Assembly (NCBI RefSeq): GCF_030063135.1
Contig: NZ_JASISO010000036.1
Span: 1 to 64,000 of the forward strand
Direction: 5' to 3'
DNA length: 64,000 nucleotides
Source of the DNA: Streptomyces sp. G-G2
Lineage (GTDB): Bacteria > Actinomycetota > Actinomycetes > Streptomycetales > Streptomycetaceae
Below, one piece after another: positions 1-64,000 of the stretch (its first letter is position 1; every line of letters starts with the position of its first letter). Under the pieces are notes generated by a model that was given only the letters and a program-made list of their open reading frames with translations, searched no databases and was not told the DNA's origin. Position numbers and translations under genes: made by a program.

Positions 1-36
1 GACCCGGGGCCCGGTCCGCCCGGTTACTGTGGAGTC

Positions 37-672
37 ATGCGGATTCATGTCGTCGACCACCCGCTGGTGGCGCACAAACTCACCACTCTGCGCGACCAGC
101 GCACGGACTCCCCGACCTTCCGGCGGCTCGCCGACGAGCTGGTGACCCTGCTCGCCTACGAGGCCACCCGGGACGTCCGCACCGAACAGAGCGACATCGT
201 CACTCCGGTCGGCCCGACGACCGGGGTCAAGCTCTCCTACCCGCGCCCGCTCGTGGTGCCGATCCTGCGCGCCGGTCTCGGCATGCTCGACGGCATGGTG
301 CGGCTGCTGCCGACCGCCGAGGTGGGCTTCCTGGGCATGGTCCGCAACGAGGAGACCCTGGAAGCCTCCACGTACGCGACGCGCATGCCCGAGGACCTCT
401 CCGGACGCCAGGTCTACGTCGTGGACCCGATGCTCGCCACCGGCGGCACGCTGGTCGCGGCGATCAAGGAACTGATCAAGCGCGGCGCCGACGACGTCAC
501 CGCCGTGGTGCTGCTGGCCGCGCCCGAGGGCGTCGAGGTCATGGAGCGCGAGCTGGCGGGCGCGCCGGTGACGGTCGTGACCGCCGCCGTGGACGAGCGG
601 CTCAACGAGCACGGCTACATCGTGCCGGGCCTGGGCGACGCGGGCGACCGCATGTACGGCTCGGCCGAATAG
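37..672 (+). CDS. upp: Uracil phosphoribosyltransferase
   Basis: Cytosolic pyrimidine salvage enzyme that makes UMP from uracil and PRPP. The 211-residue product is full length for the family. The PRPP-binding loop [10 protein letters not shown] is at residues 129-138, and the C-terminal uracil-binding segment [16 protein letters not shown] is at about 193-208. The ATG lies 36 bases inside the window, so the promoter is mostly outside it. A strong hairpin terminator follows (742-784), so upp looks monocistronic here and convergent with the LytR_C gene. Family call is essentially certain. Confidence 0.97.
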
Positions 673-741
673 CCGCACGCCCCCACGCCCGGAGGGCCGG
701 ACCTCCGGACCTTCGGACCTCCGGACCTCCGAACGTTCGGA

Positions 742-784
742 TACGACAGCGGGACCGCCGGAATCCGGCGGTCCCGCTGTCGTA
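742..784. terminator. Bidirectional hairpin terminator between upp and the LytR_C gene
   Basis: A perfect 20-bp stem with a 3-nt loop (AAT) lies between two convergent stop codons. It has no long T-run, as is common in Streptomyces. Just upstream, 700-735 holds short direct repeats of the type CGGACCTC whose role is unclear. Confidence 0.85.
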
Positions 785-808
785 CCGGGATCAGGGCCGA
801 GGCCGGGG

Positions 809-1471
809 TCAGCAGGTGGCGGCGGGCGCGGGCTTGGGGTTGGCCAGGAGGGCCAGCGTCTTGTCCGCGTCCTCCTTCTTGGTCAGTTCCTTGAAGGAGT
901 CCCCGAGGATCAGGTCGATGTCCGTGCCCTCGCGCGTGTCGGTCTGCGGGGTGGCTCCGGCCAGCTGGGCACCGAGGACGGAGAAGGCGGCCTTGTCCGT
1001 CCGGGGCGAGCCCAGCAGTATCCCGGGGCCGGTCACCTTCTTGTCGAAGCCCGCGGGGGCGTTGCCGACCTGGCCGATGACGAACCCGCGTTTCTTCAGT
1101 TCCTCGCCGACGGCCTTGGCCAGACCCGCGCGCGGGGTGGCGTTGTAGACGTTGACGGTGATCTGGCCGGGTTGGGGCAGCCCGGCGGCCGGTTTGCCTC
1201 CGGCGCCGCCCGCCGTGTCGGTCTTGGCGACGGGTTTCGCGCTCGCGGCGGCCTTCGCGCAGTCCTTGGCGGCGGCGGAGCGCTTGCCGCCGTCGCCCCG
1301 GAAGACGCCGATGAGCTGCAGCCCCCCGTAGCCGAGCAGCGCGAGCGCGACGACCGCACCGAGCACGGCGAACACGATCCGCCGACGACGTCGGGGACGG
1401 TGCATGCGGGGGTAGGCGGCTCCCGTGACGCGGTACTTTCCGCCCATGCCGGGGGGAGTGAGCATGCTCAT
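809..1471 (-). CDS. LytR C-terminal domain membrane protein
   Basis: A 220-residue single-pass membrane protein. A basic N-terminus (RPRRRRR, about 26-32) precedes one hydrophobic segment at about 33-55. A low-complexity Lys/Ala/Gly linker leads to a LytR_C domain (about 103-210) opening with ITVNVYNATPRAGLA. This domain is found in cell-envelope LCP (LytR-CpsA-Psr) proteins, but the catalytic LCP domain is absent, so a role in envelope biogenesis is inferred only. ATG at 1471 is used; an in-frame ATG at 1465 is an alternative, and neither has a strong Shine-Dalgarno sequence. Confidence 0.85.
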   Translation of the reverse strand: MSMLTPPGMGGKYRVTGAAYPRMHRPRRRRRIVFAVLGAVVALALLGYGGLQLIGVFRGDGGKRSAAAKDCAKAAASAKPVAKTDTAGGAGGKPAAGLPQPGQITVNVYNATPRAGLAKAVGEELKKRGFVIGQVGNAPAGFDKKVTGPGILLGSPRTDKAAFSVLGAQLAGATPQTDTREGTDIDLILGDSFKELTKKEDADKTLALLANPKPAPAATC

Positions 1472-1573
1472 GGGCGGCAGCGTAGTGCGGCCCGGTGACG
1501 ATGCCTACTCAATGATCTGTTCATAGGCCAAGGCCGACCCGAAAGGCGCAATCCAGGGGATACCCGGCGCCGC

Positions 1574-1870
1574 TCAGCCCAGTTCTAGGACGCGCGCGTG
1601 CAGCACCTGGCGCTGCTGGAGCGCGGCGCGGACGGCGCGGTGCAGCCCGTCCTCCAGGTAGAGGTCGCCCTGCCACTTCACGACGTGGGCGAAGAGGTCG
1701 CCGTAGAAAGTCGAGTCCTCGGCGAGCAGCGTTTCGAGGTCCAGCTGGCCCTTGGTGGTCACGAGCTGGTCCAGCCGGACCGGGCGCGGCGCGACATCCG
1801 CCCACTGCCGGGTGGTTTCCCTGCCGTGGTCGGGGTACGGCCGCCCGCTTCCGATGCGCTTGAAGATCAC
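1574..1870 (-). CDS. Small VapB-like / ParB-nuclease-like protein
   Basis: A 98-residue cytosolic protein with a GTG start. It is a conserved Streptomyces protein that I recall being labelled a VapB-family antitoxin. The internal motif ending LEDGLHRAVRAALQQRQVLHARV also resembles the ParB/sulfiredoxin-type fold (DGxHR motif). No toxin gene sits beside it: the neighbours are the LytR_C gene and the divergent HerA-like gene. The antitoxin label should therefore be treated as doubtful. Function unknown. Confidence 0.7.
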   Translation of the reverse strand: MIFKRIGSGRPYPDHGRETTRQWADVAPRPVRLDQLVTTKGQLDLETLLAEDSTFYGDLFAHVVKWQGDLYLEDGLHRAVRAALQQRQVLHARVLELG

Positions 1871-1958
1871 ACGGAAAGCCTACCGGTCAAGGGCCTGCGG
1901 GCGCAGCCTCGTCGCCGTGGTGCAAAAGTGGCAGAGAGCGCTATTTCGGGAGTGATGC

Positions 1959-3560
1959 ATGAGCGAGAGCAGTCACGAGAGCAACGAAACGGCGACGGCG
2001 GCCCCCGCGGCCGACCGGATCCTCGCCGGGTACGGCTTTACAGGACCGGCGCTCGACCTGGGGGCCCTGCTCTGGGACGGCGTCTGCCTCCCGGACCACC
2101 AGATCCGCATCCCACTGTCCATGCTCAACCGCCACGGCCTGGTCGCGGGCGCCACCGGCACCGGCAAGACCAAGACGCTCCAGCTGATCGCCGAACAGCT
2201 CTCGGCGAACGGGGTGCCCGTCTTCCTCGCCGACATCAAGGGAGACGTTTCCGGAATCTCCGCTCCCGGTGTCCCCGGCGAGAAGATCGAGGAGCGGGCG
2301 AAGGACGTCGCCCAGGACTGGCGGGCAACCGGGCATCCCTGCGAGTTCTATTCGCTCGGCGGAATCGGCCCCGGCATTCCGGTCCGGGCGACCGTGACCA
2401 GTTTCGGCCCGGTCCTGATGTCGAAGGTGCTCCAGCTCAACCAGACCCAGGAGCAGTCCCTCGGCCTGATCTTCCACTACGCGGATTCCAAGGGCCTGCA
2501 GCTGATCGACCTCAAGGACCTGCGGGCGACCGTCGCCTTCCTCGTCTCGGACCAGGGCAGACCCGAGCTGAAGGGCATCGGCGGCCTGTCCACCGTGACC
2601 GCCGGGGTGATCCTGCGCGCGCTCACCGCATTCGAACAGCAGGGGGCCACGGAATTCTTCGGAGAGCCGGAATTCGACACCAGTGAATTCCTCCGTACGG
2701 CGGCGGACGGACGCGGCACGGTGTCCGTCCTGGAACTGCCCGCGGTCCAGGACAAGCCGCAGCTCTTCTCCACCTTCCTGATGTGGCTGCTCGCCGATCT
2801 CTTCAGTGATCTGCCGGAGGTCGGGGACCTGGAGCAGCCGAAACTCGTCTTCTTCATCGACGAGGCGCACCTCCTCTTCAACGGCGCCTCGAAGGCCTTC
2901 CTCGACTCCATCACCCAGACGGTCCGGCTCATCCGCTCCCGCGGCGTCGGCATCTTCTTCGTGACCCAGACCCCCAAGGACGTGCCCGCCGACGTCCTCG
3001 CCCAGCTCGGCAACCGGGTCCAGCACGCACTGCGCGCCTTCACCCCGGACGACGCGAAGGCGCTCAAGGCCACCGTGCGCACGTTCCCCAATTCGGAGTA
3101 CGACCTGGAGGAGCTGCTCACCCAGCTGGGCACCGGCGAGGCGGTGGTCACCGTGCTCAGCGAGAAGGGCGCGCCCACGCCGGTCGCCGCCACCCGGCTG
3201 CGCGCTCCGCAGTCGCTGATGGGGCCGATCGAGCCGACCGCCCTCGACCAGGCGGTGAAGGCCTCGCCGCTGTACCCGCGCTACGCCGAGGCCGTGGACC
3301 GGGAGTCGGCGTACGAGCGGATCAGCGCCGACCAGGCGGCAGCCGAGGCCGCCGCGGAGACGGCCGCGGCCGCCGCCGAGGCCGAGAAGGAGGCGAAGGA
3401 GGCCGCGAAGACGGCGCGCACCGCGCCCAGGCCGGACCCCTCGCTCGCCGAGAAGGTGGTCGGCAGCGGACTGTTCCGCTCACTGGCCCGGTCGGTCGGG
3501 ACCCAGCTGGGACGGGAGATCTCCCGCTCGATCTTCGGCACGGCGAAGCGGCGGCGCTGA
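1959..3560 (+). CDS. HerA-like P-loop ATPase (DUF853 family)
   Basis: A 533-residue cytosolic ATPase of the HerA/FtsK superfamily. Walker A is GATGTGKTK (about residues 64-72) and Walker B is LVFFIDEAH (about 297-305). The C-terminal 80 residues are an Ala/Glu-rich coiled-coil-like region followed by a basic end (GTAKRRR). DUF853 proteins are thought to be DNA-translocating or unwinding ATPases; no NurA-type nuclease gene is adjacent. ATG at 1959 follows a purine-rich stretch. The last 25 bp of the gene, including its stop codon, are tandemly repeated downstream. Confidence 0.9.
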   Translation: MSESSHESNETATAAPAADRILAGYGFTGPALDLGALLWDGVCLPDHQIRIPLSMLNRHGLVAGATGTGKTKTLQLIAEQLSANGVPVFLADIKGDVSGISAPGVPGEKIEERAKDVAQDWRATGHPCEFYSLGGIGPGIPVRATVTSFGPVLMSKVLQLNQTQEQSLGLIFHYADSKGLQLIDLKDLRATVAFLVSDQGRPELKGIGGLSTVTAGVILRALTAFEQQGATEFFGEPEFDTSEFLRTAADGRGTVSVLELPAVQDKPQLFSTFLMWLLADLFSDLPEVGDLEQPKLVFFIDEAHLLFNGASKAFLDSITQTVRLIRSRGVGIFFVTQTPKDVPADVLAQLGNRVQHALRAFTPDDAKALKATVRTFPNSEYDLEELLTQLGTGEAVVTVLSEKGAPTPVAATRLRAPQSLMGPIEPTALDQAVKASPLYPRYAEAVDRESAYERISADQAAAEAAAETAAAAAEAEKEAKEAAKTARTAPRPDPSLAEKVVGSGLFRSLARSVGTQLGREISRSIFGTAKRRR

Positions 3561-3635
3561 CGGCACGGCGAAGCGGCGGCGCTGACGGCACGGCGAAGCG
3601 GCGGCGGTGACGGCACGGCGAAGCGGCGGCGGTGA
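3536..3635 (+). repeat. 25-bp tandem repeat, four copies, covering the HerA-like stop codon
   Basis: Four head-to-tail 25-bp units at 3536-3560, 3561-3585, 3586-3610 and 3611-3635. Units 1 and 2 are identical; units 3 and 4 differ by one base (GGCGCTGA to GGCGGTGA). Unit 1 encodes the protein's C-terminal Gly-Thr-Ala-Lys-Arg-Arg-Arg and the TGA stop, so the repeats carry stop codons but are not translated beyond the first. Confidence 0.97.
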
Positions 3636-3743
3636 TTCCGCGGACCGGGACACGGCCGTGCCGGGCCCCGGTTTCCGTCCTCCAGGGGGGAATTGAGCCA
3701 TCCGGGTGACGTCCCCGTACCCGTCGCTGAGAGACTCGTGGGC

Positions 3744-4676
3744 ATGCGGACCGAACTCACCGACACCACCTCAAGCCAGGTCAACCGGGCCCTCCTGGAG
3801 GCCCGCCGCGCCGTCGGCAGTCCGGCCATGGGCCTGGTGCTGACCCTGGTCGTGGTCACCGACGAGGAGAACGCCTACGACGCCGTCCGCGCGGCCTCCG
3901 AGGCCTCGCGCGAGCACCCCTGCCGGATCATCGCGGTCATCAAGCGCACCTCGCGCGGGCCGCACAAGCTGCGCCAGACCCGGCTCGACGCGGAACTGCG
4001 CGTCGGCTCCGACGCCGGGAGCGGGGAGGTCGTCCTGCTCCGGCTGCACGGCGAACTGACCGCCCAGGCGGGCTCCGTGGTGCTGCCGCTGCTGGTGCCG
4101 GACGCGCCCGTGGTGGCGTTCTGGCCGGCCGACGCCCCCGCCGATCCGTCCCGCGACCCGCTGGGCGTGCTGGCCAAGCGGCGCATCACCGACGCCCAGT
4201 CGGCCCTGGACCCGGTGGCGATCCTGGACGAGCGGGCCGGTGTGTACACCCCCGGGGACACCGACCTCGCGTGGACCCGGCTGACCCCCTGGCGGGCGCT
4301 GCTGGCCGCGGCCCTGGACCAGAAACCGCTCCCCGTGACCGGCGGTTCCGTCGAGAGCGAGGGCGACAATCCGAGCGCCGAGCTGCTCGCGCGCTGGCTG
4401 GAGGACCGCCTCGGGGTGCCCATCACCCGGGTGACGACGGAGGGCCCGGTCATCACCCGGGTCCGGCTGGAGACCACCGGCGGCGAGATCAGGGTGGACC
4501 GGCCCAAGGGGGCGCTGGCCACGCTGGTGCTGCCGGGCAGCCCCGACCGCAGCGTCGCCCTGAAGATACGGAGCGACGCCGAGCTGATCGCGGAGGAACT
4601 GCGCCGCCTCGACGCCGACGAGGTCTACGGCTCGGCGCTGCGCCGCCGGCCGCTGCAGGCGGCCCTGACGACGTAG
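3744..4676 (+). CDS. opcA: Glucose-6-phosphate dehydrogenase assembly protein OpcA (orphan copy)
   Basis: A 310-residue OpcA-family protein. OpcA binds Zwf-type glucose-6-phosphate dehydrogenase and activates it allosterically in cyanobacteria and actinobacteria. Family hallmarks are the N-terminal LTDTTSSQVNRALLEARR, the VVTDEENAYDAVRAA segment (about 36-50), VVAFWPADAP (about 130-139) and DTDLAWTRLTPWRALLAAALDQ (about 188-209). ATG at 3744 is chosen because similarity begins there; an upstream TTG at 3693 would add 17 unconserved residues. OpcA normally sits in a zwf-opcA-pgl operon. Here the neighbours are a HerA-like ATPase and a repair protein, so this is probably a second, stand-alone copy. 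Confidence 0.9.
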   Translation: MRTELTDTTSSQVNRALLEARRAVGSPAMGLVLTLVVVTDEENAYDAVRAASEASREHPCRIIAVIKRTSRGPHKLRQTRLDAELRVGSDAGSGEVVLLRLHGELTAQAGSVVLPLLVPDAPVVAFWPADAPADPSRDPLGVLAKRRITDAQSALDPVAILDERAGVYTPGDTDLAWTRLTPWRALLAAALDQKPLPVTGGSVESEGDNPSAELLARWLEDRLGVPITRVTTEGPVITRVRLETTGGEIRVDRPKGALATLVLPGSPDRSVALKIRSDAELIAEELRRLDADEVYGSALRRRPLQAALTT

Positions 4677-4685
4677 GCGGCGGGC

Positions 4686-5297
4686 TCAGTCGGCCGTCGC
4701 CCCGGCCGCCCCGTCGGCCTTCCCGGCCTTGGCGGCGGCCTTCATCTCCTGTTTGTGCGCCCGCACCTTGGCGAGCGAGCCCGGCCCGGTGATGTCGGCG
4801 GCCGACCGGTAGACCCCGGCGGCCCCGTAGCCGCCCGCCGCCTCCCGCCACCCCTTCGGCCGCACGCCGAGCCGCTTGCCCAGCAGGGCCAGGAAGATCT
4901 GGGCCTTCTGCTCCCCGAAACCGGGCAGCTCCTTGAGCCGCCGCAGCAGCTCGGCGCCGGTCCCCGCGTCCGCCCACAGCGCGGCCGCGTCCCCGTCGTA
5001 GTGCTCCACCAGGTACGCGCACAACTGCTGCACCCGCTTCGCCATGGCCGCCGGATAGCGGTGCACGGCCGGTTTGCGCGACAGCAGTTCCGCGAAGGCC
5101 TCCGGGTCGTGGGCGGCGATCGCGTGCGCGTCCAGATCGTCCGCCCCCAGCCGCTGGGCGATCGTGTAGGGCCCGGCGAAGGCCCACTCCATCGGCACCT
5201 GCTGGTCCAGCAGCATGCCGACCAGCGCGGCCAGCGGGCTGCGTCCGAGCAGCGCGTCGGCGTCCGGCTGCTGTGCCAGCCGCATCGTGATGTCCAT
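4686..5297 (-). CDS. HhH-GPD-type base-excision repair protein
   Basis: A 203-residue protein of the HhH-GPD superfamily of DNA glycosylases. The start MDITMRLAQQPDADALLGRS is the usual start of this actinobacterial family; 33 codons further upstream are open but unconserved. The segment ALVGMLLDQQVPMEWAFAG (about 23-41) and the helix-hairpin-helix LPGFGEQKAQIFLALLG (about 127-143) are visible. The classical Gly-Pro-Asp pocket is degenerate, so substrate and catalytic competence are uncertain. It is convergent with opcA, with 9 bases between the stops. Confidence 0.88.
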   Translation of the reverse strand: MDITMRLAQQPDADALLGRSPLAALVGMLLDQQVPMEWAFAGPYTIAQRLGADDLDAHAIAAHDPEAFAELLSRKPAVHRYPAAMAKRVQQLCAYLVEHYDGDAAALWADAGTGAELLRRLKELPGFGEQKAQIFLALLGKRLGVRPKGWREAAGGYGAAGVYRSAADITGPGSLAKVRAHKQEMKAAAKAGKADGAAGATAD

Positions 5298-5416
5298 GCC
5301 CCCAGCGTCGCGCGCGTCCGCGCTCCCCGCGCGGTCGCCGCACCGCGCGCCTAGCGTGAGGAGGCGACGGGTCACGTCGTAGCGAACGCCGTGCACGACT
5401 CAGGAGTCGATGGATC

Positions 5417-6229
5417 ATGACCGAGTTCCCCGAAGGCGCGCCCTGCTGGATGGACGCGATGTTCACCGATGTCGAGGGTGCGAAGAGCTTCTACGGCGCG
5501 GTGCTGGGCTGGACGTTCGGCGAGGCCTCCAGCGAGCACGGCAACTACACGCAGGCGTACGTCGACGGCAAGGCGGTGGCGGCGGTGGTCCCGCCGATGC
5601 CGGGCCAGGAGGGGACCTCGCAGTGGTGCCTGTACTTCGCCTCGCCCGACGCGGCGGCGACCGCCGGGAAGATCAGGGCGGCGGGCGGTGAGGTGCTGAT
5701 GGAGCCGATGCAGGTCGGCACCTTCGGCACCATGGCGATCGCCAAGGAGCCGAGCGGCGCGGTCTTCGGCGTCTGGCAGCCGGGGGACCACAAGGGCTTC
5801 GAGAAGGTGGCCGAGCCGGGCGCGTACTGCTGGGCGGAGGTCTTCAGCAAGGACCCGGCCAAGGCGGACGCCTTCCTTCCGCAGGTCTTCCCGTACGGCT
5901 CCCACCAGGTCGACCTCGGCGAGGCCCCGGAGGGCGTCGACATGGACTTCAAGGTCTTCAGCCTGGGCGGACCCGAGAACCCGGTGCTGGGCCGGATGAA
6001 GATGGGCCCCGAGTTCCCGCCGGAGATCCCCTCCTACATCCAGGTCTACTTCACGGTCCCGGACTGCGACGCGGCGGTCGCCAAGACCACGGAACTCGGC
6101 GGAACGCTCCACTTCGGGCCGATGGACAGCCCCTTCGGGCGCTTCGCGGCGGTCACGGACCAGCAGGGCGCGGCCTTCGCCCTGATCGACATCACGAAGA
6201 CGGTCGGTGAGATGCCCGCACTGACCTGA
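5417..6229 (+). CDS. VOC (glyoxalase/bleomycin-resistance fold) family protein, two domains
   Basis: A 270-residue protein made of two VOC domains in tandem (about 1-125 and 135-265). Each opens with an F-x-D-V or W-x-E-V-F strand next to an SKD or GAK segment (for example MFTDVEGAKSFYGAVLGW, about 15-32). The second ends with FGRFAAVTDQQGAAFALID, typical of the family. VOC pairs of this type are widespread in Streptomyces and usually lack a known substrate. ATG at 5417, divergent from the HhH-GPD gene. Confidence 0.88.
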   Translation: MTEFPEGAPCWMDAMFTDVEGAKSFYGAVLGWTFGEASSEHGNYTQAYVDGKAVAAVVPPMPGQEGTSQWCLYFASPDAAATAGKIRAAGGEVLMEPMQVGTFGTMAIAKEPSGAVFGVWQPGDHKGFEKVAEPGAYCWAEVFSKDPAKADAFLPQVFPYGSHQVDLGEAPEGVDMDFKVFSLGGPENPVLGRMKMGPEFPPEIPSYIQVYFTVPDCDAAVAKTTELGGTLHFGPMDSPFGRFAAVTDQQGAAFALIDITKTVGEMPALT

Positions 6230-6260
6230 GGCGGGCGCGGCCGTAGGGGTCCGGCGCCGC

Positions 6261-6707
6261 TCAGGTGCCCAGGTCCGGCGCGGTCAGGGCGCCGAACCAC
6301 ACGTGGGTGACCGCGCTGACGTAGCGCGCCCCGCAGCGGTCCGAGGGCACCACCAGCTGGCTGCCCGCCACGTCGAGGTCCACCCCGTCCATGCGGGTGG
6401 CCAGCAGGACCGGACTGTCGCCGAAGTCGGCGTCCAGTTCGGCCCAGGACAGGACGGTGTGGTGGCCGTCCCCGCCGCTCACCGCGAGCAGGAAGCGCGA
6501 ACGGTCCTTGCGGCGGCGGGGGTTGAAGGCCGGCCCCGCGTCCGCCACCACCTCGCGCAGCAGCGGGCCCTCGAAGACGTGGCGCTGCGGGCCGTTGGTG
6601 GCGCAGTCGAACACCACCTCGGCCCGGTGCTCCCGCCACTCCCGCAGGTCGGCGACGCTGAGGGTCACCGGGTGGTCCAGGTCGCCGTGCAGCATGAGTT
6701 TGCCCAT
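6261..6707 (-). CDS. Short molybdopterin-dependent oxidoreductase (sulfite-oxidase fold)
   Basis: A 148-residue single-domain protein of the oxidoreductase-molybdopterin family. The likely Mo-coordinating cysteine is Cys35 in VVFDCATNG, and the helix LPL-like segment FEGPLLREVVADAG follows. The C-terminal LVVPSDRCGARYVSAVTHV matches the end of this domain. It is cytosolic (no Tat signal) and lacks the dimerisation domain of full sulfite oxidases, so the partner and substrate are unknown. It lies just downstream of the xanthine dehydrogenase gene on the same strand (83-base gap), and both need molybdenum cofactor. Confidence 0.82.
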   Translation of the reverse strand: MGKLMLHGDLDHPVTLSVADLREWREHRAEVVFDCATNGPQRHVFEGPLLREVVADAGPAFNPRRRKDRSRFLLAVSGGDGHHTVLSWAELDADFGDSPVLLATRMDGVDLDVAGSQLVVPSDRCGARYVSAVTHVWFGALTAPDLGT

Positions 6708-6790
6708 GGGGACGTCATGCCCGGCTGGACGCGTTCCGGAAACTCAGCTGCCAGGTTCATCTCACGATGTGGGTCGCAGGTGGGTGAGGA

Positions 6791-9559
6791 TCAGCTGGAT
6801 CCGGGTCGCATCTTCTGCCAGACGACGTCCCGGGTGACCGGCAGCTCCGTGAACCGCACGCCCGTCGCGTCCCGCAGCGCGTTCGCGAAGGCCGGCGCGA
6901 CCGGGTTGAACGGGCTCTCGGACATGGACTTGGTGCCGAGCGGCCCGATCGCGTCCGAGGTCTCCATGAAGTGCACCTCCGTGCGCGGGACGTCCGCGTA
7001 CTGCGGGAGCCGGTAGCGCCGGAAGGCCGCCGTGGTGACCTCCCCGCGCTCGTCGACGCGTACGGTCTCGAACAGCGTCGCGCCGAGCGCCTGGGCCACC
7101 CCGCCCTCCACCTGGCCGCGGCACTGGAGCGGGTTCATCACCTTGCCCGCGTCCGCCGCGTGCACGCTGCGCAGGATCTTCATCTCGCCCGTGTCCGGGT
7201 CCACGGCGAGGCGGAACCACTGGGCGTTGAAGGCGACCGAGCGGGGCGAGCCGCCCCAGTGGCCGTCCGCCGCCGTCTCGTCGAGCTTGCCCTGGTCGTA
7301 CGCGGCCTCGTACAGCTCCTTGAGCGTGACGGTCCGGCCCGCGCACTCGAAGGCCTCGGCCTCCAGCGTGCACAGGTGCCGGGCCACGCCCGTGTGCCGG
7401 GCCGCGAAGGTCTGGAGCCGCTCCGCGAGGGAGCCCGCCGCCAGCAGCACCGCCTTGCCCGCCACCACCGTGCCCGCCGAACCGAACGCGCCGGTGTCGT
7501 GGCGGACGACGTCCGTGTCCGACTGGCGGACCGCGATCCGGTCCACCGTGGTGTTCAGCGCGCCCGCGGTGATCTGCTGGTGGACGGTGGTCGTGCCGTT
7601 GCCGAACTCGGCCGTGCCGACCGCGATGTCGTACGTACCGTCGCGCAGCAGACTGACCCGGGCGTCGGCGAAGTGGCCGCCCGGCGGGCCGGTCGCGATC
7701 ATCGCGATCGCCGCGCCCGTCCCGGTGAGCCAGCCCTCCGGGACGTCCTTGTGGCTGCGGTCCTCGGCGATGGCCTTGCGCACGACGTCCATGCACTGCT
7801 TCATCCCGTACGAGGCGATGAACAGGTCCTCCTCGTGGCCGATCGGGGTCACCATGGGGTCGCCGGGGCCGATGACGTTCTTCTCGCGCAGCACGAGCGG
7901 GTCCATGCCGAGCCGGAGGGCGAGTTCGTCCATCACCGATTCGAGGGCGAAGAGGACCTGGCCGAGGCCGTAGCCGCGGAAGGCGCCCGCCGGGACGCCG
8001 TTGGTGTAGACGGAGTACGCCTCCACCTCCTTGTTCGGCGCCTTGTAGACGGCGAAGGACTCGCCGACGCTGTGGAACATGACCGCCGGGCCGTGGTTGC
8101 CGTAGGCGCCGGTGTTGGAGAGCACCCGGATCCGCAGCGCGGTGAGGGTGCCGTCGGCCTTGGCGCCGATCTTGATGGTGATCTTGAAGGGATGGCGGGT
8201 GGTGGCACCGTAGAACTGCTCGGCCCGGGTGAATTCGAGTTTCACCGGGCGCCGCAGCTTCAGGGCGGCGAGGACCACGATGTCCTCGGTGAGCATCTCC
8301 TGCTTGCCGCCGGACCCGCCGCCCACGCGGCCCGCGACGACGCGGACCTCGTCCTCGCCGAGGTCGTAGAGGGCGCACAGCGCCCGCCGGGTCAGGAAGG
8401 GAGCCTGGGTGGAGGAGCGGACGGTGATGCGCTCGCCGTCGCCCTCCTCCTTGGGTTCGAAGTACGCGACGCTGCCGTGGGTCTCCAGGCTGGCGTGCTG
8501 CACGCGCTGGGTCTGGAAGGTCTCCTCGAGGACGACGTCCGCCTCCGCGTAGCCCTTCTCCATGTCGCCGTGCGTGTGGTGGACCTCACCGCACACGTTG
8601 TTCTCGGCGCGGAAGATCCCCGACTCGGGGCCCTTGGGGTGGAGGACGGGCGCGCCCGGCAGCATGGCCTCCTCCGGGTCGATCACGTACGGCAGTTCCT
8701 CGTACGTGACGACCACGCGGCGGCAGCCCTCCTCGGCGGCCTGCTCGCTCGTCGCGACGACGGCGGCCACCCGCTGGCCGACGAAGCGCACCACGTCGTC
8801 CAGGACGCGGGTGTCCATCGGGTCCTCGGTCGGGTGCTCGTGGCGGGCGGAGGAGTACAGCCGCTCCGGGGCGTCGTGGTGGGTGAGGACGGCGTGCACG
8901 CCGGGGACCTGAAGGGCGTCCCGGGTGTCGATGCCGACGATGCGGGCGTGCGGGTGCGGGGAGCGCAGCAGCTTCATGTGCAGCAGCCCCGGGACCTCGA
9001 CGTCGAAGGTGTAGCGGGCGGTCCCGGTGACGACCTGGGGACCGGCGGGCGCGCCGAGGCTCTTGCCGACGGCCTGGCCCGCGCGGGGGGTTTCGGTGTG
9101 CTTCACCCCGCGTACGGCGTCCTCGATGGCCCGGTAGCCCGTACAGCGGCAGATGTTGCCCTTGAAGGCACGCGGCAGGTCGTCGAACTTGCCGTCGTCG
9201 GCGGCCGTGCCGCGCCCGGCCTCCAGGGCGGCCGTGGTCATCAGGAACCCGGCCGTGCAGAAGCCGCACTGGAAGCCCTGCGCGTCGAGTAACTTCTGCT
9301 GTACGGGGTGCAGTTCGCCGTCCGGTTCGCAGAGCCCCTCGACGGTGGTGACGCTGCGGCCCTCGGCGCGGACGGCCGGGTAGAGGCAGCTGTGCACCGG
9401 GCGGCCGTCGACATGGACGGTGCAGGCCCCGCAGTCGCCCTGGTCGCGGCCCTTCTTCACGCCGAACCAGCCCCGGTCGCGCAGGTAGGTGCGCAGGCAC
9501 TGGCCGGGGCGCGGCTCGGCGTCGAAGCGGCATTCGTTGATGTCGATCTCGAAGCTCAT
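6791..9559 (-). CDS. Xanthine dehydrogenase-family molybdoenzyme ([2Fe-2S] plus Mo domains), probably decaying
   Basis: A 922-residue fusion of a [2Fe-2S] domain (about 1-165) and a molybdenum hydroxylase domain (about 180-900). Second-cluster motifs CGFCTAGF and CRCTGY, and Mo-domain signatures [19 protein letters not shown] and [11 protein letters not shown], are present. In the plant-type ferredoxin motif the first cysteine is replaced by Arg38 ([15 protein letters not shown]), which should damage that cluster. ATG at 9559 follows GGAGGA five bases upstream. The frame stays open upstream into an FAD-domain remnant whose 5' end and promoter have been deleted. Expression and activity are therefore both doubtful. 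Confidence 0.85.
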
Positions 9560-9822
9560 CGGGTCCTCCGAGAGGGCGCGTGCGTCGGGGGAGAGCGCGC
9601 GGCGGACTTCCTCGGCCAGGCGCAGGCCCATGTGGCGGCGCCAGGCGGGCAGGCCGTGGATGTCGTCGTACCAGTCCGCGTCGGTGACGGCGGCCTCGAT
9701 CGCGGCGCGCAGTTCGGCGGCGGTGGGCGGCAGCGGGAACCAGAAGCGGAAGGGGCGCGCGGCCGTGATGGTGACGGTGAGCGAGCCGTCCCGCGGGTCG
9801 CGGGCGTACCGGCCGAGGTACG
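9560..9822 (-). pseudogene. Truncated C-terminus of the FAD-binding subunit or domain of the xanthine dehydrogenase
   Basis: About 85 codons in the same open frame as the downstream enzyme read [14 protein letters not shown] ... [13 protein letters not shown] ... [15 protein letters not shown] ... [10 protein letters not shown]. This resembles the last part of the CO-dehydrogenase-type flavoprotein (CoxM/XdhB) C-terminal domain. The other roughly 200 N-terminal residues are missing. Upstream of about 9822 the minus-strand frame only reads antisense to a PucR remnant. The FAD fragment runs into the 2Fe-2S domain without a stop, so the ancestor may have been a single FAD-2Fe2S-Mo polypeptide. 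Identification is by pattern only. Confidence 0.6.
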
Positions 9823-9825
9823 GGC

Positions 9826-10051
9826 GGTGTTCGGGGCGCGGACGCTGGGGGCGCTGGGGGACGGGATGCTGCGGGAGACCCTGGAGGTGTTCCTCGCGAA
9901 CAACTGCTCCTGGACGCGCACGGCCGAGGCACTGCACCTGCACGTCAACACCGTGCACTACCGGATCGAGCGGGTGGAGGCGCTGACCGGCCGGGACCTG
10001 TCCCGCCTGGACCACAAGCTCGACCTGTACGCGGCGCTGCGCTGCGCGTAG
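9826..10051 (+). pseudogene. C-terminal HTH remnant of a PucR-family purine-catabolism regulator
   Basis: The plus strand encodes [15 protein letters not shown] ... [14 protein letters not shown] ... [19 protein letters not shown] up to the stop at 10049-10051. This is the PucR C-terminal helix-turn-helix (HTH_30), with the diagnostic H-x-NTVxYRI-x-R-I/V-E motif. PucR proteins are about 400-550 residues; only about 70 remain. PucR genes are commonly divergent from xanthine dehydrogenase operons, and here both genes have lost their 5' parts at one junction (about 9820-9840). Confidence 0.8.
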
Positions 10052-10106
10052 GGCGCGGCATCGGCGCCGGCGCCGGGGCCGGCTGGGCCGGGCCGGATGG
10101 AACCGG

Positions 10107-10565
10107 TCAGGGCGCCAGGTCGATGTGCACGTTCGTGGACTTCACCCGGGCGGTGACGGTCACCCCGACCTCGATGCCCAGCTCCTCGACCGACTCCCGG
10201 GTCACCAGGGACACCACCCGGTGCGGGCCCGACTGGATCTCCACCTGGGCCGCCACGTCGTCCACGCGGACCCCGGTGACGATCCCGGCGAAGGCGTTGC
10301 GCACCGAGGTGGCCGCCCCGGCCTCCGGCACCGGGTGCAGCCCGGTGGCCCGTTCCTTGGCGAAGGCGGCGAGGGCGACCCCGTCGATGGCGCGGGCGCC
10401 GCTGCCGGATCCGCCTCCGGGCCCGCCTCCGGGCCCGCCTGCTTCACGGGAGCGCGCTTCAAGGGGGCGGGACGCGGGCAGGCGTCCGCTGTCGGTCCAG
10501 CGGCGGACGGTTTCCGGACTGACGCCCAGCAGGTTCGCGGCCTGCCCGATCGAGTACGACGGCAC
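10107..10565 (-). CDS. HTH-TOBE molybdate-responsive regulator/binding protein
   Basis: A 152-residue protein. An N-terminal excisionase/MerR-like helix-turn-helix ([24 protein letters not shown], in pieces about 4-27) is joined by a Gly-rich linker ([14 protein letters not shown], about 44-57) to a TOBE/Mop domain. That domain (about 85-150) carries [14 protein letters not shown] and [18 protein letters not shown] domains bind molybdate or tungstate, so it probably senses or buffers molybdenum. This fits the neighbouring molybdoenzymes. GTG start at 10565. Confidence 0.88.
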
Positions 10566-10720
10566 GCCCGCACTGTAGCGGCCGGGCTCCCGGAGGTCCC
10601 GGGCGGTTGTTCGATGAGTAGAGAATATCTGTTCCAGCGGCAGTAGACTTTATTGAGCAATCTCGATAGCTTCCGGGCATCGGCCGGAGGTTTCCGGCCG
10701 GACCGACCGGAAAGGTTTCT

Positions 10721-11119
10721 GTGTCATCCCCACCATCCGAACCGCAGCCGCCGGACCCCGATCATTTCGACGACGACGACTACCCGGCCTACACCATGGG
10801 CCGGGCGGCGGAGATGACCGGCGCCACGCCCGCCTTCCTGCGCGCCCTGGGTGAGGCGGAAATGATCACGCCGAGGCGGTCCGAGGGCGGTCATCGCCGG
10901 TACTCCCGCCACCAGTTGCGCATCGCCGCGCGGGCCCGCGAGCTGGTCGACCAGGGCGCTCCGGTCGACGCCGCGTGCCGCATCGTCATGCTGGAGGACC
11001 AGCTGGAAGAGGCCCGGCGGGTGAACAACGAGCTACGCGGGACTGGCGGGATATCTGCTATCGCGGATACAGAAACTATGTTCAAGGGGCCCCCAGTTCA
11101 GGCGAATTCGAATAACTGA
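10721..11119 (+). CDS. MerR-family transcriptional regulator
   Basis: A 132-residue DNA-binding protein with an acidic N-terminus (DHFDDDD) and a MerR helix-turn-helix/wing: YTMGRAAEMTGATPAFLRALGEAEM, then TPRRSEGGHRRYSRHQL (about 24-66). A helical segment with LEDQLEEARRVNNEL could dimerise. No cysteine or obvious ligand domain follows. GTG at 10721 is preceded by GGAAAGG. It lies directly upstream of a cold-shock gene, separated by a hairpin. Confidence 0.9.
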   Translation: MSSPPSEPQPPDPDHFDDDDYPAYTMGRAAEMTGATPAFLRALGEAEMITPRRSEGGHRRYSRHQLRIAARARELVDQGAPVDAACRIVMLEDQLEEARRVNNELRGTGGISAIADTETMFKGPPVQANSNN

Positions 11120-11190
11120 CGGACAGCGGCGCCGGTCAAGGGCGTGGTACTGTCGAATCAGTTGCAGTTGTGGTTCCCAAAAAACGACAA

Positions 11191-11231
11191 GCGCTTCCGA
11201 CCTGGTGTTCTAGCCGGCGGACGCGCTTTTT
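11191..11231 (+). terminator. Hairpin with T-run between the MerR gene and the cold-shock gene
   Basis: GCGC-T-TCCG pairs with CGGA-C-GCGC (two 4-bp blocks around one mismatch), followed by TTTTT at 11227-11231. It looks like an intrinsic terminator for the MerR gene. It also lies about 100 bases before the cold-shock start codon, where a leader structure could act as an attenuator. Confidence 0.5.
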
Positions 11232-11326
11232 GTTTCCGGTGCTTTCCGGTACGGGGCAATCATCGCGGCGACGCGGGGCTCGCACACTGCGGCCCCCGGA
11301 ACTGCCCCGTTTGAAGGAGATTTGAC

Positions 11327-11530
11327 ATGGCTACTGGCACCGTGAAGTGGTTCAACGCTGAAAAGGGCTTCGGCTTCATCGCTCAGGACGGCGGCGGCGC
11401 TGACGTCTTCGCCCACTACTCGAACATCGCTTCCCAGGGCTTCCGCGAGCTCCAGGAGGGTCAGAAGGTTTCCTTCGACGTGACGCAGGGCCCCAAGGGC
11501 CCGCAGGCGGAGAACATCGTCACCGTCTGA
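11327..11530 (+). CDS. CspA-family cold-shock protein
   Basis: A 67-residue single cold-shock domain that binds single-stranded RNA or DNA. RNP1 KGFGFIAQ (about 14-21) and RNP2 VFAHYSNI (about 29-36) are intact, as is the N-terminal [17 protein letters not shown] at 11327 follows AAGGAG with ideal spacing, predicting high translation. Upstream is a roughly 200-base leader with a hairpin at 11191-11231; downstream is a strong terminator at 11548-11578. Confidence 0.97.
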
Positions 11531-11547
11531 TCGCCGAGGCGACTTCG

Positions 11548-11578
11548 CCGGGGCCCGCACCTTGGGTGCGGGCCCCGG
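11548..11578 (+). terminator. Cold-shock gene terminator
   Basis: A perfect 14-bp GC stem with a 3-nt loop (TTG), starting 17 bases after the stop codon and followed by TTCGTTT. Confidence 0.9.
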
Positions 11579-11629
11579 TTCGTTTCCCGGCCCGTTCCTC
11601 CGCGACGTGTCGTACCAGGAGGGTTCTTC

Positions 11630-11995
11630 ATGGACCGCACCACGGACACGAACAGCACGTTCACGGCGCTCCCGAGCCCGCTTCCGCCCGCGATCCCGCT
11701 CCCGCCGCCGGGGCGCACCGCCGGGCACCGGGCCGGAGCGCGGCGCCCGCTGGTCCCCGTACCGGCTCCGACGTGGAACCCGGCCGCCGGGTCCGCCCCC
11801 TTCGCGTGGTCGCTGGAGCTGAGGCTCGCGACCGCCGTCGGTCGAGCACCCCGCGCGCGGGCGTGCAGCGGCACTCGCCGCCGCTCCCGCACCCTCCACG
11901 TCACCCGAACCATTCCCGTCACCCGTAGTACCCCTGACCGGAAAGCCGGGCAGGGTCGCGTCCGCCCCGAGGAGGTACCACCATGCGCGTTGTGA
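11630..11995 (+). CDS. Possible small hypothetical protein
   Basis: An open frame of 121 codons whose ATG is preceded by CAGGAGGG at good spacing, with GC-rich third positions. The product is Pro-rich at first (SPLPPAIPLPPPG) and Arg/Thr-rich later. I recognise no domain. The 3' end overlaps the next gene's start, and the second half looks less protein-like, so it could be a frameshifted or spurious ORF. Confidence 0.35.
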   Translation: MDRTTDTNSTFTALPSPLPPAIPLPPPGRTAGHRAGARRPLVPVPAPTWNPAAGSAPFAWSLELRLATAVGRAPRARACSGTRRRSRTLHVTRTIPVTRSTPDRKAGQGRVRPEEVPPCAL

Positions 11996-12276
11996 TCGCC
12001 CGCTTCCCCTTCGACCTGAGCAAGAGCGAAGTGGAGGCATCCATGAAGGGCGTCGCACCGCAGCCGATCACCCCCGCCTCCGTCGCGTCGGTGACCATCG
12101 GCCGTCGCGTGTACCCGGTGAAGCAGGTCGGCCAGGTCATCACTCGCCAGGACCCGCGGGACTTCACCGCCAACGAGGTGGTCCGGGCGCTGACCCGGCT
12201 CGGCTTCACGTGCCAGCCCGCCCTCGCCCCCGAGGAAGCGGCGCCCCCGGCCGGTGACGGCGTCAACCTCTGGTAG
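11983..12276 (+). CDS. Conserved hypothetical protein (97 aa)
   Basis: A small soluble protein starting MRVVIARFPFDLSKSEVEAS. Its middle is SVTIGRRVYPVKQVGQVITRQDPRDFTANEVVRALTRLG-like (positions about 36-75), which fits a small alpha/beta domain. ATG at 11983 follows GAGGAGG. This looks like the common hypothetical that accompanies cold-shock genes in Streptomyces, but that is recollection rather than proof. Function unknown. Confidence 0.75.
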   Translation: MRVVIARFPFDLSKSEVEASMKGVAPQPITPASVASVTIGRRVYPVKQVGQVITRQDPRDFTANEVVRALTRLGFTCQPALAPEEAAPPAGDGVNLW

Positions 12277-12336
12277 CCCGGAACCCCCGGCAGACCGGAG
12301 ACTCCTGCGGGCTCGTCCCCGAGCGGCCGTGCATCA

Positions 12337-12379
12337 CGTGTCACGCGTCACACACCTGTGTCGCGTTTCGCGTGACACG
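12337..12379. promoter_or_regulatory. Inverted repeat upstream of the NAD(P)-binding gene
   Basis: An 11-bp arm CGTGTCACGCG (12337-12347) is perfectly repeated in inverted orientation at 12369-12379, with ACACACCTGTGT between them. It ends 23 bases before the ATG at 12403, a position suited to an operator or RNA hairpin. No regulator gene is adjacent, so the ligand is unknown. Confidence 0.45.
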
Positions 12380-12402
12380 GCCCTCCGGGTCAGGCTGAGC
12401 GC

Positions 12403-13053
12403 ATGAGACTGCTCCTCCTCGGCGCCACCGGCCCCACCGGTCTGCACGTCCTCGGCCGGACCCTCGACGAGGGCCACACCGTCACCGCGCTGGTGCGCAG
12501 CCCCCAGAAGCTCCCCCGGCCCGACGAGGGGTCCCGCGACCGGCTCACGGTCCTCGTCGCGGACGTGGCGGACCGGCGGGACGTAGCCCGGGCCGCGGCC
12601 GGTCAGGACGCCGTCCTGTGCACGATCGGCGCGGGCCGGAACCTGACCTCCGACATCATCGGCCGGACCGCGGCCGCGCTGATCCCCGCGATGCGGGAGG
12701 CGGAGGTCGGCCGCCTGGTCTTCCTGTCCTCCTACGGCGTGGTGGTCGGCGACACCGCCGACGGCGCGTCCCTGTCCCAGCGGTTCTTCTACCGCACGCT
12801 GCTGCGCAAGATCTACGCCGACAAGGCCCGGGCCGACCGCGAGTTGCTGGCCAGCGGCCTCGACGTGACGGTCGTCCACCCCGTACGCCTCACCAACGGC
12901 CCTTTCACCGGCGACTACCGGGCCGTGGAGCACGCCCGCTTCACCGGCATGCCGGGCATGAGCCGCGCGGACGTGGCCCACTTCATGGTCAGCCAGCTCC
13001 AGGACCCCACCTGGTCGCGGCGCGTCGCCGTACTGGCCCCGCCGTCGAAGTGA
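12403..13053 (+). CDS. NAD(P)H-binding protein, atypical SDR family
   Basis: A 216-residue Rossmann protein. The nucleotide-binding loop is LLLLGATGPTGLHVL (about 3-17), followed by the NmrA-like VTALVRSPQKL (about 27-37) and VFLSSYGVV (about 106-114). It ends LQDPTWSRRVAVLAPP, like biliverdin-reductase-B/flavin-reductase-type SDR proteins. It probably binds NADP(H) as a redox sensor or reductase; substrate unknown. ATG at 12403. Confidence 0.88.
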   Translation: MRLLLLGATGPTGLHVLGRTLDEGHTVTALVRSPQKLPRPDEGSRDRLTVLVADVADRRDVARAAAGQDAVLCTIGAGRNLTSDIIGRTAAALIPAMREAEVGRLVFLSSYGVVVGDTADGASLSQRFFYRTLLRKIYADKARADRELLASGLDVTVVHPVRLTNGPFTGDYRAVEHARFTGMPGMSRADVAHFMVSQLQDPTWSRRVAVLAPPSK

Positions 13054-13233
13054 CCCGCGTCACATCCGGCTGCGGTCTGATGAGTCCTGCCTTCCCCAGC
13101 GGTCCAAGAGGCGACACCACTGAGGCGCCCCGGGTGAACGCCGCACGAGTGCGACGGCGACCGCGATCGGCCGGGCCGCTCTCCAGGCTCCGCTCGTGGC
13201 GGCTCTTGGGCTCGGCTGTGCGCGCGGGCCGGC

Positions 13234-15654
13234 CTACACCGGCATGACGCCGTGGATGCGGGCCAGCGTGAAGACGCGTTCGGCGTCCCGCAGGTGGCAC
13301 CACGCTTCGAGGTAGGGCGGATCGAGTGCGAGGCGGCTGAGGGTGCGGACGGTGCGGCTGCCCGAGGCGGCGGCGTAGGCGACCGCGATGGCGGTTCCGG
13401 CGTCGAGGGCGTGACCGAGCTGGCGGATGTCGGCGTACGTCAGCTGCTCGGCGTACCCGGCGAGGATCTCCTCGGTATCCGTACCGAAGACGACTCCGGA
13501 GCCGAAGGGATCGGGCTCCGGGGCGGTTGGCGGGGCGTTCAGCAGCCGGGCCGCCACAGCGTGCGGGTCAACGACCGCCGACACCTCTGCCGCTCGGTGC
13601 GCCGCGCGTCCTGGGCCGGCCTCCGCGGAGGTCTTCCGTGGCGTCGGAAGAGCGGCGGTCCGACGAGGTGGGACCCTCTCGACGCGCACGGTCCCGTCCG
13701 CGGCTTCGGCGACGGGGGCGTAGCCCTGGTCCCGGAGCGCGGCGAGGGTCTGGTCAGGCGCGGCGACGCTCACGAGCACCGTCGGCGCGAGCCGCCGCAG
13801 CCCGAGCGGCGCGAGTCCGCGGTGGGCGGCGAGTTCGGCCAGGAGCGCCGACTCCTCGCCGTGGATGACGCAGGCGGCGGTGGCGATGCGGACGCGGCCG
13901 TGACGGCGTGCGGCATCGGCGATGAGGTAGGACAGGGGCTGTGGCAGGGATCCCTCGGCGAGGGCGGCCAGCTCGGCCGCGACCTCGTCCGCGGTGCGGC
14001 CGGCGTCCAGGGCCCGTCGGATGCTGTGGGCGCTGAACCGCCATACCGAGGCCGTCCCGCTGGTCTCCCGGTCCGCGGTCGCGTCCAGGAGCTCGGCGAG
14101 GCGTGTCGCCGACGTGCCGCTGACGACGGCCGTGAGGTCGCCGCCGAGCCGGGCTGTGCCGGTGGCCGCGGGCAGCAGTCGCCGGCACTCGGCGGCCAGT
14201 TCCTCGGCGTCACCGGCCAGCAGGGCCGCACCGAGCGGGGAGAGGGAGCCCCGGGCGATGACGCCCATCAGCTCGGCCTCGCGGACCGCGGTGGCGAACG
14301 GTGTCTCGTCCTGGAGCGACGGGTGGGCGAGCGGACGGTGCCACGCCAGGAGCGGGCCCAGATCCGTGGCGACCCGCGCGCCCAGCCCCTCCGGGAGCCG
14401 TGCCGCCGCGGTGAGGAGCCCATGGCGAGCCTGCAGACAGCCGTCGCAGGGAGGCGCCCCGGCCAGGGCGGGAAGCGCCTTGTGGTCCGCGTCGCGGGCG
14501 CAGGACGGGGTGAGCGGCAGGTTCCACCACGCCTGGAGGAGCACGGCGAACTGCGCCGCGGGTTCCTGCGCCGCCCAGGCGTCGTACTCCTGGGTGGGCG
14601 TGACGCGGTGGCCGTCCGCGGCCAGGAGCCCGGCCGAGTGCGCGGTCTCCAAGGCGATGCGCACCACGACGTCGACGGCATGAGCGGCCTTGCCGGTCCG
14701 GCCCAGTTCGCGCGCGCCGATCCCACCGGACTTCAGCCGGGCCGGTGGCGCCGCCGAGCAGACCGACAGGACCGAGGCGGCGCGGGCCGCGAAGGCCGTG
14801 GCCGCTGCCGAGGCCTCTCGGTCCACCTCCGCGGCGGCGACGGACACCAGTTCGGTGGCGGGCGGTACAGGCTCGAACGGGGCGTGCCAGTCGGGCCCGC
14901 GCAACGCCAGCGCCACCTCGGCGGGCATGAGGTACGGCCCGTATCCGTGGCGGCCCTGGACCAGCAAGCCGCGGTCCAGGGCCCATCGCTCGCCCGGCCG
15001 GGAATCGGCCTGGGGAGCCCCGAACACGATGAACTCCGTGCCTCGCGCCGCGGCCCTCGCTCGGTGCTCGAGCAGCTCGCGGGTGGCAGAGGGGGCCTCC
15101 GCGACCACGGAGGCGACGCGTTCCGGATCGCCGTGGTGTTCCAGGACGGCGGCCGCGCGCTGCTGCCTGGTGCCGGGCGGCTTGATGCCCAGCGCCACGA
15201 GCATGCCGCGCAGCTCCTCGGAGGTCACGCCCTCCAGGACCTCCGCCAGCGGAGCGTCAAGACCCAAGGGCGCGTCCCATGCCCGCCGCAGCGGCGCGGG
15301 CATGTGGAGTCCCCCCGTACCGTCCGGCCAGACCAGCGCGTGATCGGCCAGAACCTCCAGTGCGACGTCGAGTTCCCGGGCGGCGGAGAGTGCCGTCGCG
15401 CCCAGCACCTTCGCCAGGGTGCCGCGCGACAGCGTCCCCAGGGCGGCCAGCGTTTCGGCCACCTGCAGGCACGGCAGCGGGAGCTGCGGCAGAACGAGCG
15501 CCACCGACCCGGGCCGCTGAAGGCGTTCCGCCACTTCCTCCACCGAGCGGGGCTCCGGGAGGGCCACGGCGTCCTTGCGTGCCATGAGCAGGCGTGTCAG
15601 CCGCGTGCCGTCGAGACCGGCCAGCCAGGCAGTCAGTGAAGATCGGGACGTCAT
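13234..15654 (-). CDS. XPB/Ssl2-like N-terminal domain protein (helicase-associated family)
   Basis: An 806-residue protein of the actinobacterial family annotated as helicase C-terminal or XPB/Ssl2-like N-terminal domain protein. N-terminal winged-helix-like repeats (SLTAWLAGLDGTRLTRLLMAR ...) are visible. The C-terminus carries the PLSYLIADAARRHGRVRIATAACVI segment (about 650-674) and ends in a WYL-like LSRLALDPPYLEAWCHLRDAERVFTLARI stretch. No Walker motifs are seen, so it is not itself a helicase. ATG at 15654 is preceded by GTGAGGTG; upstream codons to 16179 are unconserved and run through the att site. A palindromic repeat cluster lies about 50-90 bases upstream. Confidence 0.8.
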   Translation of the reverse strand: MTSRSSLTAWLAGLDGTRLTRLLMARKDAVALPEPRSVEEVAERLQRPGSVALVLPQLPLPCLQVAETLAALGTLSRGTLAKVLGATALSAARELDVALEVLADHALVWPDGTGGLHMPAPLRRAWDAPLGLDAPLAEVLEGVTSEELRGMLVALGIKPPGTRQQRAAAVLEHHGDPERVASVVAEAPSATRELLEHRARAAARGTEFIVFGAPQADSRPGERWALDRGLLVQGRHGYGPYLMPAEVALALRGPDWHAPFEPVPPATELVSVAAAEVDREASAAATAFAARAASVLSVCSAAPPARLKSGGIGARELGRTGKAAHAVDVVVRIALETAHSAGLLAADGHRVTPTQEYDAWAAQEPAAQFAVLLQAWWNLPLTPSCARDADHKALPALAGAPPCDGCLQARHGLLTAAARLPEGLGARVATDLGPLLAWHRPLAHPSLQDETPFATAVREAELMGVIARGSLSPLGAALLAGDAEELAAECRRLLPAATGTARLGGDLTAVVSGTSATRLAELLDATADRETSGTASVWRFSAHSIRRALDAGRTADEVAAELAALAEGSLPQPLSYLIADAARRHGRVRIATAACVIHGEESALLAELAAHRGLAPLGLRRLAPTVLVSVAAPDQTLAALRDQGYAPVAEAADGTVRVERVPPRRTAALPTPRKTSAEAGPGRAAHRAAEVSAVVDPHAVAARLLNAPPTAPEPDPFGSGVVFGTDTEEILAGYAEQLTYADIRQLGHALDAGTAIAVAYAAASGSRTVRTLSRLALDPPYLEAWCHLRDAERVFTLARIHGVMPV

Positions 15655-15700
15655 GGGCGGCACCTCACCAGGCGGGAACGCACGGGAGGACCGGGTCCGG

Positions 15701-15743
15701 CCCGTACGGGGATTCCCGTACGGGGATTCCCGTACGGGAATCC
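15701..15743. promoter_or_regulatory. Three tandem palindromic 14-mers upstream of the XPB-like gene
   Basis: CCCGTACGGGGATT at 15701-15714 and 15715-15728, then CCCGTACGGGAATC at 15729-15742. Each contains the palindrome CCCGTACGGG, and the last forms a perfect 20-bp palindrome (15724-15743). It starts 47 bases upstream of the minus-strand ATG, consistent with a cooperative operator. It could also be a simple sequence repeat. Confidence 0.5.
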
Positions 15744-15905
15744 AGGATCGCGCACCCCGTGGTGACGGGGGCGGCATACCGAAGGGTTCACCCCGCAGGT
15801 GTGCTGCTGTCGGACCGGGGCGGGGGCCGCCCCGGCGCACCGCGCGAGACGTGGTGGGCCGGAGCCGAGCGAGACCGAGACCGCGCACGAGACCCGGGAA
15901 CGCCG

Positions 15906-15937
15906 AAGGCCCCGGCCGGTTTCCCGGTCGGGGCCTT
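15906..15937 (-). terminator. tRNA-Ser terminator at the left (chromosomal) end of the island
   Basis: Stem AAGGCCCCGGCCGG / CCGGTCGGGGCCTT (one G-U pair), 27 bases beyond the 3' end of att copy A in the tRNA's direction of transcription. It is presumably the original terminator of the host tRNA-Ser gene. A near-identical hairpin stands beside copy C. Confidence 0.75.
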
Positions 15938-15964
15938 CGACGTATTGCCCGGTGAGAGCAATGG

Positions 15965-16016
15965 CGGAGGATACGAGATTCGAACTCGTGAGGGGTTGCC
16001 CCCAACACGCTTTCCA
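15965..16016 (-). repeat. attachment core copy A (3' half of tRNA-Ser)
   Basis: A 52-bp sequence identical to 25691-25742, the part of tRNA-Ser(GGA) from the discriminator base back to the anticodon loop. Identity stops at the anticodon loop: here the next bases are CATGTTCG instead of the tRNA's AGCGTGCG. This is the outermost copy and represents the original tRNA 3' end displaced by integration. It is not a functional tRNA. Confidence 0.93.
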
Positions 16017-16114
16017 CATGTTCGCCAGAGGGTTCGGACGTAGTCGTCAGTGTCCTGACCAGCAGCTGAGCGGAGGGTCCAGCGGCGTCCGGGACGCAGC
16101 TGAACGTAGGTGAA

Positions 16115-16135
16115 TGAGACCAGAACTGAGACCAC
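16115..16135 (+). promoter_or_regulatory. Putative integrase arm-type site, right of core A
   Basis: Direct repeat TGAGACC-N5-TGAGACCA about 100 bases from core A. Similar repeats flank the other cores, suggesting arm sites of a tyrosine integrase. Confidence 0.5.
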
Positions 16136-16217
16136 GGGGTGACGGGTGGGCGACGCGCGTCGTTCGGTGGGTGCCGCACCCAGGCCGGATTCCTACTTAT
16201 TTGATAATCTCGATCCC

Positions 16218-16502
16218 GTGAGTGAGATTCCGTACAGCGTCGGCGAAGGGCCGGCCACCAGGGTCAGCCTCTCCCTCCCCGAGGGGACGGCGGAGGCGAT
16301 CCGCAGACGGGTCGGCAAGCGTGAGTTCTCTGCGTTCATCACCGAAGCGGTGGAGCGCGAGCTGCGCGGTCAGATCCTGGATGAGTACCTGGCCGACTAC
16401 GAACGCCGTCAGGGGTCGATCTCCGAGCACGAGCAGGAGCGGGCACGCCGGGTCTTCGACGAGGTGTTCGCCGAGGAGGGGCAGTGGCCCGCCGCAAGCT
16501 GA
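16218..16502 (+). CDS. VapB-like antitoxin (ribbon-helix-helix/CopG type)
   Basis: A 94-residue protein starting VSEIPYSVGEG at a GTG. The segment ATRVSLSLPEGTAEAIRRRVG ... FSAFITEAVERELR (in pieces about 13-50) matches a ribbon-helix-helix DNA-binding domain. The charged C-terminal tail (ERRQGSISEHEQERARRVF) would wrap the toxin. It overlaps the toxin gene by 19 bases, so the two are translationally coupled. Type II antitoxins also repress their own operon. It is the only cargo of the first segment. Confidence 0.82.
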   Translation: MSEIPYSVGEGPATRVSLSLPEGTAEAIRRRVGKREFSAFITEAVERELRGQILDEYLADYERRQGSISEHEQERARRVFDEVFAEEGQWPAAS

Positions 16503-16897
16503 GTCACGAAGGCACCCTCGTTCTCGACTGCGAGGGCCTGTCGAAGTTCGTCGGTGATCATGAGCCCGTCGTCGCCCTCATCGCCGAAGCCCGCAAGCGG
16601 GGCATGGAGGTGGTCATCAGCGCGCTCACCATCATCGAAGCGGTGCATCGCCGGACCGACAAGGCGCGGCTCGCCTGGGTCCTGTCCGGAGTGCGGATCG
16701 TGCACATCGGCGACGAGGAGGCCAAGGCCGCCTCAGCCATGCTGATCAACGCCGGGCTGCATGGTCACAAATGCGCCATCGATGCTGCCGTGGCAGAGAT
16801 GGCGCTGCGTCAGCGCCGCCCGGTCGTCATGCTCACCTCGGACATCGACGACATGACGAAGCTCTGCGGCGACAGAGTGCGCCTCGTCGCTGTGTAG
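16484..16897 (+). CDS. PIN-domain toxin (VapC family)
   Basis: A 137-residue PIN domain, a predicted Mg2+-dependent ribonuclease. Acidic residues expected of the active site are Asp15 (LVLDCEGLSK), Glu49 or nearby in SALTIIEAVHR, Asp95 region in CAIDAAVAE, and Asp117/Asp119 in TSDIDDM. GTG start at 16484 is preceded by GAGGAGGGG, inside the antitoxin gene. Together they form a complete type II module that could stabilise the island. Confidence 0.85.
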   Translation: MARRKLSHEGTLVLDCEGLSKFVGDHEPVVALIAEARKRGMEVVISALTIIEAVHRRTDKARLAWVLSGVRIVHIGDEEAKAASAMLINAGLHGHKCAIDAAVAEMALRQRRPVVMLTSDIDDMTKLCGDRVRLVAV

Positions 16898-16960
16898 TCG
16901 ATGGGCCCCTCGGAGAAGGGCCTTGTGGACAAAGACGCAGGACAACGCGGCCTGAGGAAC

Positions 16961-16998
16961 GTTGAAGGGCCCCGCTGCAAGCAGCGGGGCCCTTCAAC
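16961..16998. terminator. Terminator beside core B
   Basis: A perfect 18-bp stem with a 2-nt loop (AA). It lies after the vapC stop and beyond the 3' side of core B. A near-identical hairpin lies next to the intact tRNA (25633-25664). Confidence 0.85.
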
Positions 16999-17021
16999 GT
17001 ATTGCCCGGTGAGAGCAATGG

Positions 17022-17073
17022 CGGAGGATACGAGATTCGAACTCGTGAGGGGTTGCCCCCAACACGCTTTCCA
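17022..17073 (-). repeat. attachment core copy B (3' half of tRNA-Ser)
   Basis: Identical 52-bp core. On its right, CATGTTCGTATGGCCGTCCGG is shared in large part with copy D. On its left there is no TGAGACC double repeat, unlike copies C and E, so the left arm of this junction has been lost or was never present. Confidence 0.93.
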
Positions 17074-17170
17074 CATGTTCGTATGGCCGTCCGGTGGGGT
17101 CCGTACCCATCCTGACCTGCGGCGGAGCGTTCAATCCCGGCCCGTCCGAACAGTCTCGGACGGAGGTGAA

Positions 17171-17190
17171 TGAGACCAGGACTGAGACCA
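17171..17190 (+). promoter_or_regulatory. Putative integrase arm-type site, right of core B
   Basis: TGAGACC-N5-TGAGACCA, about 100 bases to the right of core B, the same spacing as at core A. Confidence 0.5.
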
Positions 17191-17234
17191 GCCGCCCCGG
17201 CTGCCGGTGATCATTGAGAGACGGTCGGAGCAGT

Positions 17235-18203
17235 TCAGGTGAGTGAGGACTCCTGGCCTTGGAGCGCCTGCCCTGCGATGGCGGCGATGCGTCCGACATG
17301 CTCTCGCAGCTGGGCAAGCTCCGGGGTCTGCTGCCGACCTGCCAGGATCTCGGACAGGGCGGCGGTGACGGTTTCCTGATGGTCGCCGGTGCCCAGGACC
17401 TGGGCGGCGCTGCGGAGCAGATCGGCATCCACGCCGACCGAGACCGAGCGGCGCGACTCAGGCACGGGCGGGGTGGTGGGCTCAGGGGCCAGCCGGGCTT
17501 TGCGGCGGGGTGCGGACGGTGCTGGAGCAGGCACGGGTTCGGCCACCGGCGGGGGTTCGGGCGCAATGGTGTCGAGGCTGCCGAGCACCGTGACCACCGG
17601 CTTTCGGTAGCAGACGCCTCTGCCCGCCTTGCTCGTGTAGACGACGAGCTCGATGGTGAGGTCGCAGACGGCCGGGCCGTTGACCCGTTCCAGCGCTTCC
17701 GTCAGGTCGGAGAGCTGCGCGGCCATCTGCCACGAGGCCGTCATGAAGTGGAACGCGCCGAGCTCGGGTGCCGCTGCGATCTGGAAGGTGATGTCGACGG
17801 AGGGCGTCGGGCCGCGCATGGCTCTGGCCGCCAGCTTCCTGTCCTCAAGCAGCGGAGGGCAGCCGCAGGGCCGGCCTTTCTTCTCTTCCGGTGACAGGAA
17901 CTCCACGCCGTCGCAATGGTGGATGAGGCCCACACTGCCCCAGAGGACCATGTGTGCCGCCACCGCGTCGGGCCCGTCCAGGAGAATGCGTACGCTCTCC
18001 CGGCTCGTCAGCACTTCGTAGGCAAGGCCGGTGCTTCCTGTCCCTTCATTTGGTCGAGGTTCGCCACCCAGGAGGCCGGCGATACGGGCGGCCACATCGG
18101 CATCGTCGGTGGTGACGCGCCAGGCCTCCAGCGCCTGGGGCCGTCCCTCGGACAAACGCCCTGTGTGGAAGCGTCCGGCTGGGGCGGCTGTGCTCTGCGT
18201 CAT
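17235..18203 (-). CDS. Recombination directionality factor-like protein (phage/AICE Gp3-like)
   Basis: A 322-residue protein whose first 215 residues follow the phiC31 Gp3-type recombination directionality factor family: MTQ...GRFHTGRLSEGRPQALEAWRVTT, then DADVAARIAGLLGG, VLTSRESVRILLDGPDA, IHHCDGVEFL, PCGCPPLLEDRK, and a tail with VVYTSKAGRGVCYRKPVV. These factors switch a serine integrase to excision. A Pro-rich linker (about 222-265) and a helical C-terminal domain (about 266-322) follow. No serine integrase is in the window. ATG at 18203. The family call rests on recognised motifs; which integrase it would serve is unknown. Confidence 0.78.
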   Translation of the reverse strand: MTQSTAAPAGRFHTGRLSEGRPQALEAWRVTTDDADVAARIAGLLGGEPRPNEGTGSTGLAYEVLTSRESVRILLDGPDAVAAHMVLWGSVGLIHHCDGVEFLSPEEKKGRPCGCPPLLEDRKLAARAMRGPTPSVDITFQIAAAPELGAFHFMTASWQMAAQLSDLTEALERVNGPAVCDLTIELVVYTSKAGRGVCYRKPVVTVLGSLDTIAPEPPPVAEPVPAPAPSAPRRKARLAPEPTTPPVPESRRSVSVGVDADLLRSAAQVLGTGDHQETVTAALSEILAGRQQTPELAQLREHVGRIAAIAGQALQGQESSLT

Positions 18204-18505
18204 TCGCTATCTTCGGTGGAGGGGACGACAGCTGATCTTCGCCATGTCTCAATAACGCGGTGCACGCGACCGGCTACAAGGCGGTACTCCCCATTGTGTC
18301 CAGCCCGACAGCTTCGTTCAGGTGATTCCAGCCCAAGGGGCATCGCTGTCGCCGGCAGGGTGGGTGCTAGACATAGCCAGCGGCGACTCGGCGGATGGGT
18401 CCCGTCAAAGCTCGGATTCGGGTCGTTTGCGACCCTCTCCCGGGCCGCCCGGCCTAGGGTGGTCTTCAGGCGTGAGCCCGTGACCACAGCGTGGAGGAGC
18501 CGATC
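18204..18505. other. Intergenic stretch with no recognised feature
   Basis: 302 bases between the divergent directionality-factor gene and the second toxin-antitoxin pair. I see no RNA gene or clear repeat. It presumably holds both promoters. Confidence 0.4.
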
Positions 18506-18793
18506 ATGAGCACTGCCCCGAATCTGCCGCTCCCGCCGCGCAGACCCGAGGAGTCGCATCCTCAGTCTCATCCGCTACGGACGATCCGGGAGATCCGGGA
18601 GTCCCTTCCCGAGCAGCAGCTTGGGCACTTCGATGCCGAGCTGGCCGACACCGACATCGATGCCTTGCCTGACATGCTTCACCGCTGGGCGACCCTGGGC
18701 AGCGACGGATTCCTGGAGCGACTTGCGGCGGCCCCGTTCGAGGGTCTGGAGTTCGGGCAGCGGTCCTACGACGAGGCGGCGGACGGCGAGTGA
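18506..18793 (+). CDS. Probable antitoxin of the second VapC-type pair
   Basis: A 95-residue acidic protein (MSTAPNLPLPPRRPEE ... SLPEQQLGHFDAELADTDIDALPDMLHRW, residues about 1-68). The proline-rich start and the Glu/Asp-rich helical region resemble the small actinobacterial proteins, possibly DUF6247-like, found upstream of toxins. No DNA-binding domain is evident. ATG at 18506 follows GTGGAGGAG. Its TGA overlaps the toxin's GTG (GTGA), a tightly coupled arrangement. The role is inferred from context. Confidence 0.65.
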   Translation: MSTAPNLPLPPRRPEESHPQSHPLRTIREIRESLPEQQLGHFDAELADTDIDALPDMLHRWATLGSDGFLERLAAAPFEGLEFGQRSYDEAADGE

Positions 18794-19218
18794 TCTATCT
18801 GCTCGACACCAATGTGGTCGCCGAGATCACCACCCGGCCGAAGCCTGCCCCGGCCGTCGTCGCGTGGGCTCGATCGGTTCCGTCTCCTGCCCTCTACCTG
18901 AGCGTCATCACGGTTGCGGAGATCGAAGCAGGCATTGAGGGAACACCTGATTCGGTGCGGCGTACGGCCTTCGAGCGGGCACTCACGGACATCCGCGATC
19001 AGTACCGCGACCGGATCGCCGCCGTCGGCGAGCGGGAGGCACTCGCCTACCTCGCTCTTCACCGGAGGCTCAAGAGTGCCGGAACCAGCATCGATCCCCC
19101 CGATGCGCTGATCGCCGCCACTGCCCTGGCGAACGGCTGGACGCTGGTGAGCCGCAACATCAAGCATCTGGCGCGATCGGGCGCACTCCTGCTGAACCCT
19201 TGGGAGTACGAGGGATAG
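18790..19218 (+). CDS. PIN-domain toxin (VapC/FitB type)
   Basis: A 142-residue canonical PIN ribonuclease: IYLLDTNVVAE (Asp6) at the N-terminus, TVAEIEAGI (Glu41 region), PPDALIAATALANG (Asp in the third acidic motif) and LVSRNIKHL at the end. All the usual acidic positions are present. It shares a GTGA overlap with the preceding gene. Second toxin-antitoxin pair of the island, in the same segment as the directionality factor. Confidence 0.9.
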   Translation: MIYLLDTNVVAEITTRPKPAPAVVAWARSVPSPALYLSVITVAEIEAGIEGTPDSVRRTAFERALTDIRDQYRDRIAAVGEREALAYLALHRRLKSAGTSIDPPDALIAATALANGWTLVSRNIKHLARSGALLLNPWEYEG

Positions 19219-19266
19219 GTCATAGAGGCCGGAACGCACGAAACATCCGGTTACGAGGCAAATAAA

Positions 19267-19287
19267 CGAGACTGGAACTGAGACCAC
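19267..19287 (+). promoter_or_regulatory. Putative integrase arm-type site, left of core C
   Basis: CGAGACT-N5-TGAGACCA, a slightly degenerate version of the double repeat, followed by the terminator at 19297-19328 and core C. Confidence 0.45.
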
Positions 19288-19296
19288 GGAACGCAG

Positions 19297-19328
19297 AAGG
19301 CCCCGGCCGGTTTCCCGGTCGGGGCCTT
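19297..19328 (-). terminator. Terminator beside core C
   Basis: The AAGGCCCCGGCCGG / CCGGTCGGGGCCTT stem-loop is the same as the hairpin next to core A, so the element carried a copy of the host tRNA terminator. Confidence 0.75.
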
Positions 19329-19350
19329 CAAGTGCCCGGTGAGGCACTGG

Positions 19351-19402
19351 CGGAGGATACGAGATTCGAACTCGTGAGGGGTTGCCCCCAACACGCTTTC
19401 CA
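19351..19402 (-). repeat. attachment core copy C (3' half of tRNA-Ser)
   Basis: Identical 52-bp core, flanked on both sides by TGAGACC-type double repeats (19267 and 19500). This is the arrangement expected for a junction between two tandemly integrated elements, equivalent to a reconstituted attP. Confidence 0.93.
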
Positions 19403-19499
19403 AATGTTCGTACGGGGGTCCGGCTGAGGTCGCACCCGTCCTGACCTGTGGCGGAGCGCTCAGGGCTCCCCCGTCCGGACGGGGCCGGACGAGGGCGAA

Positions 19500-19519
19500 T
19501 GAGACCAGGAATGAGACCA
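19500..19519 (+). promoter_or_regulatory. Putative integrase arm-type site, right of core C
   Basis: TGAGACC-N5-TGAGACCA about 98 bases to the right of core C. Confidence 0.5.
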
Positions 19520-19715
19520 GGACGGGCGGCCTGACGGCGCCAATGTTGCCGGTACCAGCCAAGAGGTACGAGTGCCTGCTGGCGCTCTCGTATCGCCGAA
19601 CACGAGGAGCAGCAACGGTGGCAAGATCCTCAGATTTCCTGCCGACTGAGGAGCCTCCTGGGTACTCTCGATCGCACTGTAGTGATCAAGTGCCCTCGGG
19701 AAACGGACCCGCAGA

Positions 19716-20408
19716 GTGACAGAGGTCAACCCCTTCGCGCCGCCACCAAGGCACGTGAACACCCCGGCGTGGTCATCCCTGGACGACCATCTGTGGCACT
19801 CGTGCGAGATCGTCGCGGATCTCCTTGCAGGCGGTCTGGCTCGCCGTCCGTTGATCGCCACGACAGCGAGGCTGGAGCGTGACGACCGTGCCCTGGCTGT
19901 TGGCCCCGGTCAGCGTTCGACCTGGCGAGCCCCGGGCAACGGGCGGTACCAGCACAACAGTGTGGTCGCCGTCGGCAATCCCGCATTCGTCATCGGGAGT
20001 CTTCTGGGTTCCGCGGTCGGCAACTCCGCCAGGCGGCGCCAGGCGGCGCGTGACGCCCAACCTCGATGGATGGTCGACGGCCCGGGAGAGGTGACGATCA
20101 CCCGTAAGAAGCTGCACTTTGCGAGCAGCACGAGCGGACTTGACCTTGATTGGAAGGCCCTGAGCACGATCGACCTCGTGAGTGTGGCTACGTTCCAGAC
20201 GGGCTTCGTCAACACTCGCGGCCAGCAGGTGACGACGATGGTGCACACGCCATGGGCATCCCTCGCCTTCGCTGTCGCCGCCATCACCGCGTTTCCCGCG
20301 CATCCTCGTCTGCTGAGTGGAGGATGGCTCCCACCAGGTTTCGAGCAGAAATGTGCCCGCTTCGGTCGGCCGTGCCGCCCCGCCGCCACACTTGCCGCGC
20401 CCCAGTGA
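19716..20408 (+). CDS. Hypothetical protein (230 aa)
   Basis: A soluble protein with GTG start (VTEVNPFAPPPRHVNTPAW). The central part HNSVVAVGNPAFVIGSLLG (about 88-106, possibly a short hydrophobic or re-entrant segment) and the end HTPWASLAFAVAAITAFPAHPRLLSGGWLPPGFE look conserved; I recall similar uncharacterised Streptomyces proteins. A PH-like or membrane-associated role is possible but unproven. First gene of the third segment, 190 bases upstream of the polymorphic toxin, so linkage to it is conceivable. Confidence 0.65.
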   Translation: MTEVNPFAPPPRHVNTPAWSSLDDHLWHSCEIVADLLAGGLARRPLIATTARLERDDRALAVGPGQRSTWRAPGNGRYQHNSVVAVGNPAFVIGSLLGSAVGNSARRRQAARDAQPRWMVDGPGEVTITRKKLHFASSTSGLDLDWKALSTIDLVSVATFQTGFVNTRGQQVTTMVHTPWASLAFAVAAITAFPAHPRLLSGGWLPPGFEQKCARFGRPCRPAATLAAPQ

Positions 20409-20597
20409 TCCACTTCCCGGTATCCGTCGGTGTCGGTTTGGGCTTGGGCGGGGCGCCGCCCACTGGCGATGTTCCCGCTGCCACCTGCCTGATTCCACGA
20501 TGTCGGCGGGTGGCGGAAAGTCGCGCCCAGCACCAAGGGCACGTCAGGGCACACGTGTACGGTTTCAGTGGAGGCCGGGCATGAGGAGGGGGGAGCC

Positions 20598-22136
20598 TTG
20601 GATCTGGAACACCGGACAGAGAATTTCGTGAACGCGTCCTGGTCCATGGTGGATCTGAGAGACCTCATTTACGACATGCTGGGTCTGCTGTTCACCGAGC
20701 TCAGCCAGCACGGTGGTATGGCGGGAGACGACGGCGCCGGGCGGGCCTTCGCCGCTGTGTACAAGCCGGCGGTGGCGACCGTCTTCAACTCGGCGGGTCA
20801 CGCGCACCAGGTCATGGCGAATGGAGCCGGCACCCTCCTCAAGGCCGCCGAGGACTTCATCCGGCAGGACAACGCAATAGCAGCAGCTCTGCTCGACCAG
20901 AGCCCGGCCGCTCCCGGCATCGGATCGCAGCCGTCCGGGCCTGACTGCAACGCACGTGCCAGTCACAAGGCCGAGGACCTGCCAGCGGTCGTCGGGGAGA
21001 CGAGCTGGAGCGACCAGTACCTCCTCGACAAGCGTTTTCACGGACAGCGAGACAAACTGCGGAAGACGGCGACGGTCTGGAACTCGGCCGCGAAGATCCT
21101 CGAAGATGCTTACTGGGGCTCCGAGACCGCCTGGAAGACCGCGACCTCCAGCCAGCTGGGTGAGACCGCGACCGCCGTGGAGGACTTCTTCAAGCTGTTC
21201 GTGGGCAAGACCCCACCGCCTAGCGAAGTGGGGGACGAGGAGAGCCTGATGGCGAACCTCCCCACCGCCTGCCGCATGATCGCCAACGCCTGTGAGGCGT
21301 ACGCGGACCACGTCGAAACCGCCTCGAAGCGCATCCCCGAGGAGTCGAACCCCATCACAGGTGACAGCCTGCTCCCATGGGACCGACCTCTCTTCGGCGG
21401 CGACGGTCACGACGGAGGGCTGCACGAGCTGGTTTCCGGCGACATGCGCATCGCGAGTCTGGGAAAGATCCCACCCGCGATGGACAGCTCCCAGGCCCGA
21501 GTGCCCATGCCCCAGCCCGATGGCGGCGGCTTCCTCCCGTCGCTTCCGCCCTTCCTGGCACCCCTGGTCCGGGTGCCCCTGCTGGTCCCGGTGGCCTACC
21601 GTCCGGCGAACGGACCCCGTGTCCAGCCGATACCGTCCCCTGTGCCGCCCAGCCCGCGGTTCCCTGCCTTGACCGCACCGCAACAGCAGAACTTCCAGAC
21701 CTGGTTGAACTCCCTGCGAACGGGTGACGTATCCGGTGGAACAGGGGCTGCCGTGACCTACCAGCTGCGGGTGTCCGGCTATCCCGAGTACGAAGTCCCC
21801 ATCCCGCCGGGTATCAGCGCCAACAGCACGCTGATGGTGGATGGCTTCCGGGACAGCGACGGCATGGCAGTCGAGGCGAAGTACGTCAACAAGCCCAACC
21901 AGCCGTGCTACCGGTCACTGGATGAGCTCCGTGTCAATCACCAGACCGGCAAGAAGGACTTCCTTTACTACAAGGACCGTGAAGAGCTCACCAAGTACGC
22001 GGCGGCACTCCGCGACCCTCGCAACACGGAGATGCGCGGAGTCGAGATCGCCACGAACAACAGCGACTCCGTCGCCTACTGGCGCGTCATGATGGCCGCT
22101 TACGGCGTCAAGGGCTACGCCCGCCACGTCCCCTGA
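20598..22136 (+). CDS. Polymorphic toxin with C-terminal restriction-endonuclease-fold (Tox-REase) domain
   Basis: About 512 residues. The N-terminal 200 residues are helical and resemble a WXG100-like secretion/trafficking module (NASWSMVDLRDLIYDMLGLL ... AGRAFAAVYKPA). A Pro-rich linker (about 285-375) precedes the C-terminal domain (about 410-512) with DGFRDSDGMAVEAKYVN, the D-x-n-E-x-K nuclease core, and YYKDREELTKYAAALRD. This matches Tox-REase-type nuclease toxins of contact or type VII-like secretion. TTG at 20598 is chosen because GGAGGGGGGAG precedes it; GTG at 20568 is an alternative. Confidence 0.8.
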   Translation: MDLEHRTENFVNASWSMVDLRDLIYDMLGLLFTELSQHGGMAGDDGAGRAFAAVYKPAVATVFNSAGHAHQVMANGAGTLLKAAEDFIRQDNAIAAALLDQSPAAPGIGSQPSGPDCNARASHKAEDLPAVVGETSWSDQYLLDKRFHGQRDKLRKTATVWNSAAKILEDAYWGSETAWKTATSSQLGETATAVEDFFKLFVGKTPPPSEVGDEESLMANLPTACRMIANACEAYADHVETASKRIPEESNPITGDSLLPWDRPLFGGDGHDGGLHELVSGDMRIASLGKIPPAMDSSQARVPMPQPDGGGFLPSLPPFLAPLVRVPLLVPVAYRPANGPRVQPIPSPVPPSPRFPALTAPQQQNFQTWLNSLRTGDVSGGTGAAVTYQLRVSGYPEYEVPIPPGISANSTLMVDGFRDSDGMAVEAKYVNKPNQPCYRSLDELRVNHQTGKKDFLYYKDREELTKYAAALRDPRNTEMRGVEIATNNSDSVAYWRVMMAAYGVKGYARHVP

Positions 22137-22165
22137 TCCACCTTGCTATGTCTAGGAGCACATGC

Positions 22166-22609
22166 GTGAATCCGTCCGACCTCGCCGAACTCCGCACGAT
22201 GTACGTCTTCAGCCCGGTCGACGGAGAAACCTGGGGACTCACGTTCGAGGGGTTCAAGTCGCGCTTGCTGGCACGAAACCCGGACGAGTTCCTGCGGGTT
22301 GACGAAGGACGCTCGGGCCCCGTCCGCGGATCCACTCTGCACTTCGGGATCACCTTCAGTGACGAGGTGCTGGAGGGCTTCGCAGCCCTGACACCGGAGG
22401 GAGTGGCGATCACGGACTGCACCGCCCACGCGGCCGCGAACTTTGTCGTCTGGCTCCGGGACGAGGTGGTACCGCAGGACAAGGCCATCACCTTCAACAC
22501 GGAGTGGGGGATCGAAGGGTATGCCCCGGACGAGTCGGTCCCCGAGGTCACGCGGCCCCGCCTCATCGCGGCCTTCCTCGCTCACCTTGAAGCCCTCGGC
22601 CTGGATTGA
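22166..22609 (+). CDS. Probable immunity protein of the polymorphic toxin
   Basis: A 147-residue acidic soluble protein starting VNPSDLAELRTMYVFSPVDGETWGLTFEGF. GTG at 22166 follows AGGAG; the ORF's upstream 6 codons lack a site. It begins 29 bases after the nuclease-toxin stop, the standard toxin-immunity order. The closing FNTEWGIEGYAPDES ... LIAAFLAHLEALG is compatible with a small SMI1/SUKH- or Imm-type fold, but I cannot assign the family. The immunity role is inferred from position. Confidence 0.65.
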   Translation: MNPSDLAELRTMYVFSPVDGETWGLTFEGFKSRLLARNPDEFLRVDEGRSGPVRGSTLHFGITFSDEVLEGFAALTPEGVAITDCTAHAAANFVVWLRDEVVPQDKAITFNTEWGIEGYAPDESVPEVTRPRLIAAFLAHLEALGLD

Positions 22610-22804
22610 GTCCACCGGGGTACCGCGGATCATGGGCGTCACTCATCGGTCTGGTGAATGGAGCCCAGACCCCCTCATACGGGATGGAATGGATTCCCTA
22701 GCCTGGCCACCCGGCAGGCCTCTGTTGCTCAGCCCTCCATTGGCTGTCGAGCCGCTTTCGCCACGCCTTCGGCGGGGGCCAGGGGATGACCCAAGCGGAG
22801 CCTG

Positions 22805-23328
22805 GCTGTCCGTCTGCGCGGGGTCGATGGTCCGGGCGAAGTTCTCGATCCGGCGGCGTGCCCCTCGGGTCTGCTCCAGTGTGGAGTCATTCAGCTCCAT
22901 GGAGGAGCGGTAGCGCTGGGAGAGGAACGCGTGCCGCAGGGTGCGGAAGTCCGTCCGGGCGAGGGCATCGCGGATCGTGAGGAAGTTCCGGTGCTCTTCG
23001 ACATCTTCTCGCCGTCGACGCGCAGCAGACCGGTGTGCGTCCAGTAGCGGGCCAGCGGCTCGATCCCGGAGGCGGCTTCCATCTGGGCCACCTCGGCCTC
23101 CTGGTGCGGGAAGATGAGGGCCACGGCCCCGCCGTGCAGGTCGTACGAGGGTCCGAAGAACGTCTCCGTGATCGTGGTGTCCTCGATGTGCCATCCCGGC
23201 CGTCCAGGGCCCAGCTCGGTCTCCCAGAACGGCTCGCCGTCCTTGCGGCCCTTCCACAGGGCGAAGTCGCCCGGGTTGCGCTTCTTCGAGTTGTCGTCGA
23301 TCCGCGACACCGAGTCCTCGGGTCGCCA
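22805..23328 (-). pseudogene. Internal fragment of a cysteinyl-tRNA synthetase-like gene, frameshifted
   Basis: The minus strand encodes the central part of class I CysRS: RNPGDFALWKGRKDG, PGWHIEDTTITETFFG, HGGAVALIFPHQEAEVAQME, then LLRVDGEKMSKSTG with the KMSKS motif. One base is missing at about 22991. After it another frame continues NFLTIRDALARTDFRTLRHAF ... RYRSSMELNDSTLEQTR. Roughly 175 of about 460 codons remain; the HIGH motif and the anticodon-binding end are gone. It abuts the arm site left of core D. It may derive from a second, element-borne CysRS or the MshC relative; CysRS fits better. Confidence 0.82.
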
Positions 23329-23342
23329 AAACTGCAACCACG
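23326..23342 (+). promoter_or_regulatory. Putative arm-type site (TGCAACC class), left of core D
   Basis: AAAAC-TGCAACCACGG occupies the position of the TGAGACC repeats at other cores, but with a changed core sequence and only the second repeat unit clearly present. Confidence 0.4.
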
Positions 23343-23350
23343 GAACGACG

Positions 23351-23381
23351 AAGGAGCCGGCCGCTGAGCGGCCGGGTCCTT
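23351..23381 (-). terminator. Terminator beside core D
   Basis: A 14-bp stem (one mismatch) with TGA loop, then TCATTTT. Its sequence differs from the hairpins at A/C and B/E, but it has the same position relative to the core. Confidence 0.6.
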
Positions 23382-23403
23382 CATTTTCCCTGGTGGGCGA
23401 GTG

Positions 23404-23455
23404 CGGAGGATACGAGATTCGAACTCGTGAGGGGTTGCCCCCAACACGCTTTCCA
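23404..23455 (-). repeat. attachment core copy D (3' half of tRNA-Ser)
   Basis: Identical 52-bp core. The flanks carry TGCAACC-class repeats on both sides, a different arm sequence from A, B, C and E, so this junction came from an element with a related but distinct integrase. Confidence 0.93.
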
Positions 23456-23551
23456 ACTGTTCGTATGGCCGTCCGGCGGGGGCCGTACCTGTCCTGACCT
23501 GCGGCGGAGTGGTCCGGCATCCCCAGTCTGGATGCTCCGAACAGGAGTGAA

Positions 23552-23571
23552 CGCAACCCCAACTGCAACCA
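23552..23571 (+). promoter_or_regulatory. Putative arm-type site (TGCAACC class), right of core D
   Basis: CGCAACC-N5-TGCAACCA, with the same geometry as the TGAGACC double repeats. Confidence 0.45.
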
Positions 23572-23583
23572 TGCTCCGTGGGT

Positions 23584-24507
23584 TCAGGACCCGAGGCGGC
23601 GGAGAAATTCGTCCTCATCAAGAACCTCGATGGCCTGTCCGGCGTCGAGCAGGGCCTGGGCGTCTTTCTCCTTGCCGCTCAGGGTGGTCCCGGGCTTGAG
23701 CTGGGTCTGCGTGGCAGAGACCAGGATGTCGGTCGTCTTGGTCATCTTCTTCGCCGGTTGTGCGCCAGCCTCGGCGAGGCGGGCGAATGCCTCGTCCCGC
23801 TTCATGGACGTGAGCGTGCCGGTAAGGCAGACGGTCAGTCCGTACAGTGCCCCGTCGGGGTCGGCGTCGGGGTTGGCGCCGGGAACGGGCTTGCGGTCCC
23901 GCTGGCCAGAGCCCTGGTACTGGCTGCCGCGCCACTGGCCATCGGGGGTCATGGAGCCCCATCGGATCTGATGCTTGGCGAGCAGGTCGTCGAGGGACGC
24001 CGTGCCAGCTTCGCGGATCGCCGCGAGCATGACCTCTGCTGATGCGCGGGAATCAGCTTCCGCGTTGTGGTGGTTCGTGAAATCGAGGCCGGCGGCGTCC
24101 ATGCAGTGCGGCAGCCCGTAGGACAGGAGCTTCCAGGTGCGGCGGGCGACGACCTGCGAGCAGGTGTACCGAAGGTCTGGCCAGGTGATCCCTTCGGCGT
24201 CGCAGGCGGCTCGGATCACGCTCAAGTCGAATCCGGCGTTGTGGGCGATCAGCGGGCGCCCGTCCGAGAACGCGAGGATCTCGGTGAGCGCGGCCTTCCA
24301 GCTGGGTGCGGTGGCGACATCGGCTGCCGTGATGCCGTGAACCCGGACGTTGTACGGGTTGAAGTGGCTGAGTGCGGCGGGTGGCTGGATCAGCGTGCTC
24401 CAGGTGCCCACCACACGATCCCCGTCAACTGCTGTCATACCGACGGAGCACGCGCTGCCGCGGTGCTCGTTCGCCGTCTCGAAATCGATCGCTACCCAGG
24501 AAGACAT
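23584..24507 (-). CDS. DnaQ-like 3'-5' exonuclease with C-terminal BRCT domain
   Basis: A 307-residue protein. The exonuclease domain (about 1-165) has Exo I WVAIDFETAN, Exo II IAHNAGFDLSVI and Exo III-epsilon FTNHHNAEADSRASAEVML, so the DEDDh catalytic set is present. A BRCT domain (about 220-305) has LYGLTVCLTGTLTSMKRDEA and a KDAQALLDAGQAIEVLDEDEFL end. This fusion occurs in many actinobacteria as a stand-alone DNA-processing exonuclease, distinct from the Pol III epsilon subunit. ATG at 24507. It lies in the last segment, close to core D. Confidence 0.92.
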   Translation of the reverse strand: MSSWVAIDFETANEHRGSACSVGMTAVDGDRVVGTWSTLIQPPAALSHFNPYNVRVHGITAADVATAPSWKAALTEILAFSDGRPLIAHNAGFDLSVIRAACDAEGITWPDLRYTCSQVVARRTWKLLSYGLPHCMDAAGLDFTNHHNAEADSRASAEVMLAAIREAGTASLDDLLAKHQIRWGSMTPDGQWRGSQYQGSGQRDRKPVPGANPDADPDGALYGLTVCLTGTLTSMKRDEAFARLAEAGAQPAKKMTKTTDILVSATQTQLKPGTTLSGKEKDAQALLDAGQAIEVLDEDEFLRRLGS

Positions 24508-24816
24508 GACAGAAGTGTCGTGAGGAGTCGTAAGGGACGCCAGGGTCAAAAGTAGCCAATCGGTTTTCGCTGCGCTGGAGCTCGGATGGGGAGGTGTGCT
24601 GTAGGACGACGGGTCTGCTGGTATCTCCAGTTGTGTTCTCGTCGCGAACGTCAAGACCAGGTCAGGTTCACCTCGTACCACTGCCAGAGGAGGAACATTC
24701 GCTGCGAGAAGGCCGCGCATCCAGATCTGTTTGGTGCGAAGCGTTCTCGTACGGTGCGAGTGTCCGGTGCGCGGTAGCGTCCTTGTGAGACCAATCGCGG
24801 AAGGGACGGTCACTGG
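24508..24816. other. Intergenic stretch with no recognised gene
   Basis: 309 bases of lower GC than the surroundings, between the divergent exonuclease and HAD fragment. I see no tRNA, repeat array or conserved reading frame; it presumably carries both promoters. Confidence 0.4.
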
Positions 24817-25207
24817 ATGCCGCACAGCACTGAAAGCGCCGACGGGCGTGAACAGCTCGGCCTGATCCTCGACTTCGCCGGAGTGCTCACCGCCAGCCCC
24901 CTCGCTGTCCACCGTGCGTGGTGCGTATCCGAAGGACTGGACGCGGAGGCGTGGCGCAGCACCCTCAACGACCACCCGGAGGGTCGGCGTCTGTACGCGG
25001 CCCTGGAGGTCGGGGAGATAGGGCAGGCGGAGTGGAACGAGGGCACTGCCGCCCTGCTGGGTGCGCAGGTGGACCCGGTGAACTTGATGGGCCGGGCCTG
25101 GGCCGGGGTCCCTGCGGCTCGTCGGATGGCTGCCCTCGCCCGTGCGGCACGGACGGCTGGTCATCGGGTCGCCCTGCTGTCCAACAGCTTCGGCCTGGAC
25201 CCGTTCA
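24817..25207 (+). pseudogene. HAD-superfamily hydrolase, 3'-truncated
   Basis: The N-terminal roughly 130 residues of a HAD hydrolase: LILDFAGVLTASPLAVHRAW (motif I, with the second Asp replaced by Gly-Val), a helical cap (LNDHPEGRRLYAALEVGEIGQAEW) and motif II LLSNSFGLDPF. The match stops at LDPF, where motif III and the C-terminal half should follow. The last codons (RGL) come from across a junction with a truncated minus-strand gene. ATG at 24817 is preceded by GGAAGGGA. Probably non-functional. Confidence 0.75.
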
Positions 25208-25342
25208 GAGGTCTTTGAACGAATCCCAGCCGCGCATGTCGAAGTACCCGGTCGCGACATCGACGGTGGCGAAGCCGGCCAGCGACTGCTTTAGGGCGGT
25301 CCCCAACTGTTGATCGTCGAGGTTGTCAAAGATCTCAGGCAC
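25205..25342 (-). pseudogene. 5' fragment of a PLD-domain/SNF2-type helicase gene
   Basis: A GTG-initiated 45-codon frame reads MPEIFDNLDDQQLGTALKQS, then a segment ending VATGYFDMRGWDSFKDL before a stop. This closely resembles the N-terminus of large phospholipase-D-like/helicase proteins, whose first strand-helix unit ends VGYFNLRGW. The rest of the gene (hundreds of codons) is missing. It meets the truncated HAD gene tail-to-tail at about 25205-25213. Confidence 0.6.
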
Positions 25343-25345
25343 AGA

Positions 25346-25604
25346 GTTGGCTCCTGGCACCGGTGGCTGGTTTGGCGCCGCGCGGGAGGCGCGGGGCTCC
25401 GATGCTACGGCCGAGCGTCGCCTTCCAGGGCTCGATCAGCAGGCTTGCAACGCCATGATGATCAAGCGGCGCGCGCTGATCCAATTGCTCGGGGAGTCTG
25501 CACAGACTTCGGCGAGGACGGGCCGGTCGTTTGATCATGGGCCTGGGGGCCGACATGGCGCAAACGACCAGGCTGGGCTCTCAGGGACAGCTACAGGGAG
25601 CAAC
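25346..25604. other. No recognised gene between the helicase fragment and the island end
   Basis: Upstream sequence of the truncated helicase gene. I see no conserved frame in it. Confidence 0.4.
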
Positions 25605-25625
25605 TGAGACCAAAACTGAGACCAC
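25605..25625 (+). promoter_or_regulatory. Putative integrase arm-type site, left of the intact tRNA-Ser
   Basis: TGAGACC-N5-TGAGACCA, with a second terminator hairpin (25633-25664) between it and the tRNA. Confidence 0.5.
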
Positions 25626-25632
25626 GTACGTC

Positions 25633-25664
25633 GAAGGGCCCCGCTGCTAGCAGCGGGGCCCTTC
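25633..25664 (-). terminator. Terminator of the intact tRNA-Ser, supplied by the element
   Basis: A 15-bp perfect stem with a 2-nt loop lies 24 bases beyond the tRNA 3' end in its direction of transcription. It is nearly identical to the hairpin at core B and unlike the presumed ancestral terminator at core A. Confidence 0.85.
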
Positions 25665-25687
25665 AACGTATTGCCCGGTGAGAGCAA

Positions 25688-25775
25688 TGGCGGAGGATAC
25701 GAGATTCGAACTCGTGAGGGGTTGCCCCCAACACGCTTTCCAAGCGTGCGCCCTAGGCCACTAGGCGAATCCTCC
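25688..25775 (-). tRNA. tRNA-Ser(GGA)
   Basis: A complete class II tRNA of 88 nt including encoded CCA. Acceptor GGAGGAT/ATCCTCC, anticodon loop TTGGAAA (anticodon GGA), a long variable arm (GTTGGGGGCAACCCC region) and T-loop TTCGAAT. It reads codons UCC/UCU. Its 3' half from the anticodon loop onward is the 52-bp integration core repeated four more times to the left. Confidence 0.97.
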
Positions 25776-25919
25776 GGGACGAACAATACAAGACGTTGAG
25801 GGGTGCTCGCGAACCTGATCCGCCGCGGAAGGATCACGGAAGGGCCGCAGGGGTATCGGCGAAGGATCGGGGAGGGTCCGGCTCGTTACCCGGGCCATCC
25901 ATCCGCTACGCTGGGGCCA

Positions 25920-26005
25920 GCCCCTCACGTGGCGCTATCTCACCCAACTCCCCCAGGGCCGGAAGGCAGCAAGGGTAAGTGGGCTCTGGTGGGTGCGTGG
26001 GGGGC
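25920..26005 (+). ncRNA. ffs: Small SRP RNA (4.5S RNA)
   Basis: Contains the conserved SRP domain IV tip CAGGGCCGGAAGGCAGCAAGGG with GGAA tetraloop and asymmetric AGCA bulge. The outer arms GCCCCTCACG (25920-25929) and CGTGGGGGGC (25996-26005) pair with one G-U. The location just upstream of dnaX is the usual one in Streptomyces. It binds Ffh and takes ribosome-nascent chains to FtsY. Exact ends are estimated from pairing. Confidence 0.93.
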
Positions 26006-26143
26006 GCTTTGCGTTCCGGGGCGGATCCGACGGCGGTGTCCCCTCGCCCGCGTCCGGTCGCCCGTGTCCCGAGGCCCGCGTCCGGTCGCCCGTTTCCTCC
26101 TGTCGGCGTCGCGTTGTCGGCGGGCCCGGATAACCTCGTCAGT

Positions 26144-28300
26144 GTGTCGTCCCTTGCGCTGTACCGCCGCTATCGCCCCGAATCGTTCGCCGAGGTCATC
26201 GGGCAGGATCATGTCACTGCCCCGCTGATGCAGGCCCTGCGGAACAACCGGGTCAATCACGCGTACCTGTTCAGCGGGCCCCGGGGGTGCGGCAAGACCA
26301 CCAGTGCCCGCATCCTGGCGCGCTGTCTGAACTGTGAGCAGGGCCCCACTCCCACGCCCTGCGGCGAGTGCCAGTCCTGCCTCGACCTCGCGCGCAACGG
26401 GCCGGGGTCCATTGACGTCATCGAGATCGACGCCGCCTCGCACGGTGGTGTGGACGACGCCCGTGACCTGCGGGAAAAGGCCTTCTTCGGGCCTGCGGCG
26501 AGCCGGTACAAGATCTACATCATCGACGAGGCGCACATGGTCACCTCGGCGGGCTTCAACGCCCTGCTGAAGGTGGTCGAGGAGCCGCCGGAGCACCTCA
26601 AGTTCATCTTCGCGACCACGGAACCCGAGAAGGTCATCGGGACGATCCGGTCGCGCACGCACCACTACCCCTTCCGGCTCGTCCCGCCCGGCACCCTGCG
26701 CGACTACCTCGGCGAGGTCTGCGGCCGCGAGGGCGCCACCGTCGAGGACGGGGTGTTGCCGCTCGTCGTACGGGCCGGAGCGGGGTCGGTGCGTGACTCG
26801 ATGTCCGTCATGGACCAGTTGCTCGCGGGCGCCGCCTCCGACGGTGTGACGTATGCCATGGCCACCTCCCTGCTCGGCTACACCGACGGGTCGCTGCTGG
26901 ACTCCGTCGTGGACGCCTTCGCCGCCGGGGACGGGGCCGCCGCCTTCGAGGTCGTCGACCGGGTGGTCGAGGGGGGCAACGATCCGCGCCGGTTCGTCGC
27001 CGACCTGCTGGAGCGGCTGCGGGACCTGGTGATTCTGGCCGCCGTGCCCGACGCCGGGGAGAAGGGGCTCATCGACGCTCCCGTCGATGTGGTGGAGCGG
27101 ATGCAGGCCCAGGCCTCCGTGTTCGGGGCCGCCGAGCTGAGCCGGGCCGCCGACCTGGTCAACACCGGGCTGACGGAGATGCGCGGGGCGACCTCGCCGC
27201 GGCTCCAGCTGGAGCTGATCTGCGCCCGGGTGCTGCTGCCCGCCGCCTTCGACGACGAGCGCTCCTTCCAGGCCCGGCTGGACCGGCTGGAGCGCAGCGG
27301 CGCCGCCGCCATGGGCGCGGGTGCGGGTGCGGGGATGGCCGCCGGTGCGGGGGCCGGGATCCCGGCCGCCGTGCAGGCGCCCGTCCGCACCGCGCCCGTC
27401 CCGGTCGCGCAGCCCGCGGCCGCCGCTCCCGGCATGGGGTACGCCCCCGGGCCCGAGGCCCATGCGATGGCGCCCGCCCCGGTGACCCCGGCCGCCACCC
27501 CCGCCCCGGCCCCCGCGACCCCGCCCCCGGCCGCCGCGCCCGCCGCGCCCGCACCGGCGCCCGCCGCCGCGCCCGGGACCTGGCCCGGAGCCGCGCAACC
27601 GGGGCGCGGGGCCTGGCCCAGTGCCGCCCCGGCCGCCGCCGCCCCGGGGCCGGACCCCGCGCCCGCCGCGCGGCCCGCGCCCGCCGCCCCGGCCGCTCCC
27701 GCTCCCGCCCCCGCCGCCCCGGGGCCCGCGATGGCCGCCGGTGCCGGGCAGGTCCAGGCGATGTGGCCCGGGGTCCTGGAGGCCGTGAAGAACAAGCGGC
27801 GCTTCACCTGGATCCTGCTCAGTCAGAACGCCCAGGTCGCCGGGTTCGACGGCACCACCCTCCAGCTCGGTTTCCCCAACGCCGGAGCCCGCGACAACTT
27901 CGCGAGCAGCGGCAGCGAGGACGTCCTCAAGCAGGTCCTGTCCGAGCAGTTCCAGGTCAACTGGAAGATCGAGGCCGTGGTGGGCAGCGGTCAGCCCGTC
28001 CCGGTCTCCACCTCGTACGCCGCCCCGCCGCCCTCCTACGCGCCCCCGGCCCCCGCCGCGGCGCCCCCGTCCCAGCAGTACCCCCAGCAGTCCCAACAGC
28101 CTCAGCAATCACCGGGCTACCAGCCCCCGCAGCAGCCCCCGGCCGCGTCCGCGCCCGCGCCGGTGCGGGAGCCCGTACGCCCGGAGGACGACGTACCGGA
28201 AGAGGATGATCCGGATCTGGTCGACAGCGCGCTGACCGGACACGAGCTGATCGTGCGCGAGCTGGGAGCCACCGTGGTGGAGGAATATACGAACGACTAG
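26144..28300 (+). CDS. dnaX: DNA polymerase III subunits gamma/tau
   Basis: A 718-residue clamp-loader ATPase. GTG at 26144 begins SSLALYRRYRPESFAEVIGQ, the canonical start; 55 upstream codons are unconserved. Walker A GPRGCGKTT (about 44-52), a zinc module (CLNCEQGPTPTPCGECQSC, about 63-81), Walker B IYIIDEAHM and the SRC-like IRSRTHHYPF are present. A long Ala/Pro-rich linker (about 385-545) precedes a tau-like C-terminal domain with WPGVLEAVKNKRRFTWILLSQ, then a Pro/Gln-rich tail. There is no evident frameshift slippage site, so gamma may not be made. Confidence 0.97.
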   Translation: MSSLALYRRYRPESFAEVIGQDHVTAPLMQALRNNRVNHAYLFSGPRGCGKTTSARILARCLNCEQGPTPTPCGECQSCLDLARNGPGSIDVIEIDAASHGGVDDARDLREKAFFGPAASRYKIYIIDEAHMVTSAGFNALLKVVEEPPEHLKFIFATTEPEKVIGTIRSRTHHYPFRLVPPGTLRDYLGEVCGREGATVEDGVLPLVVRAGAGSVRDSMSVMDQLLAGAASDGVTYAMATSLLGYTDGSLLDSVVDAFAAGDGAAAFEVVDRVVEGGNDPRRFVADLLERLRDLVILAAVPDAGEKGLIDAPVDVVERMQAQASVFGAAELSRAADLVNTGLTEMRGATSPRLQLELICARVLLPAAFDDERSFQARLDRLERSGAAAMGAGAGAGMAAGAGAGIPAAVQAPVRTAPVPVAQPAAAAPGMGYAPGPEAHAMAPAPVTPAATPAPAPATPPPAAAPAAPAPAPAAAPGTWPGAAQPGRGAWPSAAPAAAAPGPDPAPAARPAPAAPAAPAPAPAAPGPAMAAGAGQVQAMWPGVLEAVKNKRRFTWILLSQNAQVAGFDGTTLQLGFPNAGARDNFASSGSEDVLKQVLSEQFQVNWKIEAVVGSGQPVPVSTSYAAPPPSYAPPAPAAAPPSQQYPQQSQQPQQSPGYQPPQQPPAASAPAPVREPVRPEDDVPEEDDPDLVDSALTGHELIVRELGATVVEEYTND

Positions 28301-28359
28301 CGGCCGGTCATTGGGTGGCCGCACGATAGCCGACCGCGCGGGCGGGCTAGGCTGCACCC

Positions 28360-29613
28360 GTGAAGGTCCTCGTCATCGGCGGCGGCGCCCGCGAACACGC
28401 CCTGTGCCGCTCTCTGTCCCTCGACCCCGACGTCAGCGCGCTCTACTGCGCCCCTGGCAACGCAGGCATTGCCGAGGTGGCGGAGCTGCGCCCGGTGGAC
28501 GCCCTCGACGGCGAAGCCGTGGCCCGGCTGGCCACCGAGCTGGAGGCGGGCCTGGTCGTGGTCGGCCCCGAGGCCCCCCTGGTCGCCGGGGTCGCCGACG
28601 CCGTACGCGCGGCGGGCATCCCGGTCTTCGGCCCGTCCGCCGAGGCGGCGCGGCTGGAGGGCTCCAAGGCCTTCGCCAAGGACGTGATGGCCGGGGCCGG
28701 TGTCCCGACCGCCCGCTCCTACGTCTGCGCCACCCCCGAAGAGGTGGACGAGGCACTCGACGCCTTCGGCGCCCCGTACGTCGTCAAGGACGACGGACTC
28801 GCGGCGGGCAAGGGCGTCGTCGTCACCGACGACCGCGCCGCCGCCCGCGAGCACGCCCTGGCCTGCGACCGCGTGGTCATCGAGGAGTTCCTGGACGGCC
28901 CCGAGGTCTCCCTCTTCGCCATCACCGACGGCGTCACCGTGCTGCCGCTCCAGCCCGCGCAGGACTTCAAGCGCGCGCTCGACGGCGACGAGGGCCCCAA
29001 CACCGGCGGCATGGGCGCGTACTCCCCGCTGCCCTGGGCCGACCCCAAGCTCGTGGACGAGGTCATGGCCAGCGTGCTCCAGCCGACCGTCGACGAACTG
29101 CGCCGCCGCGGCACCCCCTTCTCCGGACTGCTCTACGCCGGTCTCGCGATCACCTCGCGCGGGGTCCGGGTCATCGAGTTCAACGCGCGCTTCGGCGACC
29201 CCGAGACCCAGGTGGTCCTCGCCCGGCTGCGCACCCCGCTCGCGAGCGTCCTGCTGAACGCCGCGAACGCCACCCTCGACGCGGAGCCCCCGCTCTCCTG
29301 GCGCGAGGACGCGGCCGTCACGGTCGTCATCGCCTCCCACAACTACCCGGAGACCCCGCGCACCGGGGACCCGATCGAGGGCCTCGCCGAGGTCGCCGCC
29401 GAGGACGCCCCGCACGCGTACGTCCTGCACGCGGGCACCCGCCGGGACGGCGACGCGGTCGTCAGCGCGGGAGGCCGCGTGCTGTCGGTGACGGCGACCG
29501 GTTCCGACCTGGCGCAGGCCCGGGAGAGGGCGTATAAGGCCGTCGGGCGGATCCGGCTGGCGGGATCCCAGCACCGCACCGACATCGCGGCCAAGGCGGC
29601 GGCAGGCCGCTGA
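28360..29613 (+). CDS. purD: Phosphoribosylamine-glycine ligase (GAR synthetase)
   Basis: A 417-residue ATP-grasp enzyme catalysing step 2 of purine synthesis (PRA + Gly + ATP to GAR). The start [15 protein letters not shown] is diagnostic. [16 protein letters not shown]-type and [19 protein letters not shown] segments, and [12 protein letters not shown] (metal/ATP site, about 272-283), are visible. GTG at 28360. It lies 59 bases after dnaX on the same strand, an association often seen in Streptomyces. Confidence 0.97.
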
Positions 29614-29881
29614 GCCCCCGGAGGCCCGTGACCAGCGGGCTCCTCCCCCTCGTGCCCGCGCGTGCGAATGCATCCAGCCGCGTTCGAACGCACCCAGCTT
29701 TACCCAAAGCCATTCCATCGGGTGATCGATCCGCAGTCCGCCTGACGGCCGCCCGCGCCCCAACTAGGGTGCGGCGCAAGCATTCCGGCACTTGGCCCAC
29801 CGGCATTGCGATGTCAGTGGCGGGTGTCACAGTGGGGGAGTGACCAACACCGTCGCAGGGCAGAGGGGGTGACGTCCGGAC

Positions 29882-31588
29882 GTGTCCGGAACCGTTTCGA
29901 CCATAGAGGTGGGCGCGCAGTCCGCGCGCTCCCGGGCCCTGGCCGTGCTGCGCGTACGCAGCAGGGCCATGGCCGCCGCACTGCTGCCCGCCGCGTTCGC
30001 GGTGGTCCTGGTGGCCGCGCGGGCGACCGGGCGGCTGGCCGGGGAGTCCTGGGCCACCACCACCCTTGTCGTGAGCTGCGTCGCCGCGCTCGTCCTGCTG
30101 GTGGCCGGGGTGTTCGGCGCGGTGGTGCTGCGCGCCGCCCCGGCCGTGACCCCCACGGTGCCGCTGGCCGAGGCGGCCGCGCCCGACCTCTACCGGCTGG
30201 TGCGGGACCTGGCCGACCGGATGAATGTGCCCGCGCCCTCCGCGATAGCCCTGACCCCCGACTGCGACAGCTGGCTGGAGGACCGTACCCACGCCGCGCA
30301 CCGCGGCCGGGGCACGGCCGGCGCGCCCGAGTCCGCGCCGGGCGCCGCCCCGGTGCTGGTGATCGGCTCGCCGTTCCTGTGGTGGATGCGGGTCGCCGAG
30401 CTACGGGCGGTGCTCGCCCCGGTCGTCGCCGGTACGGGACCCTCGGCGCACCCCGACATAGCCGACGCCCGCCGCTTCGTGCGCGGGCTGGACGCGGCCG
30501 CCGACGTCGGCAACCGGCCCGGCCTCGGCTGGATCGGGCACACGGCCCGGCTGCTGCTGCGGCTGTGCCGTACCGACGCGGCCGAGATGGAACGCGGGGT
30601 GGCCGCGGCCGCCTCCGACCGCGCCCAGGATGTGGACTACGGGCTGCGCATCGTCGCCCAGGAGCAGGTGGGCCTCGCCTACGCGGGCTGGGACCGGCTG
30701 CTGACCCGGGTCGCGCTGCCCGCGTGGCGGATGGGCCGCTGGCCCGCGCACCTCGACACCGGGGTGGTGTCCGCGCTGACCGAGCTGTCCCGGCGGGACC
30801 GGCTGGCCGAGGGGTTCACCTCCCGACTCGCCGAGCGCCCCGCGTGCGACCTGCTGGAGCAGCCGGGCGCGGTCGACGAGGCGGCCTCGCTGCTGGCCGC
30901 GCGGCTCTTCCACGGCGGTCCGGCCGAAGTGGGCCCGGACTGGTCCCCGGTGGACTGGGCGGCGTATCCGGAAGAGGTCGTGGACCGCAAGTGGCGTACC
31001 GAGGCGGCGCGGCTGCACCGGGCGCTGGACGCGCTGGCCGTGGCCGTCCCGGAGGGTGTGCCCGCCGGTGACGCGACGGCCGGGCCCACGCTGGAGCGGG
31101 TACTGCGCCACCTCGCCGGGACGGGCACCGGCCCCGCTGACGCCCAGGGCCCCGCTGACGCCCCGGACGCCCCCGACGCCCCGGACGCGCTGGCCGGATG
31201 GCTCAGCGGGGACCTGGCGCGCGAGGAGCGGGCGGTGGCCGAACGGGCCGGGGTCGGCGCGGGCGCCGGATCCGCTTCCGGGTCCGGGTCGGCGACGGCG
31301 CGCGGCGTGGACACGGTTCCGCTCTTCCCGCTCCAGGCGCCCCGCAGCGGCCGGGACCTGCTGGCCGATCACGTCATGGCAATGGTGTGCTGCGCCGCCG
31401 TGGACTCGGCGGGCGGTGCGCCCGGCATGGACTGGCTGGACGGGCCGGTGCTGCTGGTCGCGGGCGCGCGCTGCGCGGACCTGGCACTGCCGGTGCTCGC
31501 GCTGGTCGAGGACGGCGACCCCGCCCCGCTGCGCGACCGGCTCGCGGAGCTGGGCGTCCGGCCGGAGAAGCCGGTACGGCTGGTCTGA
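29882..31588 (+). CDS. Membrane protein with a degenerate M48-peptidase-like domain
   Basis: A 568-residue protein with two predicted transmembrane helices (about 29-47 and 61-84), then DLYRLVRDLADRMNVPAPSAIA and a segment LWWMRVAELRAVLAPVVAG (about 166-184). This lines up with the M48 zinc-protease pattern L-x-x-ELRAVLAHELGH, but the HExxH motif is replaced by APVVAG, so it cannot be a zinc protease. The rest is Ala/Arg-rich with DYGLRIVAQEQVGLAYAGWDRLL (about 240-262). GTG at 29882. It sits between purD and a dimethylformamidase-like gene. The M48 relation is my inference. Confidence 0.75.
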   Translation: MSGTVSTIEVGAQSARSRALAVLRVRSRAMAAALLPAAFAVVLVAARATGRLAGESWATTTLVVSCVAALVLLVAGVFGAVVLRAAPAVTPTVPLAEAAAPDLYRLVRDLADRMNVPAPSAIALTPDCDSWLEDRTHAAHRGRGTAGAPESAPGAAPVLVIGSPFLWWMRVAELRAVLAPVVAGTGPSAHPDIADARRFVRGLDAAADVGNRPGLGWIGHTARLLLRLCRTDAAEMERGVAAAASDRAQDVDYGLRIVAQEQVGLAYAGWDRLLTRVALPAWRMGRWPAHLDTGVVSALTELSRRDRLAEGFTSRLAERPACDLLEQPGAVDEAASLLAARLFHGGPAEVGPDWSPVDWAAYPEEVVDRKWRTEAARLHRALDALAVAVPEGVPAGDATAGPTLERVLRHLAGTGTGPADAQGPADAPDAPDAPDALAGWLSGDLAREERAVAERAGVGAGAGSASGSGSATARGVDTVPLFPLQAPRSGRDLLADHVMAMVCCAAVDSAGGAPGMDWLDGPVLLVAGARCADLALPVLALVEDGDPAPLRDRLAELGVRPEKPVRLV

Positions 31589-31650
31589 CCGCGACCGCGC
31601 GGTCGCGGCCTGCCCGGCCGGTCCGGTCCGGCCGGACCGCGCGGTCCGGC
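31589..31650 (+). terminator. GC-rich palindromes after the M48-like gene
   Basis: A perfect 20-bp palindrome begins directly after the stop codon (31589-31608), and a second one, CCGGACCGCGCGGTCCGG, is at 31632-31649. These are plausible Streptomyces-type terminators without T-runs. Confidence 0.5.
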
Positions 31651-31816
31651 CCCCGGCCGACGGCACCGGAAACCGGATCCAAATGTTCCGGTCACGTCAA
31701 TTCACGACGAACGGTGACGGAGTGCGTGCGTTATGTGATGTGCTGGGACCGGTCGCGGCCATTCACCGCGGCAGGGCCGTGGATACGCGTTCGGGGGAGC
31801 GAGGGAGGGGAGCCGT

Positions 31817-33301
31817 ATGGGTGCGGACCAGATCCGGCGTTGGGAGTCAGGTGCGCTCGCGCACGCGGTGACCGATCCCTTCGGACAGGGGCCGCTGCCC
31901 TGGTTACGGGGCAGCGAGCTGTACTACGACGACACCGGCCAGGTGCTCCCCTGGTACGTCGATCCCGCCCTGGCCCCCGGAGCCCCCGGCCGGATCCCCC
32001 GTGCCCGCACGAGCGGGCCCCGTACCGCCGACGACGTCCACCGCCAGATCAAGGGCTTCGCCTCCACCGGGGCGGTCGCCCCCGGCGAGGCCATCGACTT
32101 CCACATCACCGTGGACCCGCCCCAGCAGTTCTCGGTCGACATCTACCGGATCGGCCACTACGCGGGCGACGGCGCCTCGAAGATCCACTCCAGCCCGCGC
32201 CTCTCCGGCATCGTCCAGCCCGCCCCGCTGGCCGCCGACCGGACCGTCTCCTGCCACCACTGGTGGCTGTCCTGGCGGCTCCAGGTCCCGGCGTACTGGA
32301 ACCTCGGCGCGTACGTCGCCGTCCTGACCACCGACGACGGCTACCGCTCCCACATCCCCTTCACGGTCCGCGACGACCACCCCGCCGACCTGCTGCTGCT
32401 CCTGCCCGACATCACCTGGCAGGCCTACAACCTCTACCCGGAGGACGGTCGTACGGGCGCCAGCCTCTACCACGCCTGGGACGAGCGGGGCCGCCTGCTG
32501 GGCGAGGAGGACGCGGCCATCACCGTCTCCTACGACCGCCCCTACGCGGGCGCGGGCCTGCCCCTGCACGTGGGCCACGCCTACGACTTCATCCGCTGGG
32601 CCGAGCGCTACGGCTACGACCTGGCCTACGCCGACACCAGCGACCTGCACGCGGGCCGCGTCGACCCGACCCGCTACCGGGGCCTGGTCTTCCCCGGCCA
32701 CGACGAGTACTGGTCGGCTCCCATGCGCCGTACCGTCGAGCGGGCCCGCTCGCACGGCACCTCCCTCGTCTTCCTCTCCGCCAACACCATGTACTGGCAG
32801 GTGGAGCTGTCCCCCTCGCCCTCCGGGGTGCCCGACCGGCTGCTCACCTGCCGAAAACGCCGCGGCCCCGGTCGCCCCGCCCTGTGGCGCGAGGTGGACC
32901 GGCCGGAGCAGCAACTGCTGGGCATCCAGTACGCGGGCCGCGTCCCCGAACCCGCGCCGCTGATCGTGCGCAACGCCACCCACTGGCTCTGGGACTCCAC
33001 CGGGGCCGCCGAGAACGACGAACTGCCCGGCCTGGTCGCGGGCGAGGCCGACCGCTACTTCCCGCGCACCCAGCTCCCCGAGCACCAGGACCGGATCCTG
33101 CTGGCGCACTCCCCGTACGACGACACCGAGGGCCACCGGCGCCACCAGGAGACCTCCCTGTACCGCGCGCCCAGCGGGGCCCTCGTCTTCGCCTCGGGCA
33201 CCTTCGCCTGGTCCCCCGCGCTCGACCGCCCCGGCCATGTCGACGAGCGGATCCAGAAGGCCACCGCCAATCTCCTCGACCGGATCTGCAAGCGCGACTG
33301 A
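31817..33301 (+). CDS. N,N-dimethylformamidase large-subunit-like protein
   Basis: A 494-residue protein of the family named after the N,N-dimethylformamidase beta subunit. Characteristic stretches are GFASTGAVAPGEAIDFHITV (about 77-96), VDIYRIGHYAGDGA, a DITWQAYNLYPEDG core (about 196-209), VFPGHDEYWSAPMR (about 293-306) and SGTFAWSPALD near the end. There is no signal peptide or small-subunit gene nearby, so the substrate is unlikely to be dimethylformamide and is unknown. ATG at 31817 follows GGGAGGGGAG. Confidence 0.88.
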   Translation: MGADQIRRWESGALAHAVTDPFGQGPLPWLRGSELYYDDTGQVLPWYVDPALAPGAPGRIPRARTSGPRTADDVHRQIKGFASTGAVAPGEAIDFHITVDPPQQFSVDIYRIGHYAGDGASKIHSSPRLSGIVQPAPLAADRTVSCHHWWLSWRLQVPAYWNLGAYVAVLTTDDGYRSHIPFTVRDDHPADLLLLLPDITWQAYNLYPEDGRTGASLYHAWDERGRLLGEEDAAITVSYDRPYAGAGLPLHVGHAYDFIRWAERYGYDLAYADTSDLHAGRVDPTRYRGLVFPGHDEYWSAPMRRTVERARSHGTSLVFLSANTMYWQVELSPSPSGVPDRLLTCRKRRGPGRPALWREVDRPEQQLLGIQYAGRVPEPAPLIVRNATHWLWDSTGAAENDELPGLVAGEADRYFPRTQLPEHQDRILLAHSPYDDTEGHRRHQETSLYRAPSGALVFASGTFAWSPALDRPGHVDERIQKATANLLDRICKRD

Positions 33302-33375
33302 GACCCCTTGGGCAGGGCATACGCGCCGGTACGGGAGAATGGGCCTGCGCTCGTACAGAACCACAGGGAGACCCC

Positions 33376-34287
33376 GTGTCCGGATTCGTCGAAAAGCCCG
33401 AGCCGGTCCAGGTGCCCGGCCTCGTCCACCTCCACACCGGCAAGGTCCGCGACCTCTACCGCGACGCGGACGACAACCTCGTCATGGTCGCCAGTGACCG
33501 GATGTCCGCTTTCGACTGGGTGCTGCCCACCGAGATCCCGGACAAGGGACGCGTCCTGACCCAGCTGTCCTTGTGGTGGTTCGACCAGCTCGCGGACCTC
33601 GTGCCGAACCACGTGATCAGCACCGACCTGCCCGAGGGCGCCCCCGCCGACTGGGCGGGCCGCACCCTGATCTGCCGCGACCTCGACATGGTCGCCGTCG
33701 AGTGCGTGGCCCGCGGCTACCTCACCGGCTCCGGGCTCGCCGAATACGAGCAGACCCGCACCGTCTGCGGACTCGCGCTCCCCGAGGGCCTCGTGGACGG
33801 CTCCGAGCTGCCCGCCCCGATCTTCACCCCGGCCGCCAAGGCCGCGGTCGGCGAGCACGACGAGAACGTCACCTACGAGGAGGTCGCGCGCACCACCGAC
33901 GCCGAGACGGCGGCGCTGCTGCGCCGGACCACCCTCGACGTGTACGGCAGGGCCCGGGACATCGCGCGCGAGCGCGGGATCATCCTGGCGGACACCAAGT
34001 TCGAGTTCGGCTTCGACAAGGACGGCGCACTGATCGCCGCCGACGAGGTGCTGACCCCGGACTCCTCCCGCTTCTGGCCCGCCGACCTGTGGGAGCCGGG
34101 CCACGCCCAGCCCTCCTACGACAAGCAGTACGTCCGCGACTGGCTGACCTCCCCGGCCTCCGGCTGGGACCGCCACGGCGAACTCCCGCCGCCCGCGCTC
34201 CCGCAGGACGTGGTGGAGCGGACCCGCGCCAAGTACATCGAGGCGTACGAGCGCCTCACCGGCCAGGGCTGGAAGAGCTGGACCTGA
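33376..34287 (+). CDS. purC: Phosphoribosylaminoimidazole-succinocarboxamide synthase (SAICAR synthetase)
   Basis: A 303-residue enzyme joining CAIR and aspartate with ATP. VHLHTGKVRDLYRD (about 16-29), VASDRMSAFDWVLPTEIPDKG (in pieces about 37-57), VECVARGYLTGSG, and the C-terminal EVLTPDSSRFWP are family signatures. GTG at 33376 sits after ACAGGGAG; the open frame continues far upstream but is antisense-like. It is followed by a bidirectional terminator and tRNA-Gly. Confidence 0.97.
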   Translation: MSGFVEKPEPVQVPGLVHLHTGKVRDLYRDADDNLVMVASDRMSAFDWVLPTEIPDKGRVLTQLSLWWFDQLADLVPNHVISTDLPEGAPADWAGRTLICRDLDMVAVECVARGYLTGSGLAEYEQTRTVCGLALPEGLVDGSELPAPIFTPAAKAAVGEHDENVTYEEVARTTDAETAALLRRTTLDVYGRARDIARERGIILADTKFEFGFDKDGALIAADEVLTPDSSRFWPADLWEPGHAQPSYDKQYVRDWLTSPASGWDRHGELPPPALPQDVVERTRAKYIEAYERLTGQGWKSWT

Positions 34288-34350
34288 TGCGGACGGGGCC
34301 CGGAAACGGGGCCCGGACGCGGTCCCGTCCCGGACACGGTTCCGGACACG

Positions 34351-34383
34351 AAGAAGCCCCCGGTCGAGGACCGGGGGCTTCTT
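34351..34383. terminator. Bidirectional terminator between purC and tRNA-Gly
   Basis: AAGAAGCCCCCGGTC / GACCGGGGGCTTCTT: a 15-bp stem with GAG loop, flanked by A/T tracts on both sides, so it can serve the convergent genes. Confidence 0.9.
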
Positions 34384-34391
34384 CACTGCGG

Positions 34392-34464
<73 letters not shown>

Positions 34465-34488
34465 CTGTGCGCCTTGGCGCGACACCTA

Positions 34489-35145
34489 CTATACCCATCC
34501 CCGGGCACGCGCGAGACGCACCGCCGTGTGCCGGTTCTCGGCGCCCAGCTTCGTCGCGGCCGAGGAGAGGTAGTTGCGTACGGTGCCCTGCGACAACGAG
34601 GCCCGCTCGGCGATCTCCGCGACCGGCGCCCCGTCCGCCGCGAGTTCCAGCACCTCCGCTTCCCGCGCGGTCAGCGGCGAGTCCCCGGCGCTGATCGCGT
34701 CCGCCGCCAACTCCGGGTCCACATAGCGCCCTCCGGCGTGCACGGTCCGGATGATCTCGGCGAGCCGCTGCGCCGACACCGTCTTGGGCGCGAAGGCCCG
34801 TACGCCCGCGGCCAGCGCCCGTTTCAGGTGCCCCGGGCGGCCGTGACTGGTCACGATCATGGTTCTGCAGCCCGGGAGTTCGGCCCGCAGCGATGTGGCC
34901 ACGCTCACACCGTCCGCCCCCGGCATCTGCAGGTCCAGCACCGCCACGTCCGGCCGGTGCGCCCGCGCCATGGCGAGGGCCTCGGGGCCGGTGGCGGCCT
35001 CGGCGACCACGAGCAGGTCGTCCTCCAGCGCCAGCAGCGCGGCCAGCGCCCCCCGGATCAGGTGCTCGTCGTCGGCGAGCAGCACCCGTACGGGACCCAC
35101 CGCGCCCGCCGCCCCGCCCGTGCTCCCCACGCCCCGCCCGCTCAT
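34489..35145 (-). CDS. NarL/LuxR-type response regulator
   Basis: A 218-residue two-component regulator. The receiver domain (about 18-135) has LLADDEHLIR, the phospho-acceptor in VAVLDLQMPG (about Asp69), a Ser-containing VTSHG switch and the Lys in FAPKTVS. The LuxR HTH (about 152-215) reads LTAREAEVLELAADG ... ASLSQGTVRNYLSSA. ATG at 35145 overlaps the end of the upstream kinase-containing gene by four bases, so they are co-expressed. It likely controls the ABC transporter operon through the palindrome at 36779. Confidence 0.93.
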   Translation of the reverse strand: MSGRGVGSTGGAAGAVGPVRVLLADDEHLIRGALAALLALEDDLLVVAEAATGPEALAMARAHRPDVAVLDLQMPGADGVSVATSLRAELPGCRTMIVTSHGRPGHLKRALAAGVRAFAPKTVSAQRLAEIIRTVHAGGRYVDPELAADAISAGDSPLTAREAEVLELAADGAPVAEIAERASLSQGTVRNYLSSAATKLGAENRHTAVRLARARGWV

Positions 35146-36725
35146 CCACGTGCCTCCTGTCCCGGAATCCCGGCCCTCGCTCCATCGGACCCGGGCTCCT
35201 GCCCCGGGCCCTGCCCCGGCACCTCGGCCCGCAACCGGAACACACCCCCCGGCCCCGGGTCCGCACCCGCCGGGCCCGGGGCCCGCGCGGGGACGAGCCC
35301 CGCCTCCAGCGAACCGCCCAGCGCCCCCAGCCGCTCCCGCAGCCCCGCGAGCCCCGAGCCGGGCGGCCCGGCCGGGGCCGCCGGAGCCCCGTCGTTCTCC
35401 ACCAGCAGCACCACGGCCCCCGCGTCCCCGCCCGCCAGCCGGATCACGCACTCCCGCGCGTCCCCGTGCCGCAGGACGTTCGTGGTGGCCTCCCGGACCA
35501 CCCAGCCGAGCGCGGACTGCACCGCGGCGGGCAGCTCCCGCCGCTCCAGCAGCTCCACCCGGCAGTCGATCCCGGCGGCGCTCAGCACCCCGCGCGCGCC
35601 CTCCAGTTCCACCCCGAGGTCCGCCTCCCGGTAGCCGCGCACCACGTCCCGCACCTCCCGCTGGGACTCCCGCGCGATCCGCTGCACCTCGACCATCTGG
35701 TCCACCGCCTCCGGGCGCCCGCGCCGCGCGAGCCGCACCGCCAGCTCGCTCTTGAGCGCGATCACCGCCAGATTGCGGCCCATCACGTCGTGCAGGTCCC
35801 GGCCGAAGCGCAGCCGCTCCTCGGCGACCGCGAGCCGCGCCTGGAGCTCCCGCGAGTGCTCCAGCTCCCACACCGTGCTCAGCAGCCACGCCGAGAACCC
35901 GTAGGTGAAGGCCATGAAGAAGCCGAGCGCCGACTGGAGCCGCGGCGTACGGATCTCCACGTGCCGCCCGTCGGCGGCGGCCCGCAGGGACAACGGCAGC
36001 CGCGCCGCCGCCACACCCTCGGGCAGCGTGAACCGGATCCGGGCGGGCCGGGTCGCGGTGACCTCGGCCGGGGTCCCGGACAGCACGAGTTCCCCCTCGT
36101 GCAGGATCGCCAGCCGGTCCGCCAACTCCTCCGCCTCCTCCAGGTAGTGCGTGGTCAGCAGCACCGTGGTCCCCTCGTCGCGCAGCGCCCGCACCAGCGC
36201 CCAGGTGTCCCGGCGCCCCTCCGGGTCCATGCCGGTGGTCGGTTCGTCGAGGAAGAGCACCTCGGGCCGCCCGAGCAGGGCCAGCGCCAGATCGAGCCGC
36301 CGCCGCTCCCCGCCGGAGAGCTGTTTGACCCGTACGCCCGCCCGCGCCCCGAGCCCGACCAGCTCCAGCACCTCCGCGCCGGTCCGGGCGCCGGTGGTGA
36401 GCCCGGCCCACATCCGGACGGTCTCGGCGACGGACAGGTCGGAGGGGAAGCCACCCTCCTGGAGCATGACCCCGGTGCGGGGACGGACGGCGGCCCGCTG
36501 CCGGAAGGGGTCGAGTCCGAAGACCCGGACCCGGCCGCCGCTGGGCACGGCCAGCCCCTCCAGCAGTTCGACGGTGGACGTCTTCCCGGCCCCGTTGGTG
36601 CCGAGCAGGGCGAAGATCTCGCCGCGGGCGACGGAGAAGGAGATCCCGCGCACGGCTTCGAAGCCCCCGGAGTAGGCGCGGCGCAGGTCCCTGGTTTCGA
36701 TCACTGATTGGTCGGTGTCGGTCAT
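35142..36725 (-). CDS. Chimeric ABC-transporter ATPase/sensor histidine kinase
   Basis: A 527-residue protein combining two normally separate proteins. Residues 1-262 are a drug-exporter-type ABC ATPase: Walker A GTNGAGKT (42-49), signature LSGGE (136-140), Walker B LFLDEPTTG (157-165) and H-loop TTH (191-193). From about 265, ALGFFMAFTYGFSAWLL is the last transmembrane helix of a DesK/NarX-type kinase. It is followed by the HisKA_3 box FGRDLHDVMG (His312), the N-box EATTNVLRHG (about 411-420) and a C-terminal ATPase domain with GSGLAGLRERLGALGG. The permease gene and the kinase's sensor part, normally lying between, are missing. ATG at 36725. Confidence 0.85.
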   Translation of the reverse strand: MTDTDQSVIETRDLRRAYSGGFEAVRGISFSVARGEIFALLGTNGAGKTSTVELLEGLAVPSGGRVRVFGLDPFRQRAAVRPRTGVMLQEGGFPSDLSVAETVRMWAGLTTGARTGAEVLELVGLGARAGVRVKQLSGGERRRLDLALALLGRPEVLFLDEPTTGMDPEGRRDTWALVRALRDEGTTVLLTTHYLEEAEELADRLAILHEGELVLSGTPAEVTATRPARIRFTLPEGVAAARLPLSLRAAADGRHVEIRTPRLQSALGFFMAFTYGFSAWLLSTVWELEHSRELQARLAVAEERLRFGRDLHDVMGRNLAVIALKSELAVRLARRGRPEAVDQMVEVQRIARESQREVRDVVRGYREADLGVELEGARGVLSAAGIDCRVELLERRELPAAVQSALGWVVREATTNVLRHGDARECVIRLAGGDAGAVVLLVENDGAPAAPAGPPGSGLAGLRERLGALGGSLEAGLVPARAPGPAGADPGPGGVFRLRAEVPGQGPGQEPGSDGARAGIPGQEARG

Positions 36726-36778
36726 GACTCCAGCCTCCGGCCGGTTCCGGAGGCGCGGCAGTGCGCCTCTTCACCACT

Positions 36779-36800
36779 CCCGATGACATTTGTCATCGGG
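36779..36800. promoter_or_regulatory. Palindromic operator candidate upstream of the ABC/kinase-regulator operon
   Basis: CCCGATGACA-TT-TGTCATCGGG: perfect 10-bp arms with a 2-nt spacer, 54 bases upstream of the ATG at 36725. Symmetry, AT-rich centre and position suit a NarL/LuxR-type regulator dimer, most simply the regulator encoded in the same operon. Confidence 0.6.
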
Positions 36801-36840
36801 GGCGGCCGGGCCGGGGCAATCGCGGCAATCGGGGCAACGC

Positions 36841-36871
36841 AGAAGGCCCCAGTCGATGACTGGGGCCTTCT
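36841..36871. terminator. Terminator of tRNA-Gly copy 2
   Basis: AGAAGGCCCCAGTC / GACTGGGGCCTTCT: a 14-bp perfect stem with GAT loop, 33 bases beyond the 3' end of the tRNA at 36905. Confidence 0.9.
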
Positions 36872-36904
36872 GGCTGAGAATCTTCTGCAACAAGTGCATA
36901 CAAG

Positions 36905-36977
<73 letters not shown>

Positions 36978-37070
36978 AAACTCGCGGTGATCGGATCCCC
37001 CGAGAGGGCCGTCAAGCGGTTGCGAGCATCACTGTACCCGATCCACCGTAGTGGTCGGTAAAGCGTGCAG

Positions 37071-37142
37071 AGCGGGTGACAGGAATTGCACACTGCGCCT
37101 TCCCCCTGGAAGGAGGATGTTCTACTACTGAACTACACCCGC
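37071..37142 (-). tRNA. Atypical tRNA-Gly(UCC)
   Basis: A 72-nt cloverleaf with perfect acceptor (GCGGGTG/CACCCGC), D-stem (GTTC/GAAC) and anticodon stem (TCCTC/GGGGA, one G-U), anticodon loop CTTCCAG (UCC). The D-loop is AGTAGTA with one G where GG is usual. The T-loop is TGCAATT instead of TTCRANY. The T-stem CAGTG/CCTGT pairs at only two of five positions. Standard tRNA finders may score it poorly. It may be a non-canonical glycine donor or a decaying gene. Confidence 0.75.
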
Positions 37143-37230
37143 ACGACCTTCGGGGCTTTGACCTGCGGTCTGGCCCCTCGGCGTGATCCACACACTAGCC
37201 GATCCATGGGGGTGGATGGCAAATCGGGGG

Positions 37231-37548
37231 TCAGTGGGCCGCGTTGTAGGCCTCGTAGACCTTCTTGGGGATGCGGCCGCGGGGCGGCACGTCGAGCTGG
37301 TTGGAGCGCGCCCAGGCGCGGACGACCGCCGGGTCCGGAGCGATCGAGGTGTGCTTGTAGGCCTTCCCGGAACGGGACTGCCGACGGCCGGCGGCCACGT
37401 AAGGGGCCAGGCTCTTCCGGAGCTTCTTTGCGTTGGCGAGATTGAGGTCGATCTCGTACGACTTACCGTCCAGGGCGAACACGACCGTTTCCGACGCTTC
37501 TCCGCCGTCGATGTCGTCGGAGATCGTGACTACTACGCGCTGCGCCAC
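37231..37548 (-). CDS. lsrL: Lsr2-family nucleoid-associated protein (probable LsrL paralogue)
   Basis: A 105-residue H-NS-like DNA-bridging protein. The N-terminal dimerisation domain starts MAQRVVVTISDDIDGGEASE, and the C-terminal AT-hook-like motif is PPRGRIPKKVYEAY, with the RGR that enters the minor groove. Streptomyces have two copies; the one beside purS is LsrL, while Lsr2 itself lies elsewhere. The symbol is assigned on that context. It represses or organises AT-rich, often foreign, DNA. ATG at 37548. Confidence 0.9.
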   Translation of the reverse strand: MAQRVVVTISDDIDGGEASETVVFALDGKSYEIDLNLANAKKLRKSLAPYVAAGRRQSRSGKAYKHTSIAPDPAVVRAWARSNQLDVPPRGRIPKKVYEAYNAAH

Positions 37549-37875
37549 GGATATCGGTCCCTTCGCGCGGCAACCGGCGCCTGTTGACGTGCGGTGATGC
37601 CGACTGTGTGGATGCTTCGGAGCAATGCTTCATTCCGCCGGTTTTCCGGAGGATTCCTTTGTACCGTGATTCGCATTGGATAGCGAAGCCCAGTTAATTG
37701 TCTCCGCGTGTCCCGCCGCAATCCCAGGCACGTGTTTTTCCGGTGGATTTTGCGAAGCCATGGTGAAGCCGAAACCCCCCGACCGACCCCGCCGAAGCAT
37801 ATCTACCCGCGTAGAATTTTTGGCCGGGTACGCTGATGGAACCGCCTTCGCACCAAACCACACACGGGAGTGCCA
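37549..37875. other. Divergent lsr2-like/purS intergenic region
   Basis: 327 bases, clearly more AT-rich than its neighbours, which suits Lsr2-type autobinding. A -10-like TAGAAT lies at 37812-37817 on the purS side without a convincing -35. No RNA element is recognised; in particular I see no purine riboswitch. Confidence 0.45.
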
Positions 37876-38121
37876 GTGGCACGCGTCGTAGTCGACGTCA
37901 TGCTCAAGCCGGAGATCCTCGACCCCCAGGGCCAGGCGGTGCAGCGTGCACTGCCGCGTCTGGGCTTCGATGGGATCGCCGACGTCCGCCAGGGGAAGCG
38001 CTTCGAACTGGAGGTGGAGGGACCGGTCGACCAGGCCGCCCTCGACCGCATCCACACGATGGCCGAAACGTTCCTCGCCAACACCGTCATCGAAGACTTC
38101 ACCGTGAAGGTCGAGGCCTGA
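37876..38121 (+). CDS. purS: FGAM synthase subunit PurS
   Basis: An 81-residue small subunit of the three-part FGAM synthase (PurSQL) that bridges PurQ and Pur[20 protein letters not shown] and RVELEVEG-like [10 protein letters not shown] are typical. GTG at 37876 is preferred over GTG 37870 because GGGAG is correctly spaced to it and homologues begin there. Start of the purS-purQ-purL operon. Confidence 0.95.
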
Positions 38122-38123
38122 CG

Positions 38124-38804
38124 GTGACCACTCGCATCGGAGTCGTCACGTTCCCCGGAACGCTCGACGACCGTGACTCGCTGCGCGCCATCCGCCTCGC
38201 GGGTGCCGAGCCGGTCCCGCTGTGGCACCGCGACAAGGACCTGCACCAGGTCGACGCGGTCGTCCTCGCGGGCGGGTTCAGCTACGGCGACTACCTGCGC
38301 GCCGGAGCCATCTCCCGTTTCTCGCCGGTGATGGAGCCGCTGATCGACGCCGCGCGGTCGGGCATGCCCGTCCTCGGCATCTGCAACGGCTTCCAGATCC
38401 TCACCGAGGCCCACCTGCTGCCGGGCGCGATGCTCCGCAACAACCACCTGCACTTCGTCTGCCGCGACCAGAAGCTGCGCGTGGAGAACGCGGAGACCGC
38501 GTGGACCGGCGACTACACCGCCGGCCAGGAGATCTCCGTACCGCTGAAGAACATGGACGGCCGCTACACCGCGGACGAGCACACGCTCGACGAGCTGGAG
38601 GCCGAGGGCCGGGTGGCCTTCCGCTACCTGGACGGCAACCCCAACGGCTCGCTGCGCGACATCGCGGGCATCACGAACGCGGCGGGCAACATCGTGGGCC
38701 TCATGCCGCACCCCGAACACGCGGTCGAGCCGCTGATCGGGACGGGCCGCACCGACGGTCTCGGATTCTTCACCTCGATCCTGAAGAAGCTGGTCACCGC
38801 ATGA
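38124..38804 (+). CDS. purQ: FGAM synthase glutaminase subunit PurQ
   Basis: A 226-residue class I glutamine amidotransferase supplying ammonia to PurL. The nucleophile is in [12 protein letters not shown] (Cys87), and the His/Glu dyad is in [11 protein letters not shown] (about 193-203). [12 protein letters not shown] marks the family. GTG at 38124, two bases after purS; its stop overlaps the purL ATG. Confidence 0.97.
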
Positions 38805-41050
38805 GCCTCGACACCGTCAAGAACGCGACCGGCACGCCGGACGCGGAGCAGCCGTGGAAGGAACTCGGCCTCAAGGAGGACGAGTACGCCCGGATCCGGG
38901 AGATCCTCGGCCGCCGTCCCACCGGCGCCGAGCTGGCCATGTACTCCGTCATGTGGTCCGAGCACTGCTCGTACAAGAGCAGCAAGGTCCACCTGAAGCA
39001 GTTCGGCGAGAAGGCCCCCGAGAACACCGCGATGCTCGTCGGGATCGGCGAGAACGCGGGCGTCGTCGACGTCGGCCAGGGTTACGCGGTCACCTTCAAG
39101 GTCGAGTCGCACAACCACCCGTCGTACATCGAGCCCTACCAGGGCGCCGCCACCGGCATCGGCGGCATCGTCCGCGACATCCTCGCCATGGGCGCCCGCC
39201 CGGTCGCGGTCGTGGACCCGCTGCGCTTCGGCGCGGCCGACCACCCCGACACCAAGCGCGTCCTGCCCGGCGTGGTCGCGGGCATCGGCGGCTACGGCAA
39301 CTGCCTGGGCCTGCCCAACATCGGCGGCGAGGTCGTCTTCGACTCCTGCTACCAGGGCAACCCGCTGGTCAACGCCGGGTGCATCGGCGTGATGAAGCAC
39401 GAGGACATCCACCTCGCCAAGGCCTCCGGCCCCGGCAACAAGGTCATCCTCTACGGCGCCCGCACGGGCGGCGACGGCATCGGCGGCGTGTCCGTGCTGG
39501 CCTCGGAGACCTTCGACTCCACCAAGCCCACGAAGCGCCCCGCCGTCCAGGTCGGCGACCCCTTCCAGGAGAAGCTCCTCATCGAGTGCACCCTGGAGAT
39601 CTTCAAGGAGAAGCTGGTCGCGGGCATCCAGGACCTCGGCGGCGCGGGGCTCTCCTGCGCCACGTCCGAGCTGGCCTCCGCCGGCAGCGGCGGCATGCGC
39701 GTCGAACTGGACACCGTCCCGCTGCGCGACGCGACCCTCTCGCCCGAGGAAATCCTCATGAGCGAGTCGCAGGAACGCATGTGCGCGATCGTCGAGCCGC
39801 AGTACGTCGAGCGGTTCATGGAGATCTGCGAGAAGTGGGACGTCATCGCCACCGTCATCGGTGAGGTGACCGAGGGCGAGCGCCTGGAGATCTTCTGGCA
39901 CGGCGAGCAGATCGTCGACGTGCCCCCGGGCACCGTCGCCCACGAGGGCCCGGTCTACGAGCGCCCGTACGCCCGCCCCGAGTGGCAGGACGCGCTCCAG
40001 GCGGACGACGCCAACAAGCTGGCGCGTCCGGCCACCTCGGCCGAGCTGCGCGAGCAGGTCCTGGCACTGGTCTCCTCCCCGAACCAGGCGTCCAAGTCCT
40101 GGATCACCGACCAGTACGACCGGTTCGTGCAGGGCAACACCGTCCTGTCGCAGCCCGAGGACGCGGGCATGGTCCGCATCGACGAGGAGACCAACCTCGG
40201 CGTCGCCATGGCCACCGACGGCAACGGCCGTTTCGCCAAGCTCGACCCGTACACCGGCGCGCAGCTGGCCCTGGCCGAGGCCTACCGCAACGTGTCCGCG
40301 ACCGGCGCCAACCCCCTCGCGATCTCCGACTGCCTGAACTTCGGGTCCCCCGAGGACCCGGGCGTCATGTGGCAGTTCGCCGAGGCCTGCCGCGGTCTCG
40401 CGGACGGCTGCCTGGAGCTGGGCACCCCGGTGACCGGCGGCAACGTCTCGCTGTACAACCAGACCGGTGACACCGCGATCCACCCGACCCCGGTCGTGGC
40501 GGTGCTCGGTGTGATCGACGACGTCAACCGCCGTACGCCGATGGCGTTCACGGAGCCCGGGCAGCTGCTCTACCTGCTGGGTGACACGGCCGAGGAGTTC
40601 GGCGGCTCCGCCTGGTCCGAGGTCGTCCACCAGCACCTCGGCGGCATGCCGCCGAAGGTGGACCTGGGCCGCGAGAAGCTGCTCGGCGAGATCCTCATCT
40701 CGGGGTCCCGCGACGGCATGATCGACGCCGCGCACGACCTGTCCGACGGTGGCCTCGTCCAGGCGCTCACCGAGTCCTGCCTGCGCGGCGGCAACGGCGC
40801 GCGGATCGTGGTCCCGGAGACGCTGGACGCCTTCACCTTCCTCTTCTCCGAGTCCGCGGGCCGGGCCGTCGTGGCCGTCCCGCGCAGCGAGGAGCTCCGC
40901 TTCACCGACATGTGCGGCGCGCGCGGCCTGCCCGCCACGCGGATCGGTGTCGTGGACGGCGAGGAGATCGAGATCCAGGGCGAGTTCAGCATTCCGCTGA
41001 CCGAACTGCGTACCGCGCACGAGGCGACGATCCCGGCCCTGCTGGCCTGA
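38801..41050 (+). CDS. purL: FGAM synthase synthetase subunit PurL
   Basis: A 749-residue synthetase of the small (PurSQL) type, converting FGAR to FGAM with [18 protein letters not shown] (about 48-62), [20 protein letters not shown] (in pieces about 98-117), and [13 protein letters not shown] in the second half are signatures. ATGA overlap with purQ indicates coupling. A terminator follows at 41084. Confidence 0.98.
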
Positions 41051-41083
41051 TCCGCCCCGATCCGCCGGCCGCGACAGCGGTTA

Positions 41084-41119
41084 CGAGGCCCCGCCCGGGT
41101 TCGCCCGGACGGGGCCTCG
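41084..41119 (+). terminator. purL terminator
   Basis: CGAGGCCCCG-CCCGGG pairs with CCCGGA-CGGGGCCTCG (one mismatch) around a TTCG-like loop, 33 bases after the purL stop. Confidence 0.85.
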
Positions 41120-41270
41120 CGCTGTCCGGGCCGGTTGCTACGGGCCTTCTCGCGGGCGTGACATGGCGAACGCACACCCTGGGGGCGGAACATGTCCGCA
41201 CCGGGCGCCGCCGGGGCTCGGCGGCCTGACCCTCCCGGCCGCCGAGCCGGGCCGGGGATAGGGTCGGCGC

Positions 41271-42062
41271 ATGGCGCCTGGGAAGAAGAGACCGCGTACC
41301 TACGACTCCGCAAGGATCCGCGCGGCCGTCACCGCGCAGTTCGGGCACGTGGCCGACGCGGTACGGGGGTTGAGCGCAGAGCAGCTCGCCCGGCCGACGC
41401 ACCTCGGTGACTGGAGCGTCGGTGAACTCGCCGCGCACATCGCCTGGATCGCGGACTCCCTGGCGGGCGGCCTGGCCCGGCCGCCGGCCGCGAAGGCGGT
41501 GCTCAGCGCCGTGGAGTGGCCCTTCGCGACCGCACCGCTGGCCGGGCGGATCGCCGACGCGGCGGCCGAGACCCTGGGCGGGGCCCCGCTGCCCGAGCTG
41601 TACGAGCGGGCCGCGCACCGGATGGCCGGGGCGCTGGCCGACCATCGCGACGACCGGGTGCTCGACCTGTGGATCGGGGCGATGGCCCTGGGGGACTTCC
41701 TGGTCACCCGGACCGTGGAACTGGTGGTCCACACCGACGACCTGAACCGGGCGGCGGGGCTGGAGATCCAGGTCGAGCGCCAGGCGCTGGCCGCCTGCGT
41801 ACGGCTGCTGGCCGACGCGCTCGCGGAGAAGGCCCCGGGCGGCTCGGTCGAGGTACGGATCCCGCCGTTCGCGGTGGTCCAGTGCGTGGCCGGCCCCCGG
41901 CACACCCGGGGTACGCCGCCCAACGTGGTGGAGACGGACCCGCTGACCTGGATCCGGCTGGCCACCGGACGTACCGGGTGGGCCGGGGAGTTGGCGCGGG
42001 CCCGGGTCAGCGCCAGCGGCGAACGGGCCGACCTGGCCACGCTGCTGCCCCTGATGCGCTGA
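41271..42062 (+). CDS. Maleylpyruvate-isomerase-like, mycothiol-dependent family protein
   Basis: A 263-residue protein of the DinB/MDMPI fold. The N-terminal four-helix domain has LSAEQLARPTHLGDWSVGELAAHIAW (in pieces about 34-58), with the His57 region a metal ligand, and ELVVHTDDLNRA (His154 region). The C-terminal sterol-carrier-like region ends TGRTGWAGELARARVSASGERADLA, typical of the family in Streptomyces. Probably a mycothiol-using isomerase or transferase; substrate unknown. ATG at 41271. Confidence 0.85.
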   Translation: MAPGKKRPRTYDSARIRAAVTAQFGHVADAVRGLSAEQLARPTHLGDWSVGELAAHIAWIADSLAGGLARPPAAKAVLSAVEWPFATAPLAGRIADAAAETLGGAPLPELYERAAHRMAGALADHRDDRVLDLWIGAMALGDFLVTRTVELVVHTDDLNRAAGLEIQVERQALAACVRLLADALAEKAPGGSVEVRIPPFAVVQCVAGPRHTRGTPPNVVETDPLTWIRLATGRTGWAGELARARVSASGERADLATLLPLMR

Positions 42063-42105
42063 CCCGGCGGGCCGCCGTACGGGTCGGACCGGGCGGGGGG
42101 CCGGA

Positions 42106-43262
42106 TCAGGCGGGGTACGGGAGCAGCCCCGCGTCCGTCTTCTCCCAGGCCGCCCGCAGCTCCGCGAGGCGGGCCGGTTCGACGGCCGCCTTGTCGGCCT
42201 GCTCCCGGAGGTCCCCGGCCAGGTTGAACAGCTGGTCCCGGCCCGACGTGCCGCGGTAGTACTTCCAGTCGCCGCGGCGCAGCGCCCGCTCCCCGCGCAC
42301 CCGCCAGAACAGGTCGTGCGCCGGGGCCCTCTCGCCGCGCAGCAGGTACCCGGCCAGGCTCCGGCCGTCGAGCGGGTGGGCGCGGTCCGGCCGGGTGCCC
42401 GCCAGTTCCAGCAGGGTCGCCGTCCAGTCGGGGGTGACCACCGGAACGTGGCTGACCTGGCCGCCGTCGATCCGGGCGGGCCAGCGGACGACGGTGGGCA
42501 CGCGGATCCCGCCCTCCTGGAGGGAGGCCTTGTTGCTGGTCAGCGGCCAGTTGTAGGAGAACCGCTCGCCGCCGTTGTCACTGGCGAAGAAGACCAGGGT
42601 GTCGTCCTCCTGCCCGGAGCGCTTCAGTGCGGCGAGCACCTCGCCGACCGAGCGGTCGAGGTCCTCGACCATCTGCCGGTACTTGTCGACCGAGCCGCCG
42701 TCCTGGTGCCACAGCGCCCGTTTGTCGGCCGCCTCGATCCGGCGGACGACCTCCTTGCTCTCCTGCGTGTCACCGTCGGCTATCCAAGGCCAGTGCGGGG
42801 TGGTGAAGTTCAGGTTCAGGGGTGGGTGGGCTCCAGGCCGACGCTCTTGTCGGCGATCGGTTCGGCCAGGCCGCTCGCGGTACGGCCCGGGTAGCGGCCG
42901 GTGTAGAGGCTGAACCGGGTCGGCGAGCAGGTCGCGGACCCCGCGTAGGCATCGGTGAACCGGACGCCCTGGCGGCCCAGTCGGTCCAGGTTCGGGGTCT
43001 TGATGTGCGGGGCGCCGTACGAGGACAGGTCGGCCCAGCCCAGGTCGTCGCCCAGGATGAACAGGATGTTCGGGCGGCGCGAGGAGCGGCCCGCGGCCGC
43101 CTTGAACTCCCGCTCCCGGGGCTGCGCGTCACGCGCCCCGGCCGGTTCGGCGCCGGCGGCCCGCGCCGGAGCGGCGGCGATCCCCACGGCCGCGGTGGCG
43201 GCGGTGGCGCCGACCGCCCCGCCGAAGGCGCGCCGGGACAGCTCGGAAGGGTGAGTGCTCAC
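42106..43262 (-). pseudogene. Tat-exported sulfatase broken by an internal deletion
   Basis: The 5' part (43262-42816) has a Tat signal (SRRAFGGAVGATAA), the metal motif RRPNILFILGDDLGWADL in pieces, and the formylglycine site CSPTRFSLYTGR. After VGLEPTHP a stop appears in this frame. In another frame the sequence resumes LNLNFTTPHWPWIADGDTQESK and continues to the normal C-terminus (FFASDNGGERFSYN ... LFNLAGDLRE). About 80-100 central codons, which should contain the GKWH-type active-site segment, are gone. The shift at about 42817-42822 prevents full translation. Confidence 0.85.
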
Positions 43263-43606
43263 AGAAGCACTCCAGTGCAGGGCGGAGCCGCCGACGGGAA
43301 TCTCCGGCGGGCCCAGACAGAAAAGACCCGTAAAGGGTCAGAAAAAGGGGAAAAGAACCGCGAAATGTGAGTGGTTACGCGGAACAGCGACAGATAGCGC
43401 TCGCGACACGGACCAGGTCTACGTGGCGGCGCTCAACAAGGGTGACGCGGTGGTCACCGAGAGGCTGCATGGGCCGGAGCTTGTACGAATGTCCGAGGCC
43501 CTGTCAACAACACCATCCGGATACCGAGACGTCACCCTGCGTGCTGTGACATTTCCCGGCGGTCCTCAATTCGGACCCGTGGTCGATCTCGCCTACACTC
43601 GGAACC
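43263..43606. other. Sulfatase/purF intergenic region
   Basis: 344 bases between divergent genes. A -10-like TACACT at 43594-43599 lies just before the purF start. A short open frame here (VYVAALNKGDAVVTERLHG ...) has no recognised homology, so I do not call it a gene. Confidence 0.4.
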
Positions 43607-45124
43607 GTGCCTCGTGGTGATGGACGACTCAACCACGACCTGCTCCCCGGTGAGAAGGGCCCCCAGGACGCTTGCGGCGTCTTCGGTGTCTGGGCTCCGG
43701 GTGAAGAGGTCGCCAAGCTCACCTACTTCGGACTGTATGCGCTGCAGCACCGTGGACAAGAGTCCGCGGGAATCGCTGTGAGCAACGGTTCCCAGATCCT
43801 CGTCTTCAAGGACATGGGCCTCGTTTCCCAGGTCTTCGACGAAACCTCCCTCGGATCCCTCCAAGGTCATATCGCGGTCGGTCACGCCCGCTACTCGACC
43901 ACCGGAGCCTCCGTCTGGGAAAACGCGCAGCCCACCTTCCGTGCGACGGCCCACGGCTCCATTGCCCTGGGTCACAACGGAAACCTGGTGAACACCGCCG
44001 AACTCGCCGGGATGGTCGCCGACCTCCCCCGGCAGGACGGCCGTGCCACCCAGGTGGCCGCGACCAACGACACCGATCTCGTCACGGCCCTGCTCGCCGG
44101 ACAGACGGACGACGACGGCAGGCCCCTGACCATCGAGGAGTCGGCCACCAAGGTCCTCCCCCTGGTCAAGGGCGCCTTCTCGCTCGTCTTCATGGACGAG
44201 GGCACCCTCTACACCGCCCGTGACCCGCAGGGCATCCGCCCGCTGGTCCTGGGCCGCCTGGAGCGCGGCTGGGTGGTGGCGAGCGAGAGCGCCGCCCTCG
44301 ACATCTGCGGCGCCAGCTTCGTCCGCGAGGTCGAGCCCGGCGAGCTGATCGCGATCGACGAGAACGGTCTCCGTTCCTCCCGATTCGCGGAAGCGAAGCC
44401 CAAGGGCTGCGTCTTCGAGTACGTCTACCTGGCGCGCCCGGACACCGACATCGCCGGCCGGAACGTGTACCTCTCGCGTGTCGAGATGGGGCGGCGTCTG
44501 GCCAAGGAAGCCCCGGCCGATGCCGACCTGGTGATATCCACGCCGGAATCGGGCACGCCCGCCGCCGTCGGCTACGCCGAGGCCAGCGGGATTCCCTACG
44601 GCGTCGGCCTGGTCAAGAACGCCTACGTCGGCCGGACCTTCATCCAGCCCTCGCAGACGATCCGCCAGCTCGGCATCCGGCTGAAGCTCAACCCCCTCAA
44701 GGAAGTCATCCGGGGCAAGCGCCTGGTGGTCGTGGACGACTCGATCGTCCGCGGCAACACCCAGCGCGCCCTGGTCAAGATGCTCCGCGAGGCCGGTGCG
44801 GCCGAGGTCCACATCCGGATCTCCTCCCCGCCCGTGAAGTGGCCCTGCTTCTTCGGCATCGACTTCGCCACCCGCGCGGAACTGATCGCCAACGGCATGA
44901 CGGTCGACGAGATCGCCACCTCCATGGGCGCGGACTCCCTCTCGTACATCTCGCTCGACGCGATGATCGAGGCGACGACCATCCAGAAGCCGAACCTCTG
45001 CCGTGCCTGCTTCGACGGCGAGTACCCCATGGAGCTGCCCGACCCGCAGCTCCTGGGCAAGCAGCTTCTGGAGACCGAGCTGGCCGGTGGCACCGACGCC
45101 GCCGACGCGCTCCGCCGTCCCTGA
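43607..45124 (+). CDS. purF: Amidophosphoribosyltransferase
   Basis: A 505-residue first-step purine enzyme (PRPP + Gln to phosphoribosylamine). A short propeptide ends before Cys23 in QDACGVFGVWAP, the glutaminase nucleophile. The PRPP motif is VVVDDSIVRGNT (about 369-380). Cysteines in WPCFFGIDF and NLCRACFDGEYP fit the [4Fe-4S] ligands of the B. subtilis-type enzyme. GTG at 43607. It is followed by purM, probably as one operon (64-base gap). Confidence 0.97.
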   Translation: MPRGDGRLNHDLLPGEKGPQDACGVFGVWAPGEEVAKLTYFGLYALQHRGQESAGIAVSNGSQILVFKDMGLVSQVFDETSLGSLQGHIAVGHARYSTTGASVWENAQPTFRATAHGSIALGHNGNLVNTAELAGMVADLPRQDGRATQVAATNDTDLVTALLAGQTDDDGRPLTIEESATKVLPLVKGAFSLVFMDEGTLYTARDPQGIRPLVLGRLERGWVVASESAALDICGASFVREVEPGELIAIDENGLRSSRFAEAKPKGCVFEYVYLARPDTDIAGRNVYLSRVEMGRRLAKEAPADADLVISTPESGTPAAVGYAEASGIPYGVGLVKNAYVGRTFIQPSQTIRQLGIRLKLNPLKEVIRGKRLVVVDDSIVRGNTQRALVKMLREAGAAEVHIRISSPPVKWPCFFGIDFATRAELIANGMTVDEIATSMGADSLSYISLDAMIEATTIQKPNLCRACFDGEYPMELPDPQLLGKQLLETELAGGTDAADALRRP

Positions 45125-45188
45125 TCACACGTCCGCGCTTCACGCACCCGCAGTAACCGCAGTAACGACACGAAAGCTCTCTCCTGTC

Positions 45189-46259
45189 ATGACAGAGAAG
45201 ACCACCGGTGCCAGCTACGCAGCAGCAGGTGTCGACATCGAGGCGGGCGACCGCGCCGTCGAGCTCATGAAGGAGTGGGTGAAGAAGACGCGGCGCCCCG
45301 AGGTCCTCGGCGGCCTCGGCGGCTTCGCCGGCCTCTTCGACGCCTCCGCCCTCAAGCGGTACGAGCGCCCGCTGCTCGCGTCGGCCACCGATGGCGTCGG
45401 CACCAAGGTGGACATCGCCCGCAGGCTCGGCGTGTACGACACCATCGGCCACGACCTCGTCGCGATGGTCATGGACGACATCGTCGTCTGCGGCGCCGAG
45501 CCGCTCTTCATGACCGACTACATCTGCGTCGGCAAGGTCCACCCCGAGCGTGTCGCGGCCATCGTCAAGGGCATCGCCGAGGGTTGCGTCCTGGCCGGGT
45601 GCGCCCTGGTGGGCGGCGAGACCGCCGAACACCCGGGTCTGCTGGGCCCGGACGACTTCGACGTGGCGGGCGCCGGCACGGGCGTCGTGGAGTACGACGC
45701 CCTGCTCGGCGCGGACCGTATCCGTACGGGTGACGCCGTCATCGCGATGGCGTCCTCCGGTCTTCACTCCAACGGGTACTCGCTGGTGCGCCACGTGCTC
45801 CTCGACCGGGCCGGAATGGCGCTGGAGGGTCACGTCGAGGAGCTCGGCCGGACCCTCGGCGAGGAGCTGCTGGAGCCCACCAAGATCTACTCGCTGGACT
45901 GCCTGGCCCTCACCCGCACCGCCGAGGTCCACGCCTTCTCGCACATCACGGGCGGCGGCCTCGCGGCCAACCTGGCCCGGGTGATCCCGGACCACCTGCA
46001 CGCCGCGGTGGACCGCTCGACGTGGGCCCCCGGCGCGGTCTTCGACCTGGTCGGCAAGGCCGGCAAGGTCGAGCGCCTGGAGCTGGAGAAGACCCTGAAC
46101 ATGGGCGTCGGCATGATCGCCGTCCTCCCGCAGGAATCGGTGGACGTGGCACTGACCGCGCTCTCCGACCGGGGCGTCGACGCCTGGGTCGCGGGAGAGA
46201 TCACCGAGCGCGGCGCGCACACCGAGGGTTCGACCCTGACCGGCGACTACGCGCACTGA
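45189..46259 (+). CDS. purM: Phosphoribosylformylglycinamidine cyclo-ligase (AIR synthetase)
   Basis: A 356-residue ATP-dependent cyclase converting FGAM to AIR. YAAAGVDIEAGDRAVELMK, LLASATDGVGTKVDIA (about 62-77), GETAEHPGLLGPDDFDVAG and HITGGGLAANLARV are family signatures. ATG at 45189; upstream open codons overlap purF and are unconserved. A strong terminator follows. Confidence 0.98.
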   Translation: MTEKTTGASYAAAGVDIEAGDRAVELMKEWVKKTRRPEVLGGLGGFAGLFDASALKRYERPLLASATDGVGTKVDIARRLGVYDTIGHDLVAMVMDDIVVCGAEPLFMTDYICVGKVHPERVAAIVKGIAEGCVLAGCALVGGETAEHPGLLGPDDFDVAGAGTGVVEYDALLGADRIRTGDAVIAMASSGLHSNGYSLVRHVLLDRAGMALEGHVEELGRTLGEELLEPTKIYSLDCLALTRTAEVHAFSHITGGGLAANLARVIPDHLHAAVDRSTWAPGAVFDLVGKAGKVERLELEKTLNMGVGMIAVLPQESVDVALTALSDRGVDAWVAGEITERGAHTEGSTLTGDYAH

Positions 46260-46267
46260 GAACGCAC

Positions 46268-46306
46268 GGAAACCCGGTCCGGGGCGTGGCCCCGGACCGG
46301 GTTTCC
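46268..46306. terminator. purM/DUF3073 convergent terminator
   Basis: An 18-bp perfect stem (GGAAACCCGGTCCGGGGC and its complement) with a GTG loop, flanked by A and T runs. Confidence 0.93.
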
Positions 46307-46349
46307 GTATTACCGCTCAGCTGGTGGTGTGGTGCAGACGCTGGATGCG

Positions 46350-46613
46350 TCAAGCTCCGCGACGTTGCGCCGACGGACCGGACTCTTCGTCCTCGTCCTC
46401 GTCGTCGTTGTACAACTTCGCGTACTTGGCGTACGGGTCGTCGTCATCGTCTTCCAGCTCGTCATCGACCTCGACCGGCGCGCTCACAGGCAGCGGCTCC
46501 GTCGGCGATGCGCCCAGCTCGTTGGCCAGACGCGAGAGGTCAGTCCCGCCGCTGTTGTACTTCAGCTGGCGGGCGACCTTTGTCTGCTTGGCCTTGGCCC
46601 GGCCGCGCCCCAT
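46350..46613 (-). CDS. DUF3073 family protein
   Basis: An 87-residue conserved actinobacterial protein. A basic start MGRGRAKAKQTKVARQLKY is followed by DLSRLANELG and a very acidic tail (DDELEDDDDDPYAKYAKLYNDDEDEDEE, in pieces about 50-77). Bipolar charge suggests nucleic-acid or ribosome association, but no function is known. ATG at 46613. Convergent with purM. Confidence 0.9.
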   Translation of the reverse strand: MGRGRAKAKQTKVARQLKYNSGGTDLSRLANELGASPTEPLPVSAPVEVDDELEDDDDDPYAKYAKLYNDDEDEDEESGPSAQRRGA

Positions 46614-46934
46614 GGCTCGACCCCCTCGGTGACGGGGCTCGACGGCCCCAGAGTCTGACACGCGTTCATGGTTCGGAGCGGGCTCTCCGTGGAGAGACCG
46701 TCCGTAGGGCTTTAACGGTACCTGCTTCCGCGGCCCTACGGTACGCCGCCCGCATGACGTGCCCCGGCACAGTGCCTGCGAGACGCCCTGTACTCGCTGG
46801 TCAGCTGCGATTTTAACCCTATATTGGCGCACGACCCGCCGAAGCGCAGTGAGTTCCGTCTCTCCGTCGCTCCGGCGGGCGCAAACCCCCGCGGTACGGG
46901 GGCGGGCGCCGGTCTTCACCGGCGCCGAACCCGT
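46614..46934. other. DUF3073/valine dehydrogenase intergenic region
   Basis: 321 bases. The AT-rich patch around 46812-46826 (TTTTAACCCTATATTGG) looks like a minus-strand promoter for the DUF3073 gene (AATATA -10-like). The hairpin at 46905-46926 is listed separately. Confidence 0.45.
46905..46926 (-). terminator. Valine dehydrogenase terminator
   Basis: GGCGCCGGT / ACCGGCGCC with CTTC tetraloop, 9 bases beyond the vdh stop codon in the direction of transcription. Confidence 0.75.
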
Positions 46935-48059
46935 TTAGACGCCCCGCGCGGCGCGCGCCTCGGACATCCGCTGCTCGGCGATCCGGTCGGCCGCCGCGGC
47001 GGGCGGAATCCCATCGGACTTCGCACGTGCGAATATGGCCAGGGTGGTGTCGAAGATCTGCGTGGCCTTGGCCTTGCAGCGGTCGAAGTCGAAGCCGTGC
47101 AGCTCGTCGGCGACCTGGATCACGCCGCCCGCGTTGACCACGTAGTCGGGCGCGTAGAGGATCCCGCGGTCCGCGAGGTCCTTCTCCACGCCCGGGTGGG
47201 CGAGCTGGTTGTTCGCGGCCCCGCACACCACCTTCGCGGTGAGCACCGCGACGCTCTCGTCGCTCAGGGCCCCGCCGAGGGCGCAGGGGGCGTAGATGTC
47301 CAGACCGGGCACCCGGATCAGCGCGTCGGTACCGGCGACCGCGGTGACCTTGCCCGCGTGGCGGTCCTCGGCGTGCTTGTCGAGGATCCGCCGTACGGAC
47401 TCTTCGCGGACGTCGGTGATGACCACCTCCGCCCCGTCCTCCAGCAGGTGCTCCACCAGGTGGTGGCCCACCTTGCCGACGCCCGCGACGCCGATCCGGC
47501 GCCCGCGCAGGGTCGGGTCGCCCCACAGGTGCTGGGCGCTGGCGCGCATGCCCTGGAAGACACCGAAGGCGGTGAGCACCGAGGAGTCCCCGGCGCCGCC
47601 GTTCTCGGGGGAGCGGCCGGTGGCCCAGCGGGTCTCGCGGGCGACGACGTCCATGTCGGCGACGTACGTGCCGACGTCGCAGGCGGTCACGTAGCGGCCT
47701 CCGAGGGACTCCACGAACCGGCCGTAGGCCAGCAGCAGTTCGTCGCTCTTGAGGATGTCCGGGTCGCCGATGATCACGGCCTTGCCGCCGCCGTGGTCGA
47801 GTCCGGCCAGGGCGTTCTTGTACGACATGCCGCGGGCGAGGTTGAGGGCGTCCTGGACGGCCTCCTCGTCCGAGGCGTACGCGTGGAAGCGCGTACCGCC
47901 GAGCGCGGGGCCCAGCGCGGTGGAGTGGAGGGCGATGACGGCCTTGAGGCCAGTGGCGCGGTCCTGGCAGAGCACGACCTGCTCGTGGCCGCCCTGTTCC
48001 GTGCGGAACAGGGTGTGCAGGACGCCGTCGGTCATTTCGGTCACGGTGGTGACTCCCAT
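46935..48059 (-). CDS. vdh: Valine (Leu/Phe/Val-type) dehydrogenase
   Basis: A 374-residue NAD-dependent branched-chain amino acid dehydrogenase that deaminates valine to 2-oxoisovalerate, feeding branched fatty acid and polyketide starters. [19 protein letters not shown], the catalytic Lys in [19 protein letters not shown] (in pieces), and the Rossmann loop [18 protein letters not shown] are evident. ATG at 48059. The place next to bldC matches the known Streptomyces vdh locus. Confidence 0.95.
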
Positions 48060-48251
48060 GGAAGAGATGCGGCGGGAAGCGCCCTCCTGCGGGTGGGGAG
48101 GGCGTTGTTGGGAGCAGCGTAAGACCTGCGGGCCGTACCGGAAGGCCCTGTCCGGGGATCGGACCGCCGCTCGGACTTCTGAGCGGATTTCTCCCGGAGC
48201 GGGGGCGTGCGGAACCGCGTACGGGTGCCCGGCGCGGGGGAGTACGAGAGC

Positions 48252-49106
48252 GTGAGCGAATCCCCCGATCCCCGGCTGCCCGCCGCGCGCCAGGTGCCGA
48301 CCGTCCCCTACGCGTCCTACCTGCGCGTCTACGAACCCCTCGCCGCCTTCCCCGAGCCGGAGCGCGCGCACTGGGCCGACTACGCCCGGCGCGGGCGCAT
48401 CCCGACCGCGCAGGACGAGCTGCGCCGCTCGCTGGCGGACCTGGTCCGGGTGCCGCTGCTGGGGGTGCCGGCGCACGAGAGCGCGGACGCCTTCACCGCG
48501 GAGGTGGACGGGGTGCTGCTGGTCTGCCCGTGGCGGACCCGGCTGCGCGGCTGGCTGGCGCTCCAGGAGCTGGTGGCCGAGTTCCCGCTGCCGGTGCTGG
48601 ACGCGGTGCTGCCGCCCGGGGTGCGCCGCCGGGCGGCCGAGGAGTACGACGCCTGGCGGGAGCGGAACCCGGACGCGCGCCCGTGGATCCGCACGGCGGT
48701 GTGGCAGGTCCCGCTGCGCTGGTTCGTGCTGGTGGCCGACGAGGAGCGGGAGTACGTACCGGGGGAGGTGCTGCGCTACCGGACGCCGATGGTCCAGGCC
48801 CGCCGCAGGCTGGCGCGCGGGCTGCGGACGCTGCGGGAGGCGGAGGGGTACGGGGCGCTGGCGGACGGCCTGGTCGAGGTCGGCAGCTGGCTGGAGGAGT
48901 TCCACCCGCGCTCGATGGTCGAGCTGGACTACGGCGGCCTGGTGCACGGGCTGCCCGCGGCGGGCCTGGCGGCGGACCGGTCGGCGAAGGAGCTGGCGGA
49001 GGGGATCGCGGCGCTGCGGGCCGGGGATGGTGACGGAGCCGTGGAGACGTACGTCATATTGGCGGACCGATGGCGGGCCGTTCGGGAGAGACTGTTCGCC
49101 AACTAG
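48252..49106 (+). CDS. Conserved hypothetical protein (284 aa)
   Basis: A soluble Arg/Glu-rich protein starting [33 protein letters not shown] at GTG 48252. Segments such as [24 protein letters not shown] (in pieces about 77-100) and [17 protein letters not shown] (about 140-156) look conserved; it occupies the position of a Streptomyces hypothetical between vdh and bldC. No domain recognised. Confidence 0.8.
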
Positions 49107-49618
49107 CCGTATCGTCCGAACGGTCACAAGCCGTAGCTCTTCAGGACGATTCACTCATTGGGGTCTTAGTGCCAGGACCTACGTCCTGATCCGGGCCATT
49201 GGCTCAAGCGTGACGGACCGCACTTTCTACACCCTTGCGCCCTTCCCCTACCCTCGTGCCAAAATAGGACAAGGAGTCCGGGGAGGGTTCCTTTCGCCCG
49301 AGTTTGGGTGCATTGCTCGGTATTGCACTCTATGGGGGGTCTGGCGACTCCTGATCGCTCTGTGACTGATCGTTACAGTGGGGTGACTGTCCGTTATGGG
49401 CCAGTCCATCGGCTTCCGCCGCTGATGAACACCTCGGAGGGCAATTCCATCGGTTTGGCCGACGAGGCTGGACAGATGGTGTAGTTGTAGTGCCGAGGAC
49501 AAGCCGTTCGTCCTATAACCGACTCGGCCTTCGTCTGTCCATTTCGGGCACCGAGGGCCAAGGTGCAGAATTTAGAGGAAAGAACCGAGATGGTTCGGTT
49601 CTCCCGAGGAGGCCGCTC
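49107..49618. other. Long bldC upstream region
   Basis: 512 bases without a gene, less GC-rich than average. Contains TGACTGATCGTTACAGTGGGGTGACTG-type near-repeats (around 49362-49388, TGACTG twice), suggestive of regulator binding, and several possible -10 elements. Probably the bldC promoter and a long leader; no recognised riboswitch. Confidence 0.5.
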
Positions 49619-49825
49619 ATGACCGCTCGCACCCCTGATGCCGAGCCGCTGCTGACCCCGGCTGAGGTTGCCACGATGTTCCGCGTGGACCCGAAGACGG
49701 TCACTCGCTGGGCCAAGGCTGGCAAGCTCACGTCCATCCGCACCCTGGGTGGACACCGCCGCTATCGCGAGGCTGAGGTTCGTGCACTGCTCGCGGGAAT
49801 TCCGCAGCAGCGCAGCGAGGCCTGA
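49619..49825 (+). CDS. bldC: MerR-like developmental regulator BldC
   Basis: A 68-residue protein that is essentially one winged helix-turn-helix: LLTPAEVATMFRVDPKTVTRW (about 11-31) and SIRTLGGHRRYREAEVRALL (about 39-58). It matches BldC, which binds head-to-tail on DNA and holds back early sporulation genes in Streptomyces. ATG at 49619 follows CGAGGAGG. Confidence 0.97.
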   Translation: MTARTPDAEPLLTPAEVATMFRVDPKTVTRWAKAGKLTSIRTLGGHRRYREAEVRALLAGIPQQRSEA

Positions 49826-49931
49826 GGTCTCGCAGCACTACCTTTTACCGGGTCGATATCGGGTCCCCCAATCCGATGAAACCCACTGGCTTCATGCGGC
49901 TGGACCTGCCCCAACAGGTTCGTGAGCCGTC

Positions 49932-49972
49932 GGTCGCGCTGGACTCCGCCGGGTCCAGCGCGACCTTTTTTT
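49932..49972 (+). terminator. bldC terminator with T7 tract
   Basis: A 13-bp perfect stem (GGTCGCGCTGGAC and complement) with an 8-nt loop followed by seven T residues: a classical intrinsic terminator, unusual for its T-run in this GC-rich DNA. Confidence 0.93.
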
Positions 49973-50451
49973 ATGCCCGGGAGGGGCTCCCGCCCGGCCG
50001 CGCCCACGGTTCGCGGCGGTAGGTGCCATTGCACATATTAAATCGAAGGGGCGTAGGCATGCGATAAATGTGCGCACCTCAAAAACTCTTGTGGTGACTC
50101 CCGTCACATCTGACAACTCTTGTACATCCGGCATTGCGCCCGTAATGGGGCCTGCGGGGCGGCTGCGGAGTGACTGCTGTCATATGCCGGAGGACTCTAG
50201 CCCCCCGGGGGCCGCGCGGCCGGGCGAAGGTGCTCCACGGGCCCTCCAGGGGCCGCTCCAGGCCCTTTTCGGGGGCCGCCGGGGGGAAAACCTCGCCCCC
50301 GCCGTCCGCGCGGCTCCTGGCCGGGCCGTACGCCCTCCGCGCGATCACCGGGCCCAGAGGAATCACCGCACCCCGTCAGCGGTGAGTGAGCGGCGGTCGG
50401 TGGTCGGTGGTCACCGTGATCCCGTGGCCCCGTGTGCGGCGCCCGGCAACG

Positions 50452-50491
50452 CGTCAGGGCCCGTATCCCCTGGGGGATACGGGCCCTGACG
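50452..50491 (-). terminator. tRNA-Asp terminator
   Basis: A perfect 19-bp stem with a 2-nt loop (TG), 6 bases beyond the 3' end of the tRNA, then TTTCT on the opposite side. Confidence 0.88.
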
Positions 50492-50497
50492 TTTCTG

Positions 50498-50571
50498 CGA
50501 ACCTGACGGGACTTGAACCCGCGACCTCCACCTTGACAGGGTGGCGAGCTAACCAACTGCTCCACAGGTCC
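50498..50571 (-). tRNA. tRNA-Asp(GUC), copy 1
   Basis: 74 nt; acceptor GGACCTG/CAGGTTC (one G-U), anticodon loop CTGTCAA (GUC), T-loop TTCAAGT. Identical over its length to the copy at 56840-56913. Confidence 0.95.
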
Positions 50572-50650
50572 TCGTTCGCGGCCACTTGGTGGCTGCGAAA
50601 CCGACTGTACAACAGCTCAGGGGGTGAGGTCGAACCCGATCACGCCCCGG

Positions 50651-53600
50651 TCACGGGGCCAGTGCGTCGATCGCCTTCACGATGCGCTTGTCGGACACCG
50701 CGTACGCCGTCCCGAGGGCGTGGGCGAAGTAGCTCACCCGCAGTTCCTCGATCATCCAGCGGACGTCCGTGACCGCCGCCGGCACCGGCCGCCCCCGCGG
50801 CAACTGCTCCAGCAGCCAGGCGTACTCGTCCTGCATCTCGTGGACCTTCTCCATGCGCGTGGTGTCCCGCTGCACGGCCGTCGGCATCTGCTGGAGCCGC
50901 CGGTCGGCCGCCACCAGATACCGCATCAGGTCCGAGAGCCGGCGCAGTCCGGTGAGGGTCACGAAGCCGGGCGGCACCAGGGCCGCCAGCTGTGTCCGCA
51001 CGTCCTGCACGTTCTTGGCCAGGGTGAGGCTGCTGGTGGCCTTCAGCCGCCGCTCGCACGCCTGCCAGGCGGCCAGCACCTGCCGCACCTGGCTCACCGT
51101 GCGTACGGTCGTGTCCACCAGGTCGGTCCGCACGGCGTCGTAGAGCGTGCGGAAGGCCGCCTCGTCCCAGGCCGGCCCGCCGTGGTCCGCGATCAGCTTG
51201 TCGGCCGCCGCGGTCGCGCAGTCGTCGAACAGCGCCTGGATGGAGCCGTGCGGATTGCGGGACAGCGCCAGCTTCTCCTGGTTGCCGAGCTTGTCGGAGG
51301 CGAACTTCGCCGGGTTCACCGCGATGTTGAGCAGGATCAGCTTCCGGGTCCCGCGCCACATGGCGAGCCGCTGCTCGGCCTCGGTGTCGAAGAGCCGTAC
51401 GGAGACACTCGCGCCCTCGTCCACCAACGCGGGGTACGCCTTCACCGGCTGGCCCGCGCGCCGGGTCTCGAAGACCTTGGTCAGGGTGCCGATCGTCCAG
51501 TCCGTCAGGCCGGTCCGCTCGATGGCCTCGCCGCCCGCGCGCTCGGCGGTGGCCGCGGCCGCCTGCGAGAGGGCCTGGCGGGCCTTGGGCCGCAGCCGCA
51601 GCCGCAGGGCCTCCAGGTCCTTGTCCTCGGCGAGGTTCTTGCGGCGCTCGTCAACGATCCGGAAGGTGATCTTCAGGTGGTCGGCGATCCGGCTCAGGTC
51701 GAAGTCCTCGGCCGCGACCGGAACCCCCACCATCCGCTTCAGCTCCCGCGCGAGGGTGACCGTCAGCGGCTCCTGGAGCGGCACGGCGGTGGCCAGGAAG
51801 CGGGTCGCGAAGTTCGGCGCGGGCACGTAGTGCCTGCGGATCGGCTTCGGCAGCGAGCGGATCAGCTCGGTGACGATCTCCTCGCGCAGGCCCGGGATCT
51901 GCCAGTCGAAGCCCTCGTCGGCGACCTGGTTCAGCACCGTGAGCGGAACGTGCACGGTCACGCCGTCCGCGTCCGCGCCCGGCTCGAACTGGTAGGTCAC
52001 CCGGAACTTCAGCGCGCCCTGGCGCCAGGAGTCCGGGTAGTCGTCCTTCGTGACCCCGGCGGCCTTCTCGGTGAGCAGCATCTCGCGCTCGAAGTCGAGC
52101 AGCTCCGGCTCGTCCCGCTGCTTGTGCTTCCACCAGGAGTCGAAGTGCGCGCCCGAGACCACGTGCTCGGGAATCCGCTGGTCGTAGAAGTCGAAGAGGG
52201 TCTCGTCGTCGACGACGATGTCCCGGCGCCGGGCCCGGTGTTCCAGTTCCTCGACCTCGGTCAGCAGCTTGCGGTTGTCGGCGTAGAACTTGTGGTGCGT
52301 GCGCCAGTCGCCCTCGACCAGGGCATTGCGGATGAACAGCTCGCGCGAGACCTCGGCGTCGATCCGGCCGTAGTTGATCTTCCGCTGGGCCACGATCGGG
52401 ACGCCGTACAGCGTGACCTTCTCGTACGCCATCACCGCCGCCTGGTCCTTCTCCCAGTGCGGTTCGCTGTACGTGCGCTTGATCAGGTGCTGGGCGAGCG
52501 GCTCGACCCACTCGGGTTCGACCTTCGCGTTGACCCGCGCCCACAGCCGGGAGGTCTCCACGAGCTCCGCCGACATGACGAACTTCGGCTGCTTCTTGAA
52601 AAGAGCCGAACCGGGGAAGACCGCGAACTTCGCGGACCGCGCGCCGAGGTATTCGTTCTTGTCGGTGTCCTTGAGCCCGATGTGCGAGAGCAGACCCGCC
52701 AGCAGTGACACGTGGATGTGCTGCTCCGGGGCATCGGCCTCGTTGACGTGGATGCCCATGGTCTTGGCGACCGTACGCAGCTGCGAGTAGATGTCCTGCC
52801 ACTCGCGGATCCGCAGGAAGTTCAGGTACTCCTGCTTGCACATCCGGCGGAAGGAGGAGGAGCCGCGCTCCTTCTGCTGCTCCCGGACGTAGCGCCACAT
52901 GTTCAGGAACGCCAGGAAGTCGCTGGTCTCGTCCTTGAAGCGGGCGTGGTTCTGGTCGGCCTGGGTCTGCTTGTCCGAGGGCCGCTCGCGCGGGTCCTGG
53001 ATCGACAGCGCGGCCGCGATGACCATGACCTCGCGCACGCAGTTGTTCTTGTCCGCCTCCACCACCATGCGGGCCAGGCGCGGGTCCACCGGCAGCTGGG
53101 AGAGCTGGCGGCCCATCGGCGTGAGCCGCTTCGTGTGGTCCTTCTCCGACGGATCGAGCGCGCCCAGCTCCTGGAGCAGCTGCACGCCGTCGCGGATGTT
53201 GCGGTGGTCCGGCGGGTCGAGGAAGGGGAACTTCTCGATCTCGCCGAGGCCCGCCGCGGTCATCTGGAGGATGACGGAGGCCAGGTTGGTGCGCAGGATC
53301 TCGGCGTCCGTGAACTCCGGTCGGGAGAGGAAGTCGTCCTCGGTATACAGCCGGATGCAGATGCCGTCCGAGGTACGGCCGCAGCGGCCCTTGCGCTGGT
53401 TGGCGCTGGCCTGCGAGATCCGCTCGATGGGCAGCCGCTGGACCTTGGTGCGGTGGCTGTAGCGGGAGATGCGGGCATTGCCCGGGTCGATCACGTACTT
53501 GATGCCCGGGACGGTCAGCGAGGTCTCGGCGACGTTGGTCGCGAGGACGATCCGGCGCCCGGTGTGCTGCTGGAACACCCGGTGCTGCTCGGCGTGCGAG

Positions 53601-54574
53601 AGGCGCGCGTAGAGGGGGAGCACCTCGGTGAAGCGAAGGTTGCGTTTGTTCAGCGCGTCCGCGGTGTCCCGGATCTCGCGCTCGCCGGAGAGGAAGACCA
53701 GGACGTCGCCCGGTCCCTCGGACTGGAGCTCGTCCACGGCCTCGCAGATCGCCGTGATCTGGTCGCGGTCGCTGTCGTCGCCCTCCTCCTCCAGGAGCGG
53801 GCGGTAGCGGACCTCCACCGGATACGTCCGGCCGCTGACCTCGACGATCGGGGCGTCCCCGAAGTGCCGGGAGAACCGCTCGGGGTCGATCGTCGCCGAG
53901 GTGATGATCACCTTGAGGTCGGGGCGCTTGGGCAGCAGCGTGGCGAGGTAGCCGAGCAGGAAGTCGATGTTCAGCGACCGCTCGTGCGCCTCGTCGATGA
54001 TGATCGTGTCGTAGGCGCGCAGCTCGCGGTCCGTCTGGATCTCGGCCAGCAGGATGCCGTCCGTCATCAGCTTCACGAAGGTCGCGTCCTGGTCCACCTG
54101 GTCGGTGAACCGGACCTTCCAGCCGACCGTCTGCCCGATCTCGGACTTCAGCTCTTCGGCGATCCGCTCCGCGACCGTGCGGGCCGCGATCCGGCGGGGC
54201 TGGGTGTGGCCGATCATCCCCCGGACGCCGCGCCCCAGCTCCATGCAGATCTTGGGGATCTGCGTGGTCTTGCCCGAGCCGGTCTCGCCCGCGACGATCA
54301 CGACCTGGTGGTCGCGTATCGCCTCGGCGATCTCGTCCTTCTTCTGGCTGACCGGAAGGTTCTCGGGATAGGTGATCTCAGGCATGAGCGAGGCGCGCCC
54401 GGCCAGTCGCGCGGCGGCCTTCTCGGCCTCCGCGGCGATCTCGTCGAGTACGGCCTGCTTGGCCTCGGGCTTGCGGATGCGGCGGGCGCCCTCGAGGCGG
54501 CGGCCGAGGCGGTGCGCGTCGCGGAGGGAGATCTCACCGAGAAGCGTCTGCAGGGCGGCGAAGGAAGTAGACAT
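50651..54574 (-). CDS. hrpA: ATP-dependent RNA helicase HrpA (DEAH box)
   Basis: A 1307-residue DEAH/RHA helicase of full HrpA length. Motif I GETGSGKTTQ (about 96-105), motif II DEAH in IIDEAHERSL, motif III SAT, and motif VI QRKGRCGRT (about 391-399) are intact. HA2 and OB-fold regions follow (HVSLLAGLLSHIGLKD), with the long HrpA-specific DUF3418 C-terminus to the end. ATG at 54574. It probably remodels mRNA-ribosome complexes. Single gene, convergent with nothing close. Confidence 0.96.
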   Translation of the reverse strand: MSTSFAALQTLLGEISLRDAHRLGRRLEGARRIRKPEAKQAVLDEIAAEAEKAAARLAGRASLMPEITYPENLPVSQKKDEIAEAIRDHQVVIVAGETGSGKTTQIPKICMELGRGVRGMIGHTQPRRIAARTVAERIAEELKSEIGQTVGWKVRFTDQVDQDATFVKLMTDGILLAEIQTDRELRAYDTIIIDEAHERSLNIDFLLGYLATLLPKRPDLKVIITSATIDPERFSRHFGDAPIVEVSGRTYPVEVRYRPLLEEEGDDSDRDQITAICEAVDELQSEGPGDVLVFLSGEREIRDTADALNKRNLRFTEVLPLYARLSHAEQHRVFQQHTGRRIVLATNVAETSLTVPGIKYVIDPGNARISRYSHRTKVQRLPIERISQASANQRKGRCGRTSDGICIRLYTEDDFLSRPEFTDAEILRTNLASVILQMTAAGLGEIEKFPFLDPPDHRNIRDGVQLLQELGALDPSEKDHTKRLTPMGRQLSQLPVDPRLARMVVEADKNNCVREVMVIAAALSIQDPRERPSDKQTQADQNHARFKDETSDFLAFLNMWRYVREQQKERGSSSFRRMCKQEYLNFLRIREWQDIYSQLRTVAKTMGIHVNEADAPEQHIHVSLLAGLLSHIGLKDTDKNEYLGARSAKFAVFPGSALFKKQPKFVMSAELVETSRLWARVNAKVEPEWVEPLAQHLIKRTYSEPHWEKDQAAVMAYEKVTLYGVPIVAQRKINYGRIDAEVSRELFIRNALVEGDWRTHHKFYADNRKLLTEVEELEHRARRRDIVVDDETLFDFYDQRIPEHVVSGAHFDSWWKHKQRDEPELLDFEREMLLTEKAAGVTKDDYPDSWRQGALKFRVTYQFEPGADADGVTVHVPLTVLNQVADEGFDWQIPGLREEIVTELIRSLPKPIRRHYVPAPNFATRFLATAVPLQEPLTVTLARELKRMVGVPVAAEDFDLSRIADHLKITFRIVDERRKNLAEDKDLEALRLRLRPKARQALSQAAAATAERAGGEAIERTGLTDWTIGTLTKVFETRRAGQPVKAYPALVDEGASVSVRLFDTEAEQRLAMWRGTRKLILLNIAVNPAKFASDKLGNQEKLALSRNPHGSIQALFDDCATAAADKLIADHGGPAWDEAAFRTLYDAVRTDLVDTTVRTVSQVRQVLAAWQACERRLKATSSLTLAKNVQDVRTQLAALVPPGFVTLTGLRRLSDLMRYLVAADRRLQQMPTAVQRDTTRMEKVHEMQDEYAWLLEQLPRGRPVPAAVTDVRWMIEELRVSYFAHALGTAYAVSDKRIVKAIDALAP

Positions 54575-54691
54575 ACCTGGTGAAGGATCTCACCCGTGGG
54601 CGTTGGGTGGCGAACGCATTTGTGGGCGGGCCCGTACCATTTCCGGACGAGTCACCCCAACCATCCCCTCCGTGTGAGTGAGAGGCCCGCC

Positions 54692-55048
54692 ATGTCCCGC
54701 CCCCGCGTTCCCGTGTGGTGCCTGCTGGGCGCCGTCCTCGCGGTACTGCTGGGATGCGCGGCGCCCGCCGGGGCCCGCCCCGCGGTGGATCCGCCGCGGG
54801 TGACGGCGATGGCGGCGACGGCGTACGCCGGCCAGGGCCCCGCCTGCGCGCCGGGCACCGGGGGCCACGAGCAGGCCCCGGCCGTGCCGCCGCGCGCCGG
54901 TCAGGGCGGCGACCACGCCCAGGTCCCGCCCGGCCGGGTTCCGGCGGAGCGGGAGGGCGACGCTCCGGGCAGGCCCGCGCGGGTCCTCGTACGGGGACCG
55001 GACCGGCCCGCGCCCGGGCCGTTGGAGCTGTCGGTGATGCGGGTCTAG
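54692..55048 (+). CDS. Small putative lipoprotein
   Basis: A 118-residue protein with a signal peptide ending in a lipobox-like AVLLGCAAPAG (Cys24 region), then a Pro/Gly/His-rich low-complexity body with no domain. ATG at 54692 has a weak GAGAGG site; upstream codons to 54596 are unconserved. It precedes the DsbA-like gene by 61 bases on the same strand. Possibly a DUF6153-type protein, unproven. Confidence 0.6.
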   Translation: MSRPRVPVWCLLGAVLAVLLGCAAPAGARPAVDPPRVTAMAATAYAGQGPACAPGTGGHEQAPAVPPRAGQGGDHAQVPPGRVPAEREGDAPGRPARVLVRGPDRPAPGPLELSVMRV

Positions 55049-55109
55049 GAGGACCGGTCGCCACCGGTCCGCCCCCGTACCCGTATCCGCACAGCTCTGG
55101 AGCACCCGC

Positions 55110-55850
55110 ATGCCCTCCCCCGGCCGTTCCGAAGGTTCCGCCCGCAAACCCCTGCTGATCTCCGCCGGAGTCACCCTCGCCGCCGTGGTCCTCGGCGTCG
55201 TCTCCTGGCAGGCCACCGCCGCCAAGGACACCGCTCCCGAGTCCGCCCCGGCGTCCGCGCCGCAGGCCTCCGACCCCCGCGCCGAGCTGATGAAACTGGC
55301 CCGCCGCGACGCCGGCGACAAGCTGAGCACCGGCCGCGCCGACGCGCCCGTGGTCCTGATCGAGTACTCCGACTTCAAGTGCGGCTACTGCGGCAAGTTC
55401 GCGCGCGACACCGAACCCGAACTGGTGAAGAAGTACGTCGAGAACGGCACCCTGCGCATCGAATGGCGCAACTTCCCGATCTTCGGGGCCGAGTCCGAGG
55501 CCGCCGCGAAGGCCTCCTGGGCCGCCGCCCGCCAGGACCGCTTCGCCGCCTTCCACGCCGCCGCCTACGCCGAAGGCGCCAAGGAGAAGGGCTTCGGCGA
55601 GGCCCGCCTGCTGGAGCTCGCCCGCGAGGCCGGGGTCCCCGACCAGCAGCGCTTCCAGCAGGACATGGCGGGCCGGGAAGCCGCCGCCGCCGTGCGCCAG
55701 GACCAGGAGGAGGGCTACCGCATCGGGGTCACCTCCACCCCGTCCTTCCTGGTCAACGGGCAGCCGATCGCGGGCGCCCAGCCCATGGAGGCCTTCACCG
55801 CCGCGATCACCAAGGCTCAGAAGGCAGCCGGGGCGGCGGCCGCGAAGTGA
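55110..55850 (+). CDS. Membrane-anchored DsbA-type thioredoxin-fold protein
   Basis: A 246-residue extracytoplasmic thiol oxidoreductase with one N-terminal transmembrane anchor (about 14-36) and a DsbA-like domain (about 70-240). The active site is SDFKCGYCGKFA (CGYC), and the cis-Pro loop is GVTSTPSFLVNG (about 203-214). GTGA overlap with the downstream ccdA-like gene shows they form a pair: CcdA would keep this protein reduced. Confidence 0.93.
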   Translation: MPSPGRSEGSARKPLLISAGVTLAAVVLGVVSWQATAAKDTAPESAPASAPQASDPRAELMKLARRDAGDKLSTGRADAPVVLIEYSDFKCGYCGKFARDTEPELVKKYVENGTLRIEWRNFPIFGAESEAAAKASWAAARQDRFAAFHAAAYAEGAKEKGFGEARLLELAREAGVPDQQRFQQDMAGREAAAAVRQDQEEGYRIGVTSTPSFLVNGQPIAGAQPMEAFTAAITKAQKAAGAAAAK

Positions 55851-56704
55851 GCGACATCGGATATCTGGCCGCCCTGCTCGGCGGCCTCCTCGCGCTGCTC
55901 AGCCCGTGCAGCGCCCTGCTGCTGCCCGCCTTCTTCGCGTACTCGATCGACTCCACCTCCCGGCTGCTGGCCCGCACCGGGATCTTCTACGCCGGCCTCG
56001 CGACCACCCTCGTACCGCTGGGCGCGGCGGGCTCGTACGCGGGCCGCTTCTTCCACGGCAACCGGGACGGGCTCGTCCTCTTCGGCGGCTGGCTGATCAT
56101 CACGCTGGGCCTGGCCCAGATCCTCGGCCTCGGCTTCGCCTCGAAGCGGATCTCGGAGCTGTCCGGTCGGATCCGCCCGACCACCGCCCTGTCCGTGTAC
56201 GCGCTGGGCGCGGTCTACGGCCTGGCCGGCTTCTGCGCGGGCCCGATCCTGGGCAGCGTCCTGACCGTCGCGGCGGTCAGCGGCAGCCCGGTCTACGGCG
56301 GCCTGCTGCTGGCCGTGTACGCGCTCGGGATGGCCGTACCGCTGTTCCTGCTGGCCCTGCTGTGGGAGCGGTTCGACCTGGGCGGGCGCCGCTGGCTGCG
56401 CGGCCGGACGCTGTCGGTGGGCCGCTTCGGGCTGCACACCACCTCGCTGCTGTCCGGCCTGTTCTTCATCGCGCTGGGCGCCCTGTTCCTGGCGTACGAC
56501 GGGGCGAGCGCGCTGCCGGGGCTGCTGGACGTGGACGACTCGTTCGCGGTGGAGCAATGGGTACGGTCCTTCGCGGACGGGGTGCCGGACTGGGCGCTGC
56601 TCGGCGTGATCGCGGCCGGCGCGCTCGGCTTCGGTCTGGTCCGGTGGCGCCGCGCGGCCCGTCCCGCCGGGACGGACGGCGCGGCGGCGGGCGAGGAGGG
56701 GTAA
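55847..56704 (+). CDS. CcdA-family thiol-disulfide exchange membrane protein
   Basis: A 285-residue protein with 6-7 transmembrane helices. The two half-membrane cysteines are in ALLSPCSALLLP (Cys about 21) and YGLAGFCAGPILG (Cys about 131), the CcdA/DsbD-beta arrangement that carries electrons across the membrane. The partner is the DsbA-like protein encoded immediately upstream. GTG at 55847; terminator at 56708. Confidence 0.93.
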   Translation: MSDIGYLAALLGGLLALLSPCSALLLPAFFAYSIDSTSRLLARTGIFYAGLATTLVPLGAAGSYAGRFFHGNRDGLVLFGGWLIITLGLAQILGLGFASKRISELSGRIRPTTALSVYALGAVYGLAGFCAGPILGSVLTVAAVSGSPVYGGLLLAVYALGMAVPLFLLALLWERFDLGGRRWLRGRTLSVGRFGLHTTSLLSGLFFIALGALFLAYDGASALPGLLDVDDSFAVEQWVRSFADGVPDWALLGVIAAGALGFGLVRWRRAARPAGTDGAAAGEEG

Positions 56705-56707
56705 CGC

Positions 56708-56738
56708 GAAAGGCCCCGTCCGAGGGACGGGGCCTTTC
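56708..56738. terminator. ccdA-like/tRNA-Phe bidirectional terminator
   Basis: GAAAGGCCCCGTCC / GGACGGGGCCTTTC with GAG loop; serves both the plus-strand operon and the minus-strand tRNA cluster. Confidence 0.92.
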
Positions 56739-56740
56739 TG

Positions 56741-56817
56741 TGGTGGCTGGGGCCGGGGTCGAACCGGCGACCTATCGCTTTTCAGGCGATCGCTCGTACC
56801 AACTGAGCTACCCAGCC
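56741..56817 (-). tRNA. tRNA-Phe(GAA)
   Basis: 77 nt including encoded CCA. Acceptor GGCTGGG/CCCAGCC, anticodon loop CTGAAAA (GAA), T-loop TTCGACC. Last gene of a Glu-Asp-Phe tRNA cluster transcribed leftward. Confidence 0.95.
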
Positions 56818-56839
56818 ACGAAACTCTTACGAGCTTCAG

Positions 56840-56913
56840 CGAACCTGACGGGACTTGAACCCGCGACCTCCACCTTGACAGGGTGGCGAGCTAACCAACT
56901 GCTCCACAGGTCC
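56840..56913 (-). tRNA. tRNA-Asp(GUC), copy 2
   Basis: 74 nt, same sequence as the copy at 50498-50571. Between tRNA-Glu and tRNA-Phe. Confidence 0.95.
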
Positions 56914-56952
56914 TTGCTATGTGCGAGCGCAAGTCTCGCACATGGTGTTGCG

Positions 56953-57025
56953 TACCCCCAACGGGATTCGAACCCGTGCTACCGCCTTGAAAGGGCGGCG
57001 TCCTGGGCCACTAGACGATGAGGGC
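56953..57025 (-). tRNA. tRNA-Glu(UUC)
   Basis: 73 nt; acceptor GCCCTCA/TGGGGGT with two G-U pairs, anticodon loop CTTTCAA (UUC), T-loop TTCGAAT. First gene of the cluster. Confidence 0.94.
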
Positions 57026-57137
57026 TAAAGGCCCGCCTAGGCACTTTGCAGCGCGTCGGGGACGTGAGAAGCATATGGGATCGGGACGGGGATCGCCAAA
57101 ACGGTTTCCCCCGGTCGGGCGGGGTCCGCCCGACGGC

Positions 57138-57488
57138 TCAGCCCCAGCCCAGTTCGTGGAGCCGGTCGTCGTCGATGCCGAAGTGGTGGGCGATCTCGTG
57201 CACCACGGTCACGGCGACCTCGTGCACCACGTCGTCGGGCGCCTCGCAGGAGCGCAGGGTCGGCCCCATGTAGATCGAGATCCGGTCCGGCAGCACCCCG
57301 GCGTACCACTCGCCCCGCTCGGTGAGCGGGGTCCCCTCGTACAGACCCAGCAGCTCGGGGTCGTCGGCGGGAGGTTCGTCCTCCACGAACACGGCCACGT
57401 TGTCCATCACCCGGGTCAGCTCGGGCGGGATCCGGTCCAGGGCCTGGGCCACCAGCTCTTCGAAGGCGTCGCGCGTCATCTGCAGCAC
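57138..57488 (-). CDS. Zincin-like metallopeptidase
   Basis: A 116-residue minimal metalloprotease: [13 protein letters not shown]-like N-terminal strand, a central [14 protein letters not shown], and the zinc motif [20 protein letters not shown] (HExxHxxGxxD, about 93-112). This family is widespread in actinobacteria with unknown substrates. GTG at 57488 ([13 protein letters not shown]) is used because homologues start there; ATG at 57479 is the alternative. Confidence 0.88.
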
Positions 57489-57591
57489 ACCGCCATTGTC
57501 GGGGAGAGAGGTGTCGGACGGGAGGGACCGGCGTGGGCGCGTGCGAATCTGGCCGCATGGCGATCCACGTGGTGCGGCCTGCGGGCCGCCG

Positions 57592-58074
57592 ATGACCAGG
57601 CCGGTGCCCGGGGCGGAGGCCATCGATCCGGACGTTGACCTCCATGTGCCCGCGCAGCGGGCGGAGCGGCGGTGGCCGACGCTCGCCGCGGTGTCGGCGG
57701 GCGGCGCGCTGGGGGCCTCGGCGCGGTACGGGGTCTCGCTGGTGTGGCCGGCCGGCCCCGCGGCGTTCCCCTGGGCGACCTTCTGGACCAATGTGGCCGG
57801 GTGCGCCCTGATCGGCGTGCTGATGGTGCTGATCAGCGAGGGCGGCCGCTCGGCGCACCCGCTGGTGCGGCCCTTGCTGGGGACGGGCGTGCTCGGCGGG
57901 TTCACCACCTTCTCGACCTACGCGGTGGACTTCGAGCGGCTGCTGGACCGGGGCGAGGCGGCCACCGCGCTGACCTACGCCGGGCTGACCGTGGTCGGGG
58001 CCCTGGTCGCGGTGTGGGCGGCGGCGTCGGTGACCCGGCGCGCGGTGCGGGCGCGGGGACGGGTGCGCGCGTGA
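57592..58074 (+). CDS. crcB: Fluoride exporter CrcB/Fluc, first subunit
   Basis: A 160-residue membrane protein with four helices and a hydrophilic N-terminal extension of about 40 residues. [14 protein letters not shown] (about 37-50), [15 protein letters not shown] and [23 protein letters not shown] (in pieces about 93-115) are the Fluc signatures, including the Phe box and GFTTFST. Overlaps the second crcB gene by GTGA, so the two form a heterodimeric Fluc pair. No fluoride riboswitch was recognised upstream. Confidence 0.93.
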
Positions 58075-58448
58075 ACTGGCTGCTGGTGGTGCTGGGCGCG
58101 GCCGTCGGGGCGCCGCTGCGCTATCTGACGGACCGGGCGGTGCAGGTGCGGCACGACTCGGTGTTCCCGTGGGGGACGTTCGTGGTGAACGCCGCGGGGT
58201 GCCTGGTCCTGGGCGCGCTGACCGGTGCGGTGCTCCAGGGGGCCGCCTCTTCGGCCCTGGGCCTGCTGCTGGGGACCGGCCTGTGCGGGGCCCTCACGAC
58301 CTATTCGACGTTCTCGTACGAGACGCTCCGCCTGGCCGAGGGGGGCTGGAAGTTCCTCGCCGTGGCGAATGCGGCCGCGTCCTTGCTGGTCGGGCTGGGC
58401 GCCGTGCACCTGGGCTGGCAGGTCGCGGAAGCGCTGGCCGGGACCTGA
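58071..58448 (+). CDS. crcB: Fluoride exporter CrcB/Fluc, second subunit
   Basis: A 125-residue four-helix protein: [19 protein letters not shown] (about 6-24), [20 protein letters not shown] (about 32-51), [24 protein letters not shown] (in pieces about 66-89). The TTYSTFSYE segment is the fluoride/Na+ path motif. Dimerises with the upstream CrcB to export fluoride. Confidence 0.93.
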
Positions 58449-58562
58449 GGGGGTCCCCGGGGCGGCAGGTGCCAGGAGGGGCGTGTCTCTTACGGGGTAA
58501 AGGGAGTTGGGCACATTGACCCGTTCACCGCGGAACCCTGCCCTGCCCCGGAGGTGCCACCC

Positions 58563-59111
58563 GTGCGCCACTTGTCCGCTTCCGTCCGACTGGCCGTCGC
58601 CACCCTCGCGCTCGCGGCCACGGCCGGCTGCATGAGCGTCGGCGACGACGCCGCCCAGCCCGGCGCGTCGTCCCCGGCGGGCCACCGGGGATCCGCCGCC
58701 GAGTCCGGTGGCGGGACCGCCGGGGGCAAGAACGGCGGCTCCCACGGAGGGGCCCACGACAAGAAGGACGGTACGGGCGACAAGGCGCCGGTCGTCGGCC
58801 CCGACGGGAAGACCCTCCCGCCGGGCGCCTCGGCCAGTCCGGGGGCCGTGGTGGCGGGCGTACCCGGCGGCCCCTCCCCGTCGGCCGGACCGGGCGCGGG
58901 CGGGTCCGGCGGTGCGGGCGGGACGGTGCGGGGGACCGGCGCCGGCCCCGGGACGCAGCTGCCGCCCGCGGCGGGCGGGACGACCTCCGGGTCGGGCGGG
59001 CCGGGCGGGGCGGTCACGCCCTCGCCGGTGCCTCCGCCGGACCCGACGCCTGTGACTCCGCCCACGTCCAAGGCCCCCGAACCGGACCCTTCGCCGAGCG
59101 CCGGGACCTAG
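58563..59111 (+). CDS. Low-complexity lipoprotein
   Basis: A 182-residue protein with a lipoprotein signal (VRLAVATLALAATAGC, Cys23 region), then an almost entirely Gly/Pro/Ser/Thr/Lys-rich body without any fold. GTG at 58563 follows GGAGGTG; the earlier in-frame start at 58554 has no site. Unknown function; such proteins are probably cell-wall-associated spacers. Confidence 0.75.
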   Translation: MRHLSASVRLAVATLALAATAGCMSVGDDAAQPGASSPAGHRGSAAESGGGTAGGKNGGSHGGAHDKKDGTGDKAPVVGPDGKTLPPGASASPGAVVAGVPGGPSPSAGPGAGGSGGAGGTVRGTGAGPGTQLPPAAGGTTSGSGGPGGAVTPSPVPPPDPTPVTPPTSKAPEPDPSPSAGT

Positions 59112-59397
59112 TCCGGACCCCTCCCCCGGGTGCTCCCGCCGGACGCGTGGCCCTCGTACCGTCGTTCGACGAAACAGCGTCGTCGCAGGTCAGGGGCTTC
59201 TTGTAGGGGTGACTTGCCAGAGTGGGGGGAGGGTGCGTATGGTTATAGATCGTTTGATCCCATTGCCCGGCGCCGACTCCGAAGAGCGCCGTGTGGCGCG
59301 TACTCTCCCCAACCGTGGCTGACCGCATTGAGGCGGTCGATTTGCGATTCACGGAGTTTGGGCGCGTGCCGAGACTCCGGAAGGTTTCGCATTTCGT

Positions 59398-61830
59398 ATG
59401 TCCATTTCCAGTTCTGACCGTGCCGTCATGCCCGAGAACGACTCCATCGAGGCCGCCGAGGCCGTCACGATCATCGAGACCCTTGTGGTCGACGAGATCG
59501 TCAACGACTCCCTTGCCGCCGACATCGACGTTTTTGAGGCCGACGTGACGACCGACCAGTCCCTTTCCATCGACGCTGACGCCGAGGCCGTCGAGGCCGC
59601 CGACGTCGCTGACGTCGAGCCCATCGAGGCCGCCGACGCCGAGCCCACGCTCACCTTCGGCGACCTCGGTCTGCCGGACGGGATCGTCCGCAAGCTCGCG
59701 CAGAACGGTGTCACCGCCCCCTTCCCGATCCAGGCCGCGACCATCCCGGACGCCCTGGCCGGCAAGGACATCCTCGGCCGCGGCCGCACCGGCTCCGGCA
59801 AGACCCTCTCCTTCGGTCTGCCGACCCTGGCCACGCTGGCCGGCGGCACCACCGAGAAGAAGAAGCCCCGCGCGATCATCCTCACGCCGACCCGTGAGCT
59901 CGCGATGCAGGTCGCGGACGCGCTCCAGCCGTACGGCGACGTGCTCGGCCTGAAGCTCAAGGTCGTCTGCGGCGGTACCTCGATGAGCAACCAGATCTTC
60001 GCCCTGGAGCGCGGTGTCGACGTCCTCGTCGCCACCCCGGGCCGTCTGCGCGACATCATCAACCGCGGCGCCTGCTCGCTCGCGAACGTCCAGGTCGCCG
60101 TCCTCGACGAGGCCGACCAGATGTCCGACCTGGGCTTCCTGCCCGAGGTCACCGAGCTGCTCGACCAGATCCCCGGCGGCGGCCAGCGCATGCTCTTCTC
60201 CGCCACCATGGAGAACGAGATCGGCACGCTCGTCAAGCGCTACCTCTCGAACCCCGTCACGCACGAGGTCGACAGCGCGCAGGGCAACGTCTCGACCATG
60301 ACCCACCACGTCCTCGTCGTGAAGCCGAAGGACAAGGCGCCGGTCACGGCCGCGATCGCCGCCCGCAAGGGCCGCACGATCATCTTCGTCCGCACCCAGC
60401 TGGGCGCCGACCGCATCGCCGAGCAGCTCATCGAGTCCGGCGTGAAGGCCGACGCGCTGCACGGCGGCATGACGCAGGGTGCCCGTACCCGCGTCCTGGA
60501 AGACTTCAAGAAGGGCTACGTCAACGCGCTCGTCGCGACCGACGTCGCCGCCCGCGGCATCCACGTCGACGGCATCGACCTGGTCCTGAACGTGGACCCG
60601 GCCGGTGACCACAAGGACTACCTGCACCGCTCGGGCCGTACCGCCCGCGCCGGCAAGTCGGGCGTCGTGGTCTCGCTGTCGCTGCCGCACCAGCGTCGCC
60701 AGATCTTCCGGCTGATGGAGGACGCGGGCGTCGACGCCTCGCGCCACATCGTCGGTGGGGCCGGCGCGTTCGAGCCCGAGGTCGCCGAGATCACCGGTGC
60801 CCGTTCGCTGTCCGAGGTCCAGGCCGACTCGGCGAACAACGCCGCCAAGCAGGCCGAGCGCGAGGTCGCCGACCTCACCAAGCAGCTGGAGCGCGTCCAG
60901 CGCCGTGCCGTGGAACTGCGCGAGGAGGCCGACCGCCTCGTCGCCCGTTCCGCCCGTGAGCGCGGCGAGGACCCGGAGGCCGCTGTGGCCGAGGTCGCCG
61001 AGGCCGCCGAAGCCGAGGTCGCGGCCGAGGCCGCTGCCGCGGCTGCCGCTGCCGAGGCCCAGGCCGTGCAGCGCCGTGACGACCGTGGCAACTTCGAGCG
61101 TCGCGACGACCGCGGTGACCGCGGTGGCCGCGGTGGCTTCAACCGTGACGACCGCGGCGGCGACCGCGGTGGTGACCGCGGCGGCTTCCGCTCCGGTGGC
61201 GACCGTCGTGACGAGCGTCCCTCGGGTGGTGGCTTCCGCCGTGACGACCGTCCGTCCGGTGGCTTCCGCTCCGGTGGCGACCGTCGTGACGAGCGTCCCT
61301 CGGGTGGTGGCTTCCGTCGCGACGACCGTCCGTCCGGTGGCTTCCGCTCCGGTGGTGACCGTCCGGCCGGTGGCGGCTTCCGCTCCGGTGGTGACCGTCC
61401 CACCGGTGGCAGCTTCCGTCGCGACGACCGTCCGTCGGGCAGCTTCAACCGTGACGAGCGTCCCTCGGGCGGCTTCAACCGTGACGACCGTGGCGGCGAC
61501 CGCCCGGCCGGTGGCAGCTTCCGTCGCGACGACCGTCCGTCCGGTGGCTTCCGCTCCGGTGGCGACCGTCCGGCCGGTGGTGGCTTCCGCTCCGGTGGCG
61601 ACCGTCCCACCGGTGGCAGCTTCCGTCGCGACGACCGTCCGTCGGGCAGCTTCAACCGTGACGACCGCGGTGGCGACCGTCCGGCCGGTGGCGGCTTCCG
61701 CGCCGGTGGCGGCGAGCGCCCCTATGGCCGTCGTGACGACCACCGTCCGTCGGGCTCCGGCACCGGCTCGTCCTTCGGTGGCGGCACCGCCCGTCGCGAC
61801 GACAAGCCGCGCTGGAAGCGCAACGGCTGA
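59398..61830 (+). CDS. DEAD-box RNA helicase with RGG-like repeat tail
   Basis: An 810-residue helicase. An acidic N-terminus (about 1-85) precedes the core with Q-motif TAPFPIQAATIP, motif I GRTGSGKT, Ia PTRELAMQ, DEAD in VLDEADQMSDLGF, SAT, and motif VI HRSGRTARAGK. A coiled, Ala/Glu-rich linker (about 470-560) leads to about 240 residues of GGFRSGGDRP / RRDDRPSGG repeats that should bind RNA non-specifically. ATG at 59398. Possibly involved in cold adaptation, RNA decay or ribosome assembly, as with other actinobacterial DeaD-like proteins. Confidence 0.95.
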   Translation: MSISSSDRAVMPENDSIEAAEAVTIIETLVVDEIVNDSLAADIDVFEADVTTDQSLSIDADAEAVEAADVADVEPIEAADAEPTLTFGDLGLPDGIVRKLAQNGVTAPFPIQAATIPDALAGKDILGRGRTGSGKTLSFGLPTLATLAGGTTEKKKPRAIILTPTRELAMQVADALQPYGDVLGLKLKVVCGGTSMSNQIFALERGVDVLVATPGRLRDIINRGACSLANVQVAVLDEADQMSDLGFLPEVTELLDQIPGGGQRMLFSATMENEIGTLVKRYLSNPVTHEVDSAQGNVSTMTHHVLVVKPKDKAPVTAAIAARKGRTIIFVRTQLGADRIAEQLIESGVKADALHGGMTQGARTRVLEDFKKGYVNALVATDVAARGIHVDGIDLVLNVDPAGDHKDYLHRSGRTARAGKSGVVVSLSLPHQRRQIFRLMEDAGVDASRHIVGGAGAFEPEVAEITGARSLSEVQADSANNAAKQAEREVADLTKQLERVQRRAVELREEADRLVARSARERGEDPEAAVAEVAEAAEAEVAAEAAAAAAAAEAQAVQRRDDRGNFERRDDRGDRGGRGGFNRDDRGGDRGGDRGGFRSGGDRRDERPSGGGFRRDDRPSGGFRSGGDRRDERPSGGGFRRDDRPSGGFRSGGDRPAGGGFRSGGDRPTGGSFRRDDRPSGSFNRDERPSGGFNRDDRGGDRPAGGSFRRDDRPSGGFRSGGDRPAGGGFRSGGDRPTGGSFRRDDRPSGSFNRDDRGGDRPAGGGFRAGGGERPYGRRDDHRPSGSGTGSSFGGGTARRDDKPRWKRNG
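61120..61745 (+). repeat. In-frame repeats coding the helicase RGG-like tail
   Basis: Many near-identical units such as GGTGGCTTCCGCTCCGGTGG and CGTCGCGACGACCGTCC, with two long repeated blocks (around 61345-61440 and 61540-61640). Variation in copy number is likely between strains. Confidence 0.85.
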
Positions 61831-61875
61831 TCGTCAGCACCCGTAACACCCGCAACACCTGACGCCCAGCGTCCA

Positions 61876-61913
61876 CTTGGCCCCCACAGCACTCCGGTGC
61901 GGTGGGGGCCAAG
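61876..61913. terminator. Helicase terminator
   Basis: CTTGGCCCCCAC / GTGGGGGCCAAG, a 12-bp perfect outer stem with a smaller inner GCAC/GTGC hairpin, 45 bases after the helicase stop. Confidence 0.85.
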
Positions 61914-61980
61914 CCCGTTTCCGGGGCGGGACCGTTCAGGTCCTTCGGGCCGGCCCCGCCCTTCTGTCGGCGGACGCCGC

Positions 61981-62256
61981 TCAGGGGCGGGTGGCCCGCC
62001 GCGGGCGCGCCGGGGCGCGGCGGCGGGGCGCGGCGGCGGGGGCGTCCGCCCCGCGGGTACCGGGCCGGGTCCGGCGGTCGGCGCCGGGGAGGGTGTCGTC
62101 CGTGGCCCATACCGTGGCCAGCGGGAGCCAATGGGCGAGGGTCTGGGAGGCTCCGGTGCCGGCGTCCAGGGAGATCCGGTACCGGGCGTAGCGGTCCTCG
62201 GAAGCCGGGGACGACGCCGCGGGTGCGGTTGCTGCCCGGGCGGGCGGGGTCTGCAC
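61981..62256 (-). CDS. Small hypothetical protein of the ketosynthase cluster
   Basis: A 91-residue protein with GTG start. Its middle, SEDRYARYRISLDAGTGASQ then LAHWLPLATVW, looks like a genuine small domain; the C-terminal 40 residues are Arg/Ala/Pro low complexity. An AAAGG sequence lies upstream of the GTG. It follows the FabH-like gene on the same strand after 87 bases, so it probably belongs to that operon. Family not recognised. Confidence 0.6.
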   Translation of the reverse strand: MQTPPARAATAPAASSPASEDRYARYRISLDAGTGASQTLAHWLPLATVWATDDTLPGADRRTRPGTRGADAPAAAPRRRAPARPRRATRP

Positions 62257-62343
62257 TGTCGTGCTGCCTTTCGTCGGGGTGCCCGCACCCCGGCCGGGCC
62301 GGGCCGGGGTGCGGGGACTGGCGGGGTGCGGGGACGGGCGGGG

Positions 62344-63321
62344 TCAGCGGTTGACCGGTCGTACGTCCGGCCACAGCAGGGCTGCCGAACCCCAGGTCAG
62401 GCCACCGCCGAAGGCAGTGAGGAGCACCCGGTCGCCGGGCGTGAGCCGGCCCCGGTCCGCGGCCCAGGCCAGGGCCAGCGGGATGGACGCGGCGGCCGTG
62501 TTGCCGACGTCCTCGATGTTGGAGATCACGCGTTCGGGCGGCAGACCGAGCCGTTTGGCCACCGACTCCAGGATCCGCAGGTTCGCCTGGTGGCCGACGA
62601 ACGCGTCGACGTCCTGGAGCGGCCAGCCGACCGCTTCCGCGGCCCGGCGTGCCGACTCGACCATCGTCGGAACGGCCCGGGTGTAGACCTCGCGGCCCTC
62701 CATCCGCAGGTACCGCTCGCCGGGTGGCACGGTGATCAGTTCGTCGCCGGTGCCGTCGCTGCCCAGTTCGGTGTGCAGGACCGTGCCGTGGCCGTGCGGC
62801 TGCTCGCCGCGCTCGAGCAGCACCGCGCCCGCGCCGTCCCCGAAGATGACGGCGGTGCCGCGGTCCTGCGGATCGACGATCGCCGAGTAGCGTTCCGCAC
62901 CGATGACCAGGACGCTCTCGCAGGTCCCGGCGCCGATCATGGCCGCGGCGACGGACAGCCCGTACACGAAGCCGGAGCAGACGGCCGACAGGTCGAAGGC
63001 GGCGGCGCCGGTCAGGCCCATGGCCGAGGCCACCCGCGGGGCGGTCGCGGGGCAAGCCCGGTCCGGGGTGGTCGTGGCCACGAGGACCAGGTCGCAGGAG
63101 GACCGGCCGGCCGATTCCAGGGCCGCGGACCCGGCGGCCGCCGCCAGTTCGGTGGTGCCCGTGCCGGTGTCCACGACATGGCGGCGCGCGATTCCGGTAC
63201 GGCTGTGGATCCACTCGTGCGAGGTGTCCAGCCGCTGCGCCAGGTCGTCGTTGGTGACCGTCCGCGCGGGCAGGCAGGTGCCCAGGCCGGTCAGTACGGC
63301 GGGGATCCGGTCGTTGCTCAT
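62344..63321 (-). CDS. Beta-ketoacyl-ACP synthase III-like (KAS III/FabH family)
   Basis: A 325-residue ketosynthase. Catalytic Cys in DLSAVCSGFVYG (about 115), His in AFVGHQANLRIL (about 247) and Asn in EDVGNTAAASIP (about 277) form the C-H-N triad. FGDGAGAVLLERGE is also typical. It overlaps the upstream KAS II-like gene by ATGA. A FabH paired with a FabF outside the fab locus suggests specialised acyl-chain or polyketide initiation rather than housekeeping synthesis. Confidence 0.93.
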   Translation of the reverse strand: MSNDRIPAVLTGLGTCLPARTVTNDDLAQRLDTSHEWIHSRTGIARRHVVDTGTGTTELAAAAGSAALESAGRSSCDLVLVATTTPDRACPATAPRVASAMGLTGAAAFDLSAVCSGFVYGLSVAAAMIGAGTCESVLVIGAERYSAIVDPQDRGTAVIFGDGAGAVLLERGEQPHGHGTVLHTELGSDGTGDELITVPPGERYLRMEGREVYTRAVPTMVESARRAAEAVGWPLQDVDAFVGHQANLRILESVAKRLGLPPERVISNIEDVGNTAAASIPLALAWAADRGRLTPGDRVLLTAFGGGLTWGSAALLWPDVRPVNR

Positions 63322-64000
63322 GTGCCCATCACCAGGACGCAGTTGGAACCGCCGAAGCCGAAGGAGTGGCTGACCGCGACCGCCGGGTCCTGCCGCCGTT
63401 CCTGGTCCACCACCAGGTCCAGGCCCGCGAGCTCCGGGTCCACGGCCGGGGTGTGCGCGGTCGGCGGCACGATGCCCGTCGCCAGGGTCCGCAGGGTCAG
63501 CACGGCCTCGATGGCGCCCGCCGCGCCCAGGCTGTGCCCGAGCAGTCCCTTGTTGGCCGTGACGCTCGGCCGGTGCGGGAAGAGGCGGTTGATCAGCTTC
63601 CCCTCGCTGCGGTCGTTGTACGGGGTCGAGGTGCCGTGCGCGTTGACGTGGTCCACGTCGGACGGGGCGAGCCCGGCGTCCGCCAGCGCGGCCCGTACCG
63701 CCGCCTCGGCGCCGATGGCGTCGGGGTGCGGGGCGACCGGGTGGTGCGCGTCGGTGGTGAAGGCGTAGCCGAGGATGCGGCCCCGCGAGGTCGCGCCGCG
63801 CTCTCGTGCGCCGTCCTCGCGCTCCAGTACCAGGGCGGCGGCGCCCTCGGAGAGCACGAAGCCGGAGCGGTCCGCGGCGAACGGACGCGAGGCGTCGTCC
63901 GCCGCGCTGTCGGTGAGCGCGCCCATGGCGGCGAAGCCCGCCGCGATGACGGGCACCACCCCGGCGTCCGTACCGACGGCGATCACGATGTCGCAGGCGC
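63318..64000 (-). CDS. Beta-ketoacyl-ACP synthase II-like (KAS II/FabF family), partial
   Basis: The C-terminal roughly 227 residues; the gene begins beyond the right edge. The two catalytic His are in NAHGTSTPYNDRSEG and ANKGLLGHSLGAAGAIE, and GFGGSNCVLVMG closes the protein. The N-terminal Cys-containing part is not in the window. Coupled by a 4-base overlap to the KAS III-like gene. The rest of the cluster (ACP, reductases, etc.) would lie to the right. Confidence 0.92.
   Translation of the reverse strand, partial: ACDIVIAVGTDAGVVPVIAAGFAAMGALTDSAADDASRPFAADRSGFVLSEGAAALVLEREDGARERGATSRGRILGYAFTTDAHHPVAPHPDAIGAEAAVRAALADAGLAPSDVDHVNAHGTSTPYNDRSEGKLINRLFPHRPSVTANKGLLGHSLGAAGAIEAVLTLRTLATGIVPPTAHTPAVDPELAGLDLVVDQERRQDPAVAVSHSFGFGGSNCVLVMGT

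Follow-up and report, generated by a model that had tools for sequence, protein, structure and literature searches.

The window analysed here is the whole stretch of 64,000 nucleotides taken from one contig of Streptomyces sp. G-G2 (the host genome below). It carries an unusual tRNA-Gly(UCC) gene, which we call the odd tRNA, together with the following features:

37231..37548, minus strand: gene of an Lsr2-like protein (Pfam Lsr2 and Lsr2_DNA-bd), upstream of the odd tRNA
37192..37222, minus strand: promoter-like element TTGCCA-N19-TAGTGT, conserved, 49 nt upstream of the odd tRNA
37071..37142, minus strand: odd tRNA-Gly(UCC) gene of 72 nt, without an encoded 3' CCA; Rfam RF00005 score 49.7 bits, E 1.2e-7
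37123..37129, minus strand: D-loop AGTAGTA, with A18 at 37126 and G19 kept
37108..37110, minus strand: anticodon UCC, from the sequence and the Rfam alignment
37091..37096, minus strand: 5' strand of the T-stem, GCAGUG (G49, C50, A51, G52, bulged U at 37092, G53)
37084..37090, minus strand: T-loop TGCAATT, with G55 at 37089, C56 and A58 kept
37079..37083, minus strand: 3' strand of the T-stem, CCUGU
36905..36977, minus strand: ordinary tRNA-Gly(GCC), 93 nt downstream of the odd tRNA on the same strand
36840..36872, no strand: 15-bp perfect inverted repeat after the GCC gene, a possible terminator hairpin with no T-run

Rfam RF00005 places the gene, on the minus strand, exactly where the first-pass annotation of this DNA had put it, and the anticodon UCC and the intact acceptor, D and anticodon stems are also as that annotation had them. 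The host genome (8.19 Mb, 139 contigs, 100% complete) gives 73 matches to this model at E <= 0.001, all of which were read, and the odd tRNA has the lowest score among them. In 72 of these 73 tRNAs, the ordinary register gives five standard T-stem pairs and T55 is present; the sole exception is the odd tRNA, where the G reported at position 55 of the T-loop is indeed present. ARAGORN, unlike RF00005, does not call the gene when run on the window. The same program labels a relative of the odd tRNA in another genome (G139, locus L241) as tRNA-Trp. Automatic annotation may hide or misname genes of this kind.

Of 73 upstream regions from the same genus, 70 contain the motif TTGC-N20/21-CTANNGT (base-shuffle mean 0.005), some 50 nt ahead of the gene; the motif was chosen after inspection of these sequences. 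A generic sigma-70 promoter scan found nothing at the locus, and the promoter-like call rests on conservation; a scan for T-tract terminators found none there. The Lsr2-like gene adjoins the odd tRNA or a tRNA-Gly(GCC) gene in all 19 family loci examined.

The T-stem had been described as pairing at two of five positions. This is an artefact of assuming a variable loop of 5 nt: with a loop of 4 nt, which is also that of the host's ordinary UCC and CCC genes (71 nt), the stem has five pairs and a bulge, that is G49-U65, C50-G64, A51-U63, G52-C62, a bulged U and G53-C61, followed by a loop of 7 nt. We compared 51 distinct family sequences, derived from 134 loci of which some share one genome. 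Every one of them has two T-stem pairs in the register with the 5-nt loop, and five pairs plus one bulged base in the register with the 4-nt loop. In the bulged register, 48 of the 51 have G-C as the Levitt pair 15-48; the ordinary one would give G-G in 43. In one relative (G109) the CAGUG of the strand is replaced by CAUGG, which shifts the bulge by one step and retains all five pairs. The variation kept inside the stem is of one kind only, G-U to A-U (7/51). Aligned by Infernal to the general tRNA model, the odd tRNA shows an insertion at precisely the bulged base (mean posterior 0.99). In 14 chosen diverse sequences, the bulged stem makes 99.3% of the pair cells standard, and the ordinary register 85.4%. 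We rejected the latter after comparing the family members and inspecting how Infernal aligns them. When the 11 bases of the stem are shuffled, five pairs and one bulge arise in 12% of trials. Hence, a single sequence would not prove the bulged register, and our claim is founded on conservation, on the moved bulge of G109 and on the Infernal alignment.

Folding of single strands was left out of the evidence for this register. Folded whole, the odd tRNA has a minimum-energy structure with the acceptor, D and anticodon stems, but with another hairpin in the T-arm (GCGC/GUGC) and no bulged T-stem; one relative and the ordinary UCC tRNA, folded in the same way, give no cloverleaf. The isolated 20-nt T-arm folds into four pairs, a bulge and one pair, and 50 of 200 shuffles fold equally well. 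RNAalifold, applied to 14 sequences, returns the same four shifted pairs with the loop closed one base off (columns 52-59 vs 52-60).

Family sequences were collected with a filter that required the UCC, the CCUGU of the T-stem and the greater part of both the acceptor 5' strand and the D-arm (G19 among the latter); that these letters do not vary is in part a consequence of the filter. Even so, all 134 loci at which the odd gene was expected were recovered, and both G19 and CCUGU are present in all 19 odd tRNAs read by position, with no sequence filter (the twentieth stretch of this set, an ordinary CCC gene, was included deliberately).

As for the elbow, the D-loop had been said to contain a single G. 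Its sequence is as given but the wording was loose, as G15 and G19 are present and only G18 has become A. The contact between positions 18 and 55 is described in PMC4810234, which also cites work on what this contact does in translocation, and the first-pass annotation considered it to be affected. Both bases are changed, but the contact is exchanged as a pair: A18 and G55 occur together in 46 of the 51 distinct sequences, G18 and U55 in the other five (genera g2 and g5), and single changes in none. Judged by these counts, the exchange is coordinated. C56 and the pair U54-A58 are retained in all 51.

One exact-pattern scan of the genome collection, written to exclude the arm of the host's genus, returned three loci; no Staphylococcus was among them, and the gap lengths of the pattern may not fit staphylococcal genes. 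Outside the family it gave A18-G55 tRNA-Gly in one Patescibacterium and one Prevotella. In Patescibacterium UBA1400 (G574; 1.0 Mb, 6 of 17 tRNA-model matches read), all three Gly genes found, with anticodons UCC, GCC and CCC (L254:2748-2819, L262 and L264), have A18-G55 and intact T-stems. This means that A18-G55 is compatible with translation; by itself it is no mark of a non-ribosomal tRNA, and as such a mark it was rejected. The exchange probably arose more than once. In Prevotella vespertina, the A18-G55 tRNA-Gly(UCC) gene (L255:5024-5098) adjoins a second UCC gene starting GCGCAAA, and a third UCC gene lies elsewhere (L261).

These features bear on the possibility that the odd tRNA is still ribosomal, as a slow or specialised reader of GGA/GGG which adjusts the rate or the frame of translation at certain codons. 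The tRNA has U33, a normal 7-nt anticodon loop and an intact anticodon stem; C56 and U54-A58 are invariant (as is G19, fixed by the filter), the Levitt pair is kept in the bulged register, and A18-G55 occurs in all the Gly genes found in Patescibacterium. Nevertheless, we consider this reading unlikely: the form of the T-stem is unique among the host's 73 tRNAs, and two further observations, on the ordinary UCC gene and on the genomes that lack the odd tRNA, also count against it.

The ordinary glycine set of the host consists of one UCC gene on another contig (C76:72298-72368), one CCC gene and three GCC genes. The other, normal tRNA-Gly(UCC) that the first-pass annotation had proposed to look for is thus present, and not only in the host: a pattern of the ordinary UCC gene, allowing three mismatches, gave one match each in 101 of 101 same-genus genomes and in 61 of 61 family genomes (the two sets share seven genomes). 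Since an ordinary UCC gene is always alongside, GGA decoding does not need the odd one.

The odd tRNA shares with the host's ordinary UCC and CCC tRNAs the 4-nt variable loop, the 7-nt D-loop, G49-U65, C50-G64 and the identity elements; unlike it, they have 71 nt, no bulge, G51-C63 and G18-U55. The pair G51-C63 is carried by the three GCC genes of the host as well, and it is A51-U63 in all 51 distinct odd tRNAs. As far as sequence can tell, the UCC/CCC type of tRNA-Gly is the one that the odd tRNA most resembles, and we infer that it derived from this type. The glycine determinants of tRNA-Gly set out in the relevant part of PMC9976931 are U73, G1-C72, C2-G71, C35 and C36. Of these, U73, C72 and G71 are found in 51/51 distinct odd tRNAs, while G1, C2, C35 and C36 are present in the host's gene and were required across the family by the collecting filter. 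The pair 3-70 is G-C in the host's gene; in the family it is G-C in 39 sequences and A-U in 12.

Could the odd tRNA be a regulatory RNA (a charging sensor, a decoy or a precursor of tRNA fragments), for which glycine delivery would not be required? The conserved promoter-like motif and the T-arm would fit any RNA-protein contact. However, all the glycine identity elements tested and the anticodon are kept, and the tRNA-Gly(GCC) that occupies this slot in two genera (see below) points to a role in which glycine matters. We regard such an RNA as very improbable.

The odd tRNA was found in 159 of 159 same-genus genomes, 101 of them by BLASTN and 3, 34 and 21 more by covariance model. With the odd gene as query, BLASTN gave a best E <= 7.8e-18 in each of the 101; the weakest of these odd genes scores 86.9 bits and the other matches score at most 51.8. 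We read sequences from 50 of these 101. The covariance model (R1) was built from 11 odd sequences with three shifted T-stem pairs supplied by hand; on 39 of the host's 73 tRNA loci it gives 101.7 bits to the odd gene and 64.5 to the ordinary UCC gene, and across the genomes searched no odd gene falls below 85.2 bits, while the remaining matches, mostly unread, reach at most 74.2. It recovered the odd tRNA in 10/10, 44/44 and 65/65 same-genus genomes (overlapping sets) and in 39 of 51 other family genomes. Under stricter filters, which other designs would escape, it found the odd tRNA in none of 15 genomes from other families of the order and in none of 349 other-genus genomes of the class sample. 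One exact pattern matched no odd tRNA in viral contigs, and in 10 of the 249 plasmid records with a matching region, the matches listed cover the Lsr2-like or the ordinary GCC part and never the odd tRNA. As far as we searched, the odd tRNA appears to be restricted to Streptomycetaceae.

All 51 distinct sequences have paired acceptor and D stems, and each pair of the anticodon stem is kept in at least 49, with two-sided changes; eight pairs outside the T-stem show two-sided compensating changes in the 14 chosen diverse sequences. Several genomes carry the odd tRNA in tandem: three copies in G018, G060, G035 and G051, two in G048, G036 and G114, and further genomes as well. In the three-copy tandems of same-genus genomes at L104, L105, L111 and L112, the copies are spaced by 114-119 nt from start to start.

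A decaying pseudogene or an assembly artefact would account for the low tRNA score and for the gene being missed by ARAGORN. This explanation is already refuted by conservation, and we give it hardly any credence: the gene is in 159/159 genomes, in tandem in some, and conservation, compensatory stem changes and the conserved promoter-like motif together exclude decay. The changes that had been noticed in one sequence recur among its relatives (bulged five-pair T-stem in 51/51 distinct sequences, A18-G55 in 46/51), and the suspicion of a pseudogene, raised by the first-pass annotation itself, falls. The odd tRNA is almost certainly a conserved, functional and specialised tRNA.

The 12 of 51 other family genomes from which the odd tRNA is absent are the three genomes of genus g11, the eight of genus g14, and G126. 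The Lsr2-like neighbour was found in 11 of the 12, G126 being the one without it (E <= 1e-25). At 10 of these 11 loci (L211-L221; g11 and g14), two GCC genes follow, in place of the odd gene plus GCC of the relatives; at the eleventh, L216, one GCC gene is visible before the contig ends. A tRNA-Gly(GCC) does not read GGA. The fact that this tRNA holds the slot in g11 and g14 speaks against a ribosomal reader, and the replacement of UCC by GCC would argue, weakly, for a supplier of glycine over a reader of codons. The argument is weak because duplication after loss would look alike, and because two GCC genes are likewise present at this place in some genomes that do carry the odd gene.

Glycine is a weak EF-Tu binder. 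The affinity of a tRNA for EF-Tu is set by the pairs 49-65, 50-64 and 51-63, and weakly held amino acids go with strongly binding tRNA bodies, as explained in a section of PMC11231383. In the corresponding part of PMC4052509, G49-U65 is a strong EF-Tu pair, and A49-U65 and A51-U63 are the weakening changes of the staphylococcal non-proteinogenic tRNAs, which are thought to escape EF-Tu. The host and most of the family keep G49-U65 (44 of 51 distinct odd tRNAs; A49-U65 in 7), and this strong pair would speak against weak binding.

We propose the following mechanism. A second tRNA-Gly(UCC) would have acquired an extra base bulged from its T-stem, a change of the pair 51-63 from G-C to A-U and, mostly, an exchange of G18-U55 for A18-G55. 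The ordinary GlyRS would charge it. Its affinity for EF-Tu would be lowered by the bulge and by A51-U63, with a greater effect for an amino acid as weakly held as glycine, and much of the odd Gly-tRNA could then escape the ribosome; its most likely use would be to donate, via FemX, the single bridging glycine to lipid II. How Gly-tRNAs poorly bound by EF-Tu escape D-aminoacyl-tRNA deacylase is a question asked in PMC4880308, and it would apply to the odd tRNA too.

The peptidoglycan of Streptomyces has a bridge of a single glycine. In S. coelicolor, FemX uses an aminoacyl-tRNA, according to a passage of PMC4052509. FemAB-family genes (PF02388) are found in 36 of 37 family genomes tested, that is in 12/12 without the odd tRNA and in 24/25 with it; the remaining one, G121 (410 contigs, 96% complete), has the odd tRNA and no FemAB match. 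In the class sample, at E <= 1e-15, they are found in 71 of 148 genomes, 13/13 of the same genus and 58/135 of other genera, and none of these 58 has the odd tRNA. Co-occurrence as evidence of a coupling was therefore rejected, in the family (12/12 without the tRNA keep FemAB) as in the class (58/135). As FemX persists in genomes without the odd tRNA, the coupling is not obligatory, and FemX, on the gene content compared, can clearly work without it. The presence of FemX throughout the genus sample is needed for a cell-wall donor but does not single it out. In a FemX tree of 30 of the 36 FemAB-positive genomes (a single hit per genome; judging by branch length, some are probably paralogues, as in G126 and G013), the four G18-U55 genomes included form one clade, and the direction of the 18-55 change is not polarised.

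Two or more FemAB-family genes are present in some family genomes, which would suit another use of the glycine, outside peptidoglycan: donation to other aminoacyl-tRNA enzymes, such as FemX-like transferases of natural products or some unknown protein or lipid glycylation. Natural-product enzymes are strain-specific, whereas the odd tRNA is in every same-genus genome tested, and we find this use decidedly unlikely even though the Streptomyces enzymes DhpK and Orf11 use Gly-tRNA outside translation, as reported in a part of PMC12945691.

We come back to the cell wall. That the odd tRNA is a dedicated extra tRNA-Gly is well supported, since it is not the sole UCC isoacceptor, is conserved and has not decayed; the destination of its glycine we infer. 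It is somewhat probable that the odd tRNA is mainly non-ribosomal. The best explanation, to which we give an even chance, would be a dedicated, weakly EF-Tu-bound glycine donor, probably for a FemX-type transfer; that FemX is its main user we hold a little less firmly, just below even. The first-pass annotation had proposed a dedicated donor with altered D- and T-arms. The extra, conserved tRNA stands; the T-stem, however, is bulged and not open, the 18-55 pair is exchanged and the presence of FemX does not follow that of the tRNA.

If the odd tRNA is a dedicated donor, these well-studied antibiotic producers separate the glycine of the wall from that of translation at the level of tRNA, by a structural route which differs from that reported for staphylococci. 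Tentatively, and with slightly less than even confidence, we suggest that Streptomycetaceae evolved their own non-ribosomal cell-wall glycine tRNA, independently of staphylococci, with the bulge, A51-U63 and the A18-G55 elbow, and that a spare GCC tRNA replaced it in at least two genera. The natural variants (bulge with G18-U55, bulge with A18-G55, slot held by GCC) make the escape of an aminoacyl-tRNA from the ribosome, a long-standing question, testable in laboratory strains that are not pathogens. Our literature search, which most subscription journals were outside the reach of, found no report of this tRNA.

Staphylococcal non-proteinogenic tRNA-Gly isoacceptors serve the synthesis of pentaglycine (Giannouli et al. 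2009, as cited in parts of PMC4052509 and PMC8007984). By these descriptions, they are likewise extra UCC tRNAs with altered D and T arms and a low tRNA score, standing beside ordinary ones, and they have A51-U63 for G51-C63 as in Streptomycetaceae. To this extent, the likeness drawn by the first-pass annotation is justified, and if the mechanism proposed above is right, the odd tRNA would act in the way that these tRNAs do. It does not extend to positions 18 and 19: the staphylococcal tRNAs replace both G18 and G19 (by UU or CU), whereas the Streptomycetaceae keep G19 and change 18 together with 55, so that we read A18 G19 in 46 of the 51 and G18 G19 in five. As this change is lacking and A49-U65 is rare (7/51), we did not file the odd tRNA as a member of the staphylococcal type. 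The bulged T-stem base is a feature of the Streptomycetaceae odd tRNA, the staphylococcal tRNAs being compared here by their published description. Bulges in the T-stem are on record elsewhere, in selC* tRNA-Cys and in 8/4 tRNA-Sec (from a portion of PMC7609411), which are, like the odd tRNA, specialised tRNAs. Their acceptor domain is of the 8/4 type and their bulge lies at 51a; the odd tRNA, in contrast, has an acceptor stem of 7 bp and five T-stem pairs, with its bulge between 52-62 and 53-61 (one step earlier in G109).
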